A stretch of 64,000 bases of DNA, taken from assembly GCF_011074955.1 (NCBI RefSeq), contig NZ_WUQJ01000004.1, forward strand, positions 186,001 to 250,000, in the 5' to 3' direction. Positions 1 through 64,000 of this stretch are shown in pieces. Origin of the DNA: Marinobacter caseinilyticus (GTDB lineage: Bacteria > Pseudomonadota > Gammaproteobacteria > Pseudomonadales > Oleiphilaceae). Made by a program: the position numbers and the translations under genes. Position 1 is the stretch's first letter; every line of letters begins with the position of its first letter. The notes beneath the pieces are model-generated. The model ran no database searches, was not told the DNA's origin, and saw only the letters and a list, made by a program, of their open reading frames with translations.

Positions 1-45
1 ATTGAAGCCATGATTGGCCGCCTCAGAGCCCTGGAGCAACACTGA
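1..45 (+). CDS. C-terminal end of a TIGR02449/ZapB-like small coiled-coil protein (partial)
   Basis: Only the last 14 codons are present, ending in EAMIGRLRALEQH and a TGA that shares its A with the ATG of zapA. This tail resembles the end of the TIGR02449 family of small ZapB-like coiled-coil proteins, which usually sit directly upstream of zapA in Pseudomonas-like genomes. The overlap implies translational coupling with zapA. The family call rests on a short tail plus context, so it is tentative. Confidence 0.55.
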   Translation: MEAMIGRLRALEQH

Positions 46-344
46 TGTCCCAACAGCCGACAACCGTAGAAGTCGATATTCTCGACAAGGAATACCTCGT
101 CGCCTGTCCAGATGAAGCCCGCGACGCCCTGCGCCAGGCCGCTCGACACCTGGACGCCAAAATGCGGGAGATCCGCGCCAGCGGTAAAGTATTTGGCACC
201 GAACGCATTGCGGTGATGGCGGCACTCAACATCACACACGACATGCTTGAGCAACACAGCATGTCCGATTCGGCCGCGGGCTTACTGCACGCCATGGACG
301 CCAAGTTGAGCAAGGCGCTGGGCGAGTCTGAAGCCGATTCCTGA
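45..344 (+). CDS. zapA: Cell division protein ZapA
   Basis: A 99-residue protein with the ZapA pattern: an N-terminal beta segment (TVEVDILDKEYLVACPDE), a conserved region rich in charged residues (DAKMREIRASGKVFGTERIAVMAALNI), then a C-terminal coiled coil. ZapA bundles FtsZ filaments at the division ring and normally works with ZapB-like partners. The length matches the family. The start overlaps the preceding stop (TGATG), and a 6S RNA gene follows, which is the classic gammaproteobacterial order. Confidence 0.93.
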   Translation: MSQQPTTVEVDILDKEYLVACPDEARDALRQAARHLDAKMREIRASGKVFGTERIAVMAALNITHDMLEQHSMSDSAAGLLHAMDAKLSKALGESEADS

Positions 345-364
345 ACATTAATCCACGATCGCAT

Positions 365-395
365 TTGCAATTCGCCCCGGTTATCCACGTATAAT
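365..395 (+). promoter_or_regulatory. Putative sigma-70 promoter of the 6S RNA gene
   Basis: A perfect TATAAT lies at 390-395, seven bases before the predicted 5' end of the 6S RNA. TTGCAA at 365-370 is a possible -35 element, but its 19-base spacing is longer than ideal. The -10 is convincing and the -35 is not. Confidence 0.6.
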
Positions 396-401
396 GATCC
401 A

Positions 402-580
402 ACTTCCTGGGCTGTTCGCTGGTCGGATACGTCCTCGAGCCGATGCGCATTACCCAGGTGGCTACTTCAGGGCATTGTGAGCATGTCCCCCACGAGGGGA
501 AAGCCTAATATGTCACAGCGGCCACCAACCTTGAACTTTGGGTTCAAGGGCAACATCCGATAACGGCAGTTCGGGAAGCT
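402..580 (+). ncRNA. ssrS: 6S RNA
   Basis: 6S RNA mimics an open promoter and sequesters the sigma-70 RNA polymerase holoenzyme in stationary phase. The region downstream of zapA carries its signatures: CTTCC at 403-407 pairs with GGAAG at 574-578 to close a long stem, the 5' side holds the GAGCCGAT element, and the 3' side holds CACCTTGAAC followed by GGTTCAAGGG, which is almost identical to the E. coli 3' hairpin. The length of about 180 nt fits. In many relatives fau follows directly, but here a DUF4139 gene lies between. The ends are inferred from the closing stem. Confidence 0.88.
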
Positions 581-831
581 TTAATTTTTCAACCAGTTAC
601 ACAGCCTCCGGCATTACCTCGCGAAATCCGCACAAGTTTCAAAGACCGCTTGGCAGCCGCCATCCCGTTCGTCCCTTAAGCCCGCGAAGTGTTTCCGCCC
701 CCATGCGGAAATAATGCGACCAAGAATCCCCCAGTGGCCGACCCGTGAACGCAAGCCCTTGCGAATTGCCCCATCATTTGCAATAACAGCGGTATTGAAA
801 AGCCCCAGGTCCCGTCAAAAGGAAATATTGC

Positions 832-2406
832 ATGCGGTTCCCGCTTAACCGAGCCCTCAAAATGGTGGTAGCAGTCGCACTGTGGATGCCCCTGCCGAGC
901 ATTGCAGGCATCACCGAAGTCGTGCTGTTCCCCGATCAGGCAACCGTTACCCGCGCAGAGTCGCGAGCCGTAACCGCGGGCGGCGGACAACTTACGATCC
1001 CCGACTTGCCAGCCGGACTGATCGATTCGTCTCTGCGGGTGTCATTGTCCGGCAAAGGGGTTGCGCTGGGCCAAACATCGTTGCACACGGAACAGCGCGC
1101 CAACCCGGTGGCCGAACGCATAATAAGCCTCGAAGCGGCGCTGCTCAGCGTCGTGGATGACCTGCAAGTACTGGACGATGATATCCGGGCCGCCCAATAT
1201 CGACTGACCCTGCTCGATAACCTGACGACACGACCGGGCGACACCCTGAACGCTGCAGACATCAATACCACGGCGGATACCATTCACCAACAGGCCCGCG
1301 ACGCACTGGCATCCATTCGTCGGGTAGGGATTCAGAAACGCGACCTGCTCAAAGAGCGCAGCCGTCTTGAACGGGAGCTCGCGGCCATCCAGCACAGTGC
1401 CAAGGCGGTTAAGCACCTGACCCTGACCTACCAGGCCGCGGCCGCTTCCGATGTGGTGGTGTCCGTCACTTATCAAACCCGTCAGGCCGGTTGGGACAGC
1501 CAGTACGATGCCCGCCTGGACACCGAAGCCGGAACCCTTGATTTGAGTCATCTGGCGGTGATCCACCAGAACACTGGGGAGGACTGGACCGGCGTGGCGT
1601 TGTGGCTTTCAACCGCCAACACCGATGCCGGAGGCCAATTGCCCGAACTGTCGTCCTGGTTCGTCGCGCCCCGCCAGCCCGCGATGGCTCCGCGTCAACG
1701 TGAGGCCGCGAGCATTGCGATGGAATCGGATGCATTCAACAAAGGCGCAACGCAACCGCAAACCGCAAATCTGGAGCAAGCAGGACTGAGTCAGCGGTTT
1801 CGCATCCCCGGCACGGTGACGATTCATGACGGCAGCCGGCAACGGCGACTATCCGTGGCACACTACCCACTGGCCGCCGATGTCAGCACCCACATGGTCC
1901 CGGCTTTGTCGAGCCGGGGGTATATCCATGCCAGCGCGCAGTATGATGGCGCTGTCACGCTACCAGCGGCGCCCGTTTGGCTCTATCAGGACAATCAGTT
2001 TACCGGCCACAGCCGATTGGCTCAGGTGCAGCCAAACGAAACTCTCGCACTGGCGTTCGGTGTCGATGACAAGGTATCGGTGGCAATCACCCGGGACGCC
2101 GATCAGCGCGGGGAAAAAGGCCTGATCAATGGCGAAAAGTACCTCCAACGCCTGAACCGCTACACCATCGCCAACAATCATCCACAACCGGTTAAATTGC
2201 GGGTATTGGACCGGTTGCCGGTATCGCGAAACGATGACATCACGATCACCTACCAGTCGATTTCCACCCCGGTCCAGGAAAATGTCGATGACAACCAAGG
2301 TGTCATCGCCTGGGATCGCTTGTTACAGGCGGGACAAACCCTGGTGCTTAGCGCCGGATTTGAACTGCGCGTGCCCGAGGAGCAGGAGTTACCGTGGCTA
2401 CCCTGA
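832..2406 (+). CDS. DUF4140/DUF4139 domain protein (MuiA-like), exported
   Basis: A 524-residue protein with an N-terminal signal-like segment (ALKMVVAVALWMPLPSIAG), then a DUF4140 region (ITEVVLFPDQATVTR), a central helical coiled-coil region around residues 85-200, and a DUF4139 beta-rich C-terminal half. The family is annotated as mucoidy inhibitor A in some genomes, but its biochemical role is unknown. An AAGGA ribosome site lies 8 bases before the ATG. The gene overlaps the start of fau and is probably co-transcribed with it. It separates the 6S RNA gene from fau, where the two are often adjacent. Confidence 0.8.
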   Translation: MRFPLNRALKMVVAVALWMPLPSIAGITEVVLFPDQATVTRAESRAVTAGGGQLTIPDLPAGLIDSSLRVSLSGKGVALGQTSLHTEQRANPVAERIISLEAALLSVVDDLQVLDDDIRAAQYRLTLLDNLTTRPGDTLNAADINTTADTIHQQARDALASIRRVGIQKRDLLKERSRLERELAAIQHSAKAVKHLTLTYQAAAASDVVVSVTYQTRQAGWDSQYDARLDTEAGTLDLSHLAVIHQNTGEDWTGVALWLSTANTDAGGQLPELSSWFVAPRQPAMAPRQREAASIAMESDAFNKGATQPQTANLEQAGLSQRFRIPGTVTIHDGSRQRRLSVAHYPLAADVSTHMVPALSSRGYIHASAQYDGAVTLPAAPVWLYQDNQFTGHSRLAQVQPNETLALAFGVDDKVSVAITRDADQRGEKGLINGEKYLQRLNRYTIANNHPQPVKLRVLDRLPVSRNDDITITYQSISTPVQENVDDNQGVIAWDRLLQAGQTLVLSAGFELRVPEEQELPWLP

Positions 2407-3035
2407 TGACACACACCACCATGCCGATGCTGGCCAATGCCGACACCCTCTCGCGGACACAGCTTCGTAATGAGTTGCGACAACGGCGCCAGGCACTGAC
2501 CCTCTCGCAGCAAACGCTCGCCGCCAAGCGGCTGGCGCGCCGCCTGCTGGGCGACCCGACCTTGTTCCGGGCGCGTCATATCGGCGTGTATCTGCCCAAC
2601 GATGGTGAAATCGACCCGTCACTGTTTGTGGCGCAGGCACGGTTGCGAGGCATTCAATTCTATCTGCCGGTACTGCATCCGATTCATAAAGGACGGCTGG
2701 TGTTTAGCCCATTCGACCCGGACACGCCATTGCGCGAAAACCGCTTTGGCATTCCGGAGCCGGAATTCGATGACGGTCTGAGGCGACCGGCGTGGGCATT
2801 GGATGCGGTGTTGATGCCGCTGGTAGGCTTTGACTCGGAAGGCGGCAGACTGGGCATGGGAGGCGGTTTTTATGACCGCACCTTTGCCTTTTCACGCCGT
2901 GTCTGTGACCTAGCACCGAAACTGATCGGTCTAGCCCACCACAGCCAACAGGTAGACAAACTTCCGATCGCGTCCTGGGATATCCCGTTACACGCCATCG
3001 TCAGCGACCAAGGCAAGTATCGCATCGGGCACTGA
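2394..3035 (+). CDS. fau: 5-formyltetrahydrofolate cyclo-ligase
   Basis: This enzyme converts 5-formyl-THF to 5,10-methenyl-THF using ATP. The 213-residue protein has the basic N-terminal helix (LRNELRQRRQALT) and the family's glycine-rich nucleotide motif (GGRLGMGGGFYDRTF, about residues 155-170). The GTG at 2394 is preferred because CAGGAG ends 5 bases upstream. An ATG at 2406 overlapping the upstream stop is possible, but its ribosome site would be 17 bases away. E. coli has the same gene (ygfA/fau) next to ssrS. Confidence 0.93.
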   Translation: MATLMTHTTMPMLANADTLSRTQLRNELRQRRQALTLSQQTLAAKRLARRLLGDPTLFRARHIGVYLPNDGEIDPSLFVAQARLRGIQFYLPVLHPIHKGRLVFSPFDPDTPLRENRFGIPEPEFDDGLRRPAWALDAVLMPLVGFDSEGGRLGMGGGFYDRTFAFSRRVCDLAPKLIGLAHHSQQVDKLPIASWDIPLHAIVSDQGKYRIGH

Positions 3036-3047
3036 ATCCCGGTGCCG

Positions 3048-3203
3048 TCAATCCGCGAAGAAAGACACCAGCGGAGCGTCGGCTGCCGGTTCCGACACTT
3101 GCCGGTCATCGTCAGAGAACTGGATCGACGTCAAACCCGTGATGGCCAAACCGATAAAGAAAATTAAAACGACGGCCCGGATCATATCAGGCTTGCGTTC
3201 CAT
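3048..3203 (-). CDS. Small single-span membrane protein, unknown function
   Basis: A 51-residue reading frame starts MERKPDMIRAVVLIFFIG, has one hydrophobic helix at about residues 8-26, and ends in an acidic tail (FSDDDRQVSEPAADAPL). The positive-inside pattern (RK before the helix, acidic after) suggests the N-terminus is cytoplasmic. A GGAG lies about 11 bases before the ATG. It sits downstream of ilvA on the same strand and converges with fau. I do not recognise the family. The coherent membrane-protein composition makes it more likely real than chance. Confidence 0.55.
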   Translation of the reverse strand: MERKPDMIRAVVLIFFIGLAITGLTSIQFSDDDRQVSEPAADAPLVSFFAD

Positions 3204-3360
3204 GAGGCGTATACTCCATTGCTCAGGCGTTAAAGCCTTGCAAAATCAGACAGCTATTTTAGATAAGTAGAATCAGCTGAAAGACTAACATGCATCATGG
3301 ATTTTACAATTTTTCACAGATTAAAAAATTTTAATCTCACTCGCGAATCGCCGTTTTGCG

Positions 3361-4908
3361 TTATCCATTGCCATTGCCGGCCCCCAGAAAAAGTTTGTAG
3401 GCTTCGTTTTCGGTGACATTTTCATAGCGAAAACCCACCTTATCCAGCATGGATTCAAGCGCATCCGATTCATCATCGGAGACCTGAACGCCCATCAGCA
3501 CACGGCTGTAGGCCGACCCGTGATTGCGGTAGTGGAACATGGAAATATTCCAGCGAGTGCCCAATGACATCAAGAACTTGAGCAAAGCACCCGGGCGCTC
3601 GGGAAACTCGAACTGATACACCTTTTCGCGGCCCACATTGGGCGCATGTCCGCCCACCATGTGACGAATATGCTGCTTGGCCAGGTCACTGTCGGTCAGG
3701 TCCAGAACGCCATAGCCTGTTTCGCGCAGGTCCTGCACCAACTCGTCGCGCCCCAGACCGCCATGCTGAATCTGGATACCAACAAAAATGCAGGCTTCCT
3801 CAGCATTGGAATAACGATAATTGAACTCGGTAATGTTGCGCTTGTGCAAGGCATTGATAAACGATTTGAAAGCACCCGGACGCTCGGGAATCGTGACCGC
3901 CAGAATCGCCTCGCGCTTCTCGCCAATTTCCGTGCGCTCAGAGATATAGCGCAGGCGGTCAAAATTCATATTGGCGCCGCTGAGCGTACCGATCAGGTTT
4001 TCACCTTCAATCTGCTCGCGCTCGACGTATTTCTTGATGCCCGCCACCGCCAACGCCCCGGCTGGCTCGGAAATCGACCGGGTATCTTCGAACACGTCCT
4101 TGATGGCCGCACAGATCTCATCGGTTGATACGGTAATCACCTCGTCCACCAGATCCTTACAGATCTCCCAGGGGTATGCGCCGATCTGTTTCACCGCGAC
4201 ACCGTCGGCGAAAATACCCACTTCATCCAGCACCACCCGCTCACCGGCGGCCATGGCGGCTTGCAGACAGTTGGAGTCATCGGGCTCGACCCCGATCACC
4301 TTTATTTCGGGCCGAAGGTACTTGATGTAAGCCGCGATGCCGGCGATCAGGCCGCCACCGCCAACGCACACGAAAATCGCATGAATAGGCCGGGTAAACT
4401 GCCACATCAACTCCATGGCAATGGTGCCCTGACCTGCAATCACATCTGGATCGTCGTAGGGGGGAATATAGGTGTATCCGTGTTTCTTGATCAATTCCTG
4501 CGCATGGGCGGCCGCCTCATCGAAGGCATCGCCTCTCAAAACCACTTTGGCGCCGTGATCCCGTACCGACCGGACTTTGATTTCAGGCGTGGTCTGGGGC
4601 ATCACGATGACCGCCTTGATGCCCAGTTTTTTCGCCGCCAATGCGACGCCCTGGGCGTGGTTGCCTGCCGATGCACAGATGACGCCTTTTGCCTGCTGCT
4701 CCTCAGTCAGTTGGACGATCGCATTGTAAGCGCCGCGAATCTTGAACGAGAACACCGGCTGCAAATCCTCACGCTTGAGCAGCACCGTGTTATTCAGGCG
4801 CTTGGACAGGCTGCGCGCTTCGGTCAATGGCGTCTCAATCGCCACATCGTAGACTCGGGCATCGAGGATTTTTTTGATGTAGCGTTGAGGCATCGTGTTC
4901 ACGTCCAT
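3361..4908 (-). CDS. ilvA: Threonine ammonia-lyase, biosynthetic (threonine deaminase)
   Basis: This PLP enzyme converts threonine to 2-oxobutanoate, the first step of isoleucine synthesis. The 515-residue length is typical of the biosynthetic form with two C-terminal ACT-like regulatory domains (about residues 330-410 and 425-505), so isoleucine feedback inhibition is expected. The PLP lysine lies in VFSFKIRGAYNA, and the glycine loop that binds PLP phosphate is CVGGGGLIAG. An alternative start (MPQRY) lies 15 bases downstream, and neither has a strong ribosome site. It is divergent from rpiA, as in Pseudomonas. Confidence 0.95.
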   Translation of the reverse strand: MDVNTMPQRYIKKILDARVYDVAIETPLTEARSLSKRLNNTVLLKREDLQPVFSFKIRGAYNAIVQLTEEQQAKGVICASAGNHAQGVALAAKKLGIKAVIVMPQTTPEIKVRSVRDHGAKVVLRGDAFDEAAAHAQELIKKHGYTYIPPYDDPDVIAGQGTIAMELMWQFTRPIHAIFVCVGGGGLIAGIAAYIKYLRPEIKVIGVEPDDSNCLQAAMAAGERVVLDEVGIFADGVAVKQIGAYPWEICKDLVDEVITVSTDEICAAIKDVFEDTRSISEPAGALAVAGIKKYVEREQIEGENLIGTLSGANMNFDRLRYISERTEIGEKREAILAVTIPERPGAFKSFINALHKRNITEFNYRYSNAEEACIFVGIQIQHGGLGRDELVQDLRETGYGVLDLTDSDLAKQHIRHMVGGHAPNVGREKVYQFEFPERPGALLKFLMSLGTRWNISMFHYRNHGSAYSRVLMGVQVSDDESDALESMLDKVGFRYENVTENEAYKLFLGAGNGNG

Positions 4909-5064
4909 GGGTCATCCATACAAATAGCGAAAACCGGGTGCACATCCGGCGAAAATAAGCGCACAGTGTAGAAAGTTTGCAGAGCTGCCGTCTACAACCC
5001 TTGCCGCCCGGCCGGTATAATAACCAAGAAAATCGTCTTCCCCCCCTACTCCTGGAGCCAATCA

Positions 5065-5745
5065 ATGAATCAGGACGAGCTTAAACAGGCCGTCGCGCAA
5101 GCAGCCCTCGACTATATCGCACCCAAGCTGAAAAGTGACAGCATCATCGGTGTCGGGACGGGCAGCACTGCCAATTTCTTTATCGACCTTCTGGCCGATC
5201 GACGAACCGACTTTGAAGGCGCCGTTGCCAGCTCCGATGCCACTGCGGAGCGTCTGAAGGGCCACGGCATCCCGGTGTATGAGCTCAACAGTGCATCGGA
5301 AATAGAATTCTATGTCGATGGGGCCGATGAGACCAATGCCCGTCTGGAACTGATCAAAGGCGGCGGTGCCGCGCTGACCCGCGAGAAAATTGTTGCCGCG
5401 GTTGCTGAAACCTTTATCTGTATCGCTGACGAATCCAAGATGGTGGATGTGCTCGGCCGGTTTCCATTGCCCCTGGAAGTCATCCCCATGGCACGCAGTT
5501 ATGTCGGTCGGGAAATTGTGAAACTCGGAGGCGATCCGGTTTACCGCGAGGGCGTGACAACCGACAACGGCAACATCATCATCGACGTCCATAACATGGA
5601 CCTCAGCCGTCCGATTCTGGTGGAAGAGAAAATCAACCAAATCGTTGGCGTGGTCACCAATGGCTTGTTTGCCCGCCGCCCGGCGGACGTACTGTTACTG
5701 GGCACGGACAAAGGCGTCGACACTATTCACCGCGCAGGTATTTAA
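5065..5745 (+). CDS. rpiA: Ribose-5-phosphate isomerase A
   Basis: It interconverts ribose 5-phosphate and ribulose 5-phosphate in the pentose phosphate pathway. The 226-residue protein has the phosphate-binding [12 protein letters not shown] (about residues 28-40), the acid motif DGADE (about 89-93), and the [11 protein letters not shown] segment with the catalytic-site residues. CTGGAG lies 7 bases before the ATG. The 156-bp gap to ilvA must hold both promoters. Confidence 0.96.
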
Positions 5746-5851
5746 AGCACTGCACGCCAAGCGGCTGCAGACAGCATAGCGTTCCTGACTCAGTGAGTGA
5801 CAGGCTGGATCAGGAAGGCGTACATGTACCACAATTTTCTGCACTCGATTA

Positions 5852-5873
5852 TAACCAAGCGCTTGCTTGGTTA
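5852..5873. promoter_or_regulatory. Perfect 22-bp palindrome, candidate repressor operator
   Basis: TAACCAAGC is followed by GCTT and then GCTTGGTTA, giving two perfect 9-base arms around a 4-base centre. It lies about 50 bases upstream of the acyl-CoA dehydrogenase start. The size and symmetry fit a TetR-family operator, and TetR regulators commonly control fatty-acid catabolism. No TetR gene lies next to it in this window, so the regulator would act from elsewhere. The palindrome is directly visible. Its function is inference. Confidence 0.6.
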
Positions 5874-5923
5874 AAATGATTCAGCGACACTGACTCTCAC
5901 ACCCAACTGCGGAGCGTCTGACC

Positions 5924-7063
5924 GTGTCTGATTATTTTAACGAAACCCACCAGCAGGCGCGCCTGAGCGCTCGTAGATTCGTCACCACACACGTGCTGCC
6001 ACATATTGATGACTGGGAAGAGGCCGGTGGGTTTCCCCGAGATCTCTATCGTCAGGCCGGCGCGGATGGCCTCCTCGGCATCGGCTTCCCGGAGGCCCTT
6101 GGAGGCAGTGGCGAACACGATGTTTTCCTGAAGATTGCGGTCTCCGAGGAATTAATGCGTTCCACCTCCGGCGGCCTGGTGTCGAGCCTGGGGTCGCTCG
6201 ATATTGCCCTGCCCCCCGTCGTAAAATGGGCCAGGCCAGAGCTTCGTGAGCAGGTCGTGCCCGACGTGCTTCGTGGTGACAAAATTGCGGCCCTGGCCAT
6301 CACCGAGCCCGGTGGCGGCTCCGACGTGGCCAACCTGACCACGCGGGCGGTGAACAAAGGTGACCACTACGTCGTCAATGGCAGCAAGACCTTTATTACC
6401 AGCGGCCACCGAGCCGATCACTACACCGTAGCGGTGCGCACCGGCGGGCCAGGACATGCCGGTATCAGCCTACTTCTCGTGGACCGGGGCATGCCCGGTT
6501 TTAGCACCGGCAACAAACTTCGCAAGATGGGCTGGTGGGCCAGCGATACCGCCGAATTGTTTTTCGATGACTGCCGGGTGCCCGTCGACCGCCTCATTGG
6601 CGCTGAAAACACCGGTTTTGCCGCCATCATGAGCAATTTTCTGCGCGAGCGTTTGATGCTCACGGTCATGGCCTATATGACGGCAGAGATAGCCCTCGAA
6701 GCGTCACTGGAATACGCCCGCAGCCGTGAAGCGTTTGGCCGCCCGATCAATGGCTTTCAGGTCACCCGCCACAAGCTGGTTGACATGGCAACCCAGGTTG
6801 ATGTCGCACGGGAATACACCTATCGCTGCGCCGCCTTGATGGAGGCCGGCAAAAATCCCATCAAGCAAGTCGCGATGGCGAAGAATTTTGCCACCGACAT
6901 CTGCGAGAAGGTGACTCGAGAGGCGGTGCAGATTCATGGCGGCGCGGGCTATATGCGGGAGTCGGTGGTCGAGCGCCTTTACCGGGATGGCAAAATTCTC
7001 TCCATTGGCGGCGGTACCACTGAAATCATGAAAGAGCTGATTGGCAAACAAATGGGGCTGTGA
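5924..7063 (+). CDS. Acyl-CoA dehydrogenase (LCAD/IVD-type active site)
   Basis: A 379-residue flavoenzyme of acyl-CoA beta-oxidation with the full family plan: N-terminal helices, the FAD-contacting AITEPGGGSDVANLTT motif, a middle beta domain, and a C-terminal helical domain with the REAFGRPI and IHGGAGYMRE signatures. The place of the medium-chain catalytic Glu (IYEGT) reads SIGGGTTEIMKEL, as in long-chain/isovaleryl enzymes, so the base is probably the Glu of LRERLML. It starts at GTG with GGAG about 10 bases upstream. Substrate length is not predictable from this. Confidence 0.9.
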   Translation: MSDYFNETHQQARLSARRFVTTHVLPHIDDWEEAGGFPRDLYRQAGADGLLGIGFPEALGGSGEHDVFLKIAVSEELMRSTSGGLVSSLGSLDIALPPVVKWARPELREQVVPDVLRGDKIAALAITEPGGGSDVANLTTRAVNKGDHYVVNGSKTFITSGHRADHYTVAVRTGGPGHAGISLLLVDRGMPGFSTGNKLRKMGWWASDTAELFFDDCRVPVDRLIGAENTGFAAIMSNFLRERLMLTVMAYMTAEIALEASLEYARSREAFGRPINGFQVTRHKLVDMATQVDVAREYTYRCAALMEAGKNPIKQVAMAKNFATDICEKVTREAVQIHGGAGYMRESVVERLYRDGKILSIGGGTTEIMKELIGKQMGL

Positions 7064-7117
7064 ACCCCTGCCATTGGCGTCACCCTGAAGCCGATGGCAC
7101 CCTACACCATGGTTTAG

Positions 7118-7146
7118 TTTCGATTGTGTGCAGATACCCGTATAAT
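7118..7146 (+). promoter_or_regulatory. Putative sigma-70 promoter of ppa
   Basis: A perfect TATAAT lies at 7141-7146, about 50 bases before the ppa start, in the gap after the acyl-CoA dehydrogenase. A weak -35 (TTTCGA at 7118-7123) is 17 bases upstream. The -10 is clear and the -35 is poor. Confidence 0.5.
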
Positions 7147-7198
7147 TGCGCCCACTTTTTAACCGCAGTTATAACGCACCGCATACAGAGGATCGGCT

Positions 7199-7726
7199 AT
7201 GAACTTTGATCACATCCCCGCAGGCAAAAATCCGCCGGAAGACATTTACGTTGCCATCGAAATTCCCGCCAACAGCTCACCAGTCAAGTATGAAATTGAC
7301 AAAGACATGGGGGCGCTGCTGGTCGACCGCTTTATGGCCACGCCGATGTTCTACCCGGCCAACTACGGTTTTATTCCGCACACCCTGGCCGACGATGGCG
7401 ACCCGCTGGATGTGTTGGTGGTCACTCCCTACCCGGTGCAGGCCGGATCAGTGATCCGCTGCCGTCCAGTGGGCGTGCTGAATATGGAAGACGAAGCCGG
7501 CGGCGATGCCAAGCTGGTTGCGGTTCCTCATGACAAGCTGACCAAGGCCTACACCGACGTCAAAGACATTGACGATCTGCCGCAGTTGCTGCGCGACCAG
7601 ATCAAACATTTCTTCGAAAATTACAAAACCCTGGAAGCGGGCAAATGGGTCAAGGTTCAGGGCTGGGCGGACGCGGCCGCCGCGCGGAAAGCCATTGAAG
7701 ACTCCATTGCCAACTACAAAGGCTGA
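7199..7726 (+). CDS. ppa: Inorganic pyrophosphatase (family I)
   Basis: A soluble Mg2+-dependent enzyme that hydrolyses PPi to two phosphates. The 175-residue length and the acid motif [10 protein letters not shown] (about residues 65-75, with the catalytic aspartates) are typical of the bacterial hexameric enzyme, as are [12 protein letters not shown] and KDIDDLP. AGAGGA lies 8 bases before the ATG. The gene stands alone, with its own promoter and a strong terminator. Confidence 0.97.
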
Positions 7727-7740
7727 TGCTTTGCAGATAA

Positions 7741-7769
7741 AAAAACCGGGCCTTGGCGCCCGGTTTTTT
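7741..7769 (+). terminator. Rho-independent terminator after ppa
   Basis: ACCGGGC at 7744-7750 pairs with GCCCGGT at 7757-7763 around a 6-base loop, followed by a run of T. A-rich sequence precedes the stem, so it may also work on the minus strand for the convergent DUF2333 gene. Confidence 0.9.
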
Positions 7770-7810
7770 TGTTTCCCACTTTGGTGACTTCGACGGGGTC
7801 AGTTACCCGG

Positions 7811-8857
7811 TCAGCCCTGGGACAGCAGTTCACGTAAATCGATGATGGCCGCATTGGCTCGCGACAGGTAAGCAGCCATAGTCAGGGAGTGGTTGGCCAA
7901 CACTCCAAACCCGCTGCCATTCAGAATCACCGGGCTCCACATGCTGCCCTGGGTCCCTTCCAACTCAATGATGACCTGGCGCACGCTGGTCAAAGCATTC
8001 TTATCATTCAGCACCTTGCGGAAGTCTACCTCAATGGCCTTGAAAATATGCACCAGCGCCCAGGAAGTGCCGCGAGCCTCGTAAAAGGCATCGTCGAGTT
8101 TGGTCCATGGGGTTTTGATCTCTTCGCCTTTAACCGCTTCCTGTAGCGGATCGCTGTTATCGGACATTGTCATGGAGTCCTGGACCGATTGCTTGCCAAC
8201 GCTCTCACCCAGTGTCCGAGACAGACTGCCGAGTCGGGTCTGCAAGTCCGCCAGCCAATTGTTGAGGTTGTCCGCCCGCGCAAAAAACTGGGCATCGGGC
8301 TGGTCTGGACGGGACAGCCGGTTCAGGTAACTTTTCAAGCCATTGATGCCGCGACGGTACTCACCCTCAGTGGAGGGAATCGCCCAACTGCCACTGTCGA
8401 AGTGGAACTGGGGCTCGGCAATGGTTAAATCCGGGTCTTCGGCCGACTGACTCTGCGACCGGCTGATGTCCTTGCGCATGGCGCGGGACAGATCCCGCAA
8501 CTGCACCAGAACGCCGAACTCCCAGGCGGGCATGTTGTCCATCCACAGGCCCGGCGGAAAAATATCGTTCGAAATATAGCCGCCGGGCTTGTCGAGCAGA
8601 GTTTCAGCAATACGAATCATCGTGGCAGTGGTGGCAAACCCTGTCACCGGCTCCCGATTCATCTCGCTTGACAGGCTTCGGGTATACTCACGCACAGAGA
8701 AGGTATCAGGCTCACTGCTCCAGTACATACCAAGCACCATGGTTACAAGCAGGTAAACAATCACCAAGAGCAGGATCAGCTTGCCCAGCCGGCCGCCGGT
8801 GTAATCCTCGACGTCTTCCCTTCGCTCACGAAAATAGCCTTTTACTCTGCTCAACAT
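7811..8857 (-). CDS. DUF2333 family protein, single-pass membrane
   Basis: A 348-residue protein with one strong transmembrane helix near the N-terminus (LGKLILLLVIVYLLVTMVLGMYW, about residues 25-47) preceded by a basic cytoplasmic stretch (RVKGYFRERR). The rest is a helical, probably periplasmic domain. It matches the DUF2333 family of Pseudomonas-type genomes, whose function is unknown. It lies just downstream of the LapD-like gene on the same strand, with a gap of about 110 bases. Confidence 0.82.
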   Translation of the reverse strand: MLSRVKGYFRERREDVEDYTGGRLGKLILLLVIVYLLVTMVLGMYWSSEPDTFSVREYTRSLSSEMNREPVTGFATTATMIRIAETLLDKPGGYISNDIFPPGLWMDNMPAWEFGVLVQLRDLSRAMRKDISRSQSQSAEDPDLTIAEPQFHFDSGSWAIPSTEGEYRRGINGLKSYLNRLSRPDQPDAQFFARADNLNNWLADLQTRLGSLSRTLGESVGKQSVQDSMTMSDNSDPLQEAVKGEEIKTPWTKLDDAFYEARGTSWALVHIFKAIEVDFRKVLNDKNALTSVRQVIIELEGTQGSMWSPVILNGSGFGVLANHSLTMAAYLSRANAAIIDLRELLSQG

Positions 8858-8970
8858 ATTGTCTTTTCCTGATGTCCTATTGAAAAAACGGCCGCGCCCG
8901 AGGCACCAACCACGCCACTTAGGCCCGGCTCACCATGACGCAATGATAAACAATCTGCAATAAGCGCCAC

Positions 8971-10965
8971 TCAAGAAGCATCGCCTCTGTGGTCAACGGC
9001 TTCGGGCCTGCCAAGGTGAAACCCGGACGCGCCATCAATATTCAGTGTTTGCAGCAATGCCCATTCCTGCGCAGTTTCCACACCGGAGACAAAAACCTCG
9101 ACACCACGGCTGTGAGCGATCGCCACAATGGATTCCAGATAGAAATTGTTGTCCTCATGGCGGTGGATCTCATGAATGAAGCTATGGTCAATACGCAGGG
9201 CCTTGAACGGCAGATTCCTGAGGTAGTTAAAGGGCACCCCCCCAACCCCGAATCGTTCAACGATAAAGCCCACGCCCAGCTTTCGTAAGGCCTTGACCAA
9301 CTGACCAATTTCGATTCGATGGTGGCTCAACGCCTGTTCTGGAAGACCCACCCAAAACCGATCCTGGAACGTTGTGGCCTGAAGCCTGGCCACCACACCC
9401 TGCAAGAACGCAGGGTCGGCCAGCGACGAGTGCCCCAGCGTCATGCTGAGCGCCAGTCCGGGGTCCCGCGCTAACCAGGCCAGCGCCCGATCCATCACCA
9501 TGAGATCAAGCCGGGCCATAAGACCAAAGCGTTCCGCCATGGGCACAAACACGGCCCCTTTAATCCACTCGCCATCTACTCGCAGCCGCGAAAATACCTG
9601 GCGATGCATCACCGTGACACCATCGCTCGCCAAGACCGGTTGCTGCCAGAGACTGACCTGCTCATCATCCATCGCCTTTATCAGCAATTCACGCCAGGCT
9701 TCGGCACCATGGTGATGGGTAATGGCCGTATCGGCACTGAAACAGCCACTGCCGTTTTCCAACTGGGCACGGCGCAGGGCCTCGTCGCAAGCCGCGAGTA
9801 AGTCACTGGCATCCATGCCCTCTTCGACCTGAGCGACACCGCCGTGGACCGCAATTTTTACCGGGTCGGCAAAATCCGAATAGACGCTATCCAGTTCGAC
9901 AATCAATTGCTCCGACCAATAAAGCCCATCAGCCAACGACACCCCTGGCATAAAAACCGCAAACTCCGCGCCGGTGCGGCGGCCAGAAAAAGCACCGGCG
10001 TGGCCTTGCTCAAAGGCCTTGATGACGTCTGCCAGACACACCAGCAACCGATCGGCTTCTTCTCGACCGAAGCGCTGATTAATATCGGCAAATCCGGCCA
10101 ACTGCAGCAACAACAACGATCCAATAAACGCGGTCTCTTTGGATTCCACTTCGACTTTGAGTCGTTGATCGAACGCCTGATGGCTTGCCAGCCCGGTGAC
10201 GTTGTCCTCGTTGTTCAAGCGCCGCAAATGCTGGATCAGCTTGGCCTGACCATCGAATAGTTCACCCAGGTGACCTGCCATCTGATTCATGGCTTCGGTC
10301 ACACGATTGAGCTCACGGGTAGATGCGCGGCTGACACGCTGACGAAAATCCCGTCGACCTATCGCCTCTGCCTGGGCTTCAAGTACCTTTAAAGGCGCCA
10401 GTGTTCGCGTCAACAGCCACCACAGGATGACCAACGCCAACCCGCCAATCAGAACCGTGCCCACGACAATGGCTCCAGTGATACGCCACAGATCCTGGTA
10501 GGCCGGTCCCGGGTGACTGACCACCTGAACGATGCCCAACTGCTGCCAACCCCGAACCACCTGAGCCTCCCCCATCGATGGCGGCAAGGCCGCCAGCGAA
10601 ACGAACCACGCCGGCACCGGCAGGCCGTCCTGCGAAGCCTCCCGACCGGCAATGAGATTACCCCGGTGATCGTAGTAGTGAATTGACAGGTATCGGCCGC
10701 CGCCACTGTCGAACGCCGCATCAATGAGCGAAGACGATGCCACGGGATCGCGCCCGTCGATGGCATTGGAGAGCGACAAGCCAACCGCAGTCGCCGCATC
10801 CTGGGCGTGACCCTGCATTTGCGTGGCAATGTAATCCCGGAATCGATCAAAACTGATCGAGACGCTGGCCAACAACAACGTCAGGATCAGGCTGCCGGTA
10901 AAAATCAGCAGCACCGAACGCAGCGACATCATGCACTTTTGATAGTGCGGTTGCCTGTATTGCAT
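8971..10965 (-). CDS. LapD-like membrane c-di-GMP receptor (degenerate GGDEF-EAL)
   Basis: The order is a transmembrane helix (VLLIFTGSLILTLLLAS), a periplasmic LapD/MoxY-type sensor region, a second helix (VVGTVLIGGLALVILWWLL), a HAMP linker, a GGDEF-like domain with the signature altered to RTGAEF, and an EAL-like domain whose EAL motif is lost (RQVFSRL). Such proteins bind c-di-GMP without making or cleaving it. LapD uses this to sequester the protease LapG and stabilise a large adhesin. No lapG or adhesin is visible here. The ATG at 10965 is chosen over a GTG at 11025, which lacks a ribosome site. A start at 10929 is also possible. Confidence 0.8.
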   Translation of the reverse strand: MQYRQPHYQKCMMSLRSVLLIFTGSLILTLLLASVSISFDRFRDYIATQMQGHAQDAATAVGLSLSNAIDGRDPVASSSLIDAAFDSGGGRYLSIHYYDHRGNLIAGREASQDGLPVPAWFVSLAALPPSMGEAQVVRGWQQLGIVQVVSHPGPAYQDLWRITGAIVVGTVLIGGLALVILWWLLTRTLAPLKVLEAQAEAIGRRDFRQRVSRASTRELNRVTEAMNQMAGHLGELFDGQAKLIQHLRRLNNEDNVTGLASHQAFDQRLKVEVESKETAFIGSLLLLQLAGFADINQRFGREEADRLLVCLADVIKAFEQGHAGAFSGRRTGAEFAVFMPGVSLADGLYWSEQLIVELDSVYSDFADPVKIAVHGGVAQVEEGMDASDLLAACDEALRRAQLENGSGCFSADTAITHHHGAEAWRELLIKAMDDEQVSLWQQPVLASDGVTVMHRQVFSRLRVDGEWIKGAVFVPMAERFGLMARLDLMVMDRALAWLARDPGLALSMTLGHSSLADPAFLQGVVARLQATTFQDRFWVGLPEQALSHHRIEIGQLVKALRKLGVGFIVERFGVGGVPFNYLRNLPFKALRIDHSFIHEIHRHEDNNFYLESIVAIAHSRGVEVFVSGVETAQEWALLQTLNIDGASGFHLGRPEAVDHRGDAS

Positions 10966-11145
10966 CCTTGCCGCGCCTCGCTTGACTGATGGAGCACCCT
11001 GATGAAGCCCCTGCACCTGGAGCACTATAACGGCAGGGGATTTGACAAAGATTTACATAGACTCACCTACGCCGACAACATTAAACACTATAGACTCTGT
11101 AAAACGATTAGTGTTGATAATTAAAAGAAACCAGGCCAAAGCTCA

Positions 11146-12759
11146 ATGACCGATGAGACCCAGAAGGACAAGCTCAGACAACACTTCGCCCGCCGAGTCA
11201 CCACTCAGGCGCGAGTGGTGCTCGACACTTGGCAAAAACTGCGTGAGTCTCCCCGCGAAGCGCCTGCGTTTCAGGGCGACATCGCGGCCGCCACCGACAA
11301 ACTGGTTCGTTATGCCCAGCGCTTTGAAATGGAAAAACACGCGGTAGCCGGACAGCGCTTGGCCGACACCCTTGCCCAATGGCCTGCGGGCACGCCTTTG
11401 AACGACGAGATCACCAATACCATCCAGCGCTCGATCGATGAATTGGGCCAAAGTACGTTACGGCGCACAGACCAGGACCAGGCAAACACGCCCCGCACTT
11501 TTCGGCGCACACCGGTCTATGTGGCACTGGGCAACATGGAAATAGCAAACCGTCTGATCAAGCAACTGGAATTTTTCGGGTTCCGGGCTTCGGCATTCCC
11601 GACACCGGACGCCTTGATGGATGCCTGCGCTCTCCACAAGCCGGAAACCATTCTGATGGATGTCAGTTTTGGCGGTGAAGAGCATCAGGGCATTGCCACC
11701 GTGGAGCGCTTGCAGGCCCGTCACGACACGCCAATCCCCATCGTTTTCGTGAGCGATGACGACGGCACCATTGAAACCCGCCTGCGGGCCTCACGCTGCG
11801 GCGGAGAGGAATTTTTCTATCCCGCCGTTGACCCCGGGCAGCTGATTGAAAAAATCGAAACCTACACCCACGGCAATACCGTCGAACCCTATCGGGTGCT
11901 GGTCCTGGACGACTCCCGTGCGCAAGCCAAGTTCATGGAGACAGTGCTTAAAAAGGCGGGCATGACGGCGCACATCATCACCGATCCCATGCAGATCATC
12001 CACGCACTGGAGGCTTTCACTCCCGAAATCATCATTCTTGACATGTACATGCCCGGCTGCACCGGCATGGAGATCGCCCGGGTCATTCGCCAGCAGGACC
12101 GACTTCACAGTGTGCCCATCATCTACCTGTCGGCCGAAGACGATGTGGGTAAACAGCTGCATGCGATGAGTTTGGGTGGCGATGATTTTTTGACCAAACC
12201 CATTGACCCGAAGCATCTGGTTGCCACCATTCACAATCGTGGCCGTCGCGCCCGCTCCCTGCTCGCACTGATGATTCGGGACAGCCTCACCGGCTTGTAC
12301 AACCACACCCACACCCTGCACTTACTGGATCAGGAAATTGTCAAAGCCAGACAAAAACACCAGCCGCTGTGCTTTGCCATGATGGACATCGATTACTTCA
12401 AGAAGGTCAACGACACCTTTGGCCACCCGATTGGTGACCGGGTGTTGCGCAGCCTGTCGATGTTTCTCAAACAACGGTTACGCAAAACCGATCACATCGG
12501 CCGCTACGGTGGTGAGGAGTTCGCCATCATCCTGCCGGATACCCGAGAAGGCGATGCGCGCAGCGTATTGAACGAGATTCGTGAACGCTTCTCCGAGCTG
12601 GTCCAGCCCGCCGGCGATCGCGAGTTCAACGTGACCTTCAGCTGCGGCATTGCTTGCTGGGACGGCGAAATGTCGCCAACACTGTGTGAGCGTGCAGACC
12701 GGGCACTCTACAAGGCCAAGGCCGAGGGCCGGAATTGCGTGATCGCTGAATCAACCTGA
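11146..12759 (+). CDS. Diguanylate cyclase with tandem receiver domains (REC-REC-GGDEF)
   Basis: A 537-residue protein with an N-terminal helical, possibly Hpt-like segment (1-115), a first receiver (about 124-245) with an aspartate in TILMDVSF but otherwise divergent, a second canonical receiver (about 248-370, VLVLDDS, IILDMYMPG, LTKPID), and a GGDEF domain (377-535) with intact GGEEF near residue 455. An RKTD inhibitory-site motif lies five residues before it. It should make c-di-GMP in response to phosphorylation and be product-inhibited, like PleD. It is divergent from the LapD-like receptor, suggesting a matched source and sensor. Confidence 0.9.
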   Translation: MTDETQKDKLRQHFARRVTTQARVVLDTWQKLRESPREAPAFQGDIAAATDKLVRYAQRFEMEKHAVAGQRLADTLAQWPAGTPLNDEITNTIQRSIDELGQSTLRRTDQDQANTPRTFRRTPVYVALGNMEIANRLIKQLEFFGFRASAFPTPDALMDACALHKPETILMDVSFGGEEHQGIATVERLQARHDTPIPIVFVSDDDGTIETRLRASRCGGEEFFYPAVDPGQLIEKIETYTHGNTVEPYRVLVLDDSRAQAKFMETVLKKAGMTAHIITDPMQIIHALEAFTPEIIILDMYMPGCTGMEIARVIRQQDRLHSVPIIYLSAEDDVGKQLHAMSLGGDDFLTKPIDPKHLVATIHNRGRRARSLLALMIRDSLTGLYNHTHTLHLLDQEIVKARQKHQPLCFAMMDIDYFKKVNDTFGHPIGDRVLRSLSMFLKQRLRKTDHIGRYGGEEFAIILPDTREGDARSVLNEIRERFSELVQPAGDREFNVTFSCGIACWDGEMSPTLCERADRALYKAKAEGRNCVIAEST

Positions 12760-13160
12760 ACCGCCATACCAGGACCGTTGCAGAACCCTGACCTGCCAGC
12801 CAGGACAATCCATCCAAGGCATCCTCACAACGTCGCCCACCCTTGCCGATCTCAATCCGACCGGACTCTTTCAGACCATCAGCCGGAAAGTACCGCGGCA
12901 AGCTTGGTGACAGGTGCAACTTTCCTGTTCTTCGTCGATAACGACCTAAAACACCGGGAAGCGTTCGGAACCGGATATGAAACCAACGTCTTATGGACTC
13001 CGCCACCCGGCTTCTCGACAATGGTGGTCTTGGCGCCGATTATTACCGGCTTACAGGCCAAAAAGTATTGAATTGAAATGTTTTAGTACGCACCATGACT
13101 GGAAAATGTCGCTATTCTCGGCGATCCTGTTAAAAAACAACCGCAAGGCGCGAATAGACC
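12760..13160. other. 400-bp intergenic region without a supported gene
   Basis: This stretch lies between the REC-REC-GGDEF gene and aroQ. Short open frames exist on both strands but show no signal peptide, domain or ribosome site. It must hold the promoter of the aroQ-accBC operon. I see no strong -10/-35 pair or hairpin in it. Confidence 0.5.
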
Positions 13161-13598
13161 ATGGCAACGATTCTCGTTCTTCATGGCCCCAACCTGAACA
13201 TGCTCGGTGTTCGGGAACCTGAGGTGTATGGTCATGAAACGCTCACTGACATCAATGAGCGACTGCACCGGCAAGCGGCTGATCTGGGCCATCATCTGTT
13301 GCATTTACAGTCGAATGCGGAATACGAGCTGATTGAGCGTGTTCATGAGGCACGATCCGAAGGCGTCGACTATATTCTGATCAATCCGGCCGCGTTTACC
13401 CACACCAGCGTCGCCCTTCGGGATGCCTTGCTCGCATCTGACATCCCGTTTATCGAGGTGCACCTTTCCAACGTGCACGCGCGGGAAGCCTTCCGCCACC
13501 ACTCATATTTTTCAGACATTGCCGACGGTGTGATTTGCGGCCTCGGTAGCATTGGCTATGACCTGGCGCTGCAGGCAGCGCTTAAACGAATTCACTGA
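13161..13598 (+). CDS. aroQ: Type II 3-dehydroquinate dehydratase
   Basis: It dehydrates 3-dehydroquinate to 3-dehydroshikimate in the shikimate pathway. The 145-residue protein carries the type II signature at its N-terminus ([20 protein letters not shown], with the catalytic Tyr), the [16 protein letters not shown] segment, and the substrate-binding [17 protein letters not shown]. It is the first gene of aroQ-accB-accC, an arrangement common in gammaproteobacteria. Confidence 0.96.
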
Positions 13599-13620
13599 CA
13601 AGACAGAAACGGGACAGATT

Positions 13621-14091
13621 ATGGATATTCGCAAAATCAAGAAACTGATTGAGCTGATCGAGGAATCCGACGTTGAGGAGCTCGAGATCAAGGAAGGTGA
13701 CGACTCTGTTCGTATCTCGCGCCGTCGGGAGCAACTTGCCGGCGGCCAGATGATGAGTCACTACGCCCCGGCTCCACAGCCTTACCAGGCGGACCCGACA
13801 CCCCCATCGGCCGCTGACGCTGCCGCGTCGAAAGCAGAGGCAGACCCGTCTTCCCGGGGGCATGTGATCAAGTCACCGATGGTCGGCACTTTCTATGAAG
13901 CCGCCTCGCCCACCTCCAAAGCCTTTGTCACCGAAGGCCAAACCGTCAAGGCGGGTGATGTTGTCTGTATTATCGAAGCCATGAAAATGATGAACCAGAT
14001 TGAAGCCGACAAGAGCGGCACAATCTCTGAGATTCTGGTGGAAAACGGCCAGCCGGTCGAGTTCGATCAGCCCCTCTTTATCATCACCTGA
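13621..14091 (+). CDS. accB: Biotin carboxyl carrier protein of acetyl-CoA carboxylase
   Basis: This 156-residue carrier holds biotin and shuttles carboxyl groups between AccC and AccAD in malonyl-CoA synthesis. It starts [16 protein letters not shown], has a Pro/Ala-rich linker (about residues 50-80), and ends in a biotinyl domain with the biotin-lysine motif EAMKMMN (about 119-125). The ATG at 13621 is chosen because upstream in-frame codons lie inside aroQ and do not look like AccB. Confidence 0.97.
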
Positions 14092-14106
14092 AAGAGCAGC
14101 TGACCC

Positions 14107-15486
14107 ATGGCCATGATTGATAAAGTACTCATAGCAAACCGGGGCGAAATCGCGCTCCGGATATTACGCGCCTGTAAAGAGCTCGGCATACGTACCGTTG
14201 CCGTTCACTCCCAGGTGGATCGTGATCTCATGCACGTCCGGCTCGCCGATGAAACCGTCTGCATCGGGCCGAACAGCGCGACCGACAGCTACTTGAATGT
14301 GCCGGCCCTGATCAGCGCGGCGGAGGTCACTGACTCGGTTGCCATTCACCCCGGTTACGGCTTCCTGGCCGAAAATGCCGACTTTGCCGAGCAGGTCGAG
14401 AAAAGCGGCTTTCGGTTTATTGGCCCGCCCGCAGACGTCATCCGGCTGATGGGCAACAAAGTGTCTGCGATCAACTCCATGATCAAGGCCGGCGTGCCCA
14501 CGGTTCCGGGTTCCGATGGTCCTATCGACGGCGATGACGAACGCACGATGAAAATTGCGCGCAGAATCGGCTATCCGGTGATTATCAAAGCGGCTTCCGG
14601 CGGCGGCGGTCGCGGCATGCAGGTCGTGCACTCAGAGGCTGCCCTGCTGAAGAGCATCCAGATTACCCAGACCGAAGCCCGCAACTCGTTCGGCGACGAG
14701 ACGGTGTATCTGGAAAAATACCTGGAACGCCCCCGCCACGTGGAAGTGCAGGTACTGGCCGACACCCACGGGAACGTCATCCATCTCGGTGACCGGGACT
14801 GCTCCATGCAGCGCCGCCACCAGAAGGTGATGGAAGAAGCTCCCGCGCCAAACATCGACCAGAAAGCTCGCGAGAAAACCCTGAAGGCCTGCGTCGAAGC
14901 GTGTAAAACCATTGGCTACGTTGGCGCCGGCACCTTCGAATTTCTATATCAGGATGGCGAGTTCTACTTCATCGAAATGAATACCCGCGTGCAGGTCGAG
15001 CATCCGGTGTCTGAAATGGTCACCGGTGTGGATATCGTTCGGGAACAACTTCGCATTGCCAGCGGCCTGCCCCTGCAGTACAGCCAGGAGGAGATTAAAA
15101 TCTCCGGCCATGCCATCGAATGCCGAATCAACGCGGAAGACCCGCAAACCTTTGTGCCAAGCCCAGGCAAGGTCAAGCACTACCATGCGCCGGGCGGCAA
15201 TGGCGTGCGTGTCGACTCGCACCTTTACAGCGGCTACACCGTGCCACCCTATTACGATTCGCTGATAGCCAAACTGATCACCTGGGGTGATGACCGCGAC
15301 ATCGCCCGTCGGCGTATGAAAAATGCCCTGGACGAGCTGGTGGTGGAAGGCATCAAGACCAACCAGCCACTGCACCGAAAACTGTTGCGCGACGGTGGCT
15401 TTAAAAAGGTAGACTTCACCATTCACTACCTTGAACACCTGATACGGAAGAGCCATGCCCTGGATTCAACTACAGATACCGGCTGA
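14107..15486 (+). CDS. accC: Acetyl-CoA carboxylase, biotin carboxylase subunit
   Basis: It carboxylates the biotin on AccB using ATP and bicarbonate. At 459 residues it is a normal AccC, with the N-terminal [19 protein letters not shown], the ATP-grasp glycine loop [14 protein letters not shown] (about residues 160-173), and the catalytic-site [14 protein letters not shown] (about 288-301). It follows accB by 15 bases and overlaps prmA by 32 bases. Confidence 0.97.
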
Positions 15487-16351
15487 TCCGGACAACGCGG
15501 ACCAGCTCGAAGATCTGCTCATGGAGCTCGGCGCCGATGCCGTCTCCATGGAGGACGCGGCCGACCAGCCCCTCTATGAACCGGATCCCGGCACCACGCC
15601 GCTGTGGCACGAAACCCGTGTTACCGGGCTGTTTGACTCGGATCGCAATATTGAACAATTGTGCGCCGAGATCAGCAGCCGCTGGCACCAGGAAACCCAA
15701 CAGTCGTTGTCTGACATCGAGGTGACACTGGTCGAGGACAAAGACTGGGAACGTGTCTGGATGGACGATTTCACCCCACTGCGTTTTGGCGAGCGCCTGT
15801 GGATAGTCCCAAGCTGGCATGAGGCGCCCGACCCCAAGGGCGCGAACCTGCTGCTGGACCCGGGCCTGGCCTTTGGCACGGGCACTCACCCAACCACCGC
15901 GCTTTGCCTGGAATGGCTTGACGGTCACCCAGTGGCTGATAAACAGGTCATTGATTATGGTTGCGGGTCAGGCATTCTGGGGCTCGCGGCCTTGCTGCTG
16001 GGCGCCAACCATGTCATCGCCGTCGATACCGACCCACAGGCACTGGAAGCGAGCCGGGAAAATGCCCGGCGCAACGAGGTCGACGATGACCGGCTTGACC
16101 TCTACCTGCCTGCGGATGAACCCGATGCCGTCGCCCAAGTCCTGCTGGCCAACATTCTCGCTCAACCCCTGATCGGCCTTGCCCCACACCTTGCTGCCCG
16201 GGTCGTAACCGGCGGCGACATTGTGTTGTCGGGCATCCTGTCAAACCAGGCCAGAGACGTTATGGAAGCGTACGAGCCCTGGTTTATTATGGACGAACCA
16301 GAACAACGCGATGAATGGGTTCGGCTAACGGGACGCAGACGCGACAGATGA
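15455..16351 (+). CDS. prmA: Ribosomal protein L11 methyltransferase
   Basis: A 298-residue SAM-dependent enzyme that trimethylates ribosomal protein L11. The N-terminal L11-recognition domain begins [23 protein letters not shown]. The catalytic domain has [15 protein letters not shown] and SAM motif I ([20 protein letters not shown]), followed by [11 protein letters not shown]. Its first codons lie inside the end of accC, so it is translated from the acc operon mRNA. Confidence 0.95.
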
Positions 16352-16413
16352 CGAACACCCGCTGAGCGTCTAAACTGCCTCACTCATAGCGCTGCCCGCA
16401 ACAGGATATAAGG

Positions 16414-17691
16414 ATGACTGAAAGTACCTTGCTGACCCGCTGTCCACATTGTGACACCCGTTTCCGGGTCACCGATGAGCAGCTTGGCGTGGCCAAAGGC
16501 AAAGTACGTTGTGGCAACTGCATGAACGTGTTCAACGCCCTTGAGCACCGGCAGGAGTCGCCCCCCGAGTCCCCTTCGGCTACACCGGCACAGCCGGTCA
16601 AAGCCACACCGTCACCGAGCCCCGTTCAGGCCGGGCCCGAGTCATCCGACGGTGGCAAGCCCGCATCCGAAGACAATTTTGTTTTCCAGGACAATCCGGA
16701 CGAAGATGCCACAGAGGGGCGCTACGCCGGCACCAAACTGACCTTCTCCGATGACGAGCTGAGCGACAGCTTTCGCTCGTTCGATGAGAAGGCGCCGTCC
16801 GGGTTTGACCAGCAAGACGATGGCAGCGACACCAAGTCAGTGGATGAGAGCTGGGCCGAGGCGATGCTGTTCGACGATACCGAGCCGACCCGCCGGCCAA
16901 AGCAACAACCGGCTGCCCCAGCCCCCAAGCCTAAGCCGGAATCGGCTGCCCCAGCCCCTAAACCGGAACCGGAACCGGCGATCGAATTCGAACCTGAGCC
17001 AGACCTCAAGACGCCGGAGCCAGCAGCCGACGATGATTTTTTCACCGTACCTGCGGGCAAGGACGAATCTTTCGCCGCAACCGATGACCTGGACCAACCT
17101 GGGGACAACGCCCCGCTGACGGCTGGGCAAGCCGATGAACCCTGGGACACCCCCTACCATAGCCTCGGGCATGAACCGATTGCGGTACGGCACAAACCCT
17201 CGCGAGGCTGGCTCAGCCGAATCTTCTGGGTTTTGGTCATCATCGGCCTCATCGGAGCGCTGGTATCGCAGGTGGTTTTCTATCAATTTGAGCGCCTGTC
17301 CAGCATTCCTGAGCTGCGCCCGTTTTACGAGAAAGGCTGCGAACTGGCTGGATGCGAACTCAGCCCATTGACGGCGATTGATCAAATTCAAAGCCGAAAA
17401 CTGGTGGTTCGAACGGCGCCTGAAGATCGCAATTCCCTCATTGTGGATGCGGTCATTCTCAATGAGGCGGAATTTGAGCAGCCGTTTCCTGCGATTGGCC
17501 TGACGTTCTCCAATCTCAATGGCGATGTGGTCGCACAAAGCCTCTTTACGCCGGAGGAATACCTCGCCGGAGATGCCATGAATCTGTCCGCCATGCCGCC
17601 CGAGACGCCCATTCGCATTGCGATCACGATTCGGGACCCCGGCCGGGATGCAGTGAACTATAACATCACGTTTCAGCCGAACCGCCGGTAA
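16414..17691 (+). CDS. Zinc-ribbon/DUF3426 membrane protein
   Basis: A 425-residue protein with an N-terminal MJ0042-type zinc ribbon (RCPHCDTRFRV...VRCGNCMNVFNAL, about residues 9-44), a long acidic and Pro/Ala/Lys-rich linker with short PAPKPKPE-type repeats (about 165-195), one transmembrane helix (IFWVLVIIGLIGALVSQVVFY, about 270-291), and a C-terminal DUF3426 domain. It belongs to a family usually found beside prmA and dusB-fis, as here. Its role is unknown. Confidence 0.87.
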   Translation: MTESTLLTRCPHCDTRFRVTDEQLGVAKGKVRCGNCMNVFNALEHRQESPPESPSATPAQPVKATPSPSPVQAGPESSDGGKPASEDNFVFQDNPDEDATEGRYAGTKLTFSDDELSDSFRSFDEKAPSGFDQQDDGSDTKSVDESWAEAMLFDDTEPTRRPKQQPAAPAPKPKPESAAPAPKPEPEPAIEFEPEPDLKTPEPAADDDFFTVPAGKDESFAATDDLDQPGDNAPLTAGQADEPWDTPYHSLGHEPIAVRHKPSRGWLSRIFWVLVIIGLIGALVSQVVFYQFERLSSIPELRPFYEKGCELAGCELSPLTAIDQIQSRKLVVRTAPEDRNSLIVDAVILNEAEFEQPFPAIGLTFSNLNGDVVAQSLFTPEEYLAGDAMNLSAMPPETPIRIAITIRDPGRDAVNYNITFQPNRR

Positions 17692-17869
17692 GCGAAGACT
17701 TACCGACTCGACTCAACCAGGCTGGAATGAGCAAAAGTCAACCAAAAAGAACGAAAAATAATCAACTTTTTCACCCATCTACCTCTTCAAACCCTCAGTC
17801 CTCAGCGGTATCATTGTCGCCCCTTGTCATCTGGTGATCATTAATTCACCAGCAACACGGAATGAGACC

Positions 17870-18868
17870 ATGTTGCCGACGGCAAAAATAGGGCCATACA
17901 CGCTCCCCAACCCGCTCATTGCTGCGCCCATGGCCGGTGTGACCGACCGTCCCTTCCGTCTGCTGTGCAGGCGCCTTGGTGCGGGCCTTGCGGTGTCGGA
18001 AATGGTCATCGCCGACAGCAGTTTGTGGCATACTCGCAAATCCCGTCTCCGACTGGATCATACCGGGGAGCCGGAACCGCGCTCCGTGCAAATCGCCGGC
18101 GGCGACCCTGACATGCTGGCCAATGCCGCCAGAGTGAATGCGGCCCACGGTGCTCAGATCATCGACATCAACATGGGGTGCCCGGCCAAAAAAGTCTGCA
18201 ACAAAGCGGCCGGCTCCGCACTGATGAAAGACGAGGGGCTGGTCAGGGAAATTCTGGCCGCCGTGGTCGCAGCAGTGGATGTGCCCGTTACCCTGAAAAT
18301 GCGGACCGGTTGGGACAGTGAACATCGAAACGCGCCATTGATTGCTCGAATGGCGGAAGATGCCGGCATTCAGGCGCTGGCCATTCACGGCAGAACCCGG
18401 TCCGACGCTTACAAGGGCGACGCCGAATACGACACCATCGCAATGGTTAAATCGCAGGTGAGTATTCCGGTGTTTGCCAATGGCGACATTACATCGCCTC
18501 AAACGGCCCGGCAGGTGTTGGACCACACCGGTGCAGACGGCTTGTTGATTGGTCGGGGTGCCCAGGGCAGTCCCTGGATATTTCGGGAGATTCTGCACTT
18601 TCTCAAGACCGGCGAGGTGATGACACCACCGGCATTGGAAGAGGTAGAGCAGATACTCACCGAACATCTGACGGCGTTGCATGAGTTTTACGGTGATTTG
18701 ATGGGCGTTCGCATCGCGCGAAAACACGTGGGCTGGTACCTGCAGTCCCATGATGAAAACAAGCAGTACAGAAAACGCTTCAACGCCATTGATTGTGCGC
18801 AGGAGCAGCAAGATTCGATTCAACAGTACTTTGCAGGCTTACGAAATGGAGAGGTATTCGCAGCATGA
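17870..18868 (+). CDS. dusB: tRNA-dihydrouridine synthase B
   Basis: An FMN enzyme that reduces specific uridines in the tRNA D-loop. The predicted 332 residues include [12 protein letters not shown], the catalytic-cysteine segment [25 protein letters not shown], and [10 protein letters not shown] near the FMN phosphate site. The ATG at 17870 ([12 protein letters not shown]) fits the family start better than an upstream GTG at 17834. It is the first gene of the dusB-fis operon; the fis start overlaps its stop. Confidence 0.95.
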
Positions 18869-19182
18869 CCGCTGAGACTTTGGCAAATGACAATCTGGCG
18901 CAACCCGCCAACGATGACGTTCATCAACTTCAAACCATTAACAGCAGCGGTAACACCGTCACCCTGCGTGACAGCGTTGAAGTGGCTTTGAAGAATTATT
19001 TCGCTCAACTCGAAGACGCACCGGTGACCGAAGTCTACCAGCTGGTGCTCTCCGAAGTAGAAGCGCCGCTGTTGGAGCAGGTCATGAAATACACCCGCAA
19101 CAACCAGACCAAAGCATCGACCATGCTGGGTCTCAACCGCGGCACCCTGCGCAAGAAACTTAAGCAGTACGGTTTGCTATAA
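18865..19182 (+). CDS. fis: DNA-binding protein Fis
   Basis: A nucleoid-associated factor for DNA bending, inversion and rRNA gene activation. The predicted 105 residues end in the near-invariant helix-turn-helix ([20 protein letters not shown]), with [17 protein letters not shown] before it. The N-terminal arm is slightly longer than E. coli Fis (98). The ATG overlaps the dusB stop (ATGA), so translation is coupled. Confidence 0.96.
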
Positions 19183-19202
19183 TCCGTGCCAACAAAGTGA
19201 GG

Positions 19203-19239
19203 AGGGCCTCCCGGACAGCATCTGCGAGGCCCTTGTTCT
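19203..19239 (+). terminator. Likely Rho-independent terminator after fis
   Basis: AGGGCCTC at 19203-19210 pairs with GAGGCCCT at 19226-19233 around a 15-base loop, followed by TGTTCTT. The stem is strong, but the T tract is imperfect. It begins about 20 bases after the fis stop. Confidence 0.65.
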
Positions 19240-19393
19240 TAGTGACCACCGAGCTTTTAAACACCACGGGGTGTGAACCGTACGCGGCGACACGACCTCT
19301 GCGCCAACGCGATCTGTCTGTTTTCACAGCGTGTTGTGCAATGGCTCATTCCTGTGTGAACCTACTCTAAAGCTTTCAAACGAAAAGTGACCC

Positions 19394-20974
19394 ATGGCCA
19401 ATCAAGCGAACACCTCTGTCCACCGCGCACTCATCAGTGTTTCCGATAAAACCGGTATCGTCGATTTCGCCCGCCAGTTAACCGGGCGGGGCATCGAATT
19501 GTTGTCCACCGGTGGCACCTTTCGGCTGCTTAAAGACAACCAGATTCCGGTCACCGAGGTGAGCGATCACACCGGTTTCCCCGAGATGATGGACGGCCGC
19601 GTAAAAACCTTGCACCCCAAGATCCACGGAGGCATTCTCGGCCGCCGGGGCACCGATGATGACGTCATGGCACAGCACGACATAGCCCCGATCGACATGG
19701 TGATTGTCAATTTGTACCCGTTCGAGGCAGCGGTCGCTAAACCGGGCTGCGACCTCGACACAGCCATAGAAAATATCGACATTGGCGGCCCCACCATGGT
19801 GCGTGCTGCCGCGAAGAACCACAACGACGTCGCCATTGTGGTCAATGCTTCCGACTATGGCCGCGTGCTGGACGAATTGGCGGATAACAAGGGCCAGCTC
19901 ACCTATCAAACCCGGTTCGATCTGGCCGTGAAAGCGTTCGAGCACACCGCCGGCTATGACGGCGCCATCGCCAATTACCTGGGTGGGCGAACCGCTGATA
20001 ATGACAACCCTGAGTTCCCCCGCACCTTTAACACCCAGTTCATCAAGGTGCAGGACATGCGCTACGGCGAGAACCCCCACCAAAGTGCGGCGTTCTATGT
20101 TGAGCGGGACCAGAAAGAAGCCTGTGTGGCAACGGCCAGGCAGATCCAGGGCAAAGCGTTGTCGTTCAATAACGTCGCAGACACCGATGCGGCTCTTGAG
20201 TGTGTTAAGCCATTTGCCGATCCCGCCTGCGTTATCGTCAAGCACGCCAACCCCTGCGGCGTCGCCATTGGCACTGACATTCTGCAAGCGTACGAACTTG
20301 CCTTCGCCACCGACCCGACGTCGGCGTTCGGCGGTATCATCGCATTTAACCGTGACCTGGACGCTGACACCGCCCAAGCAATCATTGAGCGCCAGTTTGT
20401 TGAAGTGATTATTGCGCCTTCAGTGACCCCCCAAGCAGCAGAGTTGGTCGCCAGCAAAAAGAACGTACGCCTGTTGGCGTGCGGTGATCTCAGTGACGAA
20501 CGCGCCAAAGCCAAAGACTTCAAGCGGGTGACCGGCGGGCTGCTGGTTCAGGACCGGGATCTTGGCATGGTGGCCATGGAAGACGTCAAGGTCGTCACGG
20601 AGCGTCAACCCAGTGAGGCCGAGCTCAATGACCTGCTGTTCGCCTGGGAAGTGGCAAAATACGTAAAATCCAACGCCATTGTTTACGCCCGTGCGGGCCG
20701 CACCATCGGCATTGGCGCCGGCCAGATGAGCCGCGTTTACAGTGCGCGCATCGCTGGCATCAAAGCCGCGGACGAAGGTCTGGAAGTCAAAGGCTCGGTG
20801 ATGTCCTCCGATGCCTTCTTTCCATTCCGGGATGGCATCGACGCCGCTGCCGCTGCCGGCATTACCGCAGTCATCCAACCGGGTGGTTCCATGCGCGACC
20901 AGGAAGTCATTGACGCCGCCAATGAGCATGGCATTGCCATGGTCTTCACCGGCATGCGCCATTTCCGACACTGA
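19394..20974 (+). CDS. purH: Bifunctional AICAR formyltransferase/IMP cyclohydrolase
   Basis: It catalyses the last two steps of IMP synthesis. The 526-residue protein has the N-terminal cyclohydrolase domain ([26 protein letters not shown]) and the C-terminal formyltransferase domain with the active-site [11 protein letters not shown] (about residues 282-292). It is followed after 32 bases by purD, as in most gammaproteobacteria. A 211-bp gap separates it from fis and should contain its promoter. Confidence 0.97.
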
Positions 20975-21006
20975 ACCGAAGCCAGTCCGGCACAAGAGGA
21001 AACATC

Positions 21007-22290
21007 ATGAACATTCTGATTATTGGCAACGGCGGTCGGGAACATGCTCTGGCCTGGAAAGCCGCACAATCGCCCCAGGCTGACCGTGTCTTTGTTGCCC
21101 CCGGTAATGCGGGCACCGCCCGGGAACCGGGGATTGAGAACGTTGCCATTGACGTTAATGACCTCGACGCGCTGGCCAATTTTGCGGCCACTCACCAGGT
21201 AGGCCTGACCATCGTGGGGCCAGAGGCACCGCTGGTAAGTGGCATTGTCGACCTGTTTGAAAGCCGTCAACTGAGAGTGTTTGGACCCTCCAAGGGTGCC
21301 GCCCAGCTCGAAGGCTCCAAGGCCTTTACCAAGGATTTTCTCGACCGCCACAAGATACCGACCGCCGGTTATGGCAACTTCACCGACGTTGACCAGGCAC
21401 TGGCCTATGTCCGCCAGCAGGGCGCACCGATTGTCGTCAAGGCGGATGGTCTGGCCGCGGGCAAAGGCGTGATTGTCGCGATGAGCCTGGCCGAAGCCGA
21501 AGACGCCATTCGCGACATGCTGGCCGGCAATGCCTTTGGCGACGCCGGCAGCCGCGTGGTGATCGAGGAATTTCTGGAGGGCGAAGAAGCCAGCTTTATC
21601 GTGATGGTCGATGGCCAGAATGTCCTGGCCATGGCGACATCCCAGGATCACAAGCGGGTTGGTGATGGTGATACCGGTCCCAACACCGGCGGCATGGGCG
21701 CTTATTCGCCCGCGCCCGTGGTCACGGCAACCGTCCATCAACGCATCATGGATGAAGTCATCTACCCCACCGTTAACGGCATGGCAGCCGAGGGACACCC
21801 CTACTCTGGGTTTCTTTACGCTGGCCTGATGATTGACCCGGCGGGCAACCCAAAAGTCATTGAGTTCAACTGCCGGTTTGGCGACCCGGAAACCCAGCCC
21901 ATCATGCTGCGCATGAAATCGGACCTGGTGGCACTGTGCGATGCCGCCATCGACGGCAAGCTGGATCAGTGCACCTCGGAATGGGATGACCGTGCCTCAG
22001 TGGGCATCGTGATGGCGGCCGGAGGTTATCCTGCGGCGTACACGAGGGGCGACGTGATTACCGGCTTGCCGGAACAGGAAACCCCGGGGCAAAAAGTCTT
22101 TCACGCCGGCACTCGACTCAATGGCGACCACGTGGTCACCAATGGCGGGCGTGTACTTTGTGCCACCGCCCTGGGCATGACGGTGACCGCCGCGCAACGC
22201 AGCGCTTACCAGCTCGCCGAACGCATTCACTGGAACGGCGCCTTTTACCGCAGCGATATCGCTTACCGCGCCATCGCCCGTGAGACCTGA
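21007..22290 (+). CDS. purD: Phosphoribosylamine-glycine ligase
   Basis: An ATP-grasp enzyme (427 residues) joining glycine to 5-phosphoribosylamine in purine synthesis. It begins [19 protein letters not shown], has the ATP-grasp loop [16 protein letters not shown] (about residues 141-156), and the signature RFGDPETQP (about 290-298). AAGAGGAAAC precedes the ATG. A terminator follows about 55 bases downstream, closing the purHD operon. Confidence 0.97.
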
Positions 22291-22344
22291 CGCACAGCGC
22301 TGAGACATACCGCACCACCGGCCGAACTTTATGGGTGGTCGGGC

Positions 22345-22372
22345 AGCCCGGTCATTGACCGGGCTTTTTTTT
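22345..22372 (+). terminator. Rho-independent terminator after purD
   Basis: AGCCCGGTC (22345-22353) pairs with GACCGGGCT (22357-22365) across a very small loop, followed by a run of T. A textbook intrinsic terminator. Confidence 0.92.
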
Positions 22373-22413
22373 GCGCTAGTGTAAACGCTCACTCTTACAT
22401 TGATGATGCCCGC

Positions 22414-23385
22414 ATGACGACCCCTCGCCCTGGAATCCTACTTGCCATTGCCCTGCTATCACTGCTGCTGTCGGCCTGCACCCGCATGGACATTTACGAT
22501 ACGGCTATCGATTACGAACGACACTCCGCCGGACTGGCAATGCACACCGTGGACGTTAACGGACTTTCGATTGCGTATTTGCGCAACCCTCCTATTCGCG
22601 GAGCCGATACGCTGGTGATGCTGCACGGATTCGGTGCCAACAAGGATAACTGGGTCCGAATGGCCGGGTACCTGAGCGATCATTACAACGTCTACGCCAT
22701 AGATCTTCCGGGCCATGGTGATAGCACCAAGACACTCGATCTGGGCTACAGCATCGCCGATCAGGTCCGGTATCTGGATTCGATACTGGCCGCGCTGGCG
22801 ATCAAGCGGCCGCACCTGATCGGCAACTCCATGGGCGGCGCCATCACCGCCCTCTATGCCGCCACCTTCCCCGATAATGTGCAGTCCGCTACGCTGTTCG
22901 ATCCCGCCGGAGTATTCCAGTACGACAGCGAGCTGGTCGAGCTGGTCAAGAGCGGGCAGAACCCGCTGATTGTGGAGAAGCCGGGCGACTTCGAGAAGCT
23001 GGTTAACTTCGCGCTTGAAAAGAAGCCCCTTGTTCCCTGGCCGATTTATAGTGTGATGGAAGACAAGGCATTGGCCAACTACACGGTGAACACGCAAATT
23101 TTCGCTGCCATCCGGGATTCCGGCTATCAACCCGAGTTCCGCCAGGCCCTGAGCCGTATTTCGGCTCCTGTTCTGATTGTCTGGGGCCGCGAAGACCGGG
23201 TCATTAACTACCGCAATTCGGAAGTGTTCGATGCCGAAGTTCCGCGCTCCCGGGTTCTGATTCTGGACGGTGTTGGCCATGGCCCGATGGTTGAAGTGCC
23301 GGAACAGGCCGCCGGTCTGGTTCGAGCATTGGTCGAGCAACCGCATGTCACTGTGGCCATCAAACCCGCTGCGATGATCAACTGA
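22414..23385 (+). CDS. Alpha/beta-hydrolase lipoprotein (lipase/esterase-like)
   Basis: A 323-residue alpha/beta-hydrolase with a lipoprotein signal: a hydrophobic helix ending in the lipobox LLSAC (Cys about residue 22), so it is probably anchored in the outer membrane. The catalytic triad is visible: nucleophile Ser in GNSMGG (about 143), Asp in WGREDRV, and His in GVGHGPMVE. The oxyanion region is MLHGFGANKDNW. It resembles bacterial Lip3-type lipases. The substrate is unknown. The crotonase gene follows after 14 bases. Confidence 0.85.
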   Translation: MTTPRPGILLAIALLSLLLSACTRMDIYDTAIDYERHSAGLAMHTVDVNGLSIAYLRNPPIRGADTLVMLHGFGANKDNWVRMAGYLSDHYNVYAIDLPGHGDSTKTLDLGYSIADQVRYLDSILAALAIKRPHLIGNSMGGAITALYAATFPDNVQSATLFDPAGVFQYDSELVELVKSGQNPLIVEKPGDFEKLVNFALEKKPLVPWPIYSVMEDKALANYTVNTQIFAAIRDSGYQPEFRQALSRISAPVLIVWGREDRVINYRNSEVFDAEVPRSRVLILDGVGHGPMVEVPEQAAGLVRALVEQPHVTVAIKPAAMIN

Positions 23386-23399
23386 CAGGGCCCGTAATC

Positions 23400-24197
23400 A
23401 TGAGCCAGGACAACCAGACCGTTCAGGTCGAATGCAAAAACTCGGTGTGCACGATCATTCTGAACCGTCCGGACAAGCGAAATGCCGTCGATCGCCCGAC
23501 GGCGGATGCGCTTCGATCGGCTTTCGAGCGGTTTGAAGCCGATGAGTCACTGCGTGTTGCCGTGCTCTGCGGGGCCGGTGGTCACTTTTGCGGAGGCGCC
23601 GATCTCGCCGCGTTGAATGATCCCGACACCCGTAACGAAATAGATCCCGAGGGGACCGGGCCCGGCCCCATGGGACCGACCCGGATGGTATTAAGAAAGC
23701 CGGTCATCGCCGCGGTTTCCGGTTATGCCGTAGCCGGAGGGCTGGAACTGGCGCTCATGTGTGATCTCCGGGTGGCGGAAGTTTCCGCGGTGTTTGGCGT
23801 TTTCTGCCGTCGCTGGGGTGTTCCGCTGATTGATGGCGGCACCGTCCGGCTCCCTCGCCTGATCGGCCAGAGTCGCGCGCTTGACATGATTTTGACCGGG
23901 CGCCCCGTGGACGCAGCCGAAGCCCTGCAATTCGGGCTGGCCAATCGTCTGGTTCCAGACGGTGAAGCCCGGCAGGCGGCCGAGGCCCTGGCCGCTGACA
24001 TTGCCAATTTTCCCCAACAATGCCTGCAGGCCGATCGTGCGTCGGCCCTGGCGCAGTGGGCCCTGCCCGAAGACGCCGCCTTAATGGCCGAAGGCAAACG
24101 GGGGTTCCCGGTCATTTTCCAGGAAGCGCTGGTCGGCGCCGAACGCTTCGCCGCGGGCGCGGGTCGCCATGGCGACTTTTTAGCCGACAAAGAGTGA
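23400..24197 (+). CDS. Enoyl-CoA hydratase/isomerase (crotonase) family protein
   Basis: A 265-residue crotonase-fold protein with the oxyanion-hole segments (CGAGGHFCGGADL and AVSGYAVAGGLELALMCD) and the GGTVRLPRLIG stretch. The glutamate that precedes the GxxPxxGGT region in classical hydratases aligns here with Cys/Arg (FCRRWGVPLIDGGT), so true hydratase activity is uncertain and an isomerase or other acyl-CoA reaction is possible. It is probably co-transcribed with the upstream hydrolase. Confidence 0.82.
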   Translation: MSQDNQTVQVECKNSVCTIILNRPDKRNAVDRPTADALRSAFERFEADESLRVAVLCGAGGHFCGGADLAALNDPDTRNEIDPEGTGPGPMGPTRMVLRKPVIAAVSGYAVAGGLELALMCDLRVAEVSAVFGVFCRRWGVPLIDGGTVRLPRLIGQSRALDMILTGRPVDAAEALQFGLANRLVPDGEARQAAEALAADIANFPQQCLQADRASALAQWALPEDAALMAEGKRGFPVIFQEALVGAERFAAGAGRHGDFLADKE

Positions 24198-24245
24198 CAA
24201 AATCATCTAATATTTAAAATTCACACACATTAACCGGCCCCCTCC

Positions 24246-25034
24246 ATGAAGTGTCTATCCTTCGTGCTGACGATGTTGGCACTGACACCGGCGCCACTGC
24301 CCGCAGACACCATCGTATTAGCGGCGGACCCTTGGTGCCCGTTCAACTGCGTCCCGGGCAGTGACAAACCGGGTTTTCTGGTGGACGTTGCGCGGCTGGC
24401 GTTTGCGCGCAACCACCACACCGTGATCTACAAGACCCTGCCCTGGAGTCGGGCGATAGCGGACGCCCGGATCGGGCATTTTGCCGGCATTATTGGCGCC
24501 AGCAAGCGTGAAGCAGCCGATTTTATCTTCCCCGCCACGCCCCAAATGGTGGCACAGCACACCCTGTTCACCCTGACCGATAGCCGGTGGCACTACGACA
24601 ATCCGTCGTCACTGGAAACCATCCGGCTCGGTGCCATCGACGACTATTCCTATGGCAGCCTGGCTGAGCGTTACATTGAACTCAACCGCAACCGTCCTGA
24701 CCGGTTGATCCTGTTGAGTGGGCCTCACATCATTCCACGCTTGATCGCGATGCTGAACTTAAGGCGCATCGATGCCTTTATCGCCGAACGGGCAGTGCTC
24801 TATCATACACTGTCCTCGGCACGCGGTTCCGCAGTCATGCTCCGGGAAGCCGGCCAGGCTGGAACCGAATCACTGTACATAGCGTTTTCCCCCGCGCTTG
24901 AACAGGCAACACAATATGCCCGGGAACTCGAAGAAGGTATTGATGCGATGCATAAAAGCGGAGAATGGGAACGGCTCATGGCCGACTATGGTCTCAAATC
25001 GCCAGCCCTCCAACCGACGTCGGACGCCCTGTAG
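24246..25034 (+). CDS. Periplasmic solute-binding-like protein (SBP_bac_3 type)
   Basis: A 262-residue protein with an N-terminal signal peptide (MKCLSFVLTMLALTPAPLPA) and a family-3 extracellular solute-binding fold (LAADPWCPFNCVPGSDKPGFLVDVARLAF, then KTLPWSRAIADARIGHFAGIIGASKRE). No transporter permease or ATPase is adjacent, so it may be an orphan binding or sensory protein, as many such singletons are. The methyltransferase gene follows after 6 bases. Confidence 0.78.
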   Translation: MKCLSFVLTMLALTPAPLPADTIVLAADPWCPFNCVPGSDKPGFLVDVARLAFARNHHTVIYKTLPWSRAIADARIGHFAGIIGASKREAADFIFPATPQMVAQHTLFTLTDSRWHYDNPSSLETIRLGAIDDYSYGSLAERYIELNRNRPDRLILLSGPHIIPRLIAMLNLRRIDAFIAERAVLYHTLSSARGSAVMLREAGQAGTESLYIAFSPALEQATQYARELEEGIDAMHKSGEWERLMADYGLKSPALQPTSDAL

Positions 25035-25040
25035 TTCGCC

Positions 25041-25652
25041 ATGATGACTCAAATGACATCGTTGCACGAAGAGCGACTGGACCACGTCCTGTCTGTCCTG
25101 AAGCGCTCGGGCGCTCGCCGTATACTGGACCTGGGGTGCGGTTCCGGTTCCTTGCTGTACCGAATGGTGCGCGAGCCTCAGTTTACCCAGATCACTGGCC
25201 TGGAAATGTCCGGTGTGTCGTTGGCGCAGGCGCGTACGATGCTGGCGGCGCCCTTGCGGGAGGAACCCTCCCGATTACGCCTGCTGCGAGGGTCCTATGC
25301 CGAAAAGAACGACCAGCTGACCGGCTTCGATATGGCCGCCATGGTGGAAACCATTGAGCATGTCCACCCCAACTGCTTGTCCAATGTTGAACTGGCGGTG
25401 TTCGGTCAATATCGGCCGGGCAAGCTATTCATGACCACCCCGAATCGGGAATACAACCCACTGTTCGACCTGGAGCCGGGCGAGTTTCGCGAACCGGACC
25501 ATAAATTCGAATGGGACAGAGCCCGATTCCATCGCTGGGCCAGCGGCGTTGCGCAACGGAACCGTTACACGGTAACGTTTGGGGGTATTGGCGCATTCCA
25601 TCCGGATTTCGGCGAACCCACGCAGACGGCCCTGTTTGTCCGACAGGACTGA
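25041..25652 (+). CDS. Stand-alone Hen1-type RNA 3'-terminal 2'-O-methyltransferase
   Basis: A 203-residue class I methyltransferase with SAM motif I (RRILDLGCGSGSLL, about residues 27-40) and the Hen1 metal-site pattern: E103, E106 and H107 in ETIEHVHP, and H154 in DHKFEWDRARF, which match the four metal ligands of Hen1. The family stretch VFGQYRPGKLFMTTPNREYN is also present. Hen1 methylates the 2'-OH of an RNA 3' end. Bacterial Hen1 usually carries an extra N-terminal domain and pairs with the RNA repair enzyme Pnkp; both are absent here. The target is unknown. Confidence 0.8.
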   Translation: MMTQMTSLHEERLDHVLSVLKRSGARRILDLGCGSGSLLYRMVREPQFTQITGLEMSGVSLAQARTMLAAPLREEPSRLRLLRGSYAEKNDQLTGFDMAAMVETIEHVHPNCLSNVELAVFGQYRPGKLFMTTPNREYNPLFDLEPGEFREPDHKFEWDRARFHRWASGVAQRNRYTVTFGGIGAFHPDFGEPTQTALFVRQD

Positions 25653-25715
25653 AACCGCTTCCAACGCGACCTGTTATTGACGACGCATGACGACGCAAGG
25701 AGCCACTGGTCAACC

Positions 25716-27266
25716 ATGTTCGAAACCATCTGGATCGTATTTGCGTTCATAATGGGGCTGGCAGTCAAAACGATCGGCTTACCCCCGCTCGTTGGTTATC
25801 TGGCGGCAGGCTTTGTCCTGAGTGGATTGAGCACTTACGCCAGCCTGCCGGTGGAGGATGGTCGGGCGCTGGAGCATTTGGCCCACTTAGGCGTGCTGCT
25901 GCTGCTGTTCACGGTCGGCCTGAAACTGAAAATACGGTCCGTTCTGAGGCCGGAGGTCATCGGCGGCAGCCTGCTGCACTTTGGCATCACCTGCGTGGTA
26001 TTCACTCCGGGGATTTACTGGCTGGCCGGACTGGACTGGCCAACCGCATTGCTGCTTGCTGTTGCACTGTCCTTCTCAAGCACCGTATTGGCCGCCAAGG
26101 TATTGGAAAGCAAACGCGAACTTCGCGCTTTCCACGGCCGGGTCGCGATTGGCATCCTGGTGATGCAGGACCTGATTGCCCTGGCGGTGATGAGCATCGC
26201 GTCCGGCAAGACCCCATCTGCATTTGCACTGTTAATCTTCGGCCTGCCCTTACTCAGACCTATGCTCTATCGTCTGCTCGATGCCAGTGGCCATGACGAG
26301 TTGCTGATACTGCTGGGATTGCTGCTGGCCTTGGCTCTGGGTGGTTATGGCTTCGAAGTGGTGGGGTTGAGTTCCGAGTTGGGCGCACTTCTGTTCGGTG
26401 CCATGCTGGCCGCGCACCCCCGCTCGACCGAGCTGTCCAAATCGCTCTGGAGCATCAAGGAAGTGTTTTTGGTCGGCTTCTTCCTGCAAATCGGCATGAG
26501 CGGTCTGCCCGACTCCGATGCGATGATGTTTGCCCTGGTGGCATCACTGGTGCTGCCGCTCAAAGGCATTCTGTTCTTTTTCTTACTGCTGATCTTCCGT
26601 CTGCGCGCCCGCAGCAGTTTCCTGACCAGCCTGTCGCTGACCAACTACAGCGAGTTCGGTCTCATTGTGGCAAGCGTTGCGCTGCAGGAATGGCTGGTGC
26701 CATTGGCCATTACCGTGGCGTTGTCCTTTGTGTTTTCGGCGCCGATCAACCGATTGTCCCATGTCCTATACGAACGCCTGTCGCGGCGGCTGATCCCACT
26801 GGAGAGTGATCGGCGCCATCCCGATGAGCAACCGGTGTCTCTGGACGGAACCCGAGTGCTTGTGGCCGGAATGGGGCGCACCGGCAGTGCCGCGTACGAT
26901 CAGATGCGGCTGTCCGAATCACAGGTGACCGGGCTTGATTCTGACCCGGCCAAAGTCGAAAAACACCTGAAGGAAGGGCGCCACGTGCTGTTCGCGGATG
27001 CAGAAGACACCGCGTTCTGGCAGGAGCTGCAAATACCCCGGTTGCAAGCGGTCATCCTGTCAATGGGTGACATCGAGGGCAAGATCATCGCTACCCGGAT
27101 GCTCCGGGAGAAAGGCTTCACCGGGTATATCGTTGCTCACACCATGTACAATGACGAAGCCGAAAAAATACGCGACGCCGGTGCCGATGAGGCTTACCTC
27201 TCAATGAACGAAACCGGGGTCGCGTTGGCCACCCACGTGACCGATATCACCGGCGCCGCCGTTTAG
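25716..27266 (+). CDS. Kef-type monovalent cation:proton antiporter with TrkA-N domain
   Basis: A predicted 516-residue CPA2 antiporter: about 10-12 membrane helices from residue 3 to about 365 (FETIWIVFAFIMGLAVK, GVLLLLFTVGLKLKI, SFSSTVLAAKVLE, GALLFGAMLAAHPRS), then a cytosolic TrkA-N (Rossmann) domain starting VLVAGMGRTGSAAYDQM. It is related to KefB/KefC and YbaL but lacks a visible TrkA-C domain. The ATG at 25716 has AAGGAG 13 bases upstream, slightly far. It converges with the methyltransferase gene at 27263, sharing 4 bases. Confidence 0.88.
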   Translation: MFETIWIVFAFIMGLAVKTIGLPPLVGYLAAGFVLSGLSTYASLPVEDGRALEHLAHLGVLLLLFTVGLKLKIRSVLRPEVIGGSLLHFGITCVVFTPGIYWLAGLDWPTALLLAVALSFSSTVLAAKVLESKRELRAFHGRVAIGILVMQDLIALAVMSIASGKTPSAFALLIFGLPLLRPMLYRLLDASGHDELLILLGLLLALALGGYGFEVVGLSSELGALLFGAMLAAHPRSTELSKSLWSIKEVFLVGFFLQIGMSGLPDSDAMMFALVASLVLPLKGILFFFLLLIFRLRARSSFLTSLSLTNYSEFGLIVASVALQEWLVPLAITVALSFVFSAPINRLSHVLYERLSRRLIPLESDRRHPDEQPVSLDGTRVLVAGMGRTGSAAYDQMRLSESQVTGLDSDPAKVEKHLKEGRHVLFADAEDTAFWQELQIPRLQAVILSMGDIEGKIIATRMLREKGFTGYIVAHTMYNDEAEKIRDAGADEAYLSMNETGVALATHVTDITGAAV

Positions 27267-28006
27267 GCCGTTCGGCGCCAGGCGGTCAGCTCTGCCACCG
27301 TATGCTGATATTTGCGTTTGGTTTCCCGAATAACGAAGGGCAGGTCCTCGGGCTCCCGCAACAACTCAAAATGCGGGGCCAGCACTTCTTTCAAGCCATC
27401 CAGCACGGTGAAGGGCACTCCGTTGCGCAAATACCCACCGAGCCACTGCGACCTCGGAGTGAACTCGTCCATCAGGGTGTAAGGCGTGCTCAGCACCAGC
27501 ACCCCGTCATCCGCCAGGTGTCGGTGCACCGACGCCAGAAAGGCCCGGGGATCGCGCAGTCGATCAATCAGGTTACCGGCAAAAATCAGATTGAATCCGC
27601 TGTATTCCGAGCCCAGATTACAGGCGTCCGCTACTGCAAACGTCACCCGGGCAGCGGCTTTTTCAAGGTTCGAGTCCGCCAGTGAGGCTGTTACCGTTGC
27701 GCCCAACTCACCCTCATCGCGCAGAAAATACGCCAGCTCACCATCGGTTTTCAACGTATTGGCAGCCTCAATAAACCGGTTCGAAAGGTCCAGCCCCACC
27801 ACCCGCTCGAAGACCCGCCCCAGCTCCAGAGTGCTGCGGCCAACCGCGCAACCGAGATCCAGTGCCGACTGTTTGTCCCGGCCTGCCATCAATTCCTGGC
27901 ACACACCGGCACAGCGGGACGGGTAGTTGCCGACGCCAAAATAACTCTCACCATAATGGAAGGCCATGTACTGACCCAGTAGTTCATCGGATTCATAGTG
28001 ACTCAT
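27263..28006 (-). CDS. Putative 4-mercaptohistidine N1-methyltransferase (OvoA C-terminal-like)
   Basis: A 247-residue SAM methyltransferase starting SHYESDELLGQYMAFHYGE, with motif I (ALDLGCAVGRSTLELG) and the characteristic TPYTLMDEFTPRSQWLGGY and VIRETKRKYQHTVAELTAWRR near the C-terminus. These match the methyltransferase that forms the C-terminal half of OvoA (ovothiol synthesis) or occurs as a separate protein. It follows the sulfoxide-synthase gene by 12 bases on the same strand. Together they look like a split OvoA-type pathway. The product (ovothiol or a relative) is not proven. Confidence 0.78.
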   Translation of the reverse strand: MSHYESDELLGQYMAFHYGESYFGVGNYPSRCAGVCQELMAGRDKQSALDLGCAVGRSTLELGRVFERVVGLDLSNRFIEAANTLKTDGELAYFLRDEGELGATVTASLADSNLEKAAARVTFAVADACNLGSEYSGFNLIFAGNLIDRLRDPRAFLASVHRHLADDGVLVLSTPYTLMDEFTPRSQWLGGYLRNGVPFTVLDGLKEVLAPHFELLREPEDLPFVIRETKRKYQHTVAELTAWRRTA

Positions 28007-28018
28007 GGCGGTTAGCCC

Positions 28019-29353
28019 TCACAGTGCACAGGTTCGAAAACCGGTATAGGCATCGTTTCGTTGTGGCAGGTAGGCCTGACGATAGCTGCCTCGGATTAGC
28101 ATGGATGACGTGGCGCACCCGCCGCCCTTGGCGACTTTATGATCGCCAAATTGCAGTGTCGACATGTATGGGTACATGTCCACTGAAAAACCGTCATAAG
28201 GCAGAAACTGGCTGCAGGTCCACTCCCAGGCGGTACCCAGCATCTGGCGGCAACCGAATGGACTGTCGCCGGCGGGCAGGGCCGACACCGGCAGCTGCGC
28301 CATGAGGCCAGCGTCCATATCGACCCGCTGAGCATCCGGCCCATCGCCCCAGGGAAATCGCCGGAACGGCTCACCTGGTCGGTTGCCCAGCGCAGCCGCT
28401 TCCCATTCATACTCGCTTGGGAGTCGACGACCGGCCCAGGCACAATAGGCTTCCGCCTCCCAGTAGCTGACGTGCGTGACTGGAAACTCAGTCTGCAGGG
28501 GTCGCCATTGATCGAACAGTTTTTCCTGCCACTGACCGTCTTGCAAACGCCAGTACAAGGGGTGCTCTGCCTGTCGTGGCAGTGGTTGTCGCTGCCCTTC
28601 CACCAGCGCAACGTCCTGTTCCGTCGCCAGCCATTTACGCCCTCCGAATGACCAGAACTCAGGACGTTGATAACCCCCCGCTTCAACAAACGCCAGAAAC
28701 TGCCCGTTGGACACCAGGGTGCGTGCGATCTCAAACGGCGCCAGTGCCACGGTGAATCGTGGTTTCTCGTTATCGAAGGCAAAATCGTCGGTGGCGAAAG
28801 CCGGCGACTGCGCCGGCATGCCGATCACATACTCGCCGCCAGGAATCCGGGCATCGCCCTCGGGCAATTCGGCCGGCACTGGCGTCGCCGTATGGGTGCC
28901 CGGTGGCGCTGGGTAGCCGACGGTCTGGCGGCACCAGGTCATTGATTCGATGTGCATATTCTGATGCATAATGGCATAGCGATACAGGTAGCTGTCAGCG
29001 TCGGTCAATGGCGTCGAGATCAGTCGCTGCTCAATCCGATCAAAGATGGCATTGGCGTAATGCCGGGTATCGGCTTTGCCGGGAAACAGCCCCGGCTGCC
29101 ATCGGTCTTTGTGGTCGATGTGAAAGGAGTCCCATAGCTCATCCATTGCTGGATCAAAACTGGGCACGCCATCCAGTTTGGCCAGAATAAAGACCTCATA
29201 GAAGAACGCCGCATGCCCGAGTTCCCACAGCGGCGGGTTTACACCCGGATGATAGGGCACCAGCAATTGATCATCGGACAAGCTGTCGACCAGCGCCAGT
29301 GATCGCGCCCGAGTTGTATTCAGGGCGTCCAGCAACAACTCTTGTTCGTGCAT
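28019..29353 (-). CDS. Non-heme iron sulfoxide synthase, EgtB/OvoA/SenA family
   Basis: A 444-residue protein with an N-terminal DinB-like helical domain supplying the iron ligands (H47 in PLWELGHAAFF; H130 and H134 in the HxxxHxE motif HQNMHIE) and a C-terminal formylglycine-generating-enzyme-like domain (VTHVSYWEAEAYCAWAGRRLPSE, GTAWEWTCSQF, RGSYRQAYLPQRNDAYTGFRTC). The family joins a thiol or selenol donor to a histidine imidazole. N-terminal details look closer to EgtB/SenA than to classical OvoA, yet the partner is an OvoA-type methyltransferase. Substrates are therefore uncertain. Confidence 0.82.
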   Translation of the reverse strand: MHEQELLLDALNTTRARSLALVDSLSDDQLLVPYHPGVNPPLWELGHAAFFYEVFILAKLDGVPSFDPAMDELWDSFHIDHKDRWQPGLFPGKADTRHYANAIFDRIEQRLISTPLTDADSYLYRYAIMHQNMHIESMTWCRQTVGYPAPPGTHTATPVPAELPEGDARIPGGEYVIGMPAQSPAFATDDFAFDNEKPRFTVALAPFEIARTLVSNGQFLAFVEAGGYQRPEFWSFGGRKWLATEQDVALVEGQRQPLPRQAEHPLYWRLQDGQWQEKLFDQWRPLQTEFPVTHVSYWEAEAYCAWAGRRLPSEYEWEAAALGNRPGEPFRRFPWGDGPDAQRVDMDAGLMAQLPVSALPAGDSPFGCRQMLGTAWEWTCSQFLPYDGFSVDMYPYMSTLQFGDHKVAKGGGCATSSMLIRGSYRQAYLPQRNDAYTGFRTCAL

Positions 29354-29531
29354 GGCTCGTCAACCACCTCAATTCCGCGGGTTTCCGCCGCACCGTGGCG
29401 GCAGCTGTTGTACCTACGCTCAGATTATCACAGTGGATTCCGTGGATTACCGCTCAATCGCAGGTCGCTCGCCCGGTTCAGTCCACAACATTGGCCCACC
29501 GCCCACCGTGTTTGGACCGCCAGGTCGCTGT

Positions 29532-30053
29532 TCATTCTAGCGAGCCGCCCCGGTGCGGGCCATGTCTGCCCGGCACAGGGCTACCGCGTCGGTTACCCTG
29601 CCCGCCCTTGTCGCTTGTATTCGCCGGGGCCATGCGGCCCAGTTCGTCGAGAATACCCCAATCACGGGTCGCTCGATCGCGCCCGCACGGGGCCCGAATC
29701 CACTGTAACGGTGATGTCAGCGGCGTCAGCTCCCACATGCGCAAGCGAACAGGCTCGGGGTGGTCGTCCAGCAATGCATTGACGTCACCACAGCGCGCCT
29801 CGGGATTGTCCCTCAGCGCCAACAGCTGACGCACCGCATCAAGGGTCCTGTCGAGCGAGCGGCAATTGCCAATAAACCGAAGGCGGTTAACGTACCCTGA
29901 GCGGTAGTCACGATAATTGCTTGCGCTGCGCGTGGGCGCAACCAATAGCCCGTTACGCTCATAGTACCGGATGGTTTCCTGGCTGTGGCCCGTTTTACGA
30001 GCCAGTTTGCCTTTACGAACAGTAGGTGTCCCGTTGGGCAATACCGCGGCCAT
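29532..30053 (-). CDS. Divergent MerR-family regulator (CadR/PbrR-like), possibly decaying
   Basis: A 173-residue frame with a recognisable MerR helix-turn-helix (GKLARKTGHSQETIRYYERNGLLVAPTRSASNYRDY) and a linker helix (NCRSLDRTLDAVRQLLALRD). One metal-binding Cys is kept (EARCGDVNALLDDH), a second lies in PCGRDRATRD, but the expected third Cys (before GILDEL) is Trp. The segment after DDH is unusually divergent and the tail is long and low-complexity. Metal sensing may be lost. It begins 35 bases after the SLC13 gene on the same strand. No efflux gene is adjacent. Confidence 0.5.
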   Translation of the reverse strand: MAAVLPNGTPTVRKGKLARKTGHSQETIRYYERNGLLVAPTRSASNYRDYRSGYVNRLRFIGNCRSLDRTLDAVRQLLALRDNPEARCGDVNALLDDHPEPVRLRMWELTPLTSPLQWIRAPCGRDRATRDWGILDELGRMAPANTSDKGGQGNRRGSPVPGRHGPHRGGSLE

Positions 30054-30087
30054 CACCCTGTGCCACTGTCGCTGTTCAATATTGTCG

Positions 30088-31866
30088 CTATGTCCAAACC
30101 CACAAAATGACGGGGATGGCACTGGCGGCCACCAGCAGTGATAACGGCAGGCCCAGGCGCCAGTAATCACCAAACTGGTAGCCTCCGGGCTCCATCACCA
30201 ACGCATTCGATTGGTGGCCAATCGGGGTCATAAAGGCGCAGGACGCGCCAATGGCGACCGCCATCAGTACCGGGTCGGCCGAGATCGCCAGTTGCTTGGA
30301 GAGACTGATCGCAATGGGTGCCACGATAATGGCTGCCGCCGCGTTATTGACGATGTTGGACAGCAGCATGGTGCCGATCAAGACCATGCCAAGCACCCCG
30401 GCGAGCGACAGGTTGCCACCGAGTGCGAACATCTGATCGGCGATCAAGTCGGCCCCGCCGGTGGTTTCCAGTGCCTGGCCAACCGGAATCATGGCCGCCA
30501 GCAGTACGATAATCGACCAATCAATGCTCCGGTAGGCCTCCACCGGGGTGATCAGCCCCACCAATACCATAGCGACACCCGCCCCCACCAGCGCAATGGC
30601 TGCCGGCAGCCAACCCGCGACAATGATGACCAGAGCCGCCGCAAATACACCCGTCGCAAGCAAGGTTCTGCGGGGGCTGCCAAACCGCAAACCGCGTTCC
30701 GCCAGCGGCAAACAGCCCAGTGCCGACATCGCATCCGGTAGGGTGTCTTCGGGACCTTGCACCAGCAGGATATCCCCGGCGTTGAAGTTGATATTGCCGA
30801 CCCGCTTGTTCAGGCGCTGACCCTGACGAGCGACGGCAATGACGTTCATGCCATAACGCTCGCGCAGATTAAGCCGGTTGGAGCTGTGTCCTATCAGCTG
30901 GGAATCGGTGGTGATCACCACTTCCGCCAGAGTCACATCGCCCTCACCCAGGCTGTCGCGGTCATCGTCACTGTCTTCCGCCAGCTCCAGCCCCGGCACC
31001 TCGAGCAGTTGCTGCAAACTGGCCGTATCGGCCTGCACCAGGAGAATATCCCCGGCTCGCAAGACCTCGAACGTTGACGGCGCCAATTGGCGCTGCTTGT
31101 CCCGTACCAGCCCCACCGCCACGACATCCGCGTCGCTGTCCGTGCGCTTCAACAAGCCGTGCAATGTCTGGCCGGCCACCGCCGATTTCTCGGTCAGTCT
31201 GATTTCGGTAATGTAGTCCCCTACGCTGAACAGATCGCTACCCTCGGAATGTTCTCGCCGGCACGGCGTAAAGCGCCACCCAAGCAGCGCAATAAATACC
31301 AGGCCTGCCAGGGTAATCGCCGCCCCGACCGGTAAGAAATCAAACATGCCAAACGGCTCGCCCGCTACTTGTTGACGGTACGAGGCGATAATGATGTTCG
31401 GGGGCGTGCCGATTAGTGTCATGGTGCCACCCAGCAACGAGCCAAATGCCAGCGGCATCAGCAGTAACGACGGTGAACGACCGGCCTGACGCGACATCCA
31501 GACCGCCACGGGCATCAACAATGCCAGAGCACCCACGTTGTTCATGAACCCGGAGCAAAGCGCCACAATGGCCGTCAACGTGGTGACCTGAGCCACCGGG
31601 TGGTGGCCTACCCTGCCGAGAAACTTGGCAATGCTGTCGACCACGCCGGCCTGTATCAGCCCCTGACTGATCACCAGCACTGCCGCCACGGTGATCACTG
31701 CCGGATGTCCAAAACCTGCAAAAACGGCATCCCGGGGCACCAGCCCGGCAACGGCAACCGTTAACAACGCCAGCAGAGCGACCACGTCAAATCGCCACCG
31801 ATTCCAGGCGAACAAGCCCAGGGTTGCCGCCAATACTCCAAACACAATACCCTGCTCCGCGGTCAA
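30088..31866 (-). CDS. SLC13/DASS-family permease with two RCK_C (TrkA-C) domains
   Basis: A 592-residue transporter: membrane helices in two blocks (about residues 5-190 and 395-590) flank two cytosolic TrkA-C regulatory domains (about 205-290 and 300-380, each ending like AGDILLVQ). Motifs include SGFMNNVGALALLMPVA, IGTPPNIIIASY and LLSNIVNNAAAAIIVAPIA. Such proteins move sulfate, dicarboxylates or other anions. The substrate is not predictable. It starts at TTG with GGAGG 5 bases upstream. Confidence 0.88.
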   Translation of the reverse strand: MTAEQGIVFGVLAATLGLFAWNRWRFDVVALLALLTVAVAGLVPRDAVFAGFGHPAVITVAAVLVISQGLIQAGVVDSIAKFLGRVGHHPVAQVTTLTAIVALCSGFMNNVGALALLMPVAVWMSRQAGRSPSLLLMPLAFGSLLGGTMTLIGTPPNIIIASYRQQVAGEPFGMFDFLPVGAAITLAGLVFIALLGWRFTPCRREHSEGSDLFSVGDYITEIRLTEKSAVAGQTLHGLLKRTDSDADVVAVGLVRDKQRQLAPSTFEVLRAGDILLVQADTASLQQLLEVPGLELAEDSDDDRDSLGEGDVTLAEVVITTDSQLIGHSSNRLNLRERYGMNVIAVARQGQRLNKRVGNINFNAGDILLVQGPEDTLPDAMSALGCLPLAERGLRFGSPRRTLLATGVFAAALVIIVAGWLPAAIALVGAGVAMVLVGLITPVEAYRSIDWSIIVLLAAMIPVGQALETTGGADLIADQMFALGGNLSLAGVLGMVLIGTMLLSNIVNNAAAAIIVAPIAISLSKQLAISADPVLMAVAIGASCAFMTPIGHQSNALVMEPGGYQFGDYWRLGLPLSLLVAASAIPVILWVWT

Positions 31867-31936
31867 TGCAGCCTCCCAAATGACGATGAATGGTGTACGC
31901 TAAAGCCCTGTTTCAAAAGCAAGGTGAACCCGACCC

Positions 31937-32458
31937 ATGACCGAACGACACGCCAAGCCCGTCGCCGCATCCGCCATCGAGAAACACGTCTACAAGGTGT
32001 TTCCCAACGACATGAATGCGCACAACACCGTGTTTGGCGGCATGATTATGGCCAAATGCGACCGTTTGGCACTGGTTGTGGCCGAGCGCCATTCCGGTCA
32101 CGTCTGCGTGACCGCCTCGGTCGACTCTATCCATTTTCGCGCCCCCGCCAAAGGCAATGATACGTTGTTGTTCAGCCTAGCCCTGAATCGCAGTTGGCGC
32201 TCGTCGATGGAAATCGGGGCCCGGGTCATGGCCGAGAACAGCTACACCGGAGAAGTGCGCCACATCCTGTCGGCCTTCTTTACCTTTGTCGCGCTTGATA
32301 AGGACGACAAGCCCGTGGACGTTGTCGAGGTCTTACCGGAAACCGACGAGCAGCAACGACGCTTCGACAATGCGGACATTCGTCGCAACCACCGTCTGGC
32401 CATGCGCAACGAATTGTCGGAAACCAACGGAGCCGGTCGCAAGCCTGCGCCCTCGTAA
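31937..32458 (+). CDS. Acyl-CoA thioesterase (YciA/BFIT hotdog family)
   Basis: A 173-residue hotdog-fold thioesterase with VFPNDMNAHNTVFGGMIMAKCDRLA, containing the conserved Asn-Asp-to-Gly-Gly active-site segment, followed by VCVTASVDSIHFRAPAKGNDTL. It hydrolyses acyl-CoA to free acid and CoA. It is divergent from the SLC13 gene with a 70-bp gap. Confidence 0.88.
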   Translation: MTERHAKPVAASAIEKHVYKVFPNDMNAHNTVFGGMIMAKCDRLALVVAERHSGHVCVTASVDSIHFRAPAKGNDTLLFSLALNRSWRSSMEIGARVMAENSYTGEVRHILSAFFTFVALDKDDKPVDVVEVLPETDEQQRRFDNADIRRNHRLAMRNELSETNGAGRKPAPS

Positions 32459-32538
32459 GTGTCAACATTTCTTACATATTTCGCACCGCACAACCGCACA
32501 CCGCACGCAGGCTCATAAAACTAAAAGACTTTCTGGAA

Positions 32539-32554
32539 TGGCATGTAAAATGCT
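32539..32554 (+). promoter_or_regulatory. Possible sigma-54 promoter upstream of the VpsR-like gene
   Basis: TGGCATG at 32539-32545 and ATGCT at 32550-32554 place the GG and GC dinucleotides exactly 10 bases apart, as in -24/-12 promoters. Two of the usual consensus positions differ. It lies about 150 bases upstream of the start at 32701. A chance match cannot be excluded. Confidence 0.3.
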
Positions 32555-32700
32555 CGACTACTTGTCGCGTATTCGGCCTGTTATGCCGCGGCGTAGTCGC
32601 GGATGTTGCTCGGGCGGCAGGATACGCGACAGTCATGTTTCAGACAGAGGTTGCCGATAAGCAGCAGTACCTGACAACGGATGTTTTAGGAGGTCGTGCC

Positions 32701-34106
32701 ATGCTGGCAAAAAGACCGCTGCTTTGGCTGTCCCCCAGCCCCGGCCGGACGCTTTCGGACCTGCCCCGGCTGCCCGGCTGGGAAATCAGTTCGTTTGATC
32801 TGCTTGGTCCGCCTCCCGCTGTTTTACCGACTCTTCCTGACATTCGGGTTGGTCTGCTCGACCTGCGCCAATACCAAACCAGTCGCTCGGCGCACCTTGA
32901 GAAGTGGATCGAAAGCCTTGCACCGGCTACCTGGGCGGCTTTGCTCAGCCAACCACCAGCAGAAGACGCCCAACTCCAATCGGTGATCGCTTCCCATTGC
33001 GCGGATTACCACACCTGGCCCTGCGACTCTGAACGGCTGGCGGCGGTACTCGGCCATTTTTGGGGCATGGCCGATCTCAAGGCCCACATCAACGACTCGG
33101 CGGAGGAGAGTTTTCAAAAATACTCGCTGTCGGGGCGCTCATCGGCTATTCGTAACACCCGGGCGCGGTTACAGCGTTTTGCCCAGACCCTGGAACCGGT
33201 GCTTATTTTTGGTGAAAGCGGCACCGGCAGAACCGCCGCCGCCCACTTCATCCATCGTCGCTCGCCCGTTCGCCAGGGGCCACTGGTGACGGTCAACTGC
33301 GCCACGTTGCCGACGTCTTTGACTCAAAGTGAATTGTTCGGCTATGAAAAAGGCGCATTTACCCACGCCTTTTCATCCCGTCCCGGCCGCATTGAAGCCG
33401 CACACGGGGGCACATTGCTGCTGCTGGGTATCGATGAGTTGACGCTGGAGCAGCAGTCCATTTTGCTGCGGTTTTTGCAGGAAGGTCAGGTTGAACGGAT
33501 CGGCAGTCAGCAGGTTCGCACCGTCAATGCCCGCATCATTGCAACCAGTTCCACATCGCTGCAGAGCCTGATCGAGGCCGGTCGTTTTCGGGCTGACGTC
33601 TTTTATCGCCTGGGCGGGCTGGATATTCGACTGCCGGCACTCCGGGAACGTCTTGACGATGTGCCCATGCTCACCGAATTCATCACCCGATTGCATTCGG
33701 ACACCGCCCCCAAGCCACCCGGAAACTCAGTAAGGCGGCGCTGCGCTGTCTCTGCAGGTACCAATGGCCCGGCAACCTCCATGAACTTCGAAACTGCCTG
33801 CGTCAGGCCATGCTGCTCAGCGACCACCCGATTCTGCACCCGGAAGACCTGAGCGTCACCACCTATCCGGCAACGGTTACCACCCCGACGAAAGTGACTC
33901 TGGCGGAGTACCGGGCGCGTGCCGAACAAGAAGCGGTGGCACACTGCCTGGCGTTGACCCGTCATAACGTCTCAGCGGCCGCAAGATTGCTGGATATCTC
34001 ACGCGTGTCGCTCTACCGCATGATGAAACGGCAGGAAACGAAACCGGCCTGCAGGCCGACCACAAAACCTCTCATTTACTCATCGCAGCAAGGAGAATCC
34101 ACATGA
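32701..34106 (+). pseudogene. VpsR-like AAA+/Fis-type regulator, interrupted by one frameshift
   Basis: The reading frame from ATG 32701 (perfect AGGAGGT 7 bases upstream) encodes an N-terminal VpsR-like receiver domain lacking phosphorylation residues, then an AAA+ domain (Walker A GESGTGRT with Lys replaced by Arg; GAFTHA in place of GAFTGA). At about 33715-33725 (Lys-Pro-Pro codons) the frame breaks. One extra base there would restore RKLSKAALRCLCRYQWPGNLHELRN and the C-terminal Fis-type helix-turn-helix (NVSAAARLLDISRVSLYRM), which ends at 34106. The intact product would be about 468 residues. VpsR is a c-di-GMP-responsive biofilm regulator. A sequencing error is as likely as a true mutation. 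Confidence 0.75.
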
Positions 34107-35149
34107 CTCAGTGGCAACGATGTTCTGTTGTGGTCGTCGTGGGGCTCGCCTCCACCGTCGTCATGGCAGCGCCCGAAGACAGCGATTCCAACGAAAGCCA
34201 GCGAGCGGAAAAGGCCAGCGAAATAGCCTCTATCACCACGGATCGGGGCATCGTCACCGAACCGGGCAGGTTCATCATCGAGCCGTCTTTTTCCCACGCC
34301 CACAGCAACTCCACACTGGTGGCCATAGAAGGTTACACCGTAATACCCGCCCTGCTGGTCGGATTGATCAACATTTCTGAGGTTCAACGAGACATCTTCG
34401 TGGGCGCCCTGTCGCTCAAGTACGGTTTTACCAGCCGGTTCGAAGCCAGTGTCCGCATCCCCTACCTGTCCGTTCATGAGGACCTGCGCGAGCGACAGGC
34501 GTTTCAGGGCACGCCAGTGGACACTTTGAGAGAGTCTTCCGGCGAAGGGCTGGGCGACATTGAAGCCTCCATCCGGTATCAATTCAACGATGGCCTGGAT
34601 GGCTGGCCCTATACCATTGGCAACTTCCGGGTCAAAGCACCCACCGGCGAAGGGCCTTTTGATGTGGAGCAGCGCACGCTTGAGGACAGCCAGGGCAACC
34701 CGATTGGCGTTGCGTTCGCGGAACGGCCCACTGGGTCCGGATTCTGGTCCTTCGAACCCGGACTTTCCTTTATTTTTCCCTCCGATCCCGCCGTTTTGTT
34801 CGGCAATATCAGTTATGTATGGACATTAAAACAGGACGAAGGCTTTGCCAACGGCGGCACCGTCAATCCCGGCAACATCGTGCGGTTTGGCTTTGGCATG
34901 GGGTTCGCGTTCAATGAAAAAACGTCGTTCAGCCTTGGCTACGATCACGCTGTGATTCAGAAAACCGATCGCGAGTTTGACCAGAATTTTCTGGATACCA
35001 GCTTTGAGCGCATTCAAGTCGGCTCACTCGCATTCGGGCTCTCGCAACGATTGACCCCAGACACGAGCTTGAGTCTGACGGTTAGCATTGGTGTCACAGA
35101 ACAGGCACCCAACAGCGAAATCACGGTCCGGCTGCCTATCGCTTTTTAA
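34103..35149 (+). CDS. fapF: FapF-like outer-membrane beta-barrel secretion pore
   Basis: A 348-residue exported protein (signal VVVVGLASTVVMAA) with a short charged N-terminal stretch (EDSDSNESQRAEKASEIA) and a beta-barrel ending in Phe (VRLPIAF). Segments such as VAIEGYTVIPALLVGLINISEVQRD, SGEGLGDIEASIRYQ, FIFPSDPAVLFGNISYVW and FSLGYDHAVIQKT match what I recall of FapF, the trimeric pore that exports Fap amyloid subunits in Pseudomonas. It is shorter than FapF (about 430 residues) because the N-terminal coiled-coil region is reduced. The ATG overlaps the regulator's stop (ATGA), with AAGGAG 8 bases upstream. Confidence 0.82.
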   Translation: MTQWQRCSVVVVVGLASTVVMAAPEDSDSNESQRAEKASEIASITTDRGIVTEPGRFIIEPSFSHAHSNSTLVAIEGYTVIPALLVGLINISEVQRDIFVGALSLKYGFTSRFEASVRIPYLSVHEDLRERQAFQGTPVDTLRESSGEGLGDIEASIRYQFNDGLDGWPYTIGNFRVKAPTGEGPFDVEQRTLEDSQGNPIGVAFAERPTGSGFWSFEPGLSFIFPSDPAVLFGNISYVWTLKQDEGFANGGTVNPGNIVRFGFGMGFAFNEKTSFSLGYDHAVIQKTDREFDQNFLDTSFERIQVGSLAFGLSQRLTPDTSLSLTVSIGVTEQAPNSEITVRLPIAF

Positions 35150-35202
35150 ATGGCACACCTGACGCTCCGCTCTTCGTAATCGCCGCCATCGCGGAATCCG
35201 CT

Positions 35203-35742
35203 TCAGCGACCGGGCGATTGCAGGAAAGGATCACCGAACGTTTCGGGCATCCGCTGGAAGGTGCCAACATTGTTCAATTCGATATTGAGCGCACGGATAT
35301 TCTGAATAACCGCGCCATCAAGATTGTTCTGTATTTGGGTCAGCCAGCCGGAGTTGAGGGTCCTATTGGTTGCAACGAGGGTGCTTTGTTCATGTTGCGA
35401 GCCAGGCACCACAACGAATGTTTCAAGATTGTGTTTAATCTGCGCTTGCGAGGGCGACAGCGCCTGATTCAGATTTGGAATCATCAAGCGGTTCACGACC
35501 AGCGTTTCACCATTGACCGAAACAACCTGCTCCAGGCCGATGGAGATTTCCAGGTTATCCAGCAGAAATCCTCCGCGCTGGGTATCCAGCACCGCATCGT
35601 CCAGTGCCGGAGTGGGCAGTGGCAGCTCGGCGTGCGCCGGCGGCAATAAAACCATGCCCGCAATCACCGTGAGCAACAGCGCGGGCGAAATGCGCGGTAG
35701 CCTGCTGGCGCTTATTGATGTGCATTGACTGTCCATTGTCAT
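35203..35742 (-). CDS. FapE-like exported protein
   Basis: A predicted 179-residue protein with a signal peptide ending AHA (about residue 38), then a domain beginning LDTQRGGFLLDNLEISIGLEQVVSVNGE. The ATG overlaps the stop of the C39 peptidase gene (TGATG), which fixes the start. Position directly after a FapD-like peptidase and the QRGGF-type segment suggest FapE, a minor fibre-associated component of the Fap system. The match is by context and recollection of the family rather than a defining motif. Confidence 0.6.
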   Translation of the reverse strand: MTMDSQCTSISASRLPRISPALLLTVIAGMVLLPPAHAELPLPTPALDDAVLDTQRGGFLLDNLEISIGLEQVVSVNGETLVVNRLMIPNLNQALSPSQAQIKHNLETFVVVPGSQHEQSTLVATNRTLNSGWLTQIQNNLDGAVIQNIRALNIELNNVGTFQRMPETFGDPFLQSPGR

Positions 35743-36440
35743 CACCAATCGATACTTGAAGACCATTGAGGGAGTATGTACCCCAACGACTGTCCGTTGG
35801 GGTCGCCACCATGATACACCGGGGCTCTGGCAACCTGCTGCCAGTCTTCACGCCGATTAAAGGCGCCGCGGCCCTGAGTTAATTGGTTGCGAATGGCAAA
35901 GGCAATGCCATCCCACTGGCGTGCGAAGGCATCCCGGGAATACACCTTGAGACCACGCGCCGGATCGCCGACCAAAACGTCCTGATCGCTGATGCCTTTG
36001 ACCACCACAAAGTGGCGGAAACCATCCACATTCATCAATACGATCAGCGGCAATCCAACCTGTTGCCGAAGCCCCGACAACGACAGCCTGAAACCATCGG
36101 CCCGATACCCCTGACCAGCAAGATAACGCTTCATGTCGAGCATGGAGAAGCCTTCCTGGCGAACCTTGTCCTTGTCGGCGTTCGCCAGCATGGATTCAAA
36201 TACGGCGTGTTCCGTGACCTGCTGCCCATAGTGGAATGACAGCAGCGACGCCAGCGCCGCAGATCCACAGCTGTAGTCGTATTCTTGCCGCATGATGGTT
36301 GAGAAACGCTGTTCCTGGAAACTGACCACGTCCATTGTGATCTGTCCGCCAATGCCGGGGACCTGAACCGAGCCCCCATAGGCGCAGGGCCATGGCAGGC
36401 AAAACAGCAAACTCATTGCGACCACTGTTTTCCCGTCCAC
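35742..36440 (-). CDS. fapD: FapD-like C39-family cysteine peptidase
   Basis: A 232-residue exported peptidase with a signal peptide (VVAMSLLFCLPWPCAYG) and a C39 fold: catalytic Cys58 in QEYDYSCGSAALASLL, His143 in GFRHFVVVKG, and Asp159 in LVGDPARGLK. FapD is the C39 peptidase of the Pseudomonas Fap amyloid operon. Unlike bacteriocin exporters it has no ABC domains. It starts at GTG, with AAGGAGG placed over the stop of the upstream gene, and is translationally coupled to the FapE-like gene. Confidence 0.85.
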   Translation of the reverse strand: MDGKTVVAMSLLFCLPWPCAYGGSVQVPGIGGQITMDVVSFQEQRFSTIMRQEYDYSCGSAALASLLSFHYGQQVTEHAVFESMLANADKDKVRQEGFSMLDMKRYLAGQGYRADGFRLSLSGLRQQVGLPLIVLMNVDGFRHFVVVKGISDQDVLVGDPARGLKVYSRDAFARQWDGIAFAIRNQLTQGRGAFNRREDWQQVARAPVYHGGDPNGQSLGYILPQWSSSIDW

Positions 36441-36451
36441 GGCCCCCTCCT

Positions 36452-36802
36452 TCAGCGGTTGATTAACACGTTAATCTGGGTACTTTCCTGGATCACAACC
36501 TGGTTGCCTGTATTCTGAATAACCGTGGCTACGCCGTTCATGTGTTCAAACGCATTGCCCGCAATCGTGTTGTCTCCGGTAACGACCTGGCCGGACAGAC
36601 TGTTGTTTGACAGCGTTGCATTCTGCTCGGTGTCATTCACCTGCCACTGCACCGGCAACCCCTGTCGCCCACTGGCCTCGGCCAACTGATGTTGCGACAC
36701 CGGTACAATATCCAACAACTCCTCGGCAACCAGCCAATCCACCGGCACGATCATCAGTGCGATCAGGATGAAACTGCGTTTCAATCCGCCAGCTTTGCCC
36801 AT
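36452..36802 (-). CDS. Small exported Fap-cluster protein with amyloid-like motif
   Basis: A predicted 116-residue protein starting MGKAGGLKRSFILIALMIV, with a signal-like helix ending near VAEE. The C-terminal part has an Asn/Gln/Gly-rich stretch (GNAFEHMNGVATVIQNTGNQ, then VVIQESTQINVLIN) that resembles the G-x-x-x-I-x-Q-x-x-G-N core of Fap and curlin subunits. GGGAGGA lies upstream of the chosen ATG. It may correspond to FapA or FapB, and I cannot decide between them. It lies between the repeat protein and the FapD-like peptidase. Confidence 0.65.
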   Translation of the reverse strand: MGKAGGLKRSFILIALMIVPVDWLVAEELLDIVPVSQHQLAEASGRQGLPVQWQVNDTEQNATLSNNSLSGQVVTGDNTIAGNAFEHMNGVATVIQNTGNQVVIQESTQINVLINR

Positions 36803-36858
36803 GACGGTTCCTCCCGAACCGGTGGCCGCACCCATTACCGGGTGCGGCCAAACAGCGC

Positions 36859-37488
36859 TTAGTTACCGGTCGTCAGATTGGACATCACGCTGACGTTGGC
36901 CTGGGTCACACTGGCATTACCCGCATTCTGGGCAATGGCGCCCACCCCGGTGAAGTTCGCTGAACCACCGGAAAACTCGTTGCGATGGGTAACCTCGGTA
37001 TAGGAACCGCCTCCAATGGCATCGCCATAAGTGGTGGTAATACCAGACACGGAGCCCTCAAGATCGGCATTGTTGAGGAATACACTCACATTCAGGTCCA
37101 ACATGCTGGTGCTGCTGTCGGAATTATCTGAATTGTCGTTGCCACTGTCTTTAATCTTGAAGGAGTCGCTAACATCAGTGCTGTTATCCGAATTGTCATT
37201 GCCGCTGTCTTTAATCTTGAAGGAGTCGCTGACGTCAGTGCTGTTATCCGAATTGTCATTGCCGCTGTCTGCAATCTTGAACGAGTCGGCAACATCGGTG
37301 CTGTTATCCGCATTGTTGGAATTGTCATTGCCGGAGTGGGTATTTCCGGAATGATCGTTATTCGCGGTTGAGAAGTCGTCGGCGTTGGTGTTTGGGTCAC
37401 CATCACCGCCCTGGTCTGCTACGGCATATCCAGACAACCCAAGACTCAAAGCAATAGCCATCGCTAGCAAGTTTTTTTGAGTTTTCAT
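36859..37488 (-). CDS. Secreted tandem-repeat protein, candidate amyloid subunit
   Basis: A predicted 209-residue protein with a signal peptide cleaved after AVA (about residue 24). An Asp/Asn/Ser-rich region follows with three near-identical 20-residue repeats (core STDVSDSFKIKDSGNDNSDN, about residues 55-115). The C-terminal part carries VGAIAQNAGNASVTQANV, an I-x-Q-N-x-G-N-x-x-V-x-Q-x-N motif like those of Fap/curlin fibre subunits. It differs from classical FapC, whose repeats are about 37 residues and Gln/Ala-rich. The ATG at 37488 has AGGGA 9 bases upstream. It is first in an operon with the FapD- and FapE-like genes. Confidence 0.75.
   Translation of the reverse strand: MKTQKNLLAMAIALSLGLSGYAVADQGGDGDPNTNADDFSTANNDHSGNTHSGNDNSNNADNSTDVADSFKIADSGNDNSDNSTDVSDSFKIKDSGNDNSDNSTDVSDSFKIKDSGNDNSDNSDSSTSMLDLNVSVFLNNADLEGSVSGITTTYGDAIGGGSYTEVTHRNEFSGGSANFTGVGAIAQNAGNASVTQANVSVMSNLTTGN
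37141..37320 (-). repeat. Three 60-bp in-frame tandem repeats
   Basis: Units 37141-37200, 37201-37260 and 37261-37320 are aligned copies. The first two differ at only a few bases, the third is more divergent and its last bases drift. Each encodes 20 residues of the form DSGNDNSDNSTDVSDSFKIK. The near identity at the DNA level suggests recent expansion. Confidence 0.9.
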
Positions 37489-37921
37489 CGTCATCATTCC
37501 CTTTGGCATAGTTTTGTTTTCCCTCGACGTCTCCCCGGTTTCCGTACAGACCAGTCGCTCACCAGGGCCGCCTGACTGAACCATTGCGATTTCCATGCCA
37601 AAACAACAATAAAAATGCAGGCAATTGATATTCATAAACTATTCAATAAAGCCGTGGTTAAGCTCCCGGGCATCCGCGCCTGGGTGTTTCAGGCCTGCAA
37701 CACCTGTTGCCGATGCACCGGCAGTGCAAACAAATAATTATTTTTATTCAATGAGATAGAAGTCATCAAAGCGTCAGTAATTTTAACGCTGGTGAAGTGT
37801 CATACCTGCTGACAGCAGTTTGCGACGGCGTGCCCGGCCCGGCACGCCTGGTCTGGGATGCCTGCCGGTCGTTTCCACTTTCTGCTAGTCTCTGACTTTT
37901 CTTACCGGAAATTCCGTCATC
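37489..37921. promoter_or_regulatory. Divergent regulatory region between the amyloid-like operon and the ABC exporter
   Basis: This 433-bp gap holds no supported gene. It must contain the promoter of the leftward repeat-protein operon and of the rightward ABC gene. Two inverted repeats are visible: CTGCTG-A-CAGCAG at 37806-37818, and 8-base arms GGCGTGCC/GGCACGCC at 37827-37848 around a 6-base centre. Both are nearer the ABC gene. AT-rich DNA lies at about 37735-37760. Whether a VpsR-type protein binds here is unknown. Confidence 0.5.
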
Positions 37922-39718
37922 ATGCGCAGCCTTGCAACGGCTCCCGACATGGAAGCCCACCAGCTCAGCTGGAAGACACTCAAAAGCCTCTGGCCCTATT
38001 TGCTGGAGTTTCGTGGCCGTATTGTTGTCGCAATGCTGTGTCTGATTGGCGCCAAATTGGCGACCGTGGGGGTGCCCTTCATCCTCAAATACATTGTGGA
38101 CGGTCTCGATCAGGACACCCTGCAGGATACCGCCGTAGCACTCCCGCTCGGGCTGCTACTGGCCTATGGCACAGCGCGGCTCGCCACCACGCTGTTCGGC
38201 GAACTGCGCGACACGGTGTTCGGACGGGTAACCGAGCGGGCAATGCGCCGCATAGGGCTGCAGGTTTTCGAGCACTTGCATGCGCTGGAACTGAACTTCC
38301 ATCTCAACCGCCGCACCGGAGGGTTGTCCCGGGACATTGAGCGGGGGGTTACCGGGGTCGGCTTCCTGCTGCGCATCATGGTGTTCAATATCGTGCCAAC
38401 GCTGCTGGAACTGGCGATGGTGACCGGCATTCTGCTGATCAACTACAACATCGGGTTCGCACTGATCACTCTGGCGGCGGTCGTGGCCTATATTATTTTC
38501 TCTGTCATTGTCACTAACTGGCGGCTGGGTTTCGTGAGGGAAGCCAATCTCGCGGACTCCACCAGCAATACTCGCGCGATCGACAGCCTGCTGAACTATG
38601 AAACCGTGAAGTATTTTGGCAACGAACGCTTTGAGGCCAAGCGCTACGACGAAGACCTCGCCCACTGGGAGCAGGCCCGGCGCAAGAATCGCCTGTCGCT
38701 GTTTCTCCTCAACGGCGGTCAGGCGATGATTATCGCGGTAGCGGTGACCGCCATGACGGTGCTCGCCGCCAGTCAGGTTATTGCCGGCAAGATTACCCTG
38801 GGCGATTTCGTACTGATCAACGCCTTTACCATGCAGCTGTTTATTCCCCTGGGATTTCTCGGATTTGTGTATCGAGAATTGAAAAGTGCCATGACCAACA
38901 TCGAGCGCATGTTCAAACTGCTGGAACAGTCCCCCGAGATTGTCGATCAGCCGGGCGCCCGCACACTGGAGGTCAGCGACGGCGCCATTGAGTTTGATGA
39001 CGTCAGTTTCAGGTACCAGAACCGACGTCCCATTCTGCATGGGGTCAGCTTCCAGGTCCGGCCCCATCAGAAAGTGGCGGTGGTGGGCAGCAGCGGTGCC
39101 GGTAAGTCCACCCTGGTCAAACTGCTGTTTCGTTTTTACGACATCAGTGGGGGCAGCATCCGGATCGACGGCCAGGACATTCGCCATGTCACGCAGGCAT
39201 CCCTTCGCCAGGCGATCGGTATTGTGCCTCAGGATACGGTGTTGTTTAACACCTCCCTGTTCGAGAACGTTCGCTACGGACGCATCGACGCCAGCGAGGC
39301 CGAGGTCCGCCAGGCCATCCGCATGGCCCACCTGGACCAATTCATTGACGGCCTGCCGGATGGCGCCGATACGGTGGTCGGTGAGCGAGGATTAAAGCTC
39401 AGTGGCGGTGAGAAGCAACGGGTCGCCATTGCCCGCACCATTCTGAAGCGACCACCGATTCTGGTGTTTGATGAAGCGACGTCGTCTCTGGACAGCGAAT
39501 CCGAACGCAGCATCCTGGAAGCTATCCGGGAGGTTTCACGCGGCCAAACCAGCCTGGTGATTGCCCATCGGCTGTCGACCATCGTGGACGCCGACATCAT
39601 TCTGGTCATGAGTCAGGGCAGAATCGTCGAACTCGGTACTCATGACGCCCTACTGAACCGGGACGGCACCTACGCCAATTTGTGGCGAATTCAACACCGG
39701 GATCAAGCAGTGACATAA
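37922..39718 (+). CDS. Atm1/HMT1-type ABC exporter (fused permease-ATPase)
   Basis: A 598-residue half-transporter with six membrane helices (about residues 25-320) and a nucleotide-binding domain (about 345-590) with Walker A GSSGAGKST, signature LSGGEKQR and Walker B ILVFDEATSSLDS. The segments NYETVKYFGNERFEAKRYD and HLNRRTGGLSRDIERG are typical of the Atm1/HMT1 group, which exports glutathione-linked or metal-thiol compounds. It functions as a dimer in the inner membrane. There is no co-directional neighbour within 150 bases. Confidence 0.9.
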   Translation: MRSLATAPDMEAHQLSWKTLKSLWPYLLEFRGRIVVAMLCLIGAKLATVGVPFILKYIVDGLDQDTLQDTAVALPLGLLLAYGTARLATTLFGELRDTVFGRVTERAMRRIGLQVFEHLHALELNFHLNRRTGGLSRDIERGVTGVGFLLRIMVFNIVPTLLELAMVTGILLINYNIGFALITLAAVVAYIIFSVIVTNWRLGFVREANLADSTSNTRAIDSLLNYETVKYFGNERFEAKRYDEDLAHWEQARRKNRLSLFLLNGGQAMIIAVAVTAMTVLAASQVIAGKITLGDFVLINAFTMQLFIPLGFLGFVYRELKSAMTNIERMFKLLEQSPEIVDQPGARTLEVSDGAIEFDDVSFRYQNRRPILHGVSFQVRPHQKVAVVGSSGAGKSTLVKLLFRFYDISGGSIRIDGQDIRHVTQASLRQAIGIVPQDTVLFNTSLFENVRYGRIDASEAEVRQAIRMAHLDQFIDGLPDGADTVVGERGLKLSGGEKQRVAIARTILKRPPILVFDEATSSLDSESERSILEAIREVSRGQTSLVIAHRLSTIVDADIILVMSQGRIVELGTHDALLNRDGTYANLWRIQHRDQAVT

Positions 39719-39877
39719 ATTTGACAATCCAGACCGATAAAACGTGACGCAATCCTCTAACCCAGCATGAAATTCTGGTAACTTTTGCATGCGACCATGG
39801 CACACGCGCAAGGAAGCAATCTCGTTGGGGCAGCACCACGCCCTTGTTATCAGGACATACCGTAAACAAGGTTCAGC

Positions 39878-41239
39878 ATGACAACAGAACTCTACCAAAT
39901 CACCTTCAACGGCGGCATTCTCGACGGGTTTGAACCTGCCGATGTAAGGCGTGACATCCAGGCCCTTTTTCGGATTTCAGACGAGCGCCTGGAGCGCCTG
40001 TTTGACTCTTCCACCTCCATCATCAAGTCCGGCGTTTCCCTACAAGAGGCACTGCGATACCAGGAGCGGCTGATCAGCTCGGGGGCCGACGTAACCATGA
40101 GCGCCCTTGCCGCTCAGTCCCAAGCCATGGCCCCTCAGGCCGCTGAATCGGAGCCCTCGACATCCGGGAATCTGTCGCTGGAGCAATCCGCAACGCCCGA
40201 AGCAACGGGTGCCACCAACAGTCCGAAAACGCCTGCCGCGTCGTCAGAGCGTGGTTTGTTACGACAGGCGCCACTGACCTTTAATGGCCGCGGTGGCGAG
40301 TACTTTGGCATCTGGATTGTCAATATCCTGCTGACCATCGTCACCCTGGGCATATACTCCGCCTGGGCGACCGTGCGCAACAAACAATATTTTTACGGCA
40401 ACACCGAGCTCGACGGCTCCAGTTTCCAGTACCTGGCCTCCCCGATCACCATCCTTAAGGGACGCTTGATCGCCCTGGCGGTGCTGGTCATTTTCACTAT
40501 GATCTCTGAATTCTACGCCAAGGCCGGTCTGGCGCTGGCTATTGGCTTTATTTTTATCGTGCCCTGGATTGTCATCCGTTCATTGCGCTTCAACGCCATC
40601 AACAGCGCCTACCGTAATGTGCGGTTCAATTTTCAGGCCAGCTATGGTCATGCCCTCATGGTCGTGTTTGTCTGGCCACTGCTCAACTTGCTGACGCTGT
40701 TGATTCTGGTTCCTTTCAGCGCATTGAAATCCCATCAATTTATTGCCAATGGCAGTCGCTATGGCACCACACCCTTTCAACTCAACAACACCGTCGGCGA
40801 GTACTACCGCTTCTTCGGCAAAGGCCTGCTGATCGGTCTTGGCTTTGGGGTGATCGCTGGCGTGCTGGGCTATTTTGTGCACCAGGTGGCCGGAATGGCG
40901 GTTACTTTCGCCGCCTATCTTGTGCTCTTTGGTTACTTCTCGGCGGGTATCACCAACCTGTTCATGAACGGCACCACCCTGGACAACCACCAGTTTGAGT
41001 CAAACCTGGAAGGCACCCGGATGGTCTGGATATATGTCAGCAACAGTGTGTTGGTTGCGCTGACACTGGGCCTGTATACCCCGTGGGCGAAAGTACGGAT
41101 GGTCCAGTACCGCGCCTCCCGTACCGCGCTGACCGTTGACGGTGATCTGGACCATTTTGTCGCCGCAGAGGCGGAACGCACCAGCGCATTGGGGCAAGAA
41201 CTGGGGGATGCTTTTGACGTCGAATTCGCCGCCATCTGA
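39878..41239 (+). CDS. DUF898 (YjgN-like) membrane protein with extra N-terminal domain
   Basis: A 453-residue protein. Residues 1-80 form a soluble domain (ELYQITFNGGILDGFEPADVRRDIQALF, then ISSGADVTM), followed by a Ser/Ala/Pro-rich linker to about 125. The rest is a DUF898 module with several hydrophobic helices (FGIWIVNILLTIVTLGIYSAWATVRNKQYFYGNT, VALTLGLYTPWAKVRMVQY). YjgN of E. coli lacks the N-terminal domain. The function is unknown. It overlaps the following M48 protease gene by 32 bases, a pairing that suggests joint action. Confidence 0.82.
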   Translation: MTTELYQITFNGGILDGFEPADVRRDIQALFRISDERLERLFDSSTSIIKSGVSLQEALRYQERLISSGADVTMSALAAQSQAMAPQAAESEPSTSGNLSLEQSATPEATGATNSPKTPAASSERGLLRQAPLTFNGRGGEYFGIWIVNILLTIVTLGIYSAWATVRNKQYFYGNTELDGSSFQYLASPITILKGRLIALAVLVIFTMISEFYAKAGLALAIGFIFIVPWIVIRSLRFNAINSAYRNVRFNFQASYGHALMVVFVWPLLNLLTLLILVPFSALKSHQFIANGSRYGTTPFQLNNTVGEYYRFFGKGLLIGLGFGVIAGVLGYFVHQVAGMAVTFAAYLVLFGYFSAGITNLFMNGTTLDNHQFESNLEGTRMVWIYVSNSVLVALTLGLYTPWAKVRMVQYRASRTALTVDGDLDHFVAAEAERTSALGQELGDAFDVEFAAI

Positions 41240-42329
41240 CGTCACGCTGCAAGGCCAGTATTTTCAAGGCAAGGACTCCCGCCGTCGCGCCGCCGTGCTG
41301 CGCTCGGCAGCGGGAGTCTTGGCTCTGGATGCGGGTGACGAACGTCGCTCGCTGCGCTGGCCCGACATTCGGGTTTCCCCCCGAATCGGCAACACACCCC
41401 GATACCTCTACCTCCCGGATGGCGGTGTCTTCGAGACCCACGACAACAACGGTATCGATGCCCTCAGCCGCCAATTGAGCAAAGGTCGTGTCAACCGTTG
41501 GCTTCATCGACTCGAAAACCACCTCGGCCTGATTCTGGTGGCATCGGTTGTCACCATAGCCTCGGTGGCCTTCACCTTTGTCTATGGTATCCCGTGGACG
41601 GCTCGAGCTATTGCAACGGCCCTGCCCGCGTCAGTGGCCACCCAGCTCGGGGAAGCCACGCTGGATACCCTGGACGCCCACTGGCTGTCGCCGTCGCAGC
41701 TACCCGAAGCCCGCCAGCGGAACCTGCGCACCACCTTTGCAGCGTTTCTCCGCCCGGTTAACGGGCAAGCGCTACGGGTCGAGTTTCGCGCCAGCCCTGT
41801 GATCGGCGCCAACGCCCTGGCCCTGCCCGATGGTACGCTGATCTTCACCGACGACCTGGTCACACTGGCCACTCGGGACGAAGAACTGATCGCCATTCTG
41901 GCCCACGAGGTGGGTCACGTATCTCACAACCATGGTTTGCAGGGTGTCGTTCAGTCCTCGCTGACCGCCTGGATTGCAGTGATGATGACCGGCGACCTGT
42001 CGTCATTTTCCGACGCTACGGTACTGGGACCAGCCACACTGGCGAACCTGGCGTATTCACGGAGCATGGAAAGCGAAGCCGACCATTACGCGCTGCAGGT
42101 ATTGCTCAACAACGGCATTGACCCCATTCATTTCGCCAACATCATGACCCGGATGCAGCAACAGCATGAGGGCATCGAACCGCACTCCCCCGAGCATCCT
42201 ACTGCCCCTGAACCAACGGAGACCGACCGCGACGCCGGCTGGCAGGAAACCCTGGGGGGCCTGTTGTCGTCACACCCATTGTCTCGAGAACGCATTCGCG
42301 TGTTTGAGGACGCGTCCGATAACAGGTAA
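41208..42329 (+). CDS. M48-family metallopeptidase, membrane-bound
   Basis: A predicted 373-residue protein with an N-terminal soluble region, a transmembrane helix (LGLILVASVVTIASVAFTFVYG, about residues 105-126), and an M48 peptidase domain with the zinc motif HEVGH (in ILAHEVGHVSHNHG) and a third ligand Glu in RSMESEADHYAL. The start at 41208 inside the DUF898 gene is inferred from GGGGG just upstream and the loss of sensible protein before it. It is probably a periplasm-facing quality-control protease like BepA/HtpX relatives. Confidence 0.85.
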   Translation: MLLTSNSPPSDVTLQGQYFQGKDSRRRAAVLRSAAGVLALDAGDERRSLRWPDIRVSPRIGNTPRYLYLPDGGVFETHDNNGIDALSRQLSKGRVNRWLHRLENHLGLILVASVVTIASVAFTFVYGIPWTARAIATALPASVATQLGEATLDTLDAHWLSPSQLPEARQRNLRTTFAAFLRPVNGQALRVEFRASPVIGANALALPDGTLIFTDDLVTLATRDEELIAILAHEVGHVSHNHGLQGVVQSSLTAWIAVMMTGDLSSFSDATVLGPATLANLAYSRSMESEADHYALQVLLNNGIDPIHFANIMTRMQQQHEGIEPHSPEHPTAPEPTETDRDAGWQETLGGLLSSHPLSRERIRVFEDASDNR

Positions 42330-42493
42330 GCACTCACTGCCGCCCAAAGGCACGTAGCAGCCGACGCTTCGGCCTCAAAGGGGCTGCCACCTCACTGGGC
42401 GTCAGTTGGCCGGGCTCCGACGCTGAACGCTGCCTGCAGCCATCTTTGGTGGCCGCCGGGAAATCTGTACGCTCTCGGCTCTCCCCGGTAAGC

Positions 42494-42524
42494 AAAAAAA
42501 AACCCGCCGTGGCGGGGTTTTTTT
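42494..42524. terminator. Bidirectional Rho-independent terminator
   Basis: AAACCCGCC pairs with GGCGGGGTTT around a short loop, with A-runs on the left and T-runs on the right. It lies between the convergent M48 protease gene and aceA and can serve both. Confidence 0.9.
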
Positions 42525-42570
42525 GGGTGCAACCGGGCCTCTGGCCGAGCTGCACCCCCAGTCCGTTCGA

Positions 42571-44166
42571 TTAACCGAACTGGTTCATGGTGTTGTCTTT
42601 ACCACCCGCCTTCAGCGCGGCTTCACCGGCAAAGAACTCTTTGTGGTCATCACCGATGTTCGAACCAGCCATGTCCTGGTGCTTAACGGTGGCGATGCCC
42701 TGACGCAGTTCCTTACGCTGAACACCGGCAACATAGGCCAGCATGCCTTCGTCACCGAAGTAGCCTTTCGCCAGGTTGTCGGTAGACAACGCTGCAGTGT
42801 GGTAGGTCGGCAGTGTGATCAGGTGATGGAAGATACCGGCTTCACGAGCGGCATCGCGCTGGAAGTTACGAGTCCACTCATCGGCCAACTGGCCCAGTTC
42901 GGTTTCGTCGTACTCGGCACTCATCAGTGCAGCGCGTTCGTAGGCTGAAACGTCTTTACCTTCTTCCTTCCAGGCATCAAAGACCTGCTGACGGAAATTC
43001 AAGGTCCAGTTAAACGACGGGCTGTTGTTGTAAACCAGTTTGGCGTCGGGAACCACGTCACGGATGCGGTTAACCATGGCCGCGATTTGGCCAACGTGCG
43101 GCTTCTCGGTTTCGATCCAAAGCAGATCGGCGCCGTTCTGCAGGCTGGTGATACAGTCCAGCACGACACGGTCTTCGCCGGAGCCTTTCTTGAATTCGTA
43201 CAGGCCGCTGGCCAGACGCTTCGGCTTGACCAGCTTGCCGCCTTGCTTGATCACAACATCGCCGTTCTCAATCGCCTCAGCGGAGGTGATTTCGTCGCCC
43301 TCAATGAAGCTGTTGTACTGATCGCCAAGATCGCCCGGCTCTTTGGTAACCGCAATCTTCTGGGTCAGGCCCGCGCCCAAGGAATCGGTACGGGCGACAA
43401 TTACACCGTCGTCCACACCCAGCTCAAGGAACGCGTAACGCACGGCGTTGATCTTGGCAATAAAATCGGCGTGAGGAACGGTGACTTTTCCGTCCTGGTG
43501 GCCACACTGCTTCTCGTCGGATACCTGGTTCTCAAGCTGAATACAGCACGCACCGGCTTCGATCATCTTCTTGGCCAGCAAGTACGTGGCTTCCGGGTTA
43601 CCGAAGCCGGCGTCGATGTCAGCAATGATCGGCACGATGTGCGTTTCATGATTGTCGATCTTGCTTTCGAGGTCTTTGGCCCTGGTGGAATCGCCCGCGT
43701 TGTTGGCTTCTTCCAGATCACGGAACAGGTGGTTCAGTTCCCAGGAGTCGGCTTGACGCAAAAAGGTGTACAGCTCTTCGATCAAGCTGGAGACCGAGGT
43801 TTTCTCGTGCATCGACTGGTCAGGCAGCGGGCCGAATTCAGAGCGCAGGGCGGCAACCATCCAGCCTGACAGGTACAGATAACGACGCTTGGTACTACCG
43901 AAATGCTTCTTGATGGCGATCATTTTCTGCTGACCGATGAAACCGTGCCAGCAACCCAGGGACTGGGTGTACTGAGCGGTGTCAGCGTCGTAGTTCGCCA
44001 TGTCTTCACGCATGATTTTCGCGGTGTACTTGGCGATGTCCAGACCGGTCTTGAAGCGGTTCTGGGCACGCATGCGAGCTACGTGTTCCGGATTGATGTT
44101 AGCCCAGCTTGGACCGTTTGCTTCCAGCAGCTGCTTGGCAGCCAGAACGTCGTTTGAATATGGCAT
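42571..44166 (-). CDS. aceA: Isocitrate lyase (long form)
   Basis: It splits isocitrate to glyoxylate and succinate, the first step of the glyoxylate shunt used on acetate or fatty acids. At 531 residues it is the longer subtype found in Pseudomonas and relatives, with the catalytic KQCGH (in QVSDEKQCGHQDGKVTVP) and the metal-site segment IADIDAGFGNPEATY. It has its own terminator and an AT-rich upstream region of about 210 bp. Malate synthase is not in the window. Confidence 0.95.
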   Translation of the reverse strand: MPYSNDVLAAKQLLEANGPSWANINPEHVARMRAQNRFKTGLDIAKYTAKIMREDMANYDADTAQYTQSLGCWHGFIGQQKMIAIKKHFGSTKRRYLYLSGWMVAALRSEFGPLPDQSMHEKTSVSSLIEELYTFLRQADSWELNHLFRDLEEANNAGDSTRAKDLESKIDNHETHIVPIIADIDAGFGNPEATYLLAKKMIEAGACCIQLENQVSDEKQCGHQDGKVTVPHADFIAKINAVRYAFLELGVDDGVIVARTDSLGAGLTQKIAVTKEPGDLGDQYNSFIEGDEITSAEAIENGDVVIKQGGKLVKPKRLASGLYEFKKGSGEDRVVLDCITSLQNGADLLWIETEKPHVGQIAAMVNRIRDVVPDAKLVYNNSPSFNWTLNFRQQVFDAWKEEGKDVSAYERAALMSAEYDETELGQLADEWTRNFQRDAAREAGIFHHLITLPTYHTAALSTDNLAKGYFGDEGMLAYVAGVQRKELRQGIATVKHQDMAGSNIGDDHKEFFAGEAALKAGGKDNTMNQFG

Positions 44167-44377
44167 TGAATCTGTCCTGTCTCGTGCGATTTAAGGATCA
44201 TTGGACAACCAGCTCAACCGCTCAAAAAATGAGCAAATAGCCGATGTTGGAAGTTACTTTAGAGGCTTTGAACTTATAATTGAAATTTATAATATCTATT
44301 CCCGCCATTTTTTGCATGAATGATGAAAATGACGCCCCGGGAATTCATACAACCGTTTGAAAACCCGGCATTAAGTG
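44167..44377 (-). promoter_or_regulatory. AT-rich upstream region of aceA
   Basis: The 211-bp gap is markedly AT-rich near 44260-44300, with several TATAAT-like and TATTAT-like hexamers on the minus strand. It should hold the aceA promoter. I cannot choose a specific -10/-35 pair, and no clear operator palindrome is visible. Confidence 0.4.
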
Positions 44378-46330
44378 TCAGCCCATGTGGCCCAACACGA
44401 CCAACTGGTCGCCTGGCTGGAGATCCAGAAACGCGCGCCGCTCCGGGTTGAGCTGCACATGCTTACCCGACTCACCCGGTGTCGCCCGCAACACCCCCAA
44501 CGCAATATCACCCTGAGCCGCCGCTATTTTCTCCAACGCCAGAAAGTCCGCGCTGGCGGGCAGTGGGTAGTCTTCCTGGCGCCGAAACACAATTTCCGCC
44601 CCCCCTACCGTAAACAGTTCGTCGAACACCACTCGCAGTTCGCGCCGCAGCGCTACCTGAGCCAACACGTGACTGAGGATCATCGGGCTGACAATAATTT
44701 CGCTCTGATTAACCTGCAGCAACGAGCGATTGTCCGGGTCGCTGAGTTCCATAATTACCTGGGGCTTGCGGGCCGCTTCCGCAAGAATGTCTTCCAGTTG
44801 CAGGAACCCCACCAGCGTGCGGGCATCCGCCTCTTCCCCGGAAGCCAGGCGGTCGCTGCTAAGCAGTAGCACCGAGTCGTAACCGTCCGGCTGCAGACGG
44901 CGCAACTCACCTTCCAGCATGTAATCACCGTCGATATGACGGCATTCAACCCGCTCGGTACCGCCGGTATAACGTTGTATGTCAGCAGCCCGCACATCCG
45001 CTGCGGTGACGGCCACCACATCGACATCAAACCGGTGGCCGGTATAGCTCTCAAACTCCGAGATCAGGGTCGGAACCCGCCGGTTCCAGCCCAGCACCAG
45101 AATCCGATGACGCACGTCCTCACTACCCCGCAGATCAGGCATCGGTGGCGCATCACGATGAATCCGGGGCAACGACGTTGCCTTCGCCACCGGCTCGGTT
45201 TCGGAATAATCCCGGGCCATCAAAACGACTCGGTCTTCCGATTTGATCACCGTTGTTGACGGCGCCATCAGATTCACCGTCCAACCACCCGCCACCGGGC
45301 TCAGCAAGCCCAGCACAATCGCCAGCGGCCGCGTGGACGCCAGTTCCTCCAGTGTCATACCGGCTGCAACACTGCCGGACCGGACGTAAATTTCATTGCC
45401 GTCACCGGCGGTCAACAGTTCGTTATAGACCTCAGACAACCCCGGGTGCAGGGTATTCTGGGCCATTAACCGGCTGATGGTGGCGTCACCGGCGACCACC
45501 TCAACCGCACCGGGGTACGCCCGCTCGATCACCGGGCGTTTGCGCAGATCCTGCAATTCCGCCACCACAAACGGCAGCGGTGCGCCGATCTGATGGGCCT
45601 GGGCCGCTATCGAAAGCAACGCTTTGACGGTTTCAACATCCGCCGTGACCAGACTGTTCGGGCCCTGGGAGCCGCTGGGAACAATGACCGCAGCGGCCTC
45701 CAGGCAAGCGACCCGGTGCAGCGCGTCGGGCTGAATCGGTGTGCCGGAGCGGAGGATAACCTGGCGGGATCGCCGCCCGATGCCCGGCTCATTTTTCAAC
45801 TCCAATACCTGGCCCGCTGAAACCTGCTCCGACAGCACCACAATCCGCAGGCGTTTGGTTTCGTGAAGTTCCAGGAATCGTCGCATGCGCCCAGAGGGGC
45901 CCAGCAACTCCGACAACAACGGCAGGGTCTGGCTGGTCCAGCCCAGTACCACAATGTGTCGCTTCAACGCGACCGGGGTCAGACCGCGCTCGAGGTCCGT
46001 CATCATGGCGATCAGCCAGCGCGTCATGATGGCGACCAACGCGCCCAGAAAGACAACGTAGCCGCTGACCGTCAGCAGGGTCGATACAAAGCGCTGCCAA
46101 TTGCCCTGGTCGTCGCCGAGATAGCCCGGATCGGTGAGCCGCAGGAATGCCCACCAGATGGCCGAGCCCAAGTCGTCAAACGGGGCTCCCAAAGGGCTGA
46201 CCAGGAGCCCGCCCACCAGCGAGATAACGCCGATGAAAACACCCACAACCAGCAGTTGGAAACCGGCCCCTTTGACAAACTGACGCTCGACGATGAACTT
46301 GGCCCGATCAATAAAACGCAATGGCAGCAT
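44378..46330 (-). CDS. CASTOR/POLLUX-related ion channel protein
   Basis: A 650-residue protein with two or three N-terminal membrane helices (FQLLVVGVFIGVISLVGGLLV and TLLTVSGYVVFLGALVAIMTRWLIAMM) flanking a pore-like loop (AIWWAFLRLTDPGYLGDD), then two RCK-like Rossmann domains (HIVVLGWTSQTLPLLSELL and HRILVLGWNRRVPTLISEFES). This plan matches the plant CASTOR/POLLUX channel family and its bacterial relatives. The ion selectivity in bacteria is not established. The PhnA-family gene lies 11 bases upstream on the same strand. Confidence 0.82.
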   Translation of the reverse strand: MLPLRFIDRAKFIVERQFVKGAGFQLLVVGVFIGVISLVGGLLVSPLGAPFDDLGSAIWWAFLRLTDPGYLGDDQGNWQRFVSTLLTVSGYVVFLGALVAIMTRWLIAMMTDLERGLTPVALKRHIVVLGWTSQTLPLLSELLGPSGRMRRFLELHETKRLRIVVLSEQVSAGQVLELKNEPGIGRRSRQVILRSGTPIQPDALHRVACLEAAAVIVPSGSQGPNSLVTADVETVKALLSIAAQAHQIGAPLPFVVAELQDLRKRPVIERAYPGAVEVVAGDATISRLMAQNTLHPGLSEVYNELLTAGDGNEIYVRSGSVAAGMTLEELASTRPLAIVLGLLSPVAGGWTVNLMAPSTTVIKSEDRVVLMARDYSETEPVAKATSLPRIHRDAPPMPDLRGSEDVRHRILVLGWNRRVPTLISEFESYTGHRFDVDVVAVTAADVRAADIQRYTGGTERVECRHIDGDYMLEGELRRLQPDGYDSVLLLSSDRLASGEEADARTLVGFLQLEDILAEAARKPQVIMELSDPDNRSLLQVNQSEIIVSPMILSHVLAQVALRRELRVVFDELFTVGGAEIVFRRQEDYPLPASADFLALEKIAAAQGDIALGVLRATPGESGKHVQLNPERRAFLDLQPGDQLVVLGHMG

Positions 46331-46341
46331 GGGAAAATCTC

Positions 46342-46914
46342 TCAGCCGGTCTTCTTGACGTACTGGGTCAACAGTACGATTCGCGTGCCATTTACACGCC
46401 CCTCGATGTGTTCCGGATTTTCCGTTAAGGCAATATTCCGCACCGGGGTGCCGCGCTTGGCGGTAAAATTGGCCCCTTTCACGTCCAGATCCTTGATGAG
46501 GGTGACTGAATCACCCGCCTGCAATGGCGCGCCATTGGCGTCCAGAGTGGCAATGGACGCCGAGGCGTTGGCCAGCGTACCGGCTTCGGCCCAGGCCTGC
46601 ATCTCACCCTCCAGATAAAGCATATCGAGCAGGTCCTGGGCCCAGCTCTCACCGCTCAGCCGCTTCAGCAGTCGCCACGACATCACCTGCACGGCCGCGA
46701 CCGGGCTCCACATGCGGTCACTCAGGCCGGACCAGTGCGCCGAGTCCAGGGTTGCTGGCTGGTCGAGCTGGTCGCGACAGACACGGCACAGCAGCAACTC
46801 TGTGTCCGCCACCGGCGCTGGTCCGGCAACGTCGTACACGCCGAGATTCGATGTCCCTTCACACAGCTCACACCGTTCTCTGCTGCGTTCCCGTAATGCC
46901 TGTTCAGTTGCCAT
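46342..46914 (-). CDS. PhnA-family (YjdM-like) zinc-ribbon protein
   Basis: A 190-residue protein with a putative N-terminal zinc ribbon (RCELCEGTSNLGVY ... LLCRVCRDQL) and the C-terminal PhnA/YjdM domain (LQAGDSVTLIKDLDVKGANFTAKRGTPVRNI, IVLLTQYVKKT). Despite the name, this family is not the phosphonoacetate hydrolase, and its role is unknown. The ATG at 46914 (MATEQ) is supported by GGATACAAAG just upstream. It is probably co-transcribed with the channel gene. Confidence 0.87.
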   Translation of the reverse strand: MATEQALRERSRERCELCEGTSNLGVYDVAGPAPVADTELLLCRVCRDQLDQPATLDSAHWSGLSDRMWSPVAAVQVMSWRLLKRLSGESWAQDLLDMLYLEGEMQAWAEAGTLANASASIATLDANGAPLQAGDSVTLIKDLDVKGANFTAKRGTPVRNIALTENPEHIEGRVNGTRIVLLTQYVKKTG

Positions 46915-47186
46915 CTTTGTATCCTGTTGTGAATCGCGTCTGTCCGGCGGAAGCCTCAGGGGCATTCCAGTGATGGCACATTGGCCTGCGACCGCCAGTA
47001 CCAGGCCCCGCAGAGCGTTTGGGATACGCAAAAACGTGTCGGCCGGTTTGCCATAGTGACCTTAAGGGGTATAAATAGAAACGGGGACGATAGTAAGTGA
47101 TTAATCCTCGTGGTGCGATCCTTCTATCAGCGGTATGGTCTATCATTGAATGACTTATCTTGAGGGGATTATTCAGGGAGTGGCAA

Positions 47187-48317
47187 GTGTCTGAACAGTC
47201 GAAAGTTACGGTAATCTACGATGAGCGCGTGTTGGCTCATGAGCCTGATACCGACGCGGCGTTTCTTCCGGGCCGAATGGATAAGAGAGTCCGGCAAATC
47301 CTGTCGGGCCTCGGGGTGCCCTGGAAATACCCTGAGCACCCGGGTCGACTGACCGCCATCAAAGCACTGCTGGATGAACAACCGGTTCCGGGGCTCCAGT
47401 TCGAGACCGGTCGGGCCGCTACGGAAGAAGAATTGCAGCGGGTTCATACCGCCACCTTCATTGAGGGTATTTACGAGCTTCGCGGTCAGAATGCCTGGCT
47501 CGACGTCGATACCACGGCGGTTTCGCCTGGCAGTATCGAGGCGGCCGAGGTCGCAGCCGGCAGCGCCATCAAAGCGGTGGAGGCGGTCGTTTCAGGCCGC
47601 ACCGAAAGTGCCTTTGCCCTGGTCCGGCCGCCGGGCCACCACGCCGAGCCGGTGCGGGCCCGGGGCTTCTGCCTGTTCAACAATGTCGCGGTCGCCGCGG
47701 CCCATGCCCAGGCTGTGCTGGGTTGCGAGCGGGTATTGATTGTCGATTGGGACGCCCATCACGGCAACGGCACCCAGGATATCTTCTGGGCCGATCCCGA
47801 TGTGATGTTTTTCGACATACATCGCGGTGCCCCTTTTTACCCCGGCTCCGGCGGCCTTGAAGATGTGGGTGCCGGGCTCGGCGAAGGCACCACGGTCAAT
47901 GTTCCAATGCCCGCCGGGGCGGGTGATACGGCCTATATCAAAGCGCTTAACGACATCCTGGTGCCGGCGGCCGAGTGGTTCAAACCCGACCTGATCCTGG
48001 TGTCAGCCGGGTTTGATCCACACTGGTACGACCTGGCCCTCAACGTCTCTTATGAAGGATTCGGAGCCATGACAGGCATTCTCCAGTCATTGGCCCGCAA
48101 ACACTGTAACGGTCGCCTCGCGTTCGTATTGGAAGGCGGCTATAACCTGGAGTCTTTGGCGCACGGGGTCAGGGCGGTACTCGACGTACTGGCCGGTGGC
48201 GAGCCGCCAGAACCCGGCGTTTGCGGCGTTCGTGAAGTCGAGATTGCAACGGAGTTTCATCGCGATGCCTTTATCCGCGCGGCAGAGGACTTTGACGAAC
48301 CGACGGACAACCACTAA
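47187..48317 (+). CDS. Histone deacetylase family (acetylpolyamine-amidohydrolase-like) enzyme
   Basis: A predicted 376-residue zinc hydrolase with the HDAC core: [29 protein letters not shown], metal ligands in [31 protein letters not shown], and [13 protein letters not shown]. Bacterial members deacetylate polyamines or other small acetyl-amides. The substrate here is unknown. GTG at 47187 has GGGAG 7 bases upstream. Confidence 0.9.
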
Positions 48318-48362
48318 GCCAACGCTCGATCGCACTGGCAGCCCGCGTCGTGAACCTCAGGC

Positions 48363-49217
48363 TCACGATGCGGCCGCCGCTTTCTGTTTTTCCAGGATCA
48401 CCAGTGCGATGCCACCCAAGATCGCCATCGCCGTCAGCACCAACCGCGCCGTCAACGACTCCCCGAGCAGCAGCACCCCACCGAGGGCCGCGATGACCGG
48501 CACGCTGAGCTGAATGGTAGCGGCGGACGTGGCACGCAGCAGCGGCAGTGCCATGTACCAGACGGCATACCCCATCCCGGACGCCAGCGCGCCGGACGCT
48601 ACCGCGTACCCCAGGCCTGCCGGATCCCACGCCATATCACCCATCATCAACACGCTCAGTGCCAGGGTAAACGGTACCGCACGGGCAAAATTACCGGCCG
48701 TCACCCGGGTCGGATCGCCCTTACCCCGGCCACGCAACGAATAGACGCCCCAGGCCACACCCGCCGCCAGCATCAGCACCGCGTTGACCAACGGCGGCGC
48801 CGACGACCCCGGCAGCAACAACCCGACCAGGCCCCCGAAAGCCAACAGAAAACCCAGCCACTGCAGCGGCCTCATTTGCTCACCCTGCCACAAGCCATGG
48901 CTGATCATCGTGGCCTGGACGGCGCCGAATAACAGTAACGCGCCCATCCCGGCAGAGAGCCCCAGGTACGCGAAAGAGAATGCCGCAGCGTAACCAAACA
49001 GGGCCAGCGCGGACACCCAACTGCCGCTGCCCTCAACCCGGCGTTGGCTAAGTCGCACCAATGCCCACAACATTACCGCGCCGGACAACAGGCGAACGGT
49101 GGTGAAACTCGCGGCATCAATCCCGGTTTCACGCAGCGCCACACGGCAGAGCAACGAATTACCCGCAAACGCAATCATCGCGGTGGTGGTCAATACAATA
49201 ACGCGGGCACGTGACAC
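48363..49217 (-). CDS. EamA/DMT-family exporter
   Basis: A 284-residue protein with about ten membrane helices in two EamA repeats (ALFGYAAAFSFAYLGLSAGMGALLLFGAVQATMI; GAVMLWALV; LSVPVIAALGGVLLLGESLTARLVLTAMAILGGIALVI). Such drug/metabolite transporters export amino acids or other small molecules. No substrate can be assigned. It converges with the HDAC-family gene. Confidence 0.85.
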   Translation of the reverse strand: MSRARVIVLTTTAMIAFAGNSLLCRVALRETGIDAASFTTVRLLSGAVMLWALVRLSQRRVEGSGSWVSALALFGYAAAFSFAYLGLSAGMGALLLFGAVQATMISHGLWQGEQMRPLQWLGFLLAFGGLVGLLLPGSSAPPLVNAVLMLAAGVAWGVYSLRGRGKGDPTRVTAGNFARAVPFTLALSVLMMGDMAWDPAGLGYAVASGALASGMGYAVWYMALPLLRATSAATIQLSVPVIAALGGVLLLGESLTARLVLTAMAILGGIALVILEKQKAAAAS

Positions 49218-49328
49218 GCAGTGATCCTTATGAAAATGGAACAGGCCGGCAAAGTTTAGCCGCCAATGGCTGCGCCGAAACTGCGACTATAGTGGCAACG
49301 GCGAACGCCCGCCGGCCGGCGCGGCCAC

Positions 49329-50327
49329 TCAGTAGCCTGAGCGCTGCTGCCGGCGTGTGAGCGTCCGTTCGACCACCTGCAAGCCCGGAGCATAATCCCC
49401 GGCCACAGCGGCCAGCGCTTTCGCCAGCGTCAAATCGGCAATGGCCTGGTGTTGCTGTGGCAATGAGTTGATGGTCATGGGCAAGAAGTCCAGTAACCGG
49501 TCGTCTCCGAATGTGGCGATCCGGAAGCCTTCGGGCAATGTCGCCCCAGACTCCAGCATAACGTCCAACACCCCTTGCAACAGCGTGTACGAGGCCGTTA
49601 CCAACGCCTCCGGACAGTGTTTGGCCTGCAGCAACCGGCGCATCAATGCAGCACCGGTTTCCCGGTCGTAATGCTCCCCGCTCAGTTCCAGTGACTGCAC
49701 GGGCCCCTGCGCAATGGCATCGTGGAAGCCGGACCGACGCTCCTGGGTCATGGTCAACGCTGGCACCGCGTCCATCCACGCCACGCGGCGAACGCCCGGC
49801 CCCAGTACCGAGCGCGTCAACATGGCGGCTTCGGCGCGATTATCACTCACCACGCACGCGATACGTTGCGGGTCTTGCGCACGGTCAATGGCGATTACTG
49901 GCAAGCCCTGCGCCATCAGGTCGGGGTAAAAGTCACCGTCCGGTGGCAGACAGCTGGCCACAATCAATGCGTCACACCGACGTGCCTTGAGCGATTGCGC
50001 CAGGGCTTTCTCGGTATCCGGATCATCGTCCGAGCCGGCGATTAGCAACTGATAACCCTGGGCGCGGCAGCCCAACTCCAGCAGTTTGGCGAGACGGGCG
50101 TAACTGGCGTTTTCCAGATCCGGCAGAATGAATCCGATGGTCCGGCTTGCCCCCCCGCGCAGGGCAGCCGCCTGGGTGTCGATACGGAACTGGTGAGCCT
50201 CGGCCACGGCCAGGACCTGGGCGATGGTATCGGGCTTGATTCTGCGTGCCCGGGCCTGGCCGTTCAAGACGTAACTGGCGGTTGTTCTGGACACCCCCGC
50301 CAAGCGGGCAAGTTCAGCCAATGTCAT
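49329..50327 (-). CDS. fruR: LacI-family fructose regulator (Cra/FruR-like)
   Basis: A predicted 332-residue regulator with an N-terminal helix-turn-helix (MTLAELARLAGVSRTTASYVLNGQARARRI) close to the Cra/FruR type and a periplasmic-binding-protein-like effector domain (IGFILPDLENASYARLAKLLE, ALIVASCLPPD, VIAIDRAQDP). The ATG at 50327 has GAGGAG 7 bases upstream. It is divergent from fruB, with a matching palindromic operator between. It likely represses fruBKA until fructose 1-phosphate is present. Confidence 0.92.
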   Translation of the reverse strand: MTLAELARLAGVSRTTASYVLNGQARARRIKPDTIAQVLAVAEAHQFRIDTQAAALRGGASRTIGFILPDLENASYARLAKLLELGCRAQGYQLLIAGSDDDPDTEKALAQSLKARRCDALIVASCLPPDGDFYPDLMAQGLPVIAIDRAQDPQRIACVVSDNRAEAAMLTRSVLGPGVRRVAWMDAVPALTMTQERRSGFHDAIAQGPVQSLELSGEHYDRETGAALMRRLLQAKHCPEALVTASYTLLQGVLDVMLESGATLPEGFRIATFGDDRLLDFLPMTINSLPQQHQAIADLTLAKALAAVAGDYAPGLQVVERTLTRRQQRSGY

Positions 50328-50411
50328 GCTGGGCTCCTCGTGCAAGTCATGCAGACTACCAAATCGGATGCTTGATTTCTGATCTATTCTATTCCAGAAT
50401 CATTCTACTGG

Positions 50412-50431
50412 TTGCTGACACGATTCAGCAA
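50412..50431. promoter_or_regulatory. Cra/FruR-type operator
   Basis: Perfect 7-base arms TTGCTGA and TCAGCAA flank CACGAT. The core GCTGACACGATTCAGC differs by little from the Cra consensus GCTGAAnCGnTTCAGC. It lies between fruR and fruB, about 50 bases before the fruB start. This is the expected site for FruR autoregulation and fru repression. Confidence 0.85.
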
Positions 50432-50483
50432 CTACCATTACCGGTACAACAACAACGTTTCACGGAAACCGGAGCACCCTCAC

Positions 50484-53315
50484 ATGCTGACACTGACGCA
50501 AGATGATATTCGTCTTGGCTGCCGCGCCGCGAACTGGCAGGAAGCCCTCTCCCAAGCCAGCAAGGATCTTGAGATGGCCGGTCGCGTTTCACCGGACTAT
50601 CACCACGGCATGCTCGAACGGGAGGCGCAGTCCTCCACTGTGCTTGGCCAGGGTATCGCCATTCCGCACGGCACGCCGGACAGCCGACACGCCGTTGCCG
50701 CCACGGGTATTCGGGTGCTGCAGTTTCCCGCCGGCGTGCGCTGGCATGACGGTGAAACCGTGTATGTACTGGTTGCGATTGCGGCTCAAACCGACGAACA
50801 CCTGGACATTCTCCGTCAGCTGACACGGGTATTGGATAAACCCGGCCTTGCCGGCCACCTTGCTCGCGCTACCGAGTCCGCCAGCCTGCTCACTGCGTTG
50901 TCTCGCGAGCCCGTCGCGGGGCGCTGTGATAGCCATACCCTGTGCCTCGGCCTGAACGCCACCACACCGATGGAATTGGCACTGAGTGCGGCCGCACGGC
51001 TACAGGCACTGACCTGCGTGGACCCCGATTTTGTGCAAACCCTGGCCGGCCAAACACCGGTCGCCATCGGACAGGGATTCTGGCTGGCCCACTGCGGCGC
51101 CGGCGTCCTTCAGCCCGCGCTCGCACTGGCGACACCCAAGCACCCGTCCGACCGCCTGCAAGGCGTGTTCTGCCTTGCCGGTAGCAGCGATGGTTGCGAC
51201 CCGCTGCTGGCGAGAATAGACAATGTGCTCGCGCAAGCCACCCCTCTGTCCGGGCTGTCATCCGATGCGGTACTGGCCTGCATGGCGGGCGACTTCGCCG
51301 ACGCGGTCACCGTCAACATCCGTGTTCTCAATGCCCATGGCCTCCATGCGAGGCCAGCCAAACAATTGGTGCAGGTTGCCCGTCAACAACCGGCGACACT
51401 CAAAATTCGCTTGCTTGAAAGTCACGACCCGGCGGTTTCAGCGGTCAGCCTTACCCGTATTCTTGGGCTGGGAGTCCGGCGTGGACAGACACTCCAGATA
51501 TCCGCCACCGGTGACCAGGCTGAATTGTCGGTAGAGGCACTGCGACAGGCAATCAGCGACGGCCTCGGCGAAGCCGTCAGTCCGCTCCGGGAACCCCCCC
51601 AGAGCACATCGGACACCCTCACGACCGCACCGGAGCCGTTATCGGCTGACCAACCGGTCAAAGCCATAGCAGCCTCCCCCGGTCTGGCGTTGGCGCCCGC
51701 GTTCGTACTCCGGGTGCCGCGCCTCGATTACCCGCTGACCGCCGTGCAGCCCGCAGACGAACTCAATCGCCTGGCGTCGGCCGTCCGGCGTGCTGAAGAG
51801 CAACTCAAGGACCTGATTCGTCAAGCCGAGGGCGGCGAAGCCGCACCCATTTTGTCGGTGCATGCGGAAATGCTGAATGACGACGACCTGCACCAGGCCG
51901 CTCGGGAGTCGATCAGTGAGGGCGCCTCAGCCGAAGCCGGCTGGTGGTCTGCAATCGATTCGGCGGCCCGGGCCCAGGAGGCTCTTTCGGACCGGCTGCT
52001 GGCGGAGCGCGCCGCCGACCTCAGAGACGTTGGCCGTCGCGTGCTGGCCATTCTGTGTGACATTGTGATGCCGACACCCCCGGACACGCCGTACATCCTC
52101 GTTGCGGAAGACCTCGGGCCCTCGGACGTCGCCCGGCTGGACACCCAGCGGGTGCGGGGCCTGATCACCGCTCGCGGCGGCGCAACCTCCCACAGCGCCA
52201 TCCTGGCGCGGGCATTGGGCCTGCCTGCCGTGGTGGGCGCCGGCGAACGGATCCTGTCGCTCGCCGATGGCGTTGATGTGGTCGTCGACGGCGAGCGTGG
52301 CTGTTTTGTCCCCGACCCCAGCGTCGATCGTCGTCTACGAGTCGACCGGCGGCTTGAAACCCTGGCAACCTTGCAGGCCAAAGCCTATGAGCTACGCCAC
52401 ACACCGGCCACCACCCAGGATGGCCATACCGTTGAAGTCTGCGCCAATCTTGGCAACACCGCCCACACCCCCGATGCGGTTGAGCGAGGCGCCGACGGTA
52501 TTGGTTTGCTGCGCACCGAATTTATTTTCATGGCGCACCCTCAGGCGCCCGACCTGCACACCCAGATTCAGGAATACCGGGCGGCATTCGACGCCCTCCA
52601 GGGGTTGCCATTGGTCGCCCGGACACTGGACGTGGGCGGTGACAAACCACTGGATTACTGGCCCATTCCCCAGGAAGACAACCCGTTTCTCGGACTCCGC
52701 GGCATTCGCCTGGCGCTGACCCGGCCTGAGATTCTGGAGACCCAGATTCGTGCTCTGCTAACCGCCGCTGGCGACCGCCCCTTACGCATCATGTTTCCCA
52801 TGGTGAAGGATCTGGCAGAGCTGCGGGCCGCCAAGGCCATAGTCGAACGTGTCAGATCGGAGGTCCGGGCCAGTGATGTCCAGATTGGAGTCATGATTGA
52901 GGTACCTTCCAGCGCTTTACTGGCTCACACACTGGCCCCGGAAGTGGATTTCTTTTCCATTGGCACCAACGATCTGACCCAATACACGCTGGCAATCGAC
53001 CGGGGCCACGACCAATTGTCGGCGGAATCGGACGGCCTGCATCCAGCGGTGCTGCGCCTGATTCAGATGACGGTTGAGGCAGCCCACGCCCACCAACGCT
53101 GGGTCGGTGTGTGCGGTGAACTGGGTTCCGACCCGCAGGCCATTCCCGTGCTGGTGGGCCTCGACGTGGATGAGCTGTCGGTCACCAGCCGCCGGGTTCC
53201 CCTGGTCAAAGCGTGCATCCGAAGCCTGACCCTCGACCATGCGCGCCGCCAGGCTGAACTGGCGCTCAGCAAGGCTAACGCGGCGGACGTGCGCGACGCC
53301 CTGGAGACGCTCTGA
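50484..53315 (+). CDS. fruB: Fructose PTS multiphosphoryl transfer protein (EIIA-HPr-EI)
   Basis: A predicted 943-residue fusion that passes phosphate from PEP to the fructose permease. It has an N-terminal EIIA(Fru) domain with the active His in GIAIPHG (about residue 60), a middle linker domain, HPr with HGLHARPAK (His near 290), and a full enzyme I with the active His in GGATSHSAILARA (about 565) and the C-terminal PEP-binding GVCGELGSDP. The ATG at 50484 (MLTLTQDDIRL) has GGAG upstream. As in Pseudomonas, fructose uptake would then be independent of a general PTS. Confidence 0.93.
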   Translation: MLTLTQDDIRLGCRAANWQEALSQASKDLEMAGRVSPDYHHGMLEREAQSSTVLGQGIAIPHGTPDSRHAVAATGIRVLQFPAGVRWHDGETVYVLVAIAAQTDEHLDILRQLTRVLDKPGLAGHLARATESASLLTALSREPVAGRCDSHTLCLGLNATTPMELALSAAARLQALTCVDPDFVQTLAGQTPVAIGQGFWLAHCGAGVLQPALALATPKHPSDRLQGVFCLAGSSDGCDPLLARIDNVLAQATPLSGLSSDAVLACMAGDFADAVTVNIRVLNAHGLHARPAKQLVQVARQQPATLKIRLLESHDPAVSAVSLTRILGLGVRRGQTLQISATGDQAELSVEALRQAISDGLGEAVSPLREPPQSTSDTLTTAPEPLSADQPVKAIAASPGLALAPAFVLRVPRLDYPLTAVQPADELNRLASAVRRAEEQLKDLIRQAEGGEAAPILSVHAEMLNDDDLHQAARESISEGASAEAGWWSAIDSAARAQEALSDRLLAERAADLRDVGRRVLAILCDIVMPTPPDTPYILVAEDLGPSDVARLDTQRVRGLITARGGATSHSAILARALGLPAVVGAGERILSLADGVDVVVDGERGCFVPDPSVDRRLRVDRRLETLATLQAKAYELRHTPATTQDGHTVEVCANLGNTAHTPDAVERGADGIGLLRTEFIFMAHPQAPDLHTQIQEYRAAFDALQGLPLVARTLDVGGDKPLDYWPIPQEDNPFLGLRGIRLALTRPEILETQIRALLTAAGDRPLRIMFPMVKDLAELRAAKAIVERVRSEVRASDVQIGVMIEVPSSALLAHTLAPEVDFFSIGTNDLTQYTLAIDRGHDQLSAESDGLHPAVLRLIQMTVEAAHAHQRWVGVCGELGSDPQAIPVLVGLDVDELSVTSRRVPLVKACIRSLTLDHARRQAELALSKANAADVRDALETL

Positions 53316-54280
53316 TGGCCAACATACTGACGGTCACCCCGAACCCGGCTCTGGACCTGACCGCGGAAATTCCCGGCCTTGCCCTGGGCGCCGTCAACCG
53401 GTCCGAAGCCACCCAATTGCAGCCTGCTGGCAAGGGCATCAATGTCGCTCGCGTACTGGCGCAGCTGGGACACACGGTCACGGTCTCCGGCTTCATGGCC
53501 GAAAGCAACGCGGCCCCCTTTGAGCGATTATTCGAGGCCGAGGCATTGCGGGACCGCTTTGTCCGGGTACTCGGCTGCAACCGCATTAACATCAAGATTG
53601 CGGAAACCGGGGGCCGGGTTACGGACATCAACGGCCCCGGCTTTACCCTGCCGCCGCAGGCCATTGAGCAGCTGAAAGCGGATCTGGGTGCGCTGGTCAA
53701 AGACGTTGACGCAGTGGTGTTTGCCGGCAGCTTGCCGCCTGGTTTGCCCGCACAGGCCCTGTACGAATTGATGGTGGATTGCCAGCGCATCGGGCGCCCG
53801 ACGTGGCTCGATACCAGTGGCAGCGCACTGGTTGAAGGCCTGAAAGCGATTCCCCGGGGGGTAAAACCCAACGGCGACGAACTCAGCACCTGGTCCGGTC
53901 GGCCGTTGTCCGACCGGACCGCTCACATACGGGCTGCCCGTGAAATGAAGGGCGCCGGCATTCGTGAAGTGATCGTCTCGATGGGCGCCGAGGGCGTGTT
54001 TTGGCTCAGCCCGGACCTGGAGCTGTATGCCACCTCCCCACCGGTGCCGGTGGTCAGTACCGTCTGTGCCGGTGACACCTTGCTGGCCGGGATAATTCAC
54101 GGTCAGCTGTCAGGCCTGCCTCGCACCGACACCCTCCAGCTGGCGACCGCACTGGCGGCGGAATCGGTTCGACACGTTGGTGTCGGCAACCCCGATGCGC
54201 CAGACCTTAGCCGCCTAAAACAACAAACACGAATCCACTCCCTGCTGGGGGACAACACGATTCGGGAGCTGCCACTATGA
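53315..54280 (+). CDS. fruK: 1-phosphofructokinase
   Basis: It phosphorylates fructose 1-phosphate to fructose 1,6-bisphosphate. The 321-residue PfkB-family protein starts ILTVTPNPALDLT, has the substrate segment QPAGKGINVARVLAQLG (about residues 33-50), and the C-terminal anion-hole motif VVSTVCAGDTLLAGII with the catalytic Asp. Its ATG overlaps the fruB stop (TGATG). Confidence 0.95.
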   Translation: MANILTVTPNPALDLTAEIPGLALGAVNRSEATQLQPAGKGINVARVLAQLGHTVTVSGFMAESNAAPFERLFEAEALRDRFVRVLGCNRINIKIAETGGRVTDINGPGFTLPPQAIEQLKADLGALVKDVDAVVFAGSLPPGLPAQALYELMVDCQRIGRPTWLDTSGSALVEGLKAIPRGVKPNGDELSTWSGRPLSDRTAHIRAAREMKGAGIREVIVSMGAEGVFWLSPDLELYATSPPVPVVSTVCAGDTLLAGIIHGQLSGLPRTDTLQLATALAAESVRHVGVGNPDAPDLSRLKQQTRIHSLLGDNTIRELPL

Positions 54281-56046
54281 ACCTGATCATTCTCACCAAC
54301 TGCCCACAGGGCATTGCCACCAGCTACCTCGCCGCCCGCGCGCTTGAACGTGCGGCCACAAAAGCCGACTGGACCAGCGTCACCGAAATCCAGACCCAGC
54401 CACAAACGGCCCAACCGTTGACCGCACAACAAATTGCCAACGCCGACCTGGTCATTGCGGCAACCAGTGCGCCGGTCGATCTAACCCGTTTTACCGGCAG
54501 GCGACTGTACCAGATCACCACCACAGCGGCCCTGGCCGACCCGGACCAAACACTGCGGCAGGCCCAACGGGAGGCTTCATGCTATAGCCCGGTGGAGGCC
54601 GCAACACACCCGCAATCGCAACACACCCCCCACCTCCACGAGGCGGAAGCCCCCAAGCGGCTGGTCGCTGTTACCGCCTGCCCCACGGGCGTGGCTCATA
54701 CCTTTATGGCGGCCGAAGCATTGACCGGCGCCGCCCAGGCGCTGGGGTACACCATCAAGGTGGAGACCCAGGGATCGGTTGGTGCTCAGAACTCGCTGAC
54801 CGACGACGATATCGCTGCGGCGGACGTGGTTATCCTCGCCTGCGACATCGAGGTCGCCCCCGACCGCTTCAAAGGCAAGCGGGTCTGGCGCACCTCCACT
54901 GGCACGGCCCTGAAAAAGCCCCGGCAAACCCTGGAAGACGCACTGGCGCAGGCGAAAACGGAAGCCGGACAGGCACCCAGTTCGGCGACATCGGCCAACA
55001 AGCCTCAGGGCGAACAAGCCGGCCCCTACAAGCACTTGCTGACTGGCGTCTCCTACATGCTGCCGATGGTGGTGGCCGGTGGGCTGTTGATTGCCCTGTC
55101 CTTTGTGTTCGGCATCAAAGCCTTCGAGGACGAGGGCAGCCTGGCTGCGACGCTGATGCAGATTGGCGGCGGCGCCGCCTTCAAGCTCATGATTCCGCTG
55201 CTGGCAGGCTACATTGCCTATTCCATTGCCGATCGGCCCGGGCTGGCGCCCGGCATGATCGGTGGCTACCTTGCCGGCACCCTGGGCGCAGGGTTTCTGG
55301 GCGGGATTGTGGCCGGCTTCCTCGCCGGTTATGCGGCCCGGTTTATCAATCAGAAACTGTCGCTGCCGGACAGCATTGAGGCGCTCAAACCCATTCTGAT
55401 CATCCCACTGCTGGCCAGCCTGGTGACGGGCCTGGGCATGATTTATGTGATCGGCGAACCGATGGCCGCCATCATGGCAGGGCTAACCGGGTTTCTGGAG
55501 AGCATGGGCACCGCCAATGCGGTGGCACTCGGCGCTATCCTCGGCGCCATGATGTGCTTTGATTTGGGCGGCCCGGTCAACAAGGCCGCCTACACTTTCG
55601 GTGTTGGCCTGCTGTCCGAAGGCAGCGGCGGCTCCGCTCCCATGGCCGCCATTATGGCCGCCGGTATGGTGCCCGCCATTGGTATGGGAGTCGCCAGCGT
55701 CCTGGCCAAGGCCAAATTTGCCGACAGCGAACGCCAAGCCGGCCGTGCGTCCTTCGTACTTGGGCTCTGCTTTATCTCCGAAGGCGCCATTCCTTTTATG
55801 GCCAAGGATCCGTTGAGGGTGATCCCGATCTGCATGGTGGGCGGGGCCATTACCGGCGCCTTGTCGATGTACTTCACGGTGTCCTTGCTGGCACCGCATG
55901 GCGGGCTCTTTGTACTGCTGATCCCGAATGCGGTGAGCGCGGTGGTGCCCTATGTACTGGCCATCACAATCGGTTCATTGGTCATTGGTGGGGGCTACGC
56001 CTTGCTCAAGGCCGGTCGCACGGAAGTGCTCAAACAGGCGGCCTGA
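54277..56046 (+). CDS. fruA: PTS fructose permease EIIBC
   Basis: A 589-residue membrane permease. The N-terminal part has a degenerate B'-like domain (LIILTNCPQGIATSYLAARAL), then a true EIIB with the phosphorylated Cys in VAVTACPTGVAHTFMAAEAL (Cys about 134), and an EIIC membrane domain from about residue 260 with about nine helices. It imports and phosphorylates fructose to fructose 1-phosphate. The ATG overlaps the fruK stop. Confidence 0.94.
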   Translation: MNLIILTNCPQGIATSYLAARALERAATKADWTSVTEIQTQPQTAQPLTAQQIANADLVIAATSAPVDLTRFTGRRLYQITTTAALADPDQTLRQAQREASCYSPVEAATHPQSQHTPHLHEAEAPKRLVAVTACPTGVAHTFMAAEALTGAAQALGYTIKVETQGSVGAQNSLTDDDIAAADVVILACDIEVAPDRFKGKRVWRTSTGTALKKPRQTLEDALAQAKTEAGQAPSSATSANKPQGEQAGPYKHLLTGVSYMLPMVVAGGLLIALSFVFGIKAFEDEGSLAATLMQIGGGAAFKLMIPLLAGYIAYSIADRPGLAPGMIGGYLAGTLGAGFLGGIVAGFLAGYAARFINQKLSLPDSIEALKPILIIPLLASLVTGLGMIYVIGEPMAAIMAGLTGFLESMGTANAVALGAILGAMMCFDLGGPVNKAAYTFGVGLLSEGSGGSAPMAAIMAAGMVPAIGMGVASVLAKAKFADSERQAGRASFVLGLCFISEGAIPFMAKDPLRVIPICMVGGAITGALSMYFTVSLLAPHGGLFVLLIPNAVSAVVPYVLAITIGSLVIGGGYALLKAGRTEVLKQAA

Positions 56047-56110
56047 GCTTGACGGCGCGGCGCAAGCAGGCGATCTTGGCAGGGTCTGCTAACTGCAAAA
56101 GGAAACGGCT

Positions 56111-56821
56111 GTGCGCACTGTAGCTGCCTTGATAATGAGTATTGCCGTGGTCGCCTCCGCGATGCTGATCGGCCAGGGCCTGAGAGACCTGCGGACCGGT
56201 GACCGCTTTGTTACGGTTAAGGGCGTTGCGGAACGGGAAGTGACGGCAGACCTCGCGCTGTGGCCGCTGCGCTTCATTGCCACCGGTGATACCTTGGCTG
56301 AAGCCCAGCAACAGGCCCGCAGCAGCCGGGATTCCATCATGGCATTCCTGCAACTGCAAGCCATCGCCCAGGACGCGGTGGAGTTGCAGCGTCTGGATGT
56401 CACCGATACTCAGGCCAATCCTTTCCAGGGTAATGCCAACAGTCAGCGTTTTATCATCAACAGCACCCTGATGGTCCGCACCCCCGACATTGATAAGGTG
56501 CGCCAGGCCAGCCAGGCAATGGGCGAACTGGTGGACTCCGGCGTGGTGCTGTCGGCGGATTACGGCCCCAGCGGTCCGACCTATATCTACAGTGGATTGA
56601 ACGCCATCAAACCCGCCATGATTGCGGAAGCGACCGCCGCAGCCCGAGAGTCAGCCAAGCAGTTTGCCGCCGATGCGGCCACCGAGCTGGGAGAACTGCG
56701 CCGTGCCAACCAGGGGGTTTTCCAGATCTTGCCCCGGGACCAGGCGCCCGGCATTGTGGAGGCGCAACAACCGGTCAAAACAGTCCGTGTGGTGTCCACC
56801 GTTGAGTACTACCTGAACTGA
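56111..56821 (+). CDS. SIMPL (DUF541) domain protein, exported
   Basis: A 236-residue protein with an N-terminal signal/anchor (VAALIMSIAVVASAMLIGQGL) and a SIMPL domain (FVTVKGVAEREVTADLALWPLRF, then STVEYYLN). The family occurs in periplasmic or membrane-linked proteins of unclear biochemical role (E. coli YggE is a relative, implicated in oxidative stress). GTG start with AAGGAA upstream. It follows fruA by 65 bases; co-transcription is possible but not required. Confidence 0.83.
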   Translation: MRTVAALIMSIAVVASAMLIGQGLRDLRTGDRFVTVKGVAEREVTADLALWPLRFIATGDTLAEAQQQARSSRDSIMAFLQLQAIAQDAVELQRLDVTDTQANPFQGNANSQRFIINSTLMVRTPDIDKVRQASQAMGELVDSGVVLSADYGPSGPTYIYSGLNAIKPAMIAEATAAARESAKQFAADAATELGELRRANQGVFQILPRDQAPGIVEAQQPVKTVRVVSTVEYYLN

Positions 56822-56886
56822 CAACGGCGCAACCGGCCTGAGCTGCCATGGCGACAAGCGCTGTCTCCATGGCAACGGTCGGCCGA

Positions 56887-59800
56887 TCAGGCCCGCTCGA
56901 GCGACGCCAGAATCTGCAAGGCCATCTGATAATCCAGGCGAGCCATGCCCTCATCCAGAGCCGCCATCTCCGATGCACTCAGAACTTCCCCAAGCGCGGC
57001 TTTCATCTCAGCGTACAGCGTTTGCGCTTCCATGTTTTGCTGCGCCAACCAATCTCTTAGCTGAGTCAATTGTTGTGGGTTTACTTCAAGATCGGCACTG
57101 GCAGCGGCCTGGTTCTGACCGTTCTGGAAACGCAGCCATTGACTCATCGCCGCCAGTGCCTTGCTGAACGCTGTCTCCACGTCTTGCCACTGCGCCTCGG
57201 ATACAGCCGCCGGGGTTTCCCTGATCCGGCCCTCCAGCTTGCCGGCAACCTCCGCAAACGCCAGGGCGCCCAAACTGCCAACCGAGCCTCTGAGTTTGTG
57301 CAAGGCGAACACAGAATCCTCCGGACGACCCTCCTGCCAATCCGTTCGGGCCTGGATTATCGGGCCCGGACCACGCTCCACCATTGTGCGCACAATGCCC
57401 ATAATCACTTGTGCCTGCGCCGGGTTCGCGGAGGCAACTTCCAGCAGGCGGTCAAGATTGGCGGTTGATAACACGTCCCGGTCATCATCAGCGCCCTCGT
57501 GTCCGACCAGGGTGGGTTGTTCGGAAGCGGCGTTCAGATACTGTTGGATCACCGAGACCATTTGCCCCTCGACGATGGGTTTGGCAATAAAGTCGTTCAT
57601 TCCGATCTCGGTGCAGCGCTGACGTTCCGATTCCAGGACACCGGCGGTCATCGCCAATATCGGAAGGCCCAGTTTCAGTTCTGACCGGATGATCCCGGTC
57701 GCGGTCAAGCCGTCCATGACCGGCATCTGGACATCCATCAATACCGCATCAAACTCGGCGCTGTGTTGTCGCAGGTAATCGACCGCTTGCTGGCCATTCT
57801 CGGCCAGGACAACATCGGCCCCGGCGTATTCCAGCAACTGCCTGGCGACCGTCTGGTTCAGTGGATTGTCTTCCACCAACAGCAACCGCGCCCGGTTCAG
57901 GCTGCCTTTCAGACCATCGAACGCCTCCGCGGCGTCCAACATACCGCCACCCTGGCGGAGGTCTATAATTTCATGCAAGCGATCAAACAGGTGCGAACTG
58001 GTGACCGGCTTCACCAGCACCGCATCGGCCTGGCCAATGTCAATCACGTTGACCGGGTGCCGCTGGTCATGCGACTCAATCATCAGAATCACAATAAGCC
58101 GCTGGTCCTGGCCGACACCTCGAATTGAATCGATCAACCCGGGCTGAGTGGTCAACACCGCCCGCCCGACCAGCACCAACTGGTAGTGTTCGCCTGCCTC
58201 ACTGGCTTGTTGCGCAAGCTTCAGTGCCTCATCCGCCGACACCGCAGTATCAAAGTGCCAGTTCCAGCTTTCAAACGTCATGCCGATATAGTCCCGGCTG
58301 GTGTCATGGCCATCCACCACCAGCGTTCTGAGACCGCCATCGGGGACCGGGTTATTGGCAGTCACACGGCCTTGGGCCAAGGTCAGACCCAGTTCCACGA
58401 TGAACTCCGTGCCCTGATATTCCTCACTACGCAGATCGATGGTGCCACCCATCAGATCCAGTAGCTGTTTCGAGATTGCCAGGCCCAATCCGGTGCCGCC
58501 AAATCGCCGGGTCATGGAGGTGTCCGCTTGGGTGAATGCCGAAAACAGCCGTTCCTGCTGCTCCTCGGTCATGCCGATGCCGGTATCCCGGATGCGGAAA
58601 CGCAAGGTGACATTTGGCCCATCCTCCGCGACACGCTCAATCAGCATGGCGACCTCGCCCTGCTCGGTAAACTTGATGGCGTTGGTGATCAGATTGACCA
58701 GAACCTGCCGAATCCGTAATTCATCACCAACCAGCCTGCGCGGCACATCCGGCTCAACGCCAATGGCCAGTTTGAGATCTTTGTTGGCGCCCTCAACCGC
58801 CATGATATTGGCAAGACTTCGAATCACCTCATCCAAATCGAACGTCACCGGCACGATGTCCATACGACCGGCCTCGATTTTCGAAAAGTCGAGAATGTCG
58901 TTCAGAATTTCCAGCAGCGACTGGCCCGCCTTGTGAGCCATGTCCAGATAATTACGCTGGTCCGCGCTCAGCGACGTGCGGGCCAGAATCTGAGTCATAC
59001 CCAAGACAGCGTTCATCGGGGTCCGGATTTCATGGCTCATATTGGCAACGAATTCGCTCTTCGCCCGACTGGCGGCCTCTGCCACTTCCCGCGCCGTTTC
59101 CAGGGTCTGCGCTGCGCGTTTGGCCTCGGTGGTGTCGCGCAAGATGACCCCGTAGAAATGGTGGTCATTGGCCACCCAGTGGGAGATGGAAAATTCCACC
59201 GGGAAGACCTCATCATCCCGACGCAGACACTGGGACTGAATCACCCGCCCCCAGGATGTGCGCCGGGACTGGGTCTGGGTAATGTTACGGAATTCATCCA
59301 GGCGGGTTTTGATATCGTCGGTGGGCACCAGCTTCAGCCACGACATGCCCCTGAATTCTTGTTGCGAGTAGTCAAATATTTTGCTCGCGGCCGGATTGCT
59401 CGACAGTATGTGGCCCTGATCATCGACGATGAAGATGGCTTCGGCCGCGGTTTCAGCCAGCGTGGCAAACTTCTCTTCCGACTCCCTCAGGGCCGTGGTC
59501 ATCTGTTTCGCATGGGCCTGTGAGCGGGCGCGGGTGACCACCAGCATCCTCACAAAGGAAAACAGCAACAGGCTGATCAGGACACCACTGACCAAGACAA
59601 TCTGCGATTTTTCGCGGTCAATGGCCCGTTCAAAGGCCGGCAGCGAACGGATGCGCACGCCCCATTGTCGATCCGCAACCGTGATCGGTTCAAAATCCTC
59701 ATAAGGCACGGACAGTATCGACGACGTGTCCAGCGCGGGTTGTTTCGTACTCTGGTAAAGCAGCTTGTCCGGATCGGCATCGGTGCCATCGAATATTTCC

Positions 59801-61467
59801 AACGCCACATCGGAAAAGCTGTCCGCCAGGATGGCGCCCATTAAATCCGCCATGCGGAAGGGGCTATACACCACACCACGCATCAGGTCTTTGCGCTGTG
59901 CCACGGTCTCAGGCACCACGCCGCCATAGTATATGGGCAGGTACATCAGGAACCCGGCCTGGGTGCCGACCGACGTTTCCTGCACCAGGGTGATTTTTTC
60001 CGACAATGTGGTCTCACCGGTATCCCGCGCCTTGGCCAACGCCCGACGACGCACGGCCTCCGAATACATGTCGTAACCATGCGCGCGCTGGTTTCGCCAA
60101 TCAAACGGTTCCAGATAGGTCACAGGAATATAAGCCGAACGGTTCCCACGAGGCCTGAGCTCGAAATTCTCGAACCCTTCAGCGCGAACCCGGCTTACAA
60201 ACGCTTCTTTTTCAGTCTCGCTCGTCAGGTAAGTGGCAAAACCCACACCTTGGATACCCGGGTAACTTTCAGTCAACTCCAGATCGGACACGTAACGAAA
60301 CCACTCGTCGCGTGTGACATTCTGGGAGGAATTGAACAGTCCGGCACCGCCACGAAGAACCTGTTCATAATCCCGCATACGATCTTCCACACGGGCATTG
60401 ATGGTCGTGGTCAGGGAGTGGAACTGGCGTCTGGCGTTTTCTTCCACGGTCAGGCTGGTGAGATACCAGACAACCGCGGTCAATCCCAGCGCGGCGATCA
60501 TAGCCGACCACGGCAATAGCAAGTCCCGGGGCTGAAAATCACTGTCCTGACGGCGCTCGGAGACGTCCGCCGCCAGCACCAGGCCGCAGACGACCCACAG
60601 CAGAATAAAGCTGTCCAGAGCGATTAACGACGCGTTCACCGTCCCGAAAATAAACGGCCCGACGCCGGCCAGTGTCGCAGACACCGCAATCGCGACCACA
60701 CTGGGCACCAGCAGAGACACACCCCGCAAACCCAGACTGTAAGCCGCATAGGCGATGCATGGCAGGTACAGGAATACCAGCAGACGATCGACGCGATCGA
60801 CCCGACCCCAGTCGCTGAACACCATGAAACTGACGGTCGCCACAGCAACCACCAGCAGCACCAGGGACACCGCATTGGCGGCCGTTGGTCTGGCCCGCAG
60901 TGGCCGAGCCCAGGCCAGCAGCAAGGGCGTCAACATAAAGACACCGGCGACGTCCCCGAGCCACCAAGTCAGCAAAATAGTCTTCATCGCCGACATCGGT
61001 GCAAACCCACCGATCATCAGCGCCAGGCTGCCAATAGCCGCACTGATCAGACAAACGCCAATGGCAATCACCACAAAACGGAAGGCATTGGCAACCCGGT
61101 CAAAAGGTTCGGAGGCAGCCCACAGGCGCTTGATCAGCATTGCGCCCGCCAACGCCTCAAGGGTATTGCCAATGGCAATGGCGCCAGAGGTCATCACCAT
61201 CGGTGCACTCACACCGGCGTCTGACGAAAAACTGACCATATTGGCGATAAAAGCACCCAGAGTGATGGCCGGCCATGCTCGCACACCCAGAATAATCAAG
61301 GCAGCAACGGCAAGTCCTGACGGCGGCCAGACCGGCGACACATTGGTGGCGGCAAAGGCAAGTTTCAGGCTGAAGTGGGCCGTCAGGAAGTACAGCAATG
61401 CCAACAAGGGCACGGAGACTGCCAGCGGTAATTTGGGTGGCAAAAGCGCTGCGGACGTGCGCGACAT
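56887..61467 (-). CDS. Hybrid sensor histidine kinase: MASE1-CHASE-PAS-HisKA-HATPase-REC-REC-Hpt
   Basis: A predicted 1526-residue kinase. A MASE1 membrane domain (about residues 20-300) is followed by a periplasmic CHASE domain (about 350-525), a membrane helix (about 630), PAS (665-720), HisKA with phospho-His near 810 (ANMSHEIRTPMN), HATPase (N box NLITNAIKF near 926, GTGLGLAIS near 992), a degenerate receiver-like region, a true receiver with Asp near 1244 (VLMDVQMPVMDG), and Hpt with His near 1389 (ALHKLRG). The ATG at 61467 has GGGA 7 bases upstream; 61488 is possible. The neighbouring REC-GGDEF gene is a natural output. Confidence 0.9.
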   Translation of the reverse strand: MSRTSAALLPPKLPLAVSVPLLALLYFLTAHFSLKLAFAATNVSPVWPPSGLAVAALIILGVRAWPAITLGAFIANMVSFSSDAGVSAPMVMTSGAIAIGNTLEALAGAMLIKRLWAASEPFDRVANAFRFVVIAIGVCLISAAIGSLALMIGGFAPMSAMKTILLTWWLGDVAGVFMLTPLLLAWARPLRARPTAANAVSLVLLVVAVATVSFMVFSDWGRVDRVDRLLVFLYLPCIAYAAYSLGLRGVSLLVPSVVAIAVSATLAGVGPFIFGTVNASLIALDSFILLWVVCGLVLAADVSERRQDSDFQPRDLLLPWSAMIAALGLTAVVWYLTSLTVEENARRQFHSLTTTINARVEDRMRDYEQVLRGGAGLFNSSQNVTRDEWFRYVSDLELTESYPGIQGVGFATYLTSETEKEAFVSRVRAEGFENFELRPRGNRSAYIPVTYLEPFDWRNQRAHGYDMYSEAVRRRALAKARDTGETTLSEKITLVQETSVGTQAGFLMYLPIYYGGVVPETVAQRKDLMRGVVYSPFRMADLMGAILADSFSDVALEIFDGTDADPDKLLYQSTKQPALDTSSILSVPYEDFEPITVADRQWGVRIRSLPAFERAIDREKSQIVLVSGVLISLLLFSFVRMLVVTRARSQAHAKQMTTALRESEEKFATLAETAAEAIFIVDDQGHILSSNPAASKIFDYSQQEFRGMSWLKLVPTDDIKTRLDEFRNITQTQSRRTSWGRVIQSQCLRRDDEVFPVEFSISHWVANDHHFYGVILRDTTEAKRAAQTLETAREVAEAASRAKSEFVANMSHEIRTPMNAVLGMTQILARTSLSADQRNYLDMAHKAGQSLLEILNDILDFSKIEAGRMDIVPVTFDLDEVIRSLANIMAVEGANKDLKLAIGVEPDVPRRLVGDELRIRQVLVNLITNAIKFTEQGEVAMLIERVAEDGPNVTLRFRIRDTGIGMTEEQQERLFSAFTQADTSMTRRFGGTGLGLAISKQLLDLMGGTIDLRSEEYQGTEFIVELGLTLAQGRVTANNPVPDGGLRTLVVDGHDTSRDYIGMTFESWNWHFDTAVSADEALKLAQQASEAGEHYQLVLVGRAVLTTQPGLIDSIRGVGQDQRLIVILMIESHDQRHPVNVIDIGQADAVLVKPVTSSHLFDRLHEIIDLRQGGGMLDAAEAFDGLKGSLNRARLLLVEDNPLNQTVARQLLEYAGADVVLAENGQQAVDYLRQHSAEFDAVLMDVQMPVMDGLTATGIIRSELKLGLPILAMTAGVLESERQRCTEIGMNDFIAKPIVEGQMVSVIQQYLNAASEQPTLVGHEGADDDRDVLSTANLDRLLEVASANPAQAQVIMGIVRTMVERGPGPIIQARTDWQEGRPEDSVFALHKLRGSVGSLGALAFAEVAGKLEGRIRETPAAVSEAQWQDVETAFSKALAAMSQWLRFQNGQNQAAASADLEVNPQQLTQLRDWLAQQNMEAQTLYAEMKAALGEVLSASEMAALDEGMARLDYQMALQILASLERA

Positions 61468-61513
61468 ATCAGTATCCCGTTCAGACATTTCATTGGTCGC
61501 ACTGGACGACACG

Positions 61514-62440
61514 CTACAGATCCGACACCACAGAAGCGATTTCACTCCGGTTACGTCCATGCGCTTTTGCACGGTAGAGTGCGGCGTCGGCCGATGCGAT
61601 CAGGTCTTTGACTGTTTGATCTTGGCCGGATGGCAAGGCCGAAATCCCGACACTGACGGACACGTGAGGTGCTACCGAGGAGTACGCGTGGGGAATATCC
61701 AACTCTCTTACCAGTTTGCAAATCCAGTCGCCAACGGCATACAGCGACTCGGGATCCGCGTGAGGCAGAATAACGGCAAACTCTTCACCACCAAATCGGG
61801 CAAACACTTCGCCGGGGCGGCGAAATCCGCTGCTGAGAGCCTCTGCCACACGAATCAGGCAGCTGTCGCCCTCCGGGTGGCCGTACCCGTCGTTGAAGGC
61901 TTTGAAAAAATCAATGTCCAGCAAGGCGACTGCCAAAGGGCTGCCGTGACGCGTATGGCGCTTGAATTCTTCATCCAGTTTACGATCGAAAAAGCGCCGA
62001 TTGTAGACGCCCGTCAAGCCATCACGGTTGGCAAGGCTCTGCAAGGAATCGGACTGATGCTTGAGGGTCAGGTGTGTCCTGACCCGGGCATTGACCACCG
62101 TCGGGTTGAACGGTTTGCAGATGAAATCCACGGCCCCGGCTTCGAAGGCCGCCAGTTCCATTTCAGTGCTGGTATGGGCGGTAATAAAGATCACGGTGCA
62201 GGCACGGGTAAGCGGGTTGCTTTTGAGCTGCCGGCATGTTTCTTCGCCGCTCATGTCCGGCATGTCCATATCGAGCAGAATAAGGTGCGGCACTTCCCGC
62301 TCCGCCAGCGCAATCGCGTCACGACCATTGGTTGCAAACAGTATGTCGCCCTTATGTTTTAATTGGGCGCTGAGCAACTGAATGGTCTCGGGGTTGTCAT
62401 CAACAATGAGGATGACACTTTTGGGATTTGGAATCGACAC
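61514..62440 (-). CDS. Response-regulator diguanylate cyclase (REC-GGDEF)
   Basis: A predicted 308-residue protein with a receiver domain (VILIVDDNPETIQLL, phospho-Asp in LILLDMDMPDMSG, FICKPFN) and a GGDEF domain (RDGLTGVYNRRFFD, FARFGGEEFAVILP). The catalytic GGEEF is intact. The usual RxxD inhibitory site is replaced (RPGEVFARFGGEEF has RPGE), so product inhibition may be weak. GTG at 62440 has GAGAG upstream. It lies 46 bases upstream of the hybrid kinase on the same strand, so the two are probably one operon. Confidence 0.9.
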   Translation of the reverse strand: MSIPNPKSVILIVDDNPETIQLLSAQLKHKGDILFATNGRDAIALAEREVPHLILLDMDMPDMSGEETCRQLKSNPLTRACTVIFITAHTSTEMELAAFEAGAVDFICKPFNPTVVNARVRTHLTLKHQSDSLQSLANRDGLTGVYNRRFFDRKLDEEFKRHTRHGSPLAVALLDIDFFKAFNDGYGHPEGDSCLIRVAEALSSGFRRPGEVFARFGGEEFAVILPHADPESLYAVGDWICKLVRELDIPHAYSSVAPHVSVSVGISALPSGQDQTVKDLIASADAALYRAKAHGRNRSEIASVVSDL

Positions 62441-62632
62441 CAATGCTCTCTCGTTTATTGAGTGGAAGGGCTTACCAAGTGCAGCCCTGTTGCAGCGAAC
62501 GATGAGCCCGCCCATTGCCTGGTTTGCTCTATTCTAGACCATACCCTGTGTGGTTCGGGGGCCCGAGCCCGACCGCCTGTCTACCCTGCGCTGTGAGTGT
62601 AACGGCTTATCGGCACACGCCTCAGTGTCCCG

Positions 62633-63703
62633 CTACTGTGTTTTAACCTGTTCGTCCGTGACACCGTAGTTTCCCGCCAGCCAACGTACAATTTCTGCTG
62701 CGCCGGGGTGCTCGTAACAAGCGTAGCGCGCTCGCAACTGGGCTTTTTTGGTGTCACTCAACCGGTCCAGACCGGCATCCTGGAGCGTCAGCAGATCGGC
62801 GCCAACCGCACCGCCCAGTTCTTCGCCGAGCACGAGCTGCGAGGCCCGGGTCTGGGCCTGACCGTATTCATAGTCTGCCCCAGACCGATAACTTTCGGCC
62901 AGCGTGAGTGCCGGAATGCAGCTCAGCGTGGGCTGCAGGGCCGGGTTGATGCCGTGACCCGCCAGATGGTCCCGGAGCGTCGCCGGCCGGCCGGTAAACC
63001 CGCGCAGATGCAGGAAGCGGGACATCCGTTCACCATCATTGACCGGGTAGTTATCCCACAAAAATGGCTTGCGCCGAAGTTGTTTCGCAACCCGGTCAAG
63101 GTGACCGACCGACACCTCTCTGGCGCAGACCTCTTCGCCGGTCCAGAACACCTCGACATCCGGGTCCAGCAGTTCACCGAGACGCTCTAGATAATCATCC
63201 GGGCGGCGACCAAACACCCGGTCCAATACCGGGTCATCAGAATAGTAGCTCGGGCAGGTCAGCACTCGGCTGGCGTTGCTCTGGCCTTTGGCCCAGTGAA
63301 TAATCTCCGCTTGACGGTCCGCCAGTTCGGGGCTGTCGCCACTCATGTCGTCAAACAGCAATGCCAGGTCCTCCACGCCCATCTCGTCGAAGGCGGCCAA
63401 TTTTCGGGCCAGTGCATCACGGGCGGTCTGATCGAACTGTCGGTAGGCCTCATAGGGGCTCAGGCCAACGCCAAAACGCACACCTTGAGACCGACAGAAT
63501 GCCCCAAACGCCGTCAGTGCCTTGGCCTCTGCCGGCGGATGAGGCTCCTGCCAACGACGGCGCAGGAAGACATCGGCTTTCGGGGCATACAGATAAAAAC
63601 CATAACCGTGTTGAGCCAGGAAACCGCACACTTGCTGCCGTTCCTGCCAGCTCCAGGGCTGTCCGAAAAAGCCCTCGATGATGCCAAGCTGAAAAGCCAT
63701 CAA
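62633..63703 (-). CDS. GH84-family beta-N-acetylglucosaminidase-like protein
   Basis: A 356-residue protein beginning FQLGIIEGFFGQPWSWQER, with YLYAPKADVFLRRRW and the catalytic Asp pair in LALLFDDMSGD (about residues 115-125), all typical of GH84 (O-GlcNAcase/hyaluronidase-like) enzymes. Also conserved is PFLWDNYPVND. It lacks a signal peptide, so it is probably cytoplasmic and acts on imported amino-sugar compounds. The natural substrate is unknown. Confidence 0.87.
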   Translation of the reverse strand: MMAFQLGIIEGFFGQPWSWQERQQVCGFLAQHGYGFYLYAPKADVFLRRRWQEPHPPAEAKALTAFGAFCRSQGVRFGVGLSPYEAYRQFDQTARDALARKLAAFDEMGVEDLALLFDDMSGDSPELADRQAEIIHWAKGQSNASRVLTCPSYYSDDPVLDRVFGRRPDDYLERLGELLDPDVEVFWTGEEVCAREVSVGHLDRVAKQLRRKPFLWDNYPVNDGERMSRFLHLRGFTGRPATLRDHLAGHGINPALQPTLSCIPALTLAESYRSGADYEYGQAQTRASQLVLGEELGGAVGADLLTLQDAGLDRLSDTKKAQLRARYACYEHPGAAEIVRWLAGNYGVTDEQVKTQ

Positions 63704-63785
63704 AACCGTCCCTGTGGCGCGTGTATTCGAGTCGTCATAAGCACTGATCCTTTCGTTTTCGTCCCGCCGCCGGCAGAGCCATCGC

Positions 63786-64000
63786 TCAACTCAACAGAGG
63801 CTGAATATCCAATTTATAGTCCACGGGATCAACAGCACGGATGATCCGGTCCTGAGTTTTTGCCGCCGCCAGATCAATGGTCTCTACCGGTATCGCCTGA
63901 CGAAAGCGGGTGTGGTACATCACCCTGACCCGCGGCAGGCGCTGATCGTGTTCGTTGGTCTCGACCACTACCGCCAGGCGACCACTGTCCAGTAACACCA
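63786..64000 (-). CDS. C-terminal end of a gene running off the window, possibly HD-GYP protein
   Basis: An open frame enters from the right edge and ends at 63786. The visible 71 residues include GRLAVVVETNEHDQRLPRVRVMY, IDLAAAKTQDRIIRAVDPVDYKLD. A similar tail follows the HD-GYP c-di-GMP phosphodiesterase domain in some proteins, which would suit the context. The catalytic region lies outside the window, so the call is weak. Confidence 0.45.
   Translation of the reverse strand, partial: VLLDSGRLAVVVETNEHDQRLPRVRVMYHTRFRQAIPVETIDLAAAKTQDRIIRAVDPVDYKLDIQPLLS

Follow-up and report, generated by a model that had tools for sequence, protein, structure and literature searches.

The window, meaning here the whole 64,000-nt stretch of DNA analysed, is part of the genome of Marinobacter caseinilyticus (GCF_011074955.1, contig NZ_WUQJ01000004.1, positions 186,001–250,000), a marine bacterium. 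It contains a locus with five structural genes, encoding a FapF-like barrel (the pore), a FapD-like C39 peptidase, a FapE-like protein, a small exported protein (SMALL) and a repeat protein (REP), and with the gene of a VpsR-like regulator (REG). The pore gene, on the plus strand, faces the four other structural genes, on the minus strand; that it is split off from them, as stated in the original prediction, was confirmed from the open reading frames of the window. The predicted translational-coupling overlap of pore and regulator also proved real, the stop codon of REG and the ATG of the pore gene sharing the ATGA at 34103–34106. Such an overlap is possible in 21 of 30 Marinobacter-type relatives and was counted in 22 of the 61 records holding both genes, with L054 dropped from this tally for its classical genes; the one case outside the Marinobacter type was L039.

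Conservation of the gene set was assessed in 81 records, made up of the window and of 80 loci retrieved with the peptidase, locus L002 being left out and L001 dropped as a duplicate of the window. The peptidase served as query of the locus search, and the loci it retrieved supplied the sequences for the family HMMs, so that co-occurrence counts are conditional on this choice. All five structural genes were present in 69 of the 81 records, and in 57 they were accompanied by the regulator; the order REP–SMALL–peptidase–FapE-like on one strand was kept in 66, and a barrel gene lay near the C39 peptidase in 79, all picked by that peptidase. Part of the loci lacking REG sit on short contigs, and their REG may lie past the contig end. 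These counts mark the gene set as a unit conserved beyond chance. The original prediction had been made to depend on this and on profile matches of the barrel to FapF and of the peptidase to FapD, which were likewise found.

The pore gene (34103..35149, plus strand) encodes a predicted outer-membrane barrel ending in Phe. It matched the NCBIfam FapF profile with an E value of 1.2e-42 over profile positions 103–420 of 420, at 146 bits against a curated (equivalog) cut-off of 700, which was missed, and FapF of the PDB with E 3.4e-32. Profile–profile comparison of the barrel family with FapF gave 100% and E 5.5e-59, and the best fold match of the barrel model was FapF (5o67; E 4.7e-20, TM 0.71). 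Judged by profiles and modelled fold, the window barrel is a FapF homologue, in agreement with its first description as FapF-like. FapF profile positions 1–102 had no match in the window barrel, residues 1–49 of the model were mostly of low confidence with two short helices, and no long N-terminal periplasmic coiled-coil domain was seen in this pore. This is in contrast to Pseudomonas FapF, which needs a long periplasmic coiled coil; the classical FapF proteins of L110–L112, outside Pseudomonas-type genomes, are short as well.

The peptidase gene (35742..36440, minus strand) begins with a GTG and a signal-peptide-like sequence. Its product matched NCBIfam FapD with E 1.2e-47, at 162 bits against a curated (equivalog) cut-off of 330, which was missed, and its family profile matched that of FapD at 100% (E 1.6e-55). 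Gln, Cys, His and Asp were invariant in all 82 aligned rows, including the window and the second pair L002. By sequence, the window peptidase is FapD-like with its active site intact, which upholds the initial assignment. The exported RGG-type protein (35203..35766, minus strand), first identified as FapE, is FapE-like at the level of its family, whose profile matched that of FapE at 94.6% (E 6.8e-8) over 41 columns, but the window protein alone reached only E 0.19 with a small FapE HMM. Its Arg-Gly-Gly codons (35569..35577, minus strand) encode the predicted FapD cut site. In the FapE-like alignment (81 rows, the L042 row being the SMALL ORF of that locus), the R was present in 79, the first G in 79, the second G in 81, a Leu at P7 in 72 and a Glu at P8 in 50; these are counts of aligned columns, regular-expression counts including false matches in read-through frames. 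Substrates of C39 ABC exporters carry a double-glycine leader with Leu at P7, Glu at P8 and Gly-Gly before the cut. The near-invariant leader of the same pattern on FapE-like proteins, described here for the first time, points to these proteins as predicted FapD substrates. Unlike the C39 domains of ABC exporters, the peptidase of the locus is separate and exported, and would act on Sec-exported proteins in the periplasm. According to one report, FapC secretion requires the FapD cysteine and FapE is suspected of being processed (PMC5557850). If our reading is right, the leader lets the question of FapD's substrate be tested directly.

SMALL (36452..36835, minus strand) is Asn/Gln-rich and has a leader-like ...LAEASGRQG motif. 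The original prediction had listed it simply as a small exported protein, which it is; to be corrected is that its family bears a divergent FapB-type repeat. Among 12,258 ORFs, with the duplicate L001 and L054 (classical genes) set aside, a FapB HMM matched 29 SMALL and 1 REP at E ≤ 1 and no other ORF; at the same threshold it matched none of the reversed ORFs and four shuffled ORFs, no SMALL among them. Most SMALL matches fell at E 0.01–1, window SMALL alone reaching E 0.043 with this small HMM, and the SMALL family profile matched the last FapB repeat with E 2.8e-4 in profile–profile comparison. These comparisons support, at family level, a single divergent FapB-type repeat in SMALL. Composition as the source of the match was unsupported by the reversed and shuffled ORFs; the FapC HMM did show composition bias, SMALL making up 9 of its top 30 reversed-ORF matches.

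REP (36859..37488, minus strand) consists of a signal peptide, a variable Asp/Asn/Ser-rich tract and a conserved C-terminal segment. The credible start is 37488; with a start at 37635 the conserved promoter would come after the start codon, which is not credible. REP and SMALL have a C-terminal motif in common (profile–profile E 5.2e-8). The AlphaFold model of REP was disordered (pLDDT 45.6) and was kept out of the fold search. REP is not claimed as a FapC homologue: profile–profile comparison with FapC gave 4.1%, at the N-terminus only, and window REP had no FapC HMM match at E ≤ 1. Two members of the REP family reached E 1.5e-4 with the FapB HMM and 0.0042 with the FapC HMM. With a FapA HMM no credible FapA was found in the window, the best ORF (E 0.018) lying off-frame inside the peptidase gene.

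Classical Fap and the window's type formed separate branches in trees from which most Marinobacter rows had been thinned, with support of 100/99 and 97/93 for the barrel and of 97/98 and 94/92 for the peptidase, the last value being read from the forks listed and not starred. Profile scores also set the two types apart, and both are found side by side in Halomonas faecis L054. The window locus is a separate Fap subfamily and not simply a rearranged Pseudomonas operon: of the rearranged fapABCDEF originally proposed, the homology of D and F and the separated pore stand, but the trees put barrel and peptidase on branches of their own. Likeness to the Pseudomonas operon extends to the homologous FapD and FapF, the FapE-like family, the FapB-type repeat in the SMALL family, the D–E order and the signal peptides. 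The window locus differs from it by its separate branch, the lack of a credible FapA, the non-significant FapC match of REP, the single repeat in SMALL, and a convergent pore gene overlapping its own regulator. The classical loci L110–L112 and L123 (Aeromonas caviae) resemble the window locus in having no FapA match, but unlike it have clear FapB and FapC. A C39 peptidase and a FapF-like barrel are also present in the Fil system of Acinetobacter (FilB and FilC, respectively, by their NCBIfam names), whose profiles matched the window proteins more weakly than those of FapD and FapF.

A sigma54-type −24/−12 promoter, TGGCATGGAAATCGCA (37585..37600, minus strand), precedes the fibre operon at a place conserved across loci. 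Such sites alone are not unusual, 49 being counted in the window versus 35.6 expected. At the fibre operon, a site scoring at least 9 of 11 was present in 54 of 59 loci with REG versus 4 of 13 without it; control regions upstream of D, E and F, mostly coding DNA, had one in 3/81, 7/81 and 4/79 cases. The one miss among 31 Marinobacter-type loci was L026, on whose contig no REP gene was found and which was left out of the promoter and palindrome tables. In 28 of 30 Marinobacter-type loci this promoter is preceded by 93–99 bp by a palindrome, TGTTKCA-N4-TGAAACA (37685..37702 in the window, no strand assigned), the predicted upstream activating site for REG. The palindrome alone is not unusual in the window either, 14 of 100 shuffles equalling its matches at up to 2 mismatches, and its relaxed pattern has one site in the 4.3-Mb genome of the strain. 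Over 25 genomes, 9 of the 10 exact palindromes lay within 6 kb of a barrel gene of the window's type, and none of six profiles matched around the tenth (G002, L141); one-mismatch palindromes were mostly background, 3 of 19 being at a locus of the window's type or its remnant. The pairing of palindrome and sigma54-type promoter ahead of the fibre operon is new here. A possible second, weak sigma54-type site, called by site score, lies upstream of the regulator (32539..32554, plus strand), where sites scoring at least 9 were present in only 21 of 62 loci and 12 of 31 of the Marinobacter type. In P. fluorescens, the fap operon is positively regulated by RpoN, as stated in one report (PMC8202526).

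REG is frameshifted in the window. Its N-terminal and AAA+ part (32701..33852, plus strand), which ends in the shifted frame, matched Pfam VpsR (E 2.1e-9, 37.6 bits against a cut-off of 23.7) and Sigma54_activat (E 3.1e-53); its C-terminal Fis-type HTH part (33810..34106, plus strand) is in another frame and matched HTH_8 (E 2.8e-9). No other protein of the genome matched the VpsR domain at E ≤ 0.01. The dedicated VpsR-like regulator of the original prediction is retained as to its domain, which is over the cut-off, and its overlap with the pore gene, but it is not one open frame here. In each of the 30 Marinobacter-type relatives REG is a single open frame. The frameshift may have arisen by true mutation or be an indel introduced in sequencing or assembly; because the HTH part past it aligns well with the C-termini of the three relatives tested (41–47% identity), the break would be recent or an assembly error. 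Window REG has an Arg for the Walker A Lys, as do L012, L013 and L025, lacks the Walker B Asp and Glu, and reads GAFTHA for GAFTGA, so that the intact Walker B and GAFTGA of sigma54 enhancer-binding proteins are not found in it. In alignments made without the fragments L068 and L077, Walker B Asp and Glu were missing in 31/31 Marinobacter-type REG and the GAFTGA glycine in 30/31, while Phe-Thr of GAFTGA and the arginine fingers were kept; among 29 non-Marinobacter REG, the Walker B Asp was present in 29, the Glu in 28 and the glycine in 24.

The VpsR domain is common to REG and VpsR of Vibrio cholerae, a degenerate enhancer-binding protein linked with biofilm in the reports cited (PMC3162934, PMC5552954). 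That protein is RpoN-independent and without GAFTGA, whereas REG loci have a conserved −24/−12 promoter and keep Phe-Thr of GAFTGA. One review describes the Pseudomonas operon as having no regulator gene of its own (PMC6173800). A REG-like enhancer-binding protein is encoded near the classical Fap loci L112 (where it is shorter, 329 aa) and L123 (Aeromonas caviae), and a REG-like neighbour is thus not unique to the window's type. The regulator tree is unsettled with many open forks, and placement of these two regulators is limited to one branch (97/85), which separates REG and these two from nine further enhancer-binding proteins encoded in the genome.

Considered together, the sequence data suggest that the window locus is probably a divergent Fap-type system, with D/E/F-type export, predicted fibres of REP and SMALL and REG as a dedicated switch. 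SMALL, the FapE-like protein and REP, which is long, predicted to be disordered and equipped with a short conserved C-terminal motif, would all be exported by Sec. Once in the periplasm, the FapE-like protein would be cut by the peptidase behind its double-glycine-type leader, as SMALL might be too; the cut products would leave through the FapF-type barrel, and the exported products would assemble as extracellular fibres, presumably amyloid. The operon would be switched on by REG, one dedicated enhancer-binding protein of the VpsR type whose gene accompanies that of the pore; REG would bind the one palindrome, which lies some 97 bp before the promoter, and the promoter would be used by sigma54. 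If so, Fap-type secretion would be broader than the Pseudomonas model, with a second branch that displays its parts more plainly, and the joint presence of regulator, palindrome and promoter would make regulation of a Fap-type system testable.

Other explanations were weighed against this one. What the D–E–F module exports might be a matrix protein or surface adhesin that is not amyloid; REP would then be an acidic, Asp/Asn/Ser-rich linker protein, kept in place by SMALL together with the FapE-like protein and forming no cross-beta fibre. The short conserved C-terminal segment and long polar variable tract of REP, its disordered model and its non-significant similarity to FapC are consistent with this, as is another FapD/FapF-type pair of the genus (L114) with different partner proteins; by contrast, the FapB-type repeat in the SMALL family and the C-terminal motif of REP and SMALL argue against it, and long variable linkers also occur in FapC according to one survey (PMC3792158). 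We regard an adhesin as a possible but disfavoured outcome. Somewhat more doubtful is a decay of the locus in this strain, with REG dead by frameshift and the system silent. In favour of decay are the frameshift itself, the Walker A substitution, the long branch of window REG (1.11 vs 0.42 for L008, in a tree of unsettled bootstrap) and decayed copies in two further genomes of the genus, G006 (L121) and G016 (L142); against it, none of the five structural genes is interrupted, and the fibre operon still has its promoter and palindrome.

A classical Fap operon with altered gene order is improbable. The same survey (PMC3792158) describes variants with a separated fapF and variants that have lost fapA, the latter in 6 of 16 genera, and the forks joining the groups (81/44 and 84/48) do not firmly give the group nearest to the window's type, but the separate branches in both trees and the coexistence of both types in Halomonas faecis speak against it. 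That the barrel is a COG4313-type uptake channel unrelated to secretion is hardly conceivable: such a channel (4rl8) was the next fold match, but with E 7.5e-10 and TM 0.57 it fitted far less well than FapF, and the barrel gene accompanies the C39 peptidase in nearly all of the records, picked as they were by that peptidase.

Within the proposed Fap-type system, the state of Walker B was compared with the −12 element in 56 loci, comprising 30 of the Marinobacter type (all with a promoter), 25 with an intact Walker B, and L074. The element was T[C/G]GC in 30/30 promoter-bearing Marinobacter-type loci lacking the Walker B Asp and Glu, and [TA]TGC or CTGC in 22/22 promoter-bearing loci with an intact Walker B, from which L052, L056 and L075 are missing as they have no promoter. 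No −24/−12 promoter was found in the Vibrionaceae locus L074, where the aligned regulator has lost GAFTGA and the Walker B Glu. The pattern, likewise new here, rests on few lineages, hence few independent events. We tentatively propose that in the Marinobacter clade sigma54 may be activated without ATP hydrolysis by REG itself, thanks either to a −12 element tuned for it or to a mixed ring that includes a partner ATPase. Marinobacter REG would then be an experiment of nature on which activator functions sigma54 requires. Genus-wide counts of TTGC versus TCGC at −12 decide no preference, because both occur among the matches listed and the reversed-pattern control is high. One TTGC site, TGGCAC[CT]GTAATTGC[AT], recurs in 20 of 25 genomes.

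The Fap-type locus within 32701-37488 of the window is real, conserved and divergent, and comes with a regulator of its own and a single palindromic site; a fibre, its amyloid nature and the chemistry of the regulator are predicted from sequence. A VpsR-type regulator gene (REG) and the gene of a FapF-like barrel lie on the + strand, facing a - strand operon that encodes a repeat protein (REP), a small Asn/Gln-rich exported protein (SMALL), a FapD-like peptidase and a FapE-like protein. The original prediction that the pore gene faces the other structural genes held in all 31 Marinobacter-type records, where it is located downstream on the opposite strand, and the proposed coupling of pore and regulator has its basis in the window in an ATGA overlap, where the start codon of the barrel gene meets the stop codon that ends the final regulator frame. 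The predicted VpsR-like regulator is also present, although in the window it is divided over two frames with a break near 33700-33800, which had gone unreported; REG is a single open frame in the 30 Marinobacter-type relatives (L003-L032). The window genome (G000, contig C32) is itself of the Marinobacter type, and the nearest named relatives of its peptidase are from Marinobacter. The expectation that the genes form a unit in relatives was borne out using the peptidase as query, with 80 loci retained from 95 confirmed, or 81 records with the window: all five structural genes were found in 69 records and all six genes in 57 (barrel 79, FapE-like 80, SMALL 79, REP 71, REG 62).

Homology of the barrel to FapF and of the C39 peptidase to FapD was confirmed. 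Both window proteins matched the NCBIfam models, under the curated cut-offs (E = 1.2e-42 and 1.2e-47, respectively). The barrel sequence matched the solved FapF chains (E = 3.4e-32) and its predicted structure matched 5o67 (E = 4.7e-20, TM 0.71), with the uptake channel 4rl8 behind (E = 7.5e-10). Nine loci supplied the Fap reference proteins: six with a FapF over the NCBIfam cut-off, Pseudomonas being assigned by inference, and three from other members of the taxonomic order, of which two fall with Halomonas in the tree of the peptidase. Profile-profile comparison linked the families to FapF (100%, E = 5.5e-59), FapD (100%, E = 1.6e-55) and FapE (94.6%, E = 6.8e-8), with SMALL matching the final FapB repeat at 40.8% (E = 2.8e-4); REP against FapC reached only 4.1%, and the positive control, FapB against FapC, 97.5%. 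Taken singly, the window barrel and peptidase matched the FapF and FapD HMMs (3.1e-51 and 2.5e-52), and REP gave no match to the FapC HMM. Since the single FapE-like protein and SMALL were weak against FapE (0.19) and FapB (0.043), these two links rest on the families. Of the Fap set, FapF and FapD were recovered for the window proteins and FapE and a FapB-type repeat at family level; FapC was not matched. Among 12,258 ORFs (L001, a duplicate of the window, and L054 omitted), the FapB HMM retrieved 30 at E<=1, mostly weak individually (E 0.01 to 1), namely 29 SMALL and one REP; reversed ORFs gave no matches and shuffled ORFs four, none of them SMALL. A C-terminal Q/N motif is common to REP, SMALL and the FapE-like proteins, pairwise through SMALL (SMALL-REP, E = 5.2e-8; SMALL-FapE-like, E = 3e-11; REP-FapE-like directly, 0.2%).

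Maximum-likelihood trees placed this type apart from classical Fap, both for the barrel (97/93 and 100/99, respectively) and for the peptidase (94/92 and 97/98). Because the forks deciding the nearest group are weak (81/44, 84/48), support for a position as sister of Fap comes less from the trees than from the FapE-like and FapB-type proteins that both types share. Hosts include Marinobacter, Cellvibrionaceae, Halomonas, Vibrionaceae, Lysobacter, Thauera, Azoarcus, Nitrosomonas, Cupriavidus, Alphaproteobacteria and one Myxococcota bin; in the genome of Halomonas faecis, such a locus adjoins classical fapB-fapC-fapD (L054, 7495-16421). The locus is not universal in the genus, barrel matches at E<1e-40 being found in 13 of 24 same-genus genomes searched besides that of the window. 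Two genomes carry decayed copies with the regulator still open (G006, L121; G016, L142), and in another REP-SMALL-D-E (D, E: peptidase and FapE-like genes) is duplicated in tandem, with a palindrome and promoter per copy and differing REP linkers (G014, L143 5773-13850).

Among 16 genera, earlier work reports fapA as lost in 6 and fapF as standing apart from the other genes in 4, with FapD and FapF belonging to larger families (Dueholm and colleagues, PMC3792158); according to part of a later review, fapD and fapF homologues are co-located in five further phyla and no regulator gene belongs to the fap operon (PMC6173800). In the open-licence literature, this locus type was undescribed in titles and abstract starts on FapF with Marinobacter, and among the matches listed for FapC with Marinobacter, Thauera or Vibrio and for FapF or FapC with Nitrosomonas, Cupriavidus and Lysobacter.

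Where REG is present, 54 of 59 loci have a sigma54-type -24/-12 promoter (score >=9 of 11) upstream of REP, as against 4 of the 13 loci without REG, some of which are on short contigs; the same scan gave 3/81, 7/81 and 4/79 upstream of the peptidase, FapE-like and barrel genes, shuffles averaging about 6. In the window the promoter lies at 37600-37585 (- strand). As 49 such sites with <=1 mismatch occur there against 35.6 expected, a lone site is unremarkable, and it is the conservation of its position that carries weight. Of the 30 Marinobacter-type loci, 28 have the palindrome TGTTTCA-N4-TGAAACA (<=2 mismatches) 93-99 bp from the promoter; among the 28 other loci with promoter it was located in 10, at a distance of 84-210 bp. 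The window copy (37685-37702), a predicted REG site, is the one occurrence of the relaxed pattern in its genome (reversed control, 0), where REG alone matches the VpsR domain. Across 25 genus genomes, 9 of 10 exact palindromes lie within 6 kb of a barrel gene of this type, as against only 3 of 19 one-mismatch copies at such a gene. The single genomic copy and the placement of the exact sites indicate that REG, by its inferred binding, most likely has one main target, the fibre operon. The remaining exact palindrome (L141 6567; G002:C1:154566), with no match nearby from six gene profiles, is an orphan site or chance. Enhancer-binding proteins resembling REG also adjoin classical fap genes (L112 946-1935; L123 625-1926; one in Aeromonas caviae), and a LuxR/CsgD-like regulator was seen by eye downstream of a classical fap operon (L111 8273-8965).

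In an alignment that included further enhancer-binding proteins from the genome, 31 Marinobacter-type regulators were compared with 29 others. Walker B Asp and Glu are absent from all 31, whereas the others keep them (29 and 28, respectively); the GAFTGA glycine is His in 17, Ser in 10, Asn in 3 and Gly in 1, against Gly in 24 of 29. All 31 retain Phe and Thr of GAFTGA as well as the two arginine fingers, and Walker A Lys is Arg in four, including the window. At position -14 of the promoter, 27 of the 30 Marinobacter-type loci have C and three have G; all 28 others with promoter have T. Loss of the Walker B pair accompanies a T[C/G]GC -12 element in 30 of 30 loci with promoter, intact Walker B and glycine [TA]TGC (18) or CTGC (1; three more lack a promoter at this score), and intact Walker B with Asn CTGC (3/3, Cellvibrionaceae), a correlation covering few lineages and so few independent events. 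In L074 (Vibrionaceae), GAFTGA and Glu are gone in the alignment and no such promoter was found. Passages of two reviews describe the ATPase activity of bacterial enhancer-binding proteins as essential to open complex formation and the GAFTGA loop as contacting sigma54 and -12/-11 DNA (PMC7057263, PMC7175178); the fap operon is positively regulated by RpoN in P. fluorescens (PMC8202526, in part), and Vibrio cholerae VpsR acts RpoN-independently (PMC5552954, in part). In Marinobacter, where REG may be dead as an ATPase, the sigma54 switch may be unusual, another ATPase may do the work, or the promoter may be used otherwise.

Arg-Gly-Gly is near-invariant in the FapE-like alignment (79, 79 and 81 of 81 rows, one being the SMALL ORF of L042); ahead of it, 72 rows have Leu at P7, 50 have Glu at P8 and 56 have Asp at P10. 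C39 peptidases cut double-glycine leaders marked by Leu P7, Glu P8 and Gly-Gly, a pattern that the FapE-like leader fits, with a predicted cut site; a looser form is found in SMALL (Leu 74/79, Gly 73/79). Rouse and colleagues found that FapC secretion requires the FapD active-site Cys, detected no N-terminal FapE peptides, pointed out that FapE contains Gly-Gly motifs and did not assign the FapD target (PMC5557850); no later paper naming a substrate was among the matches listed (titles and abstract starts).

Elsewhere in the window, an EgtB-like gene adjoins a methyltransferase gene (27263-29353), a pair that presumably resembles a split ovothiol synthase. One classical fap locus contains two fapD and two fapE (L110 1237-8924). 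The window's own genome has a second C39 peptidase and FapF-like barrel pair (G000:C10:285381-287265; L117 7241-9293), adjoining, by eye, an OmpP1/FadL-like and a lipoprotein-like gene; 22 of 25 genus genomes show similarly weak barrel matches, with E values of about 1e-17 to 1e-22. A third peptidase-barrel system (L114 4431-9542; G003:C422) has a barrel whose FapF profile match starts at position 10 and so includes the N-terminal part, and three exported proteins with, by eye, common leader-like starts of LD[DS]xxLxxITA[GS] type.
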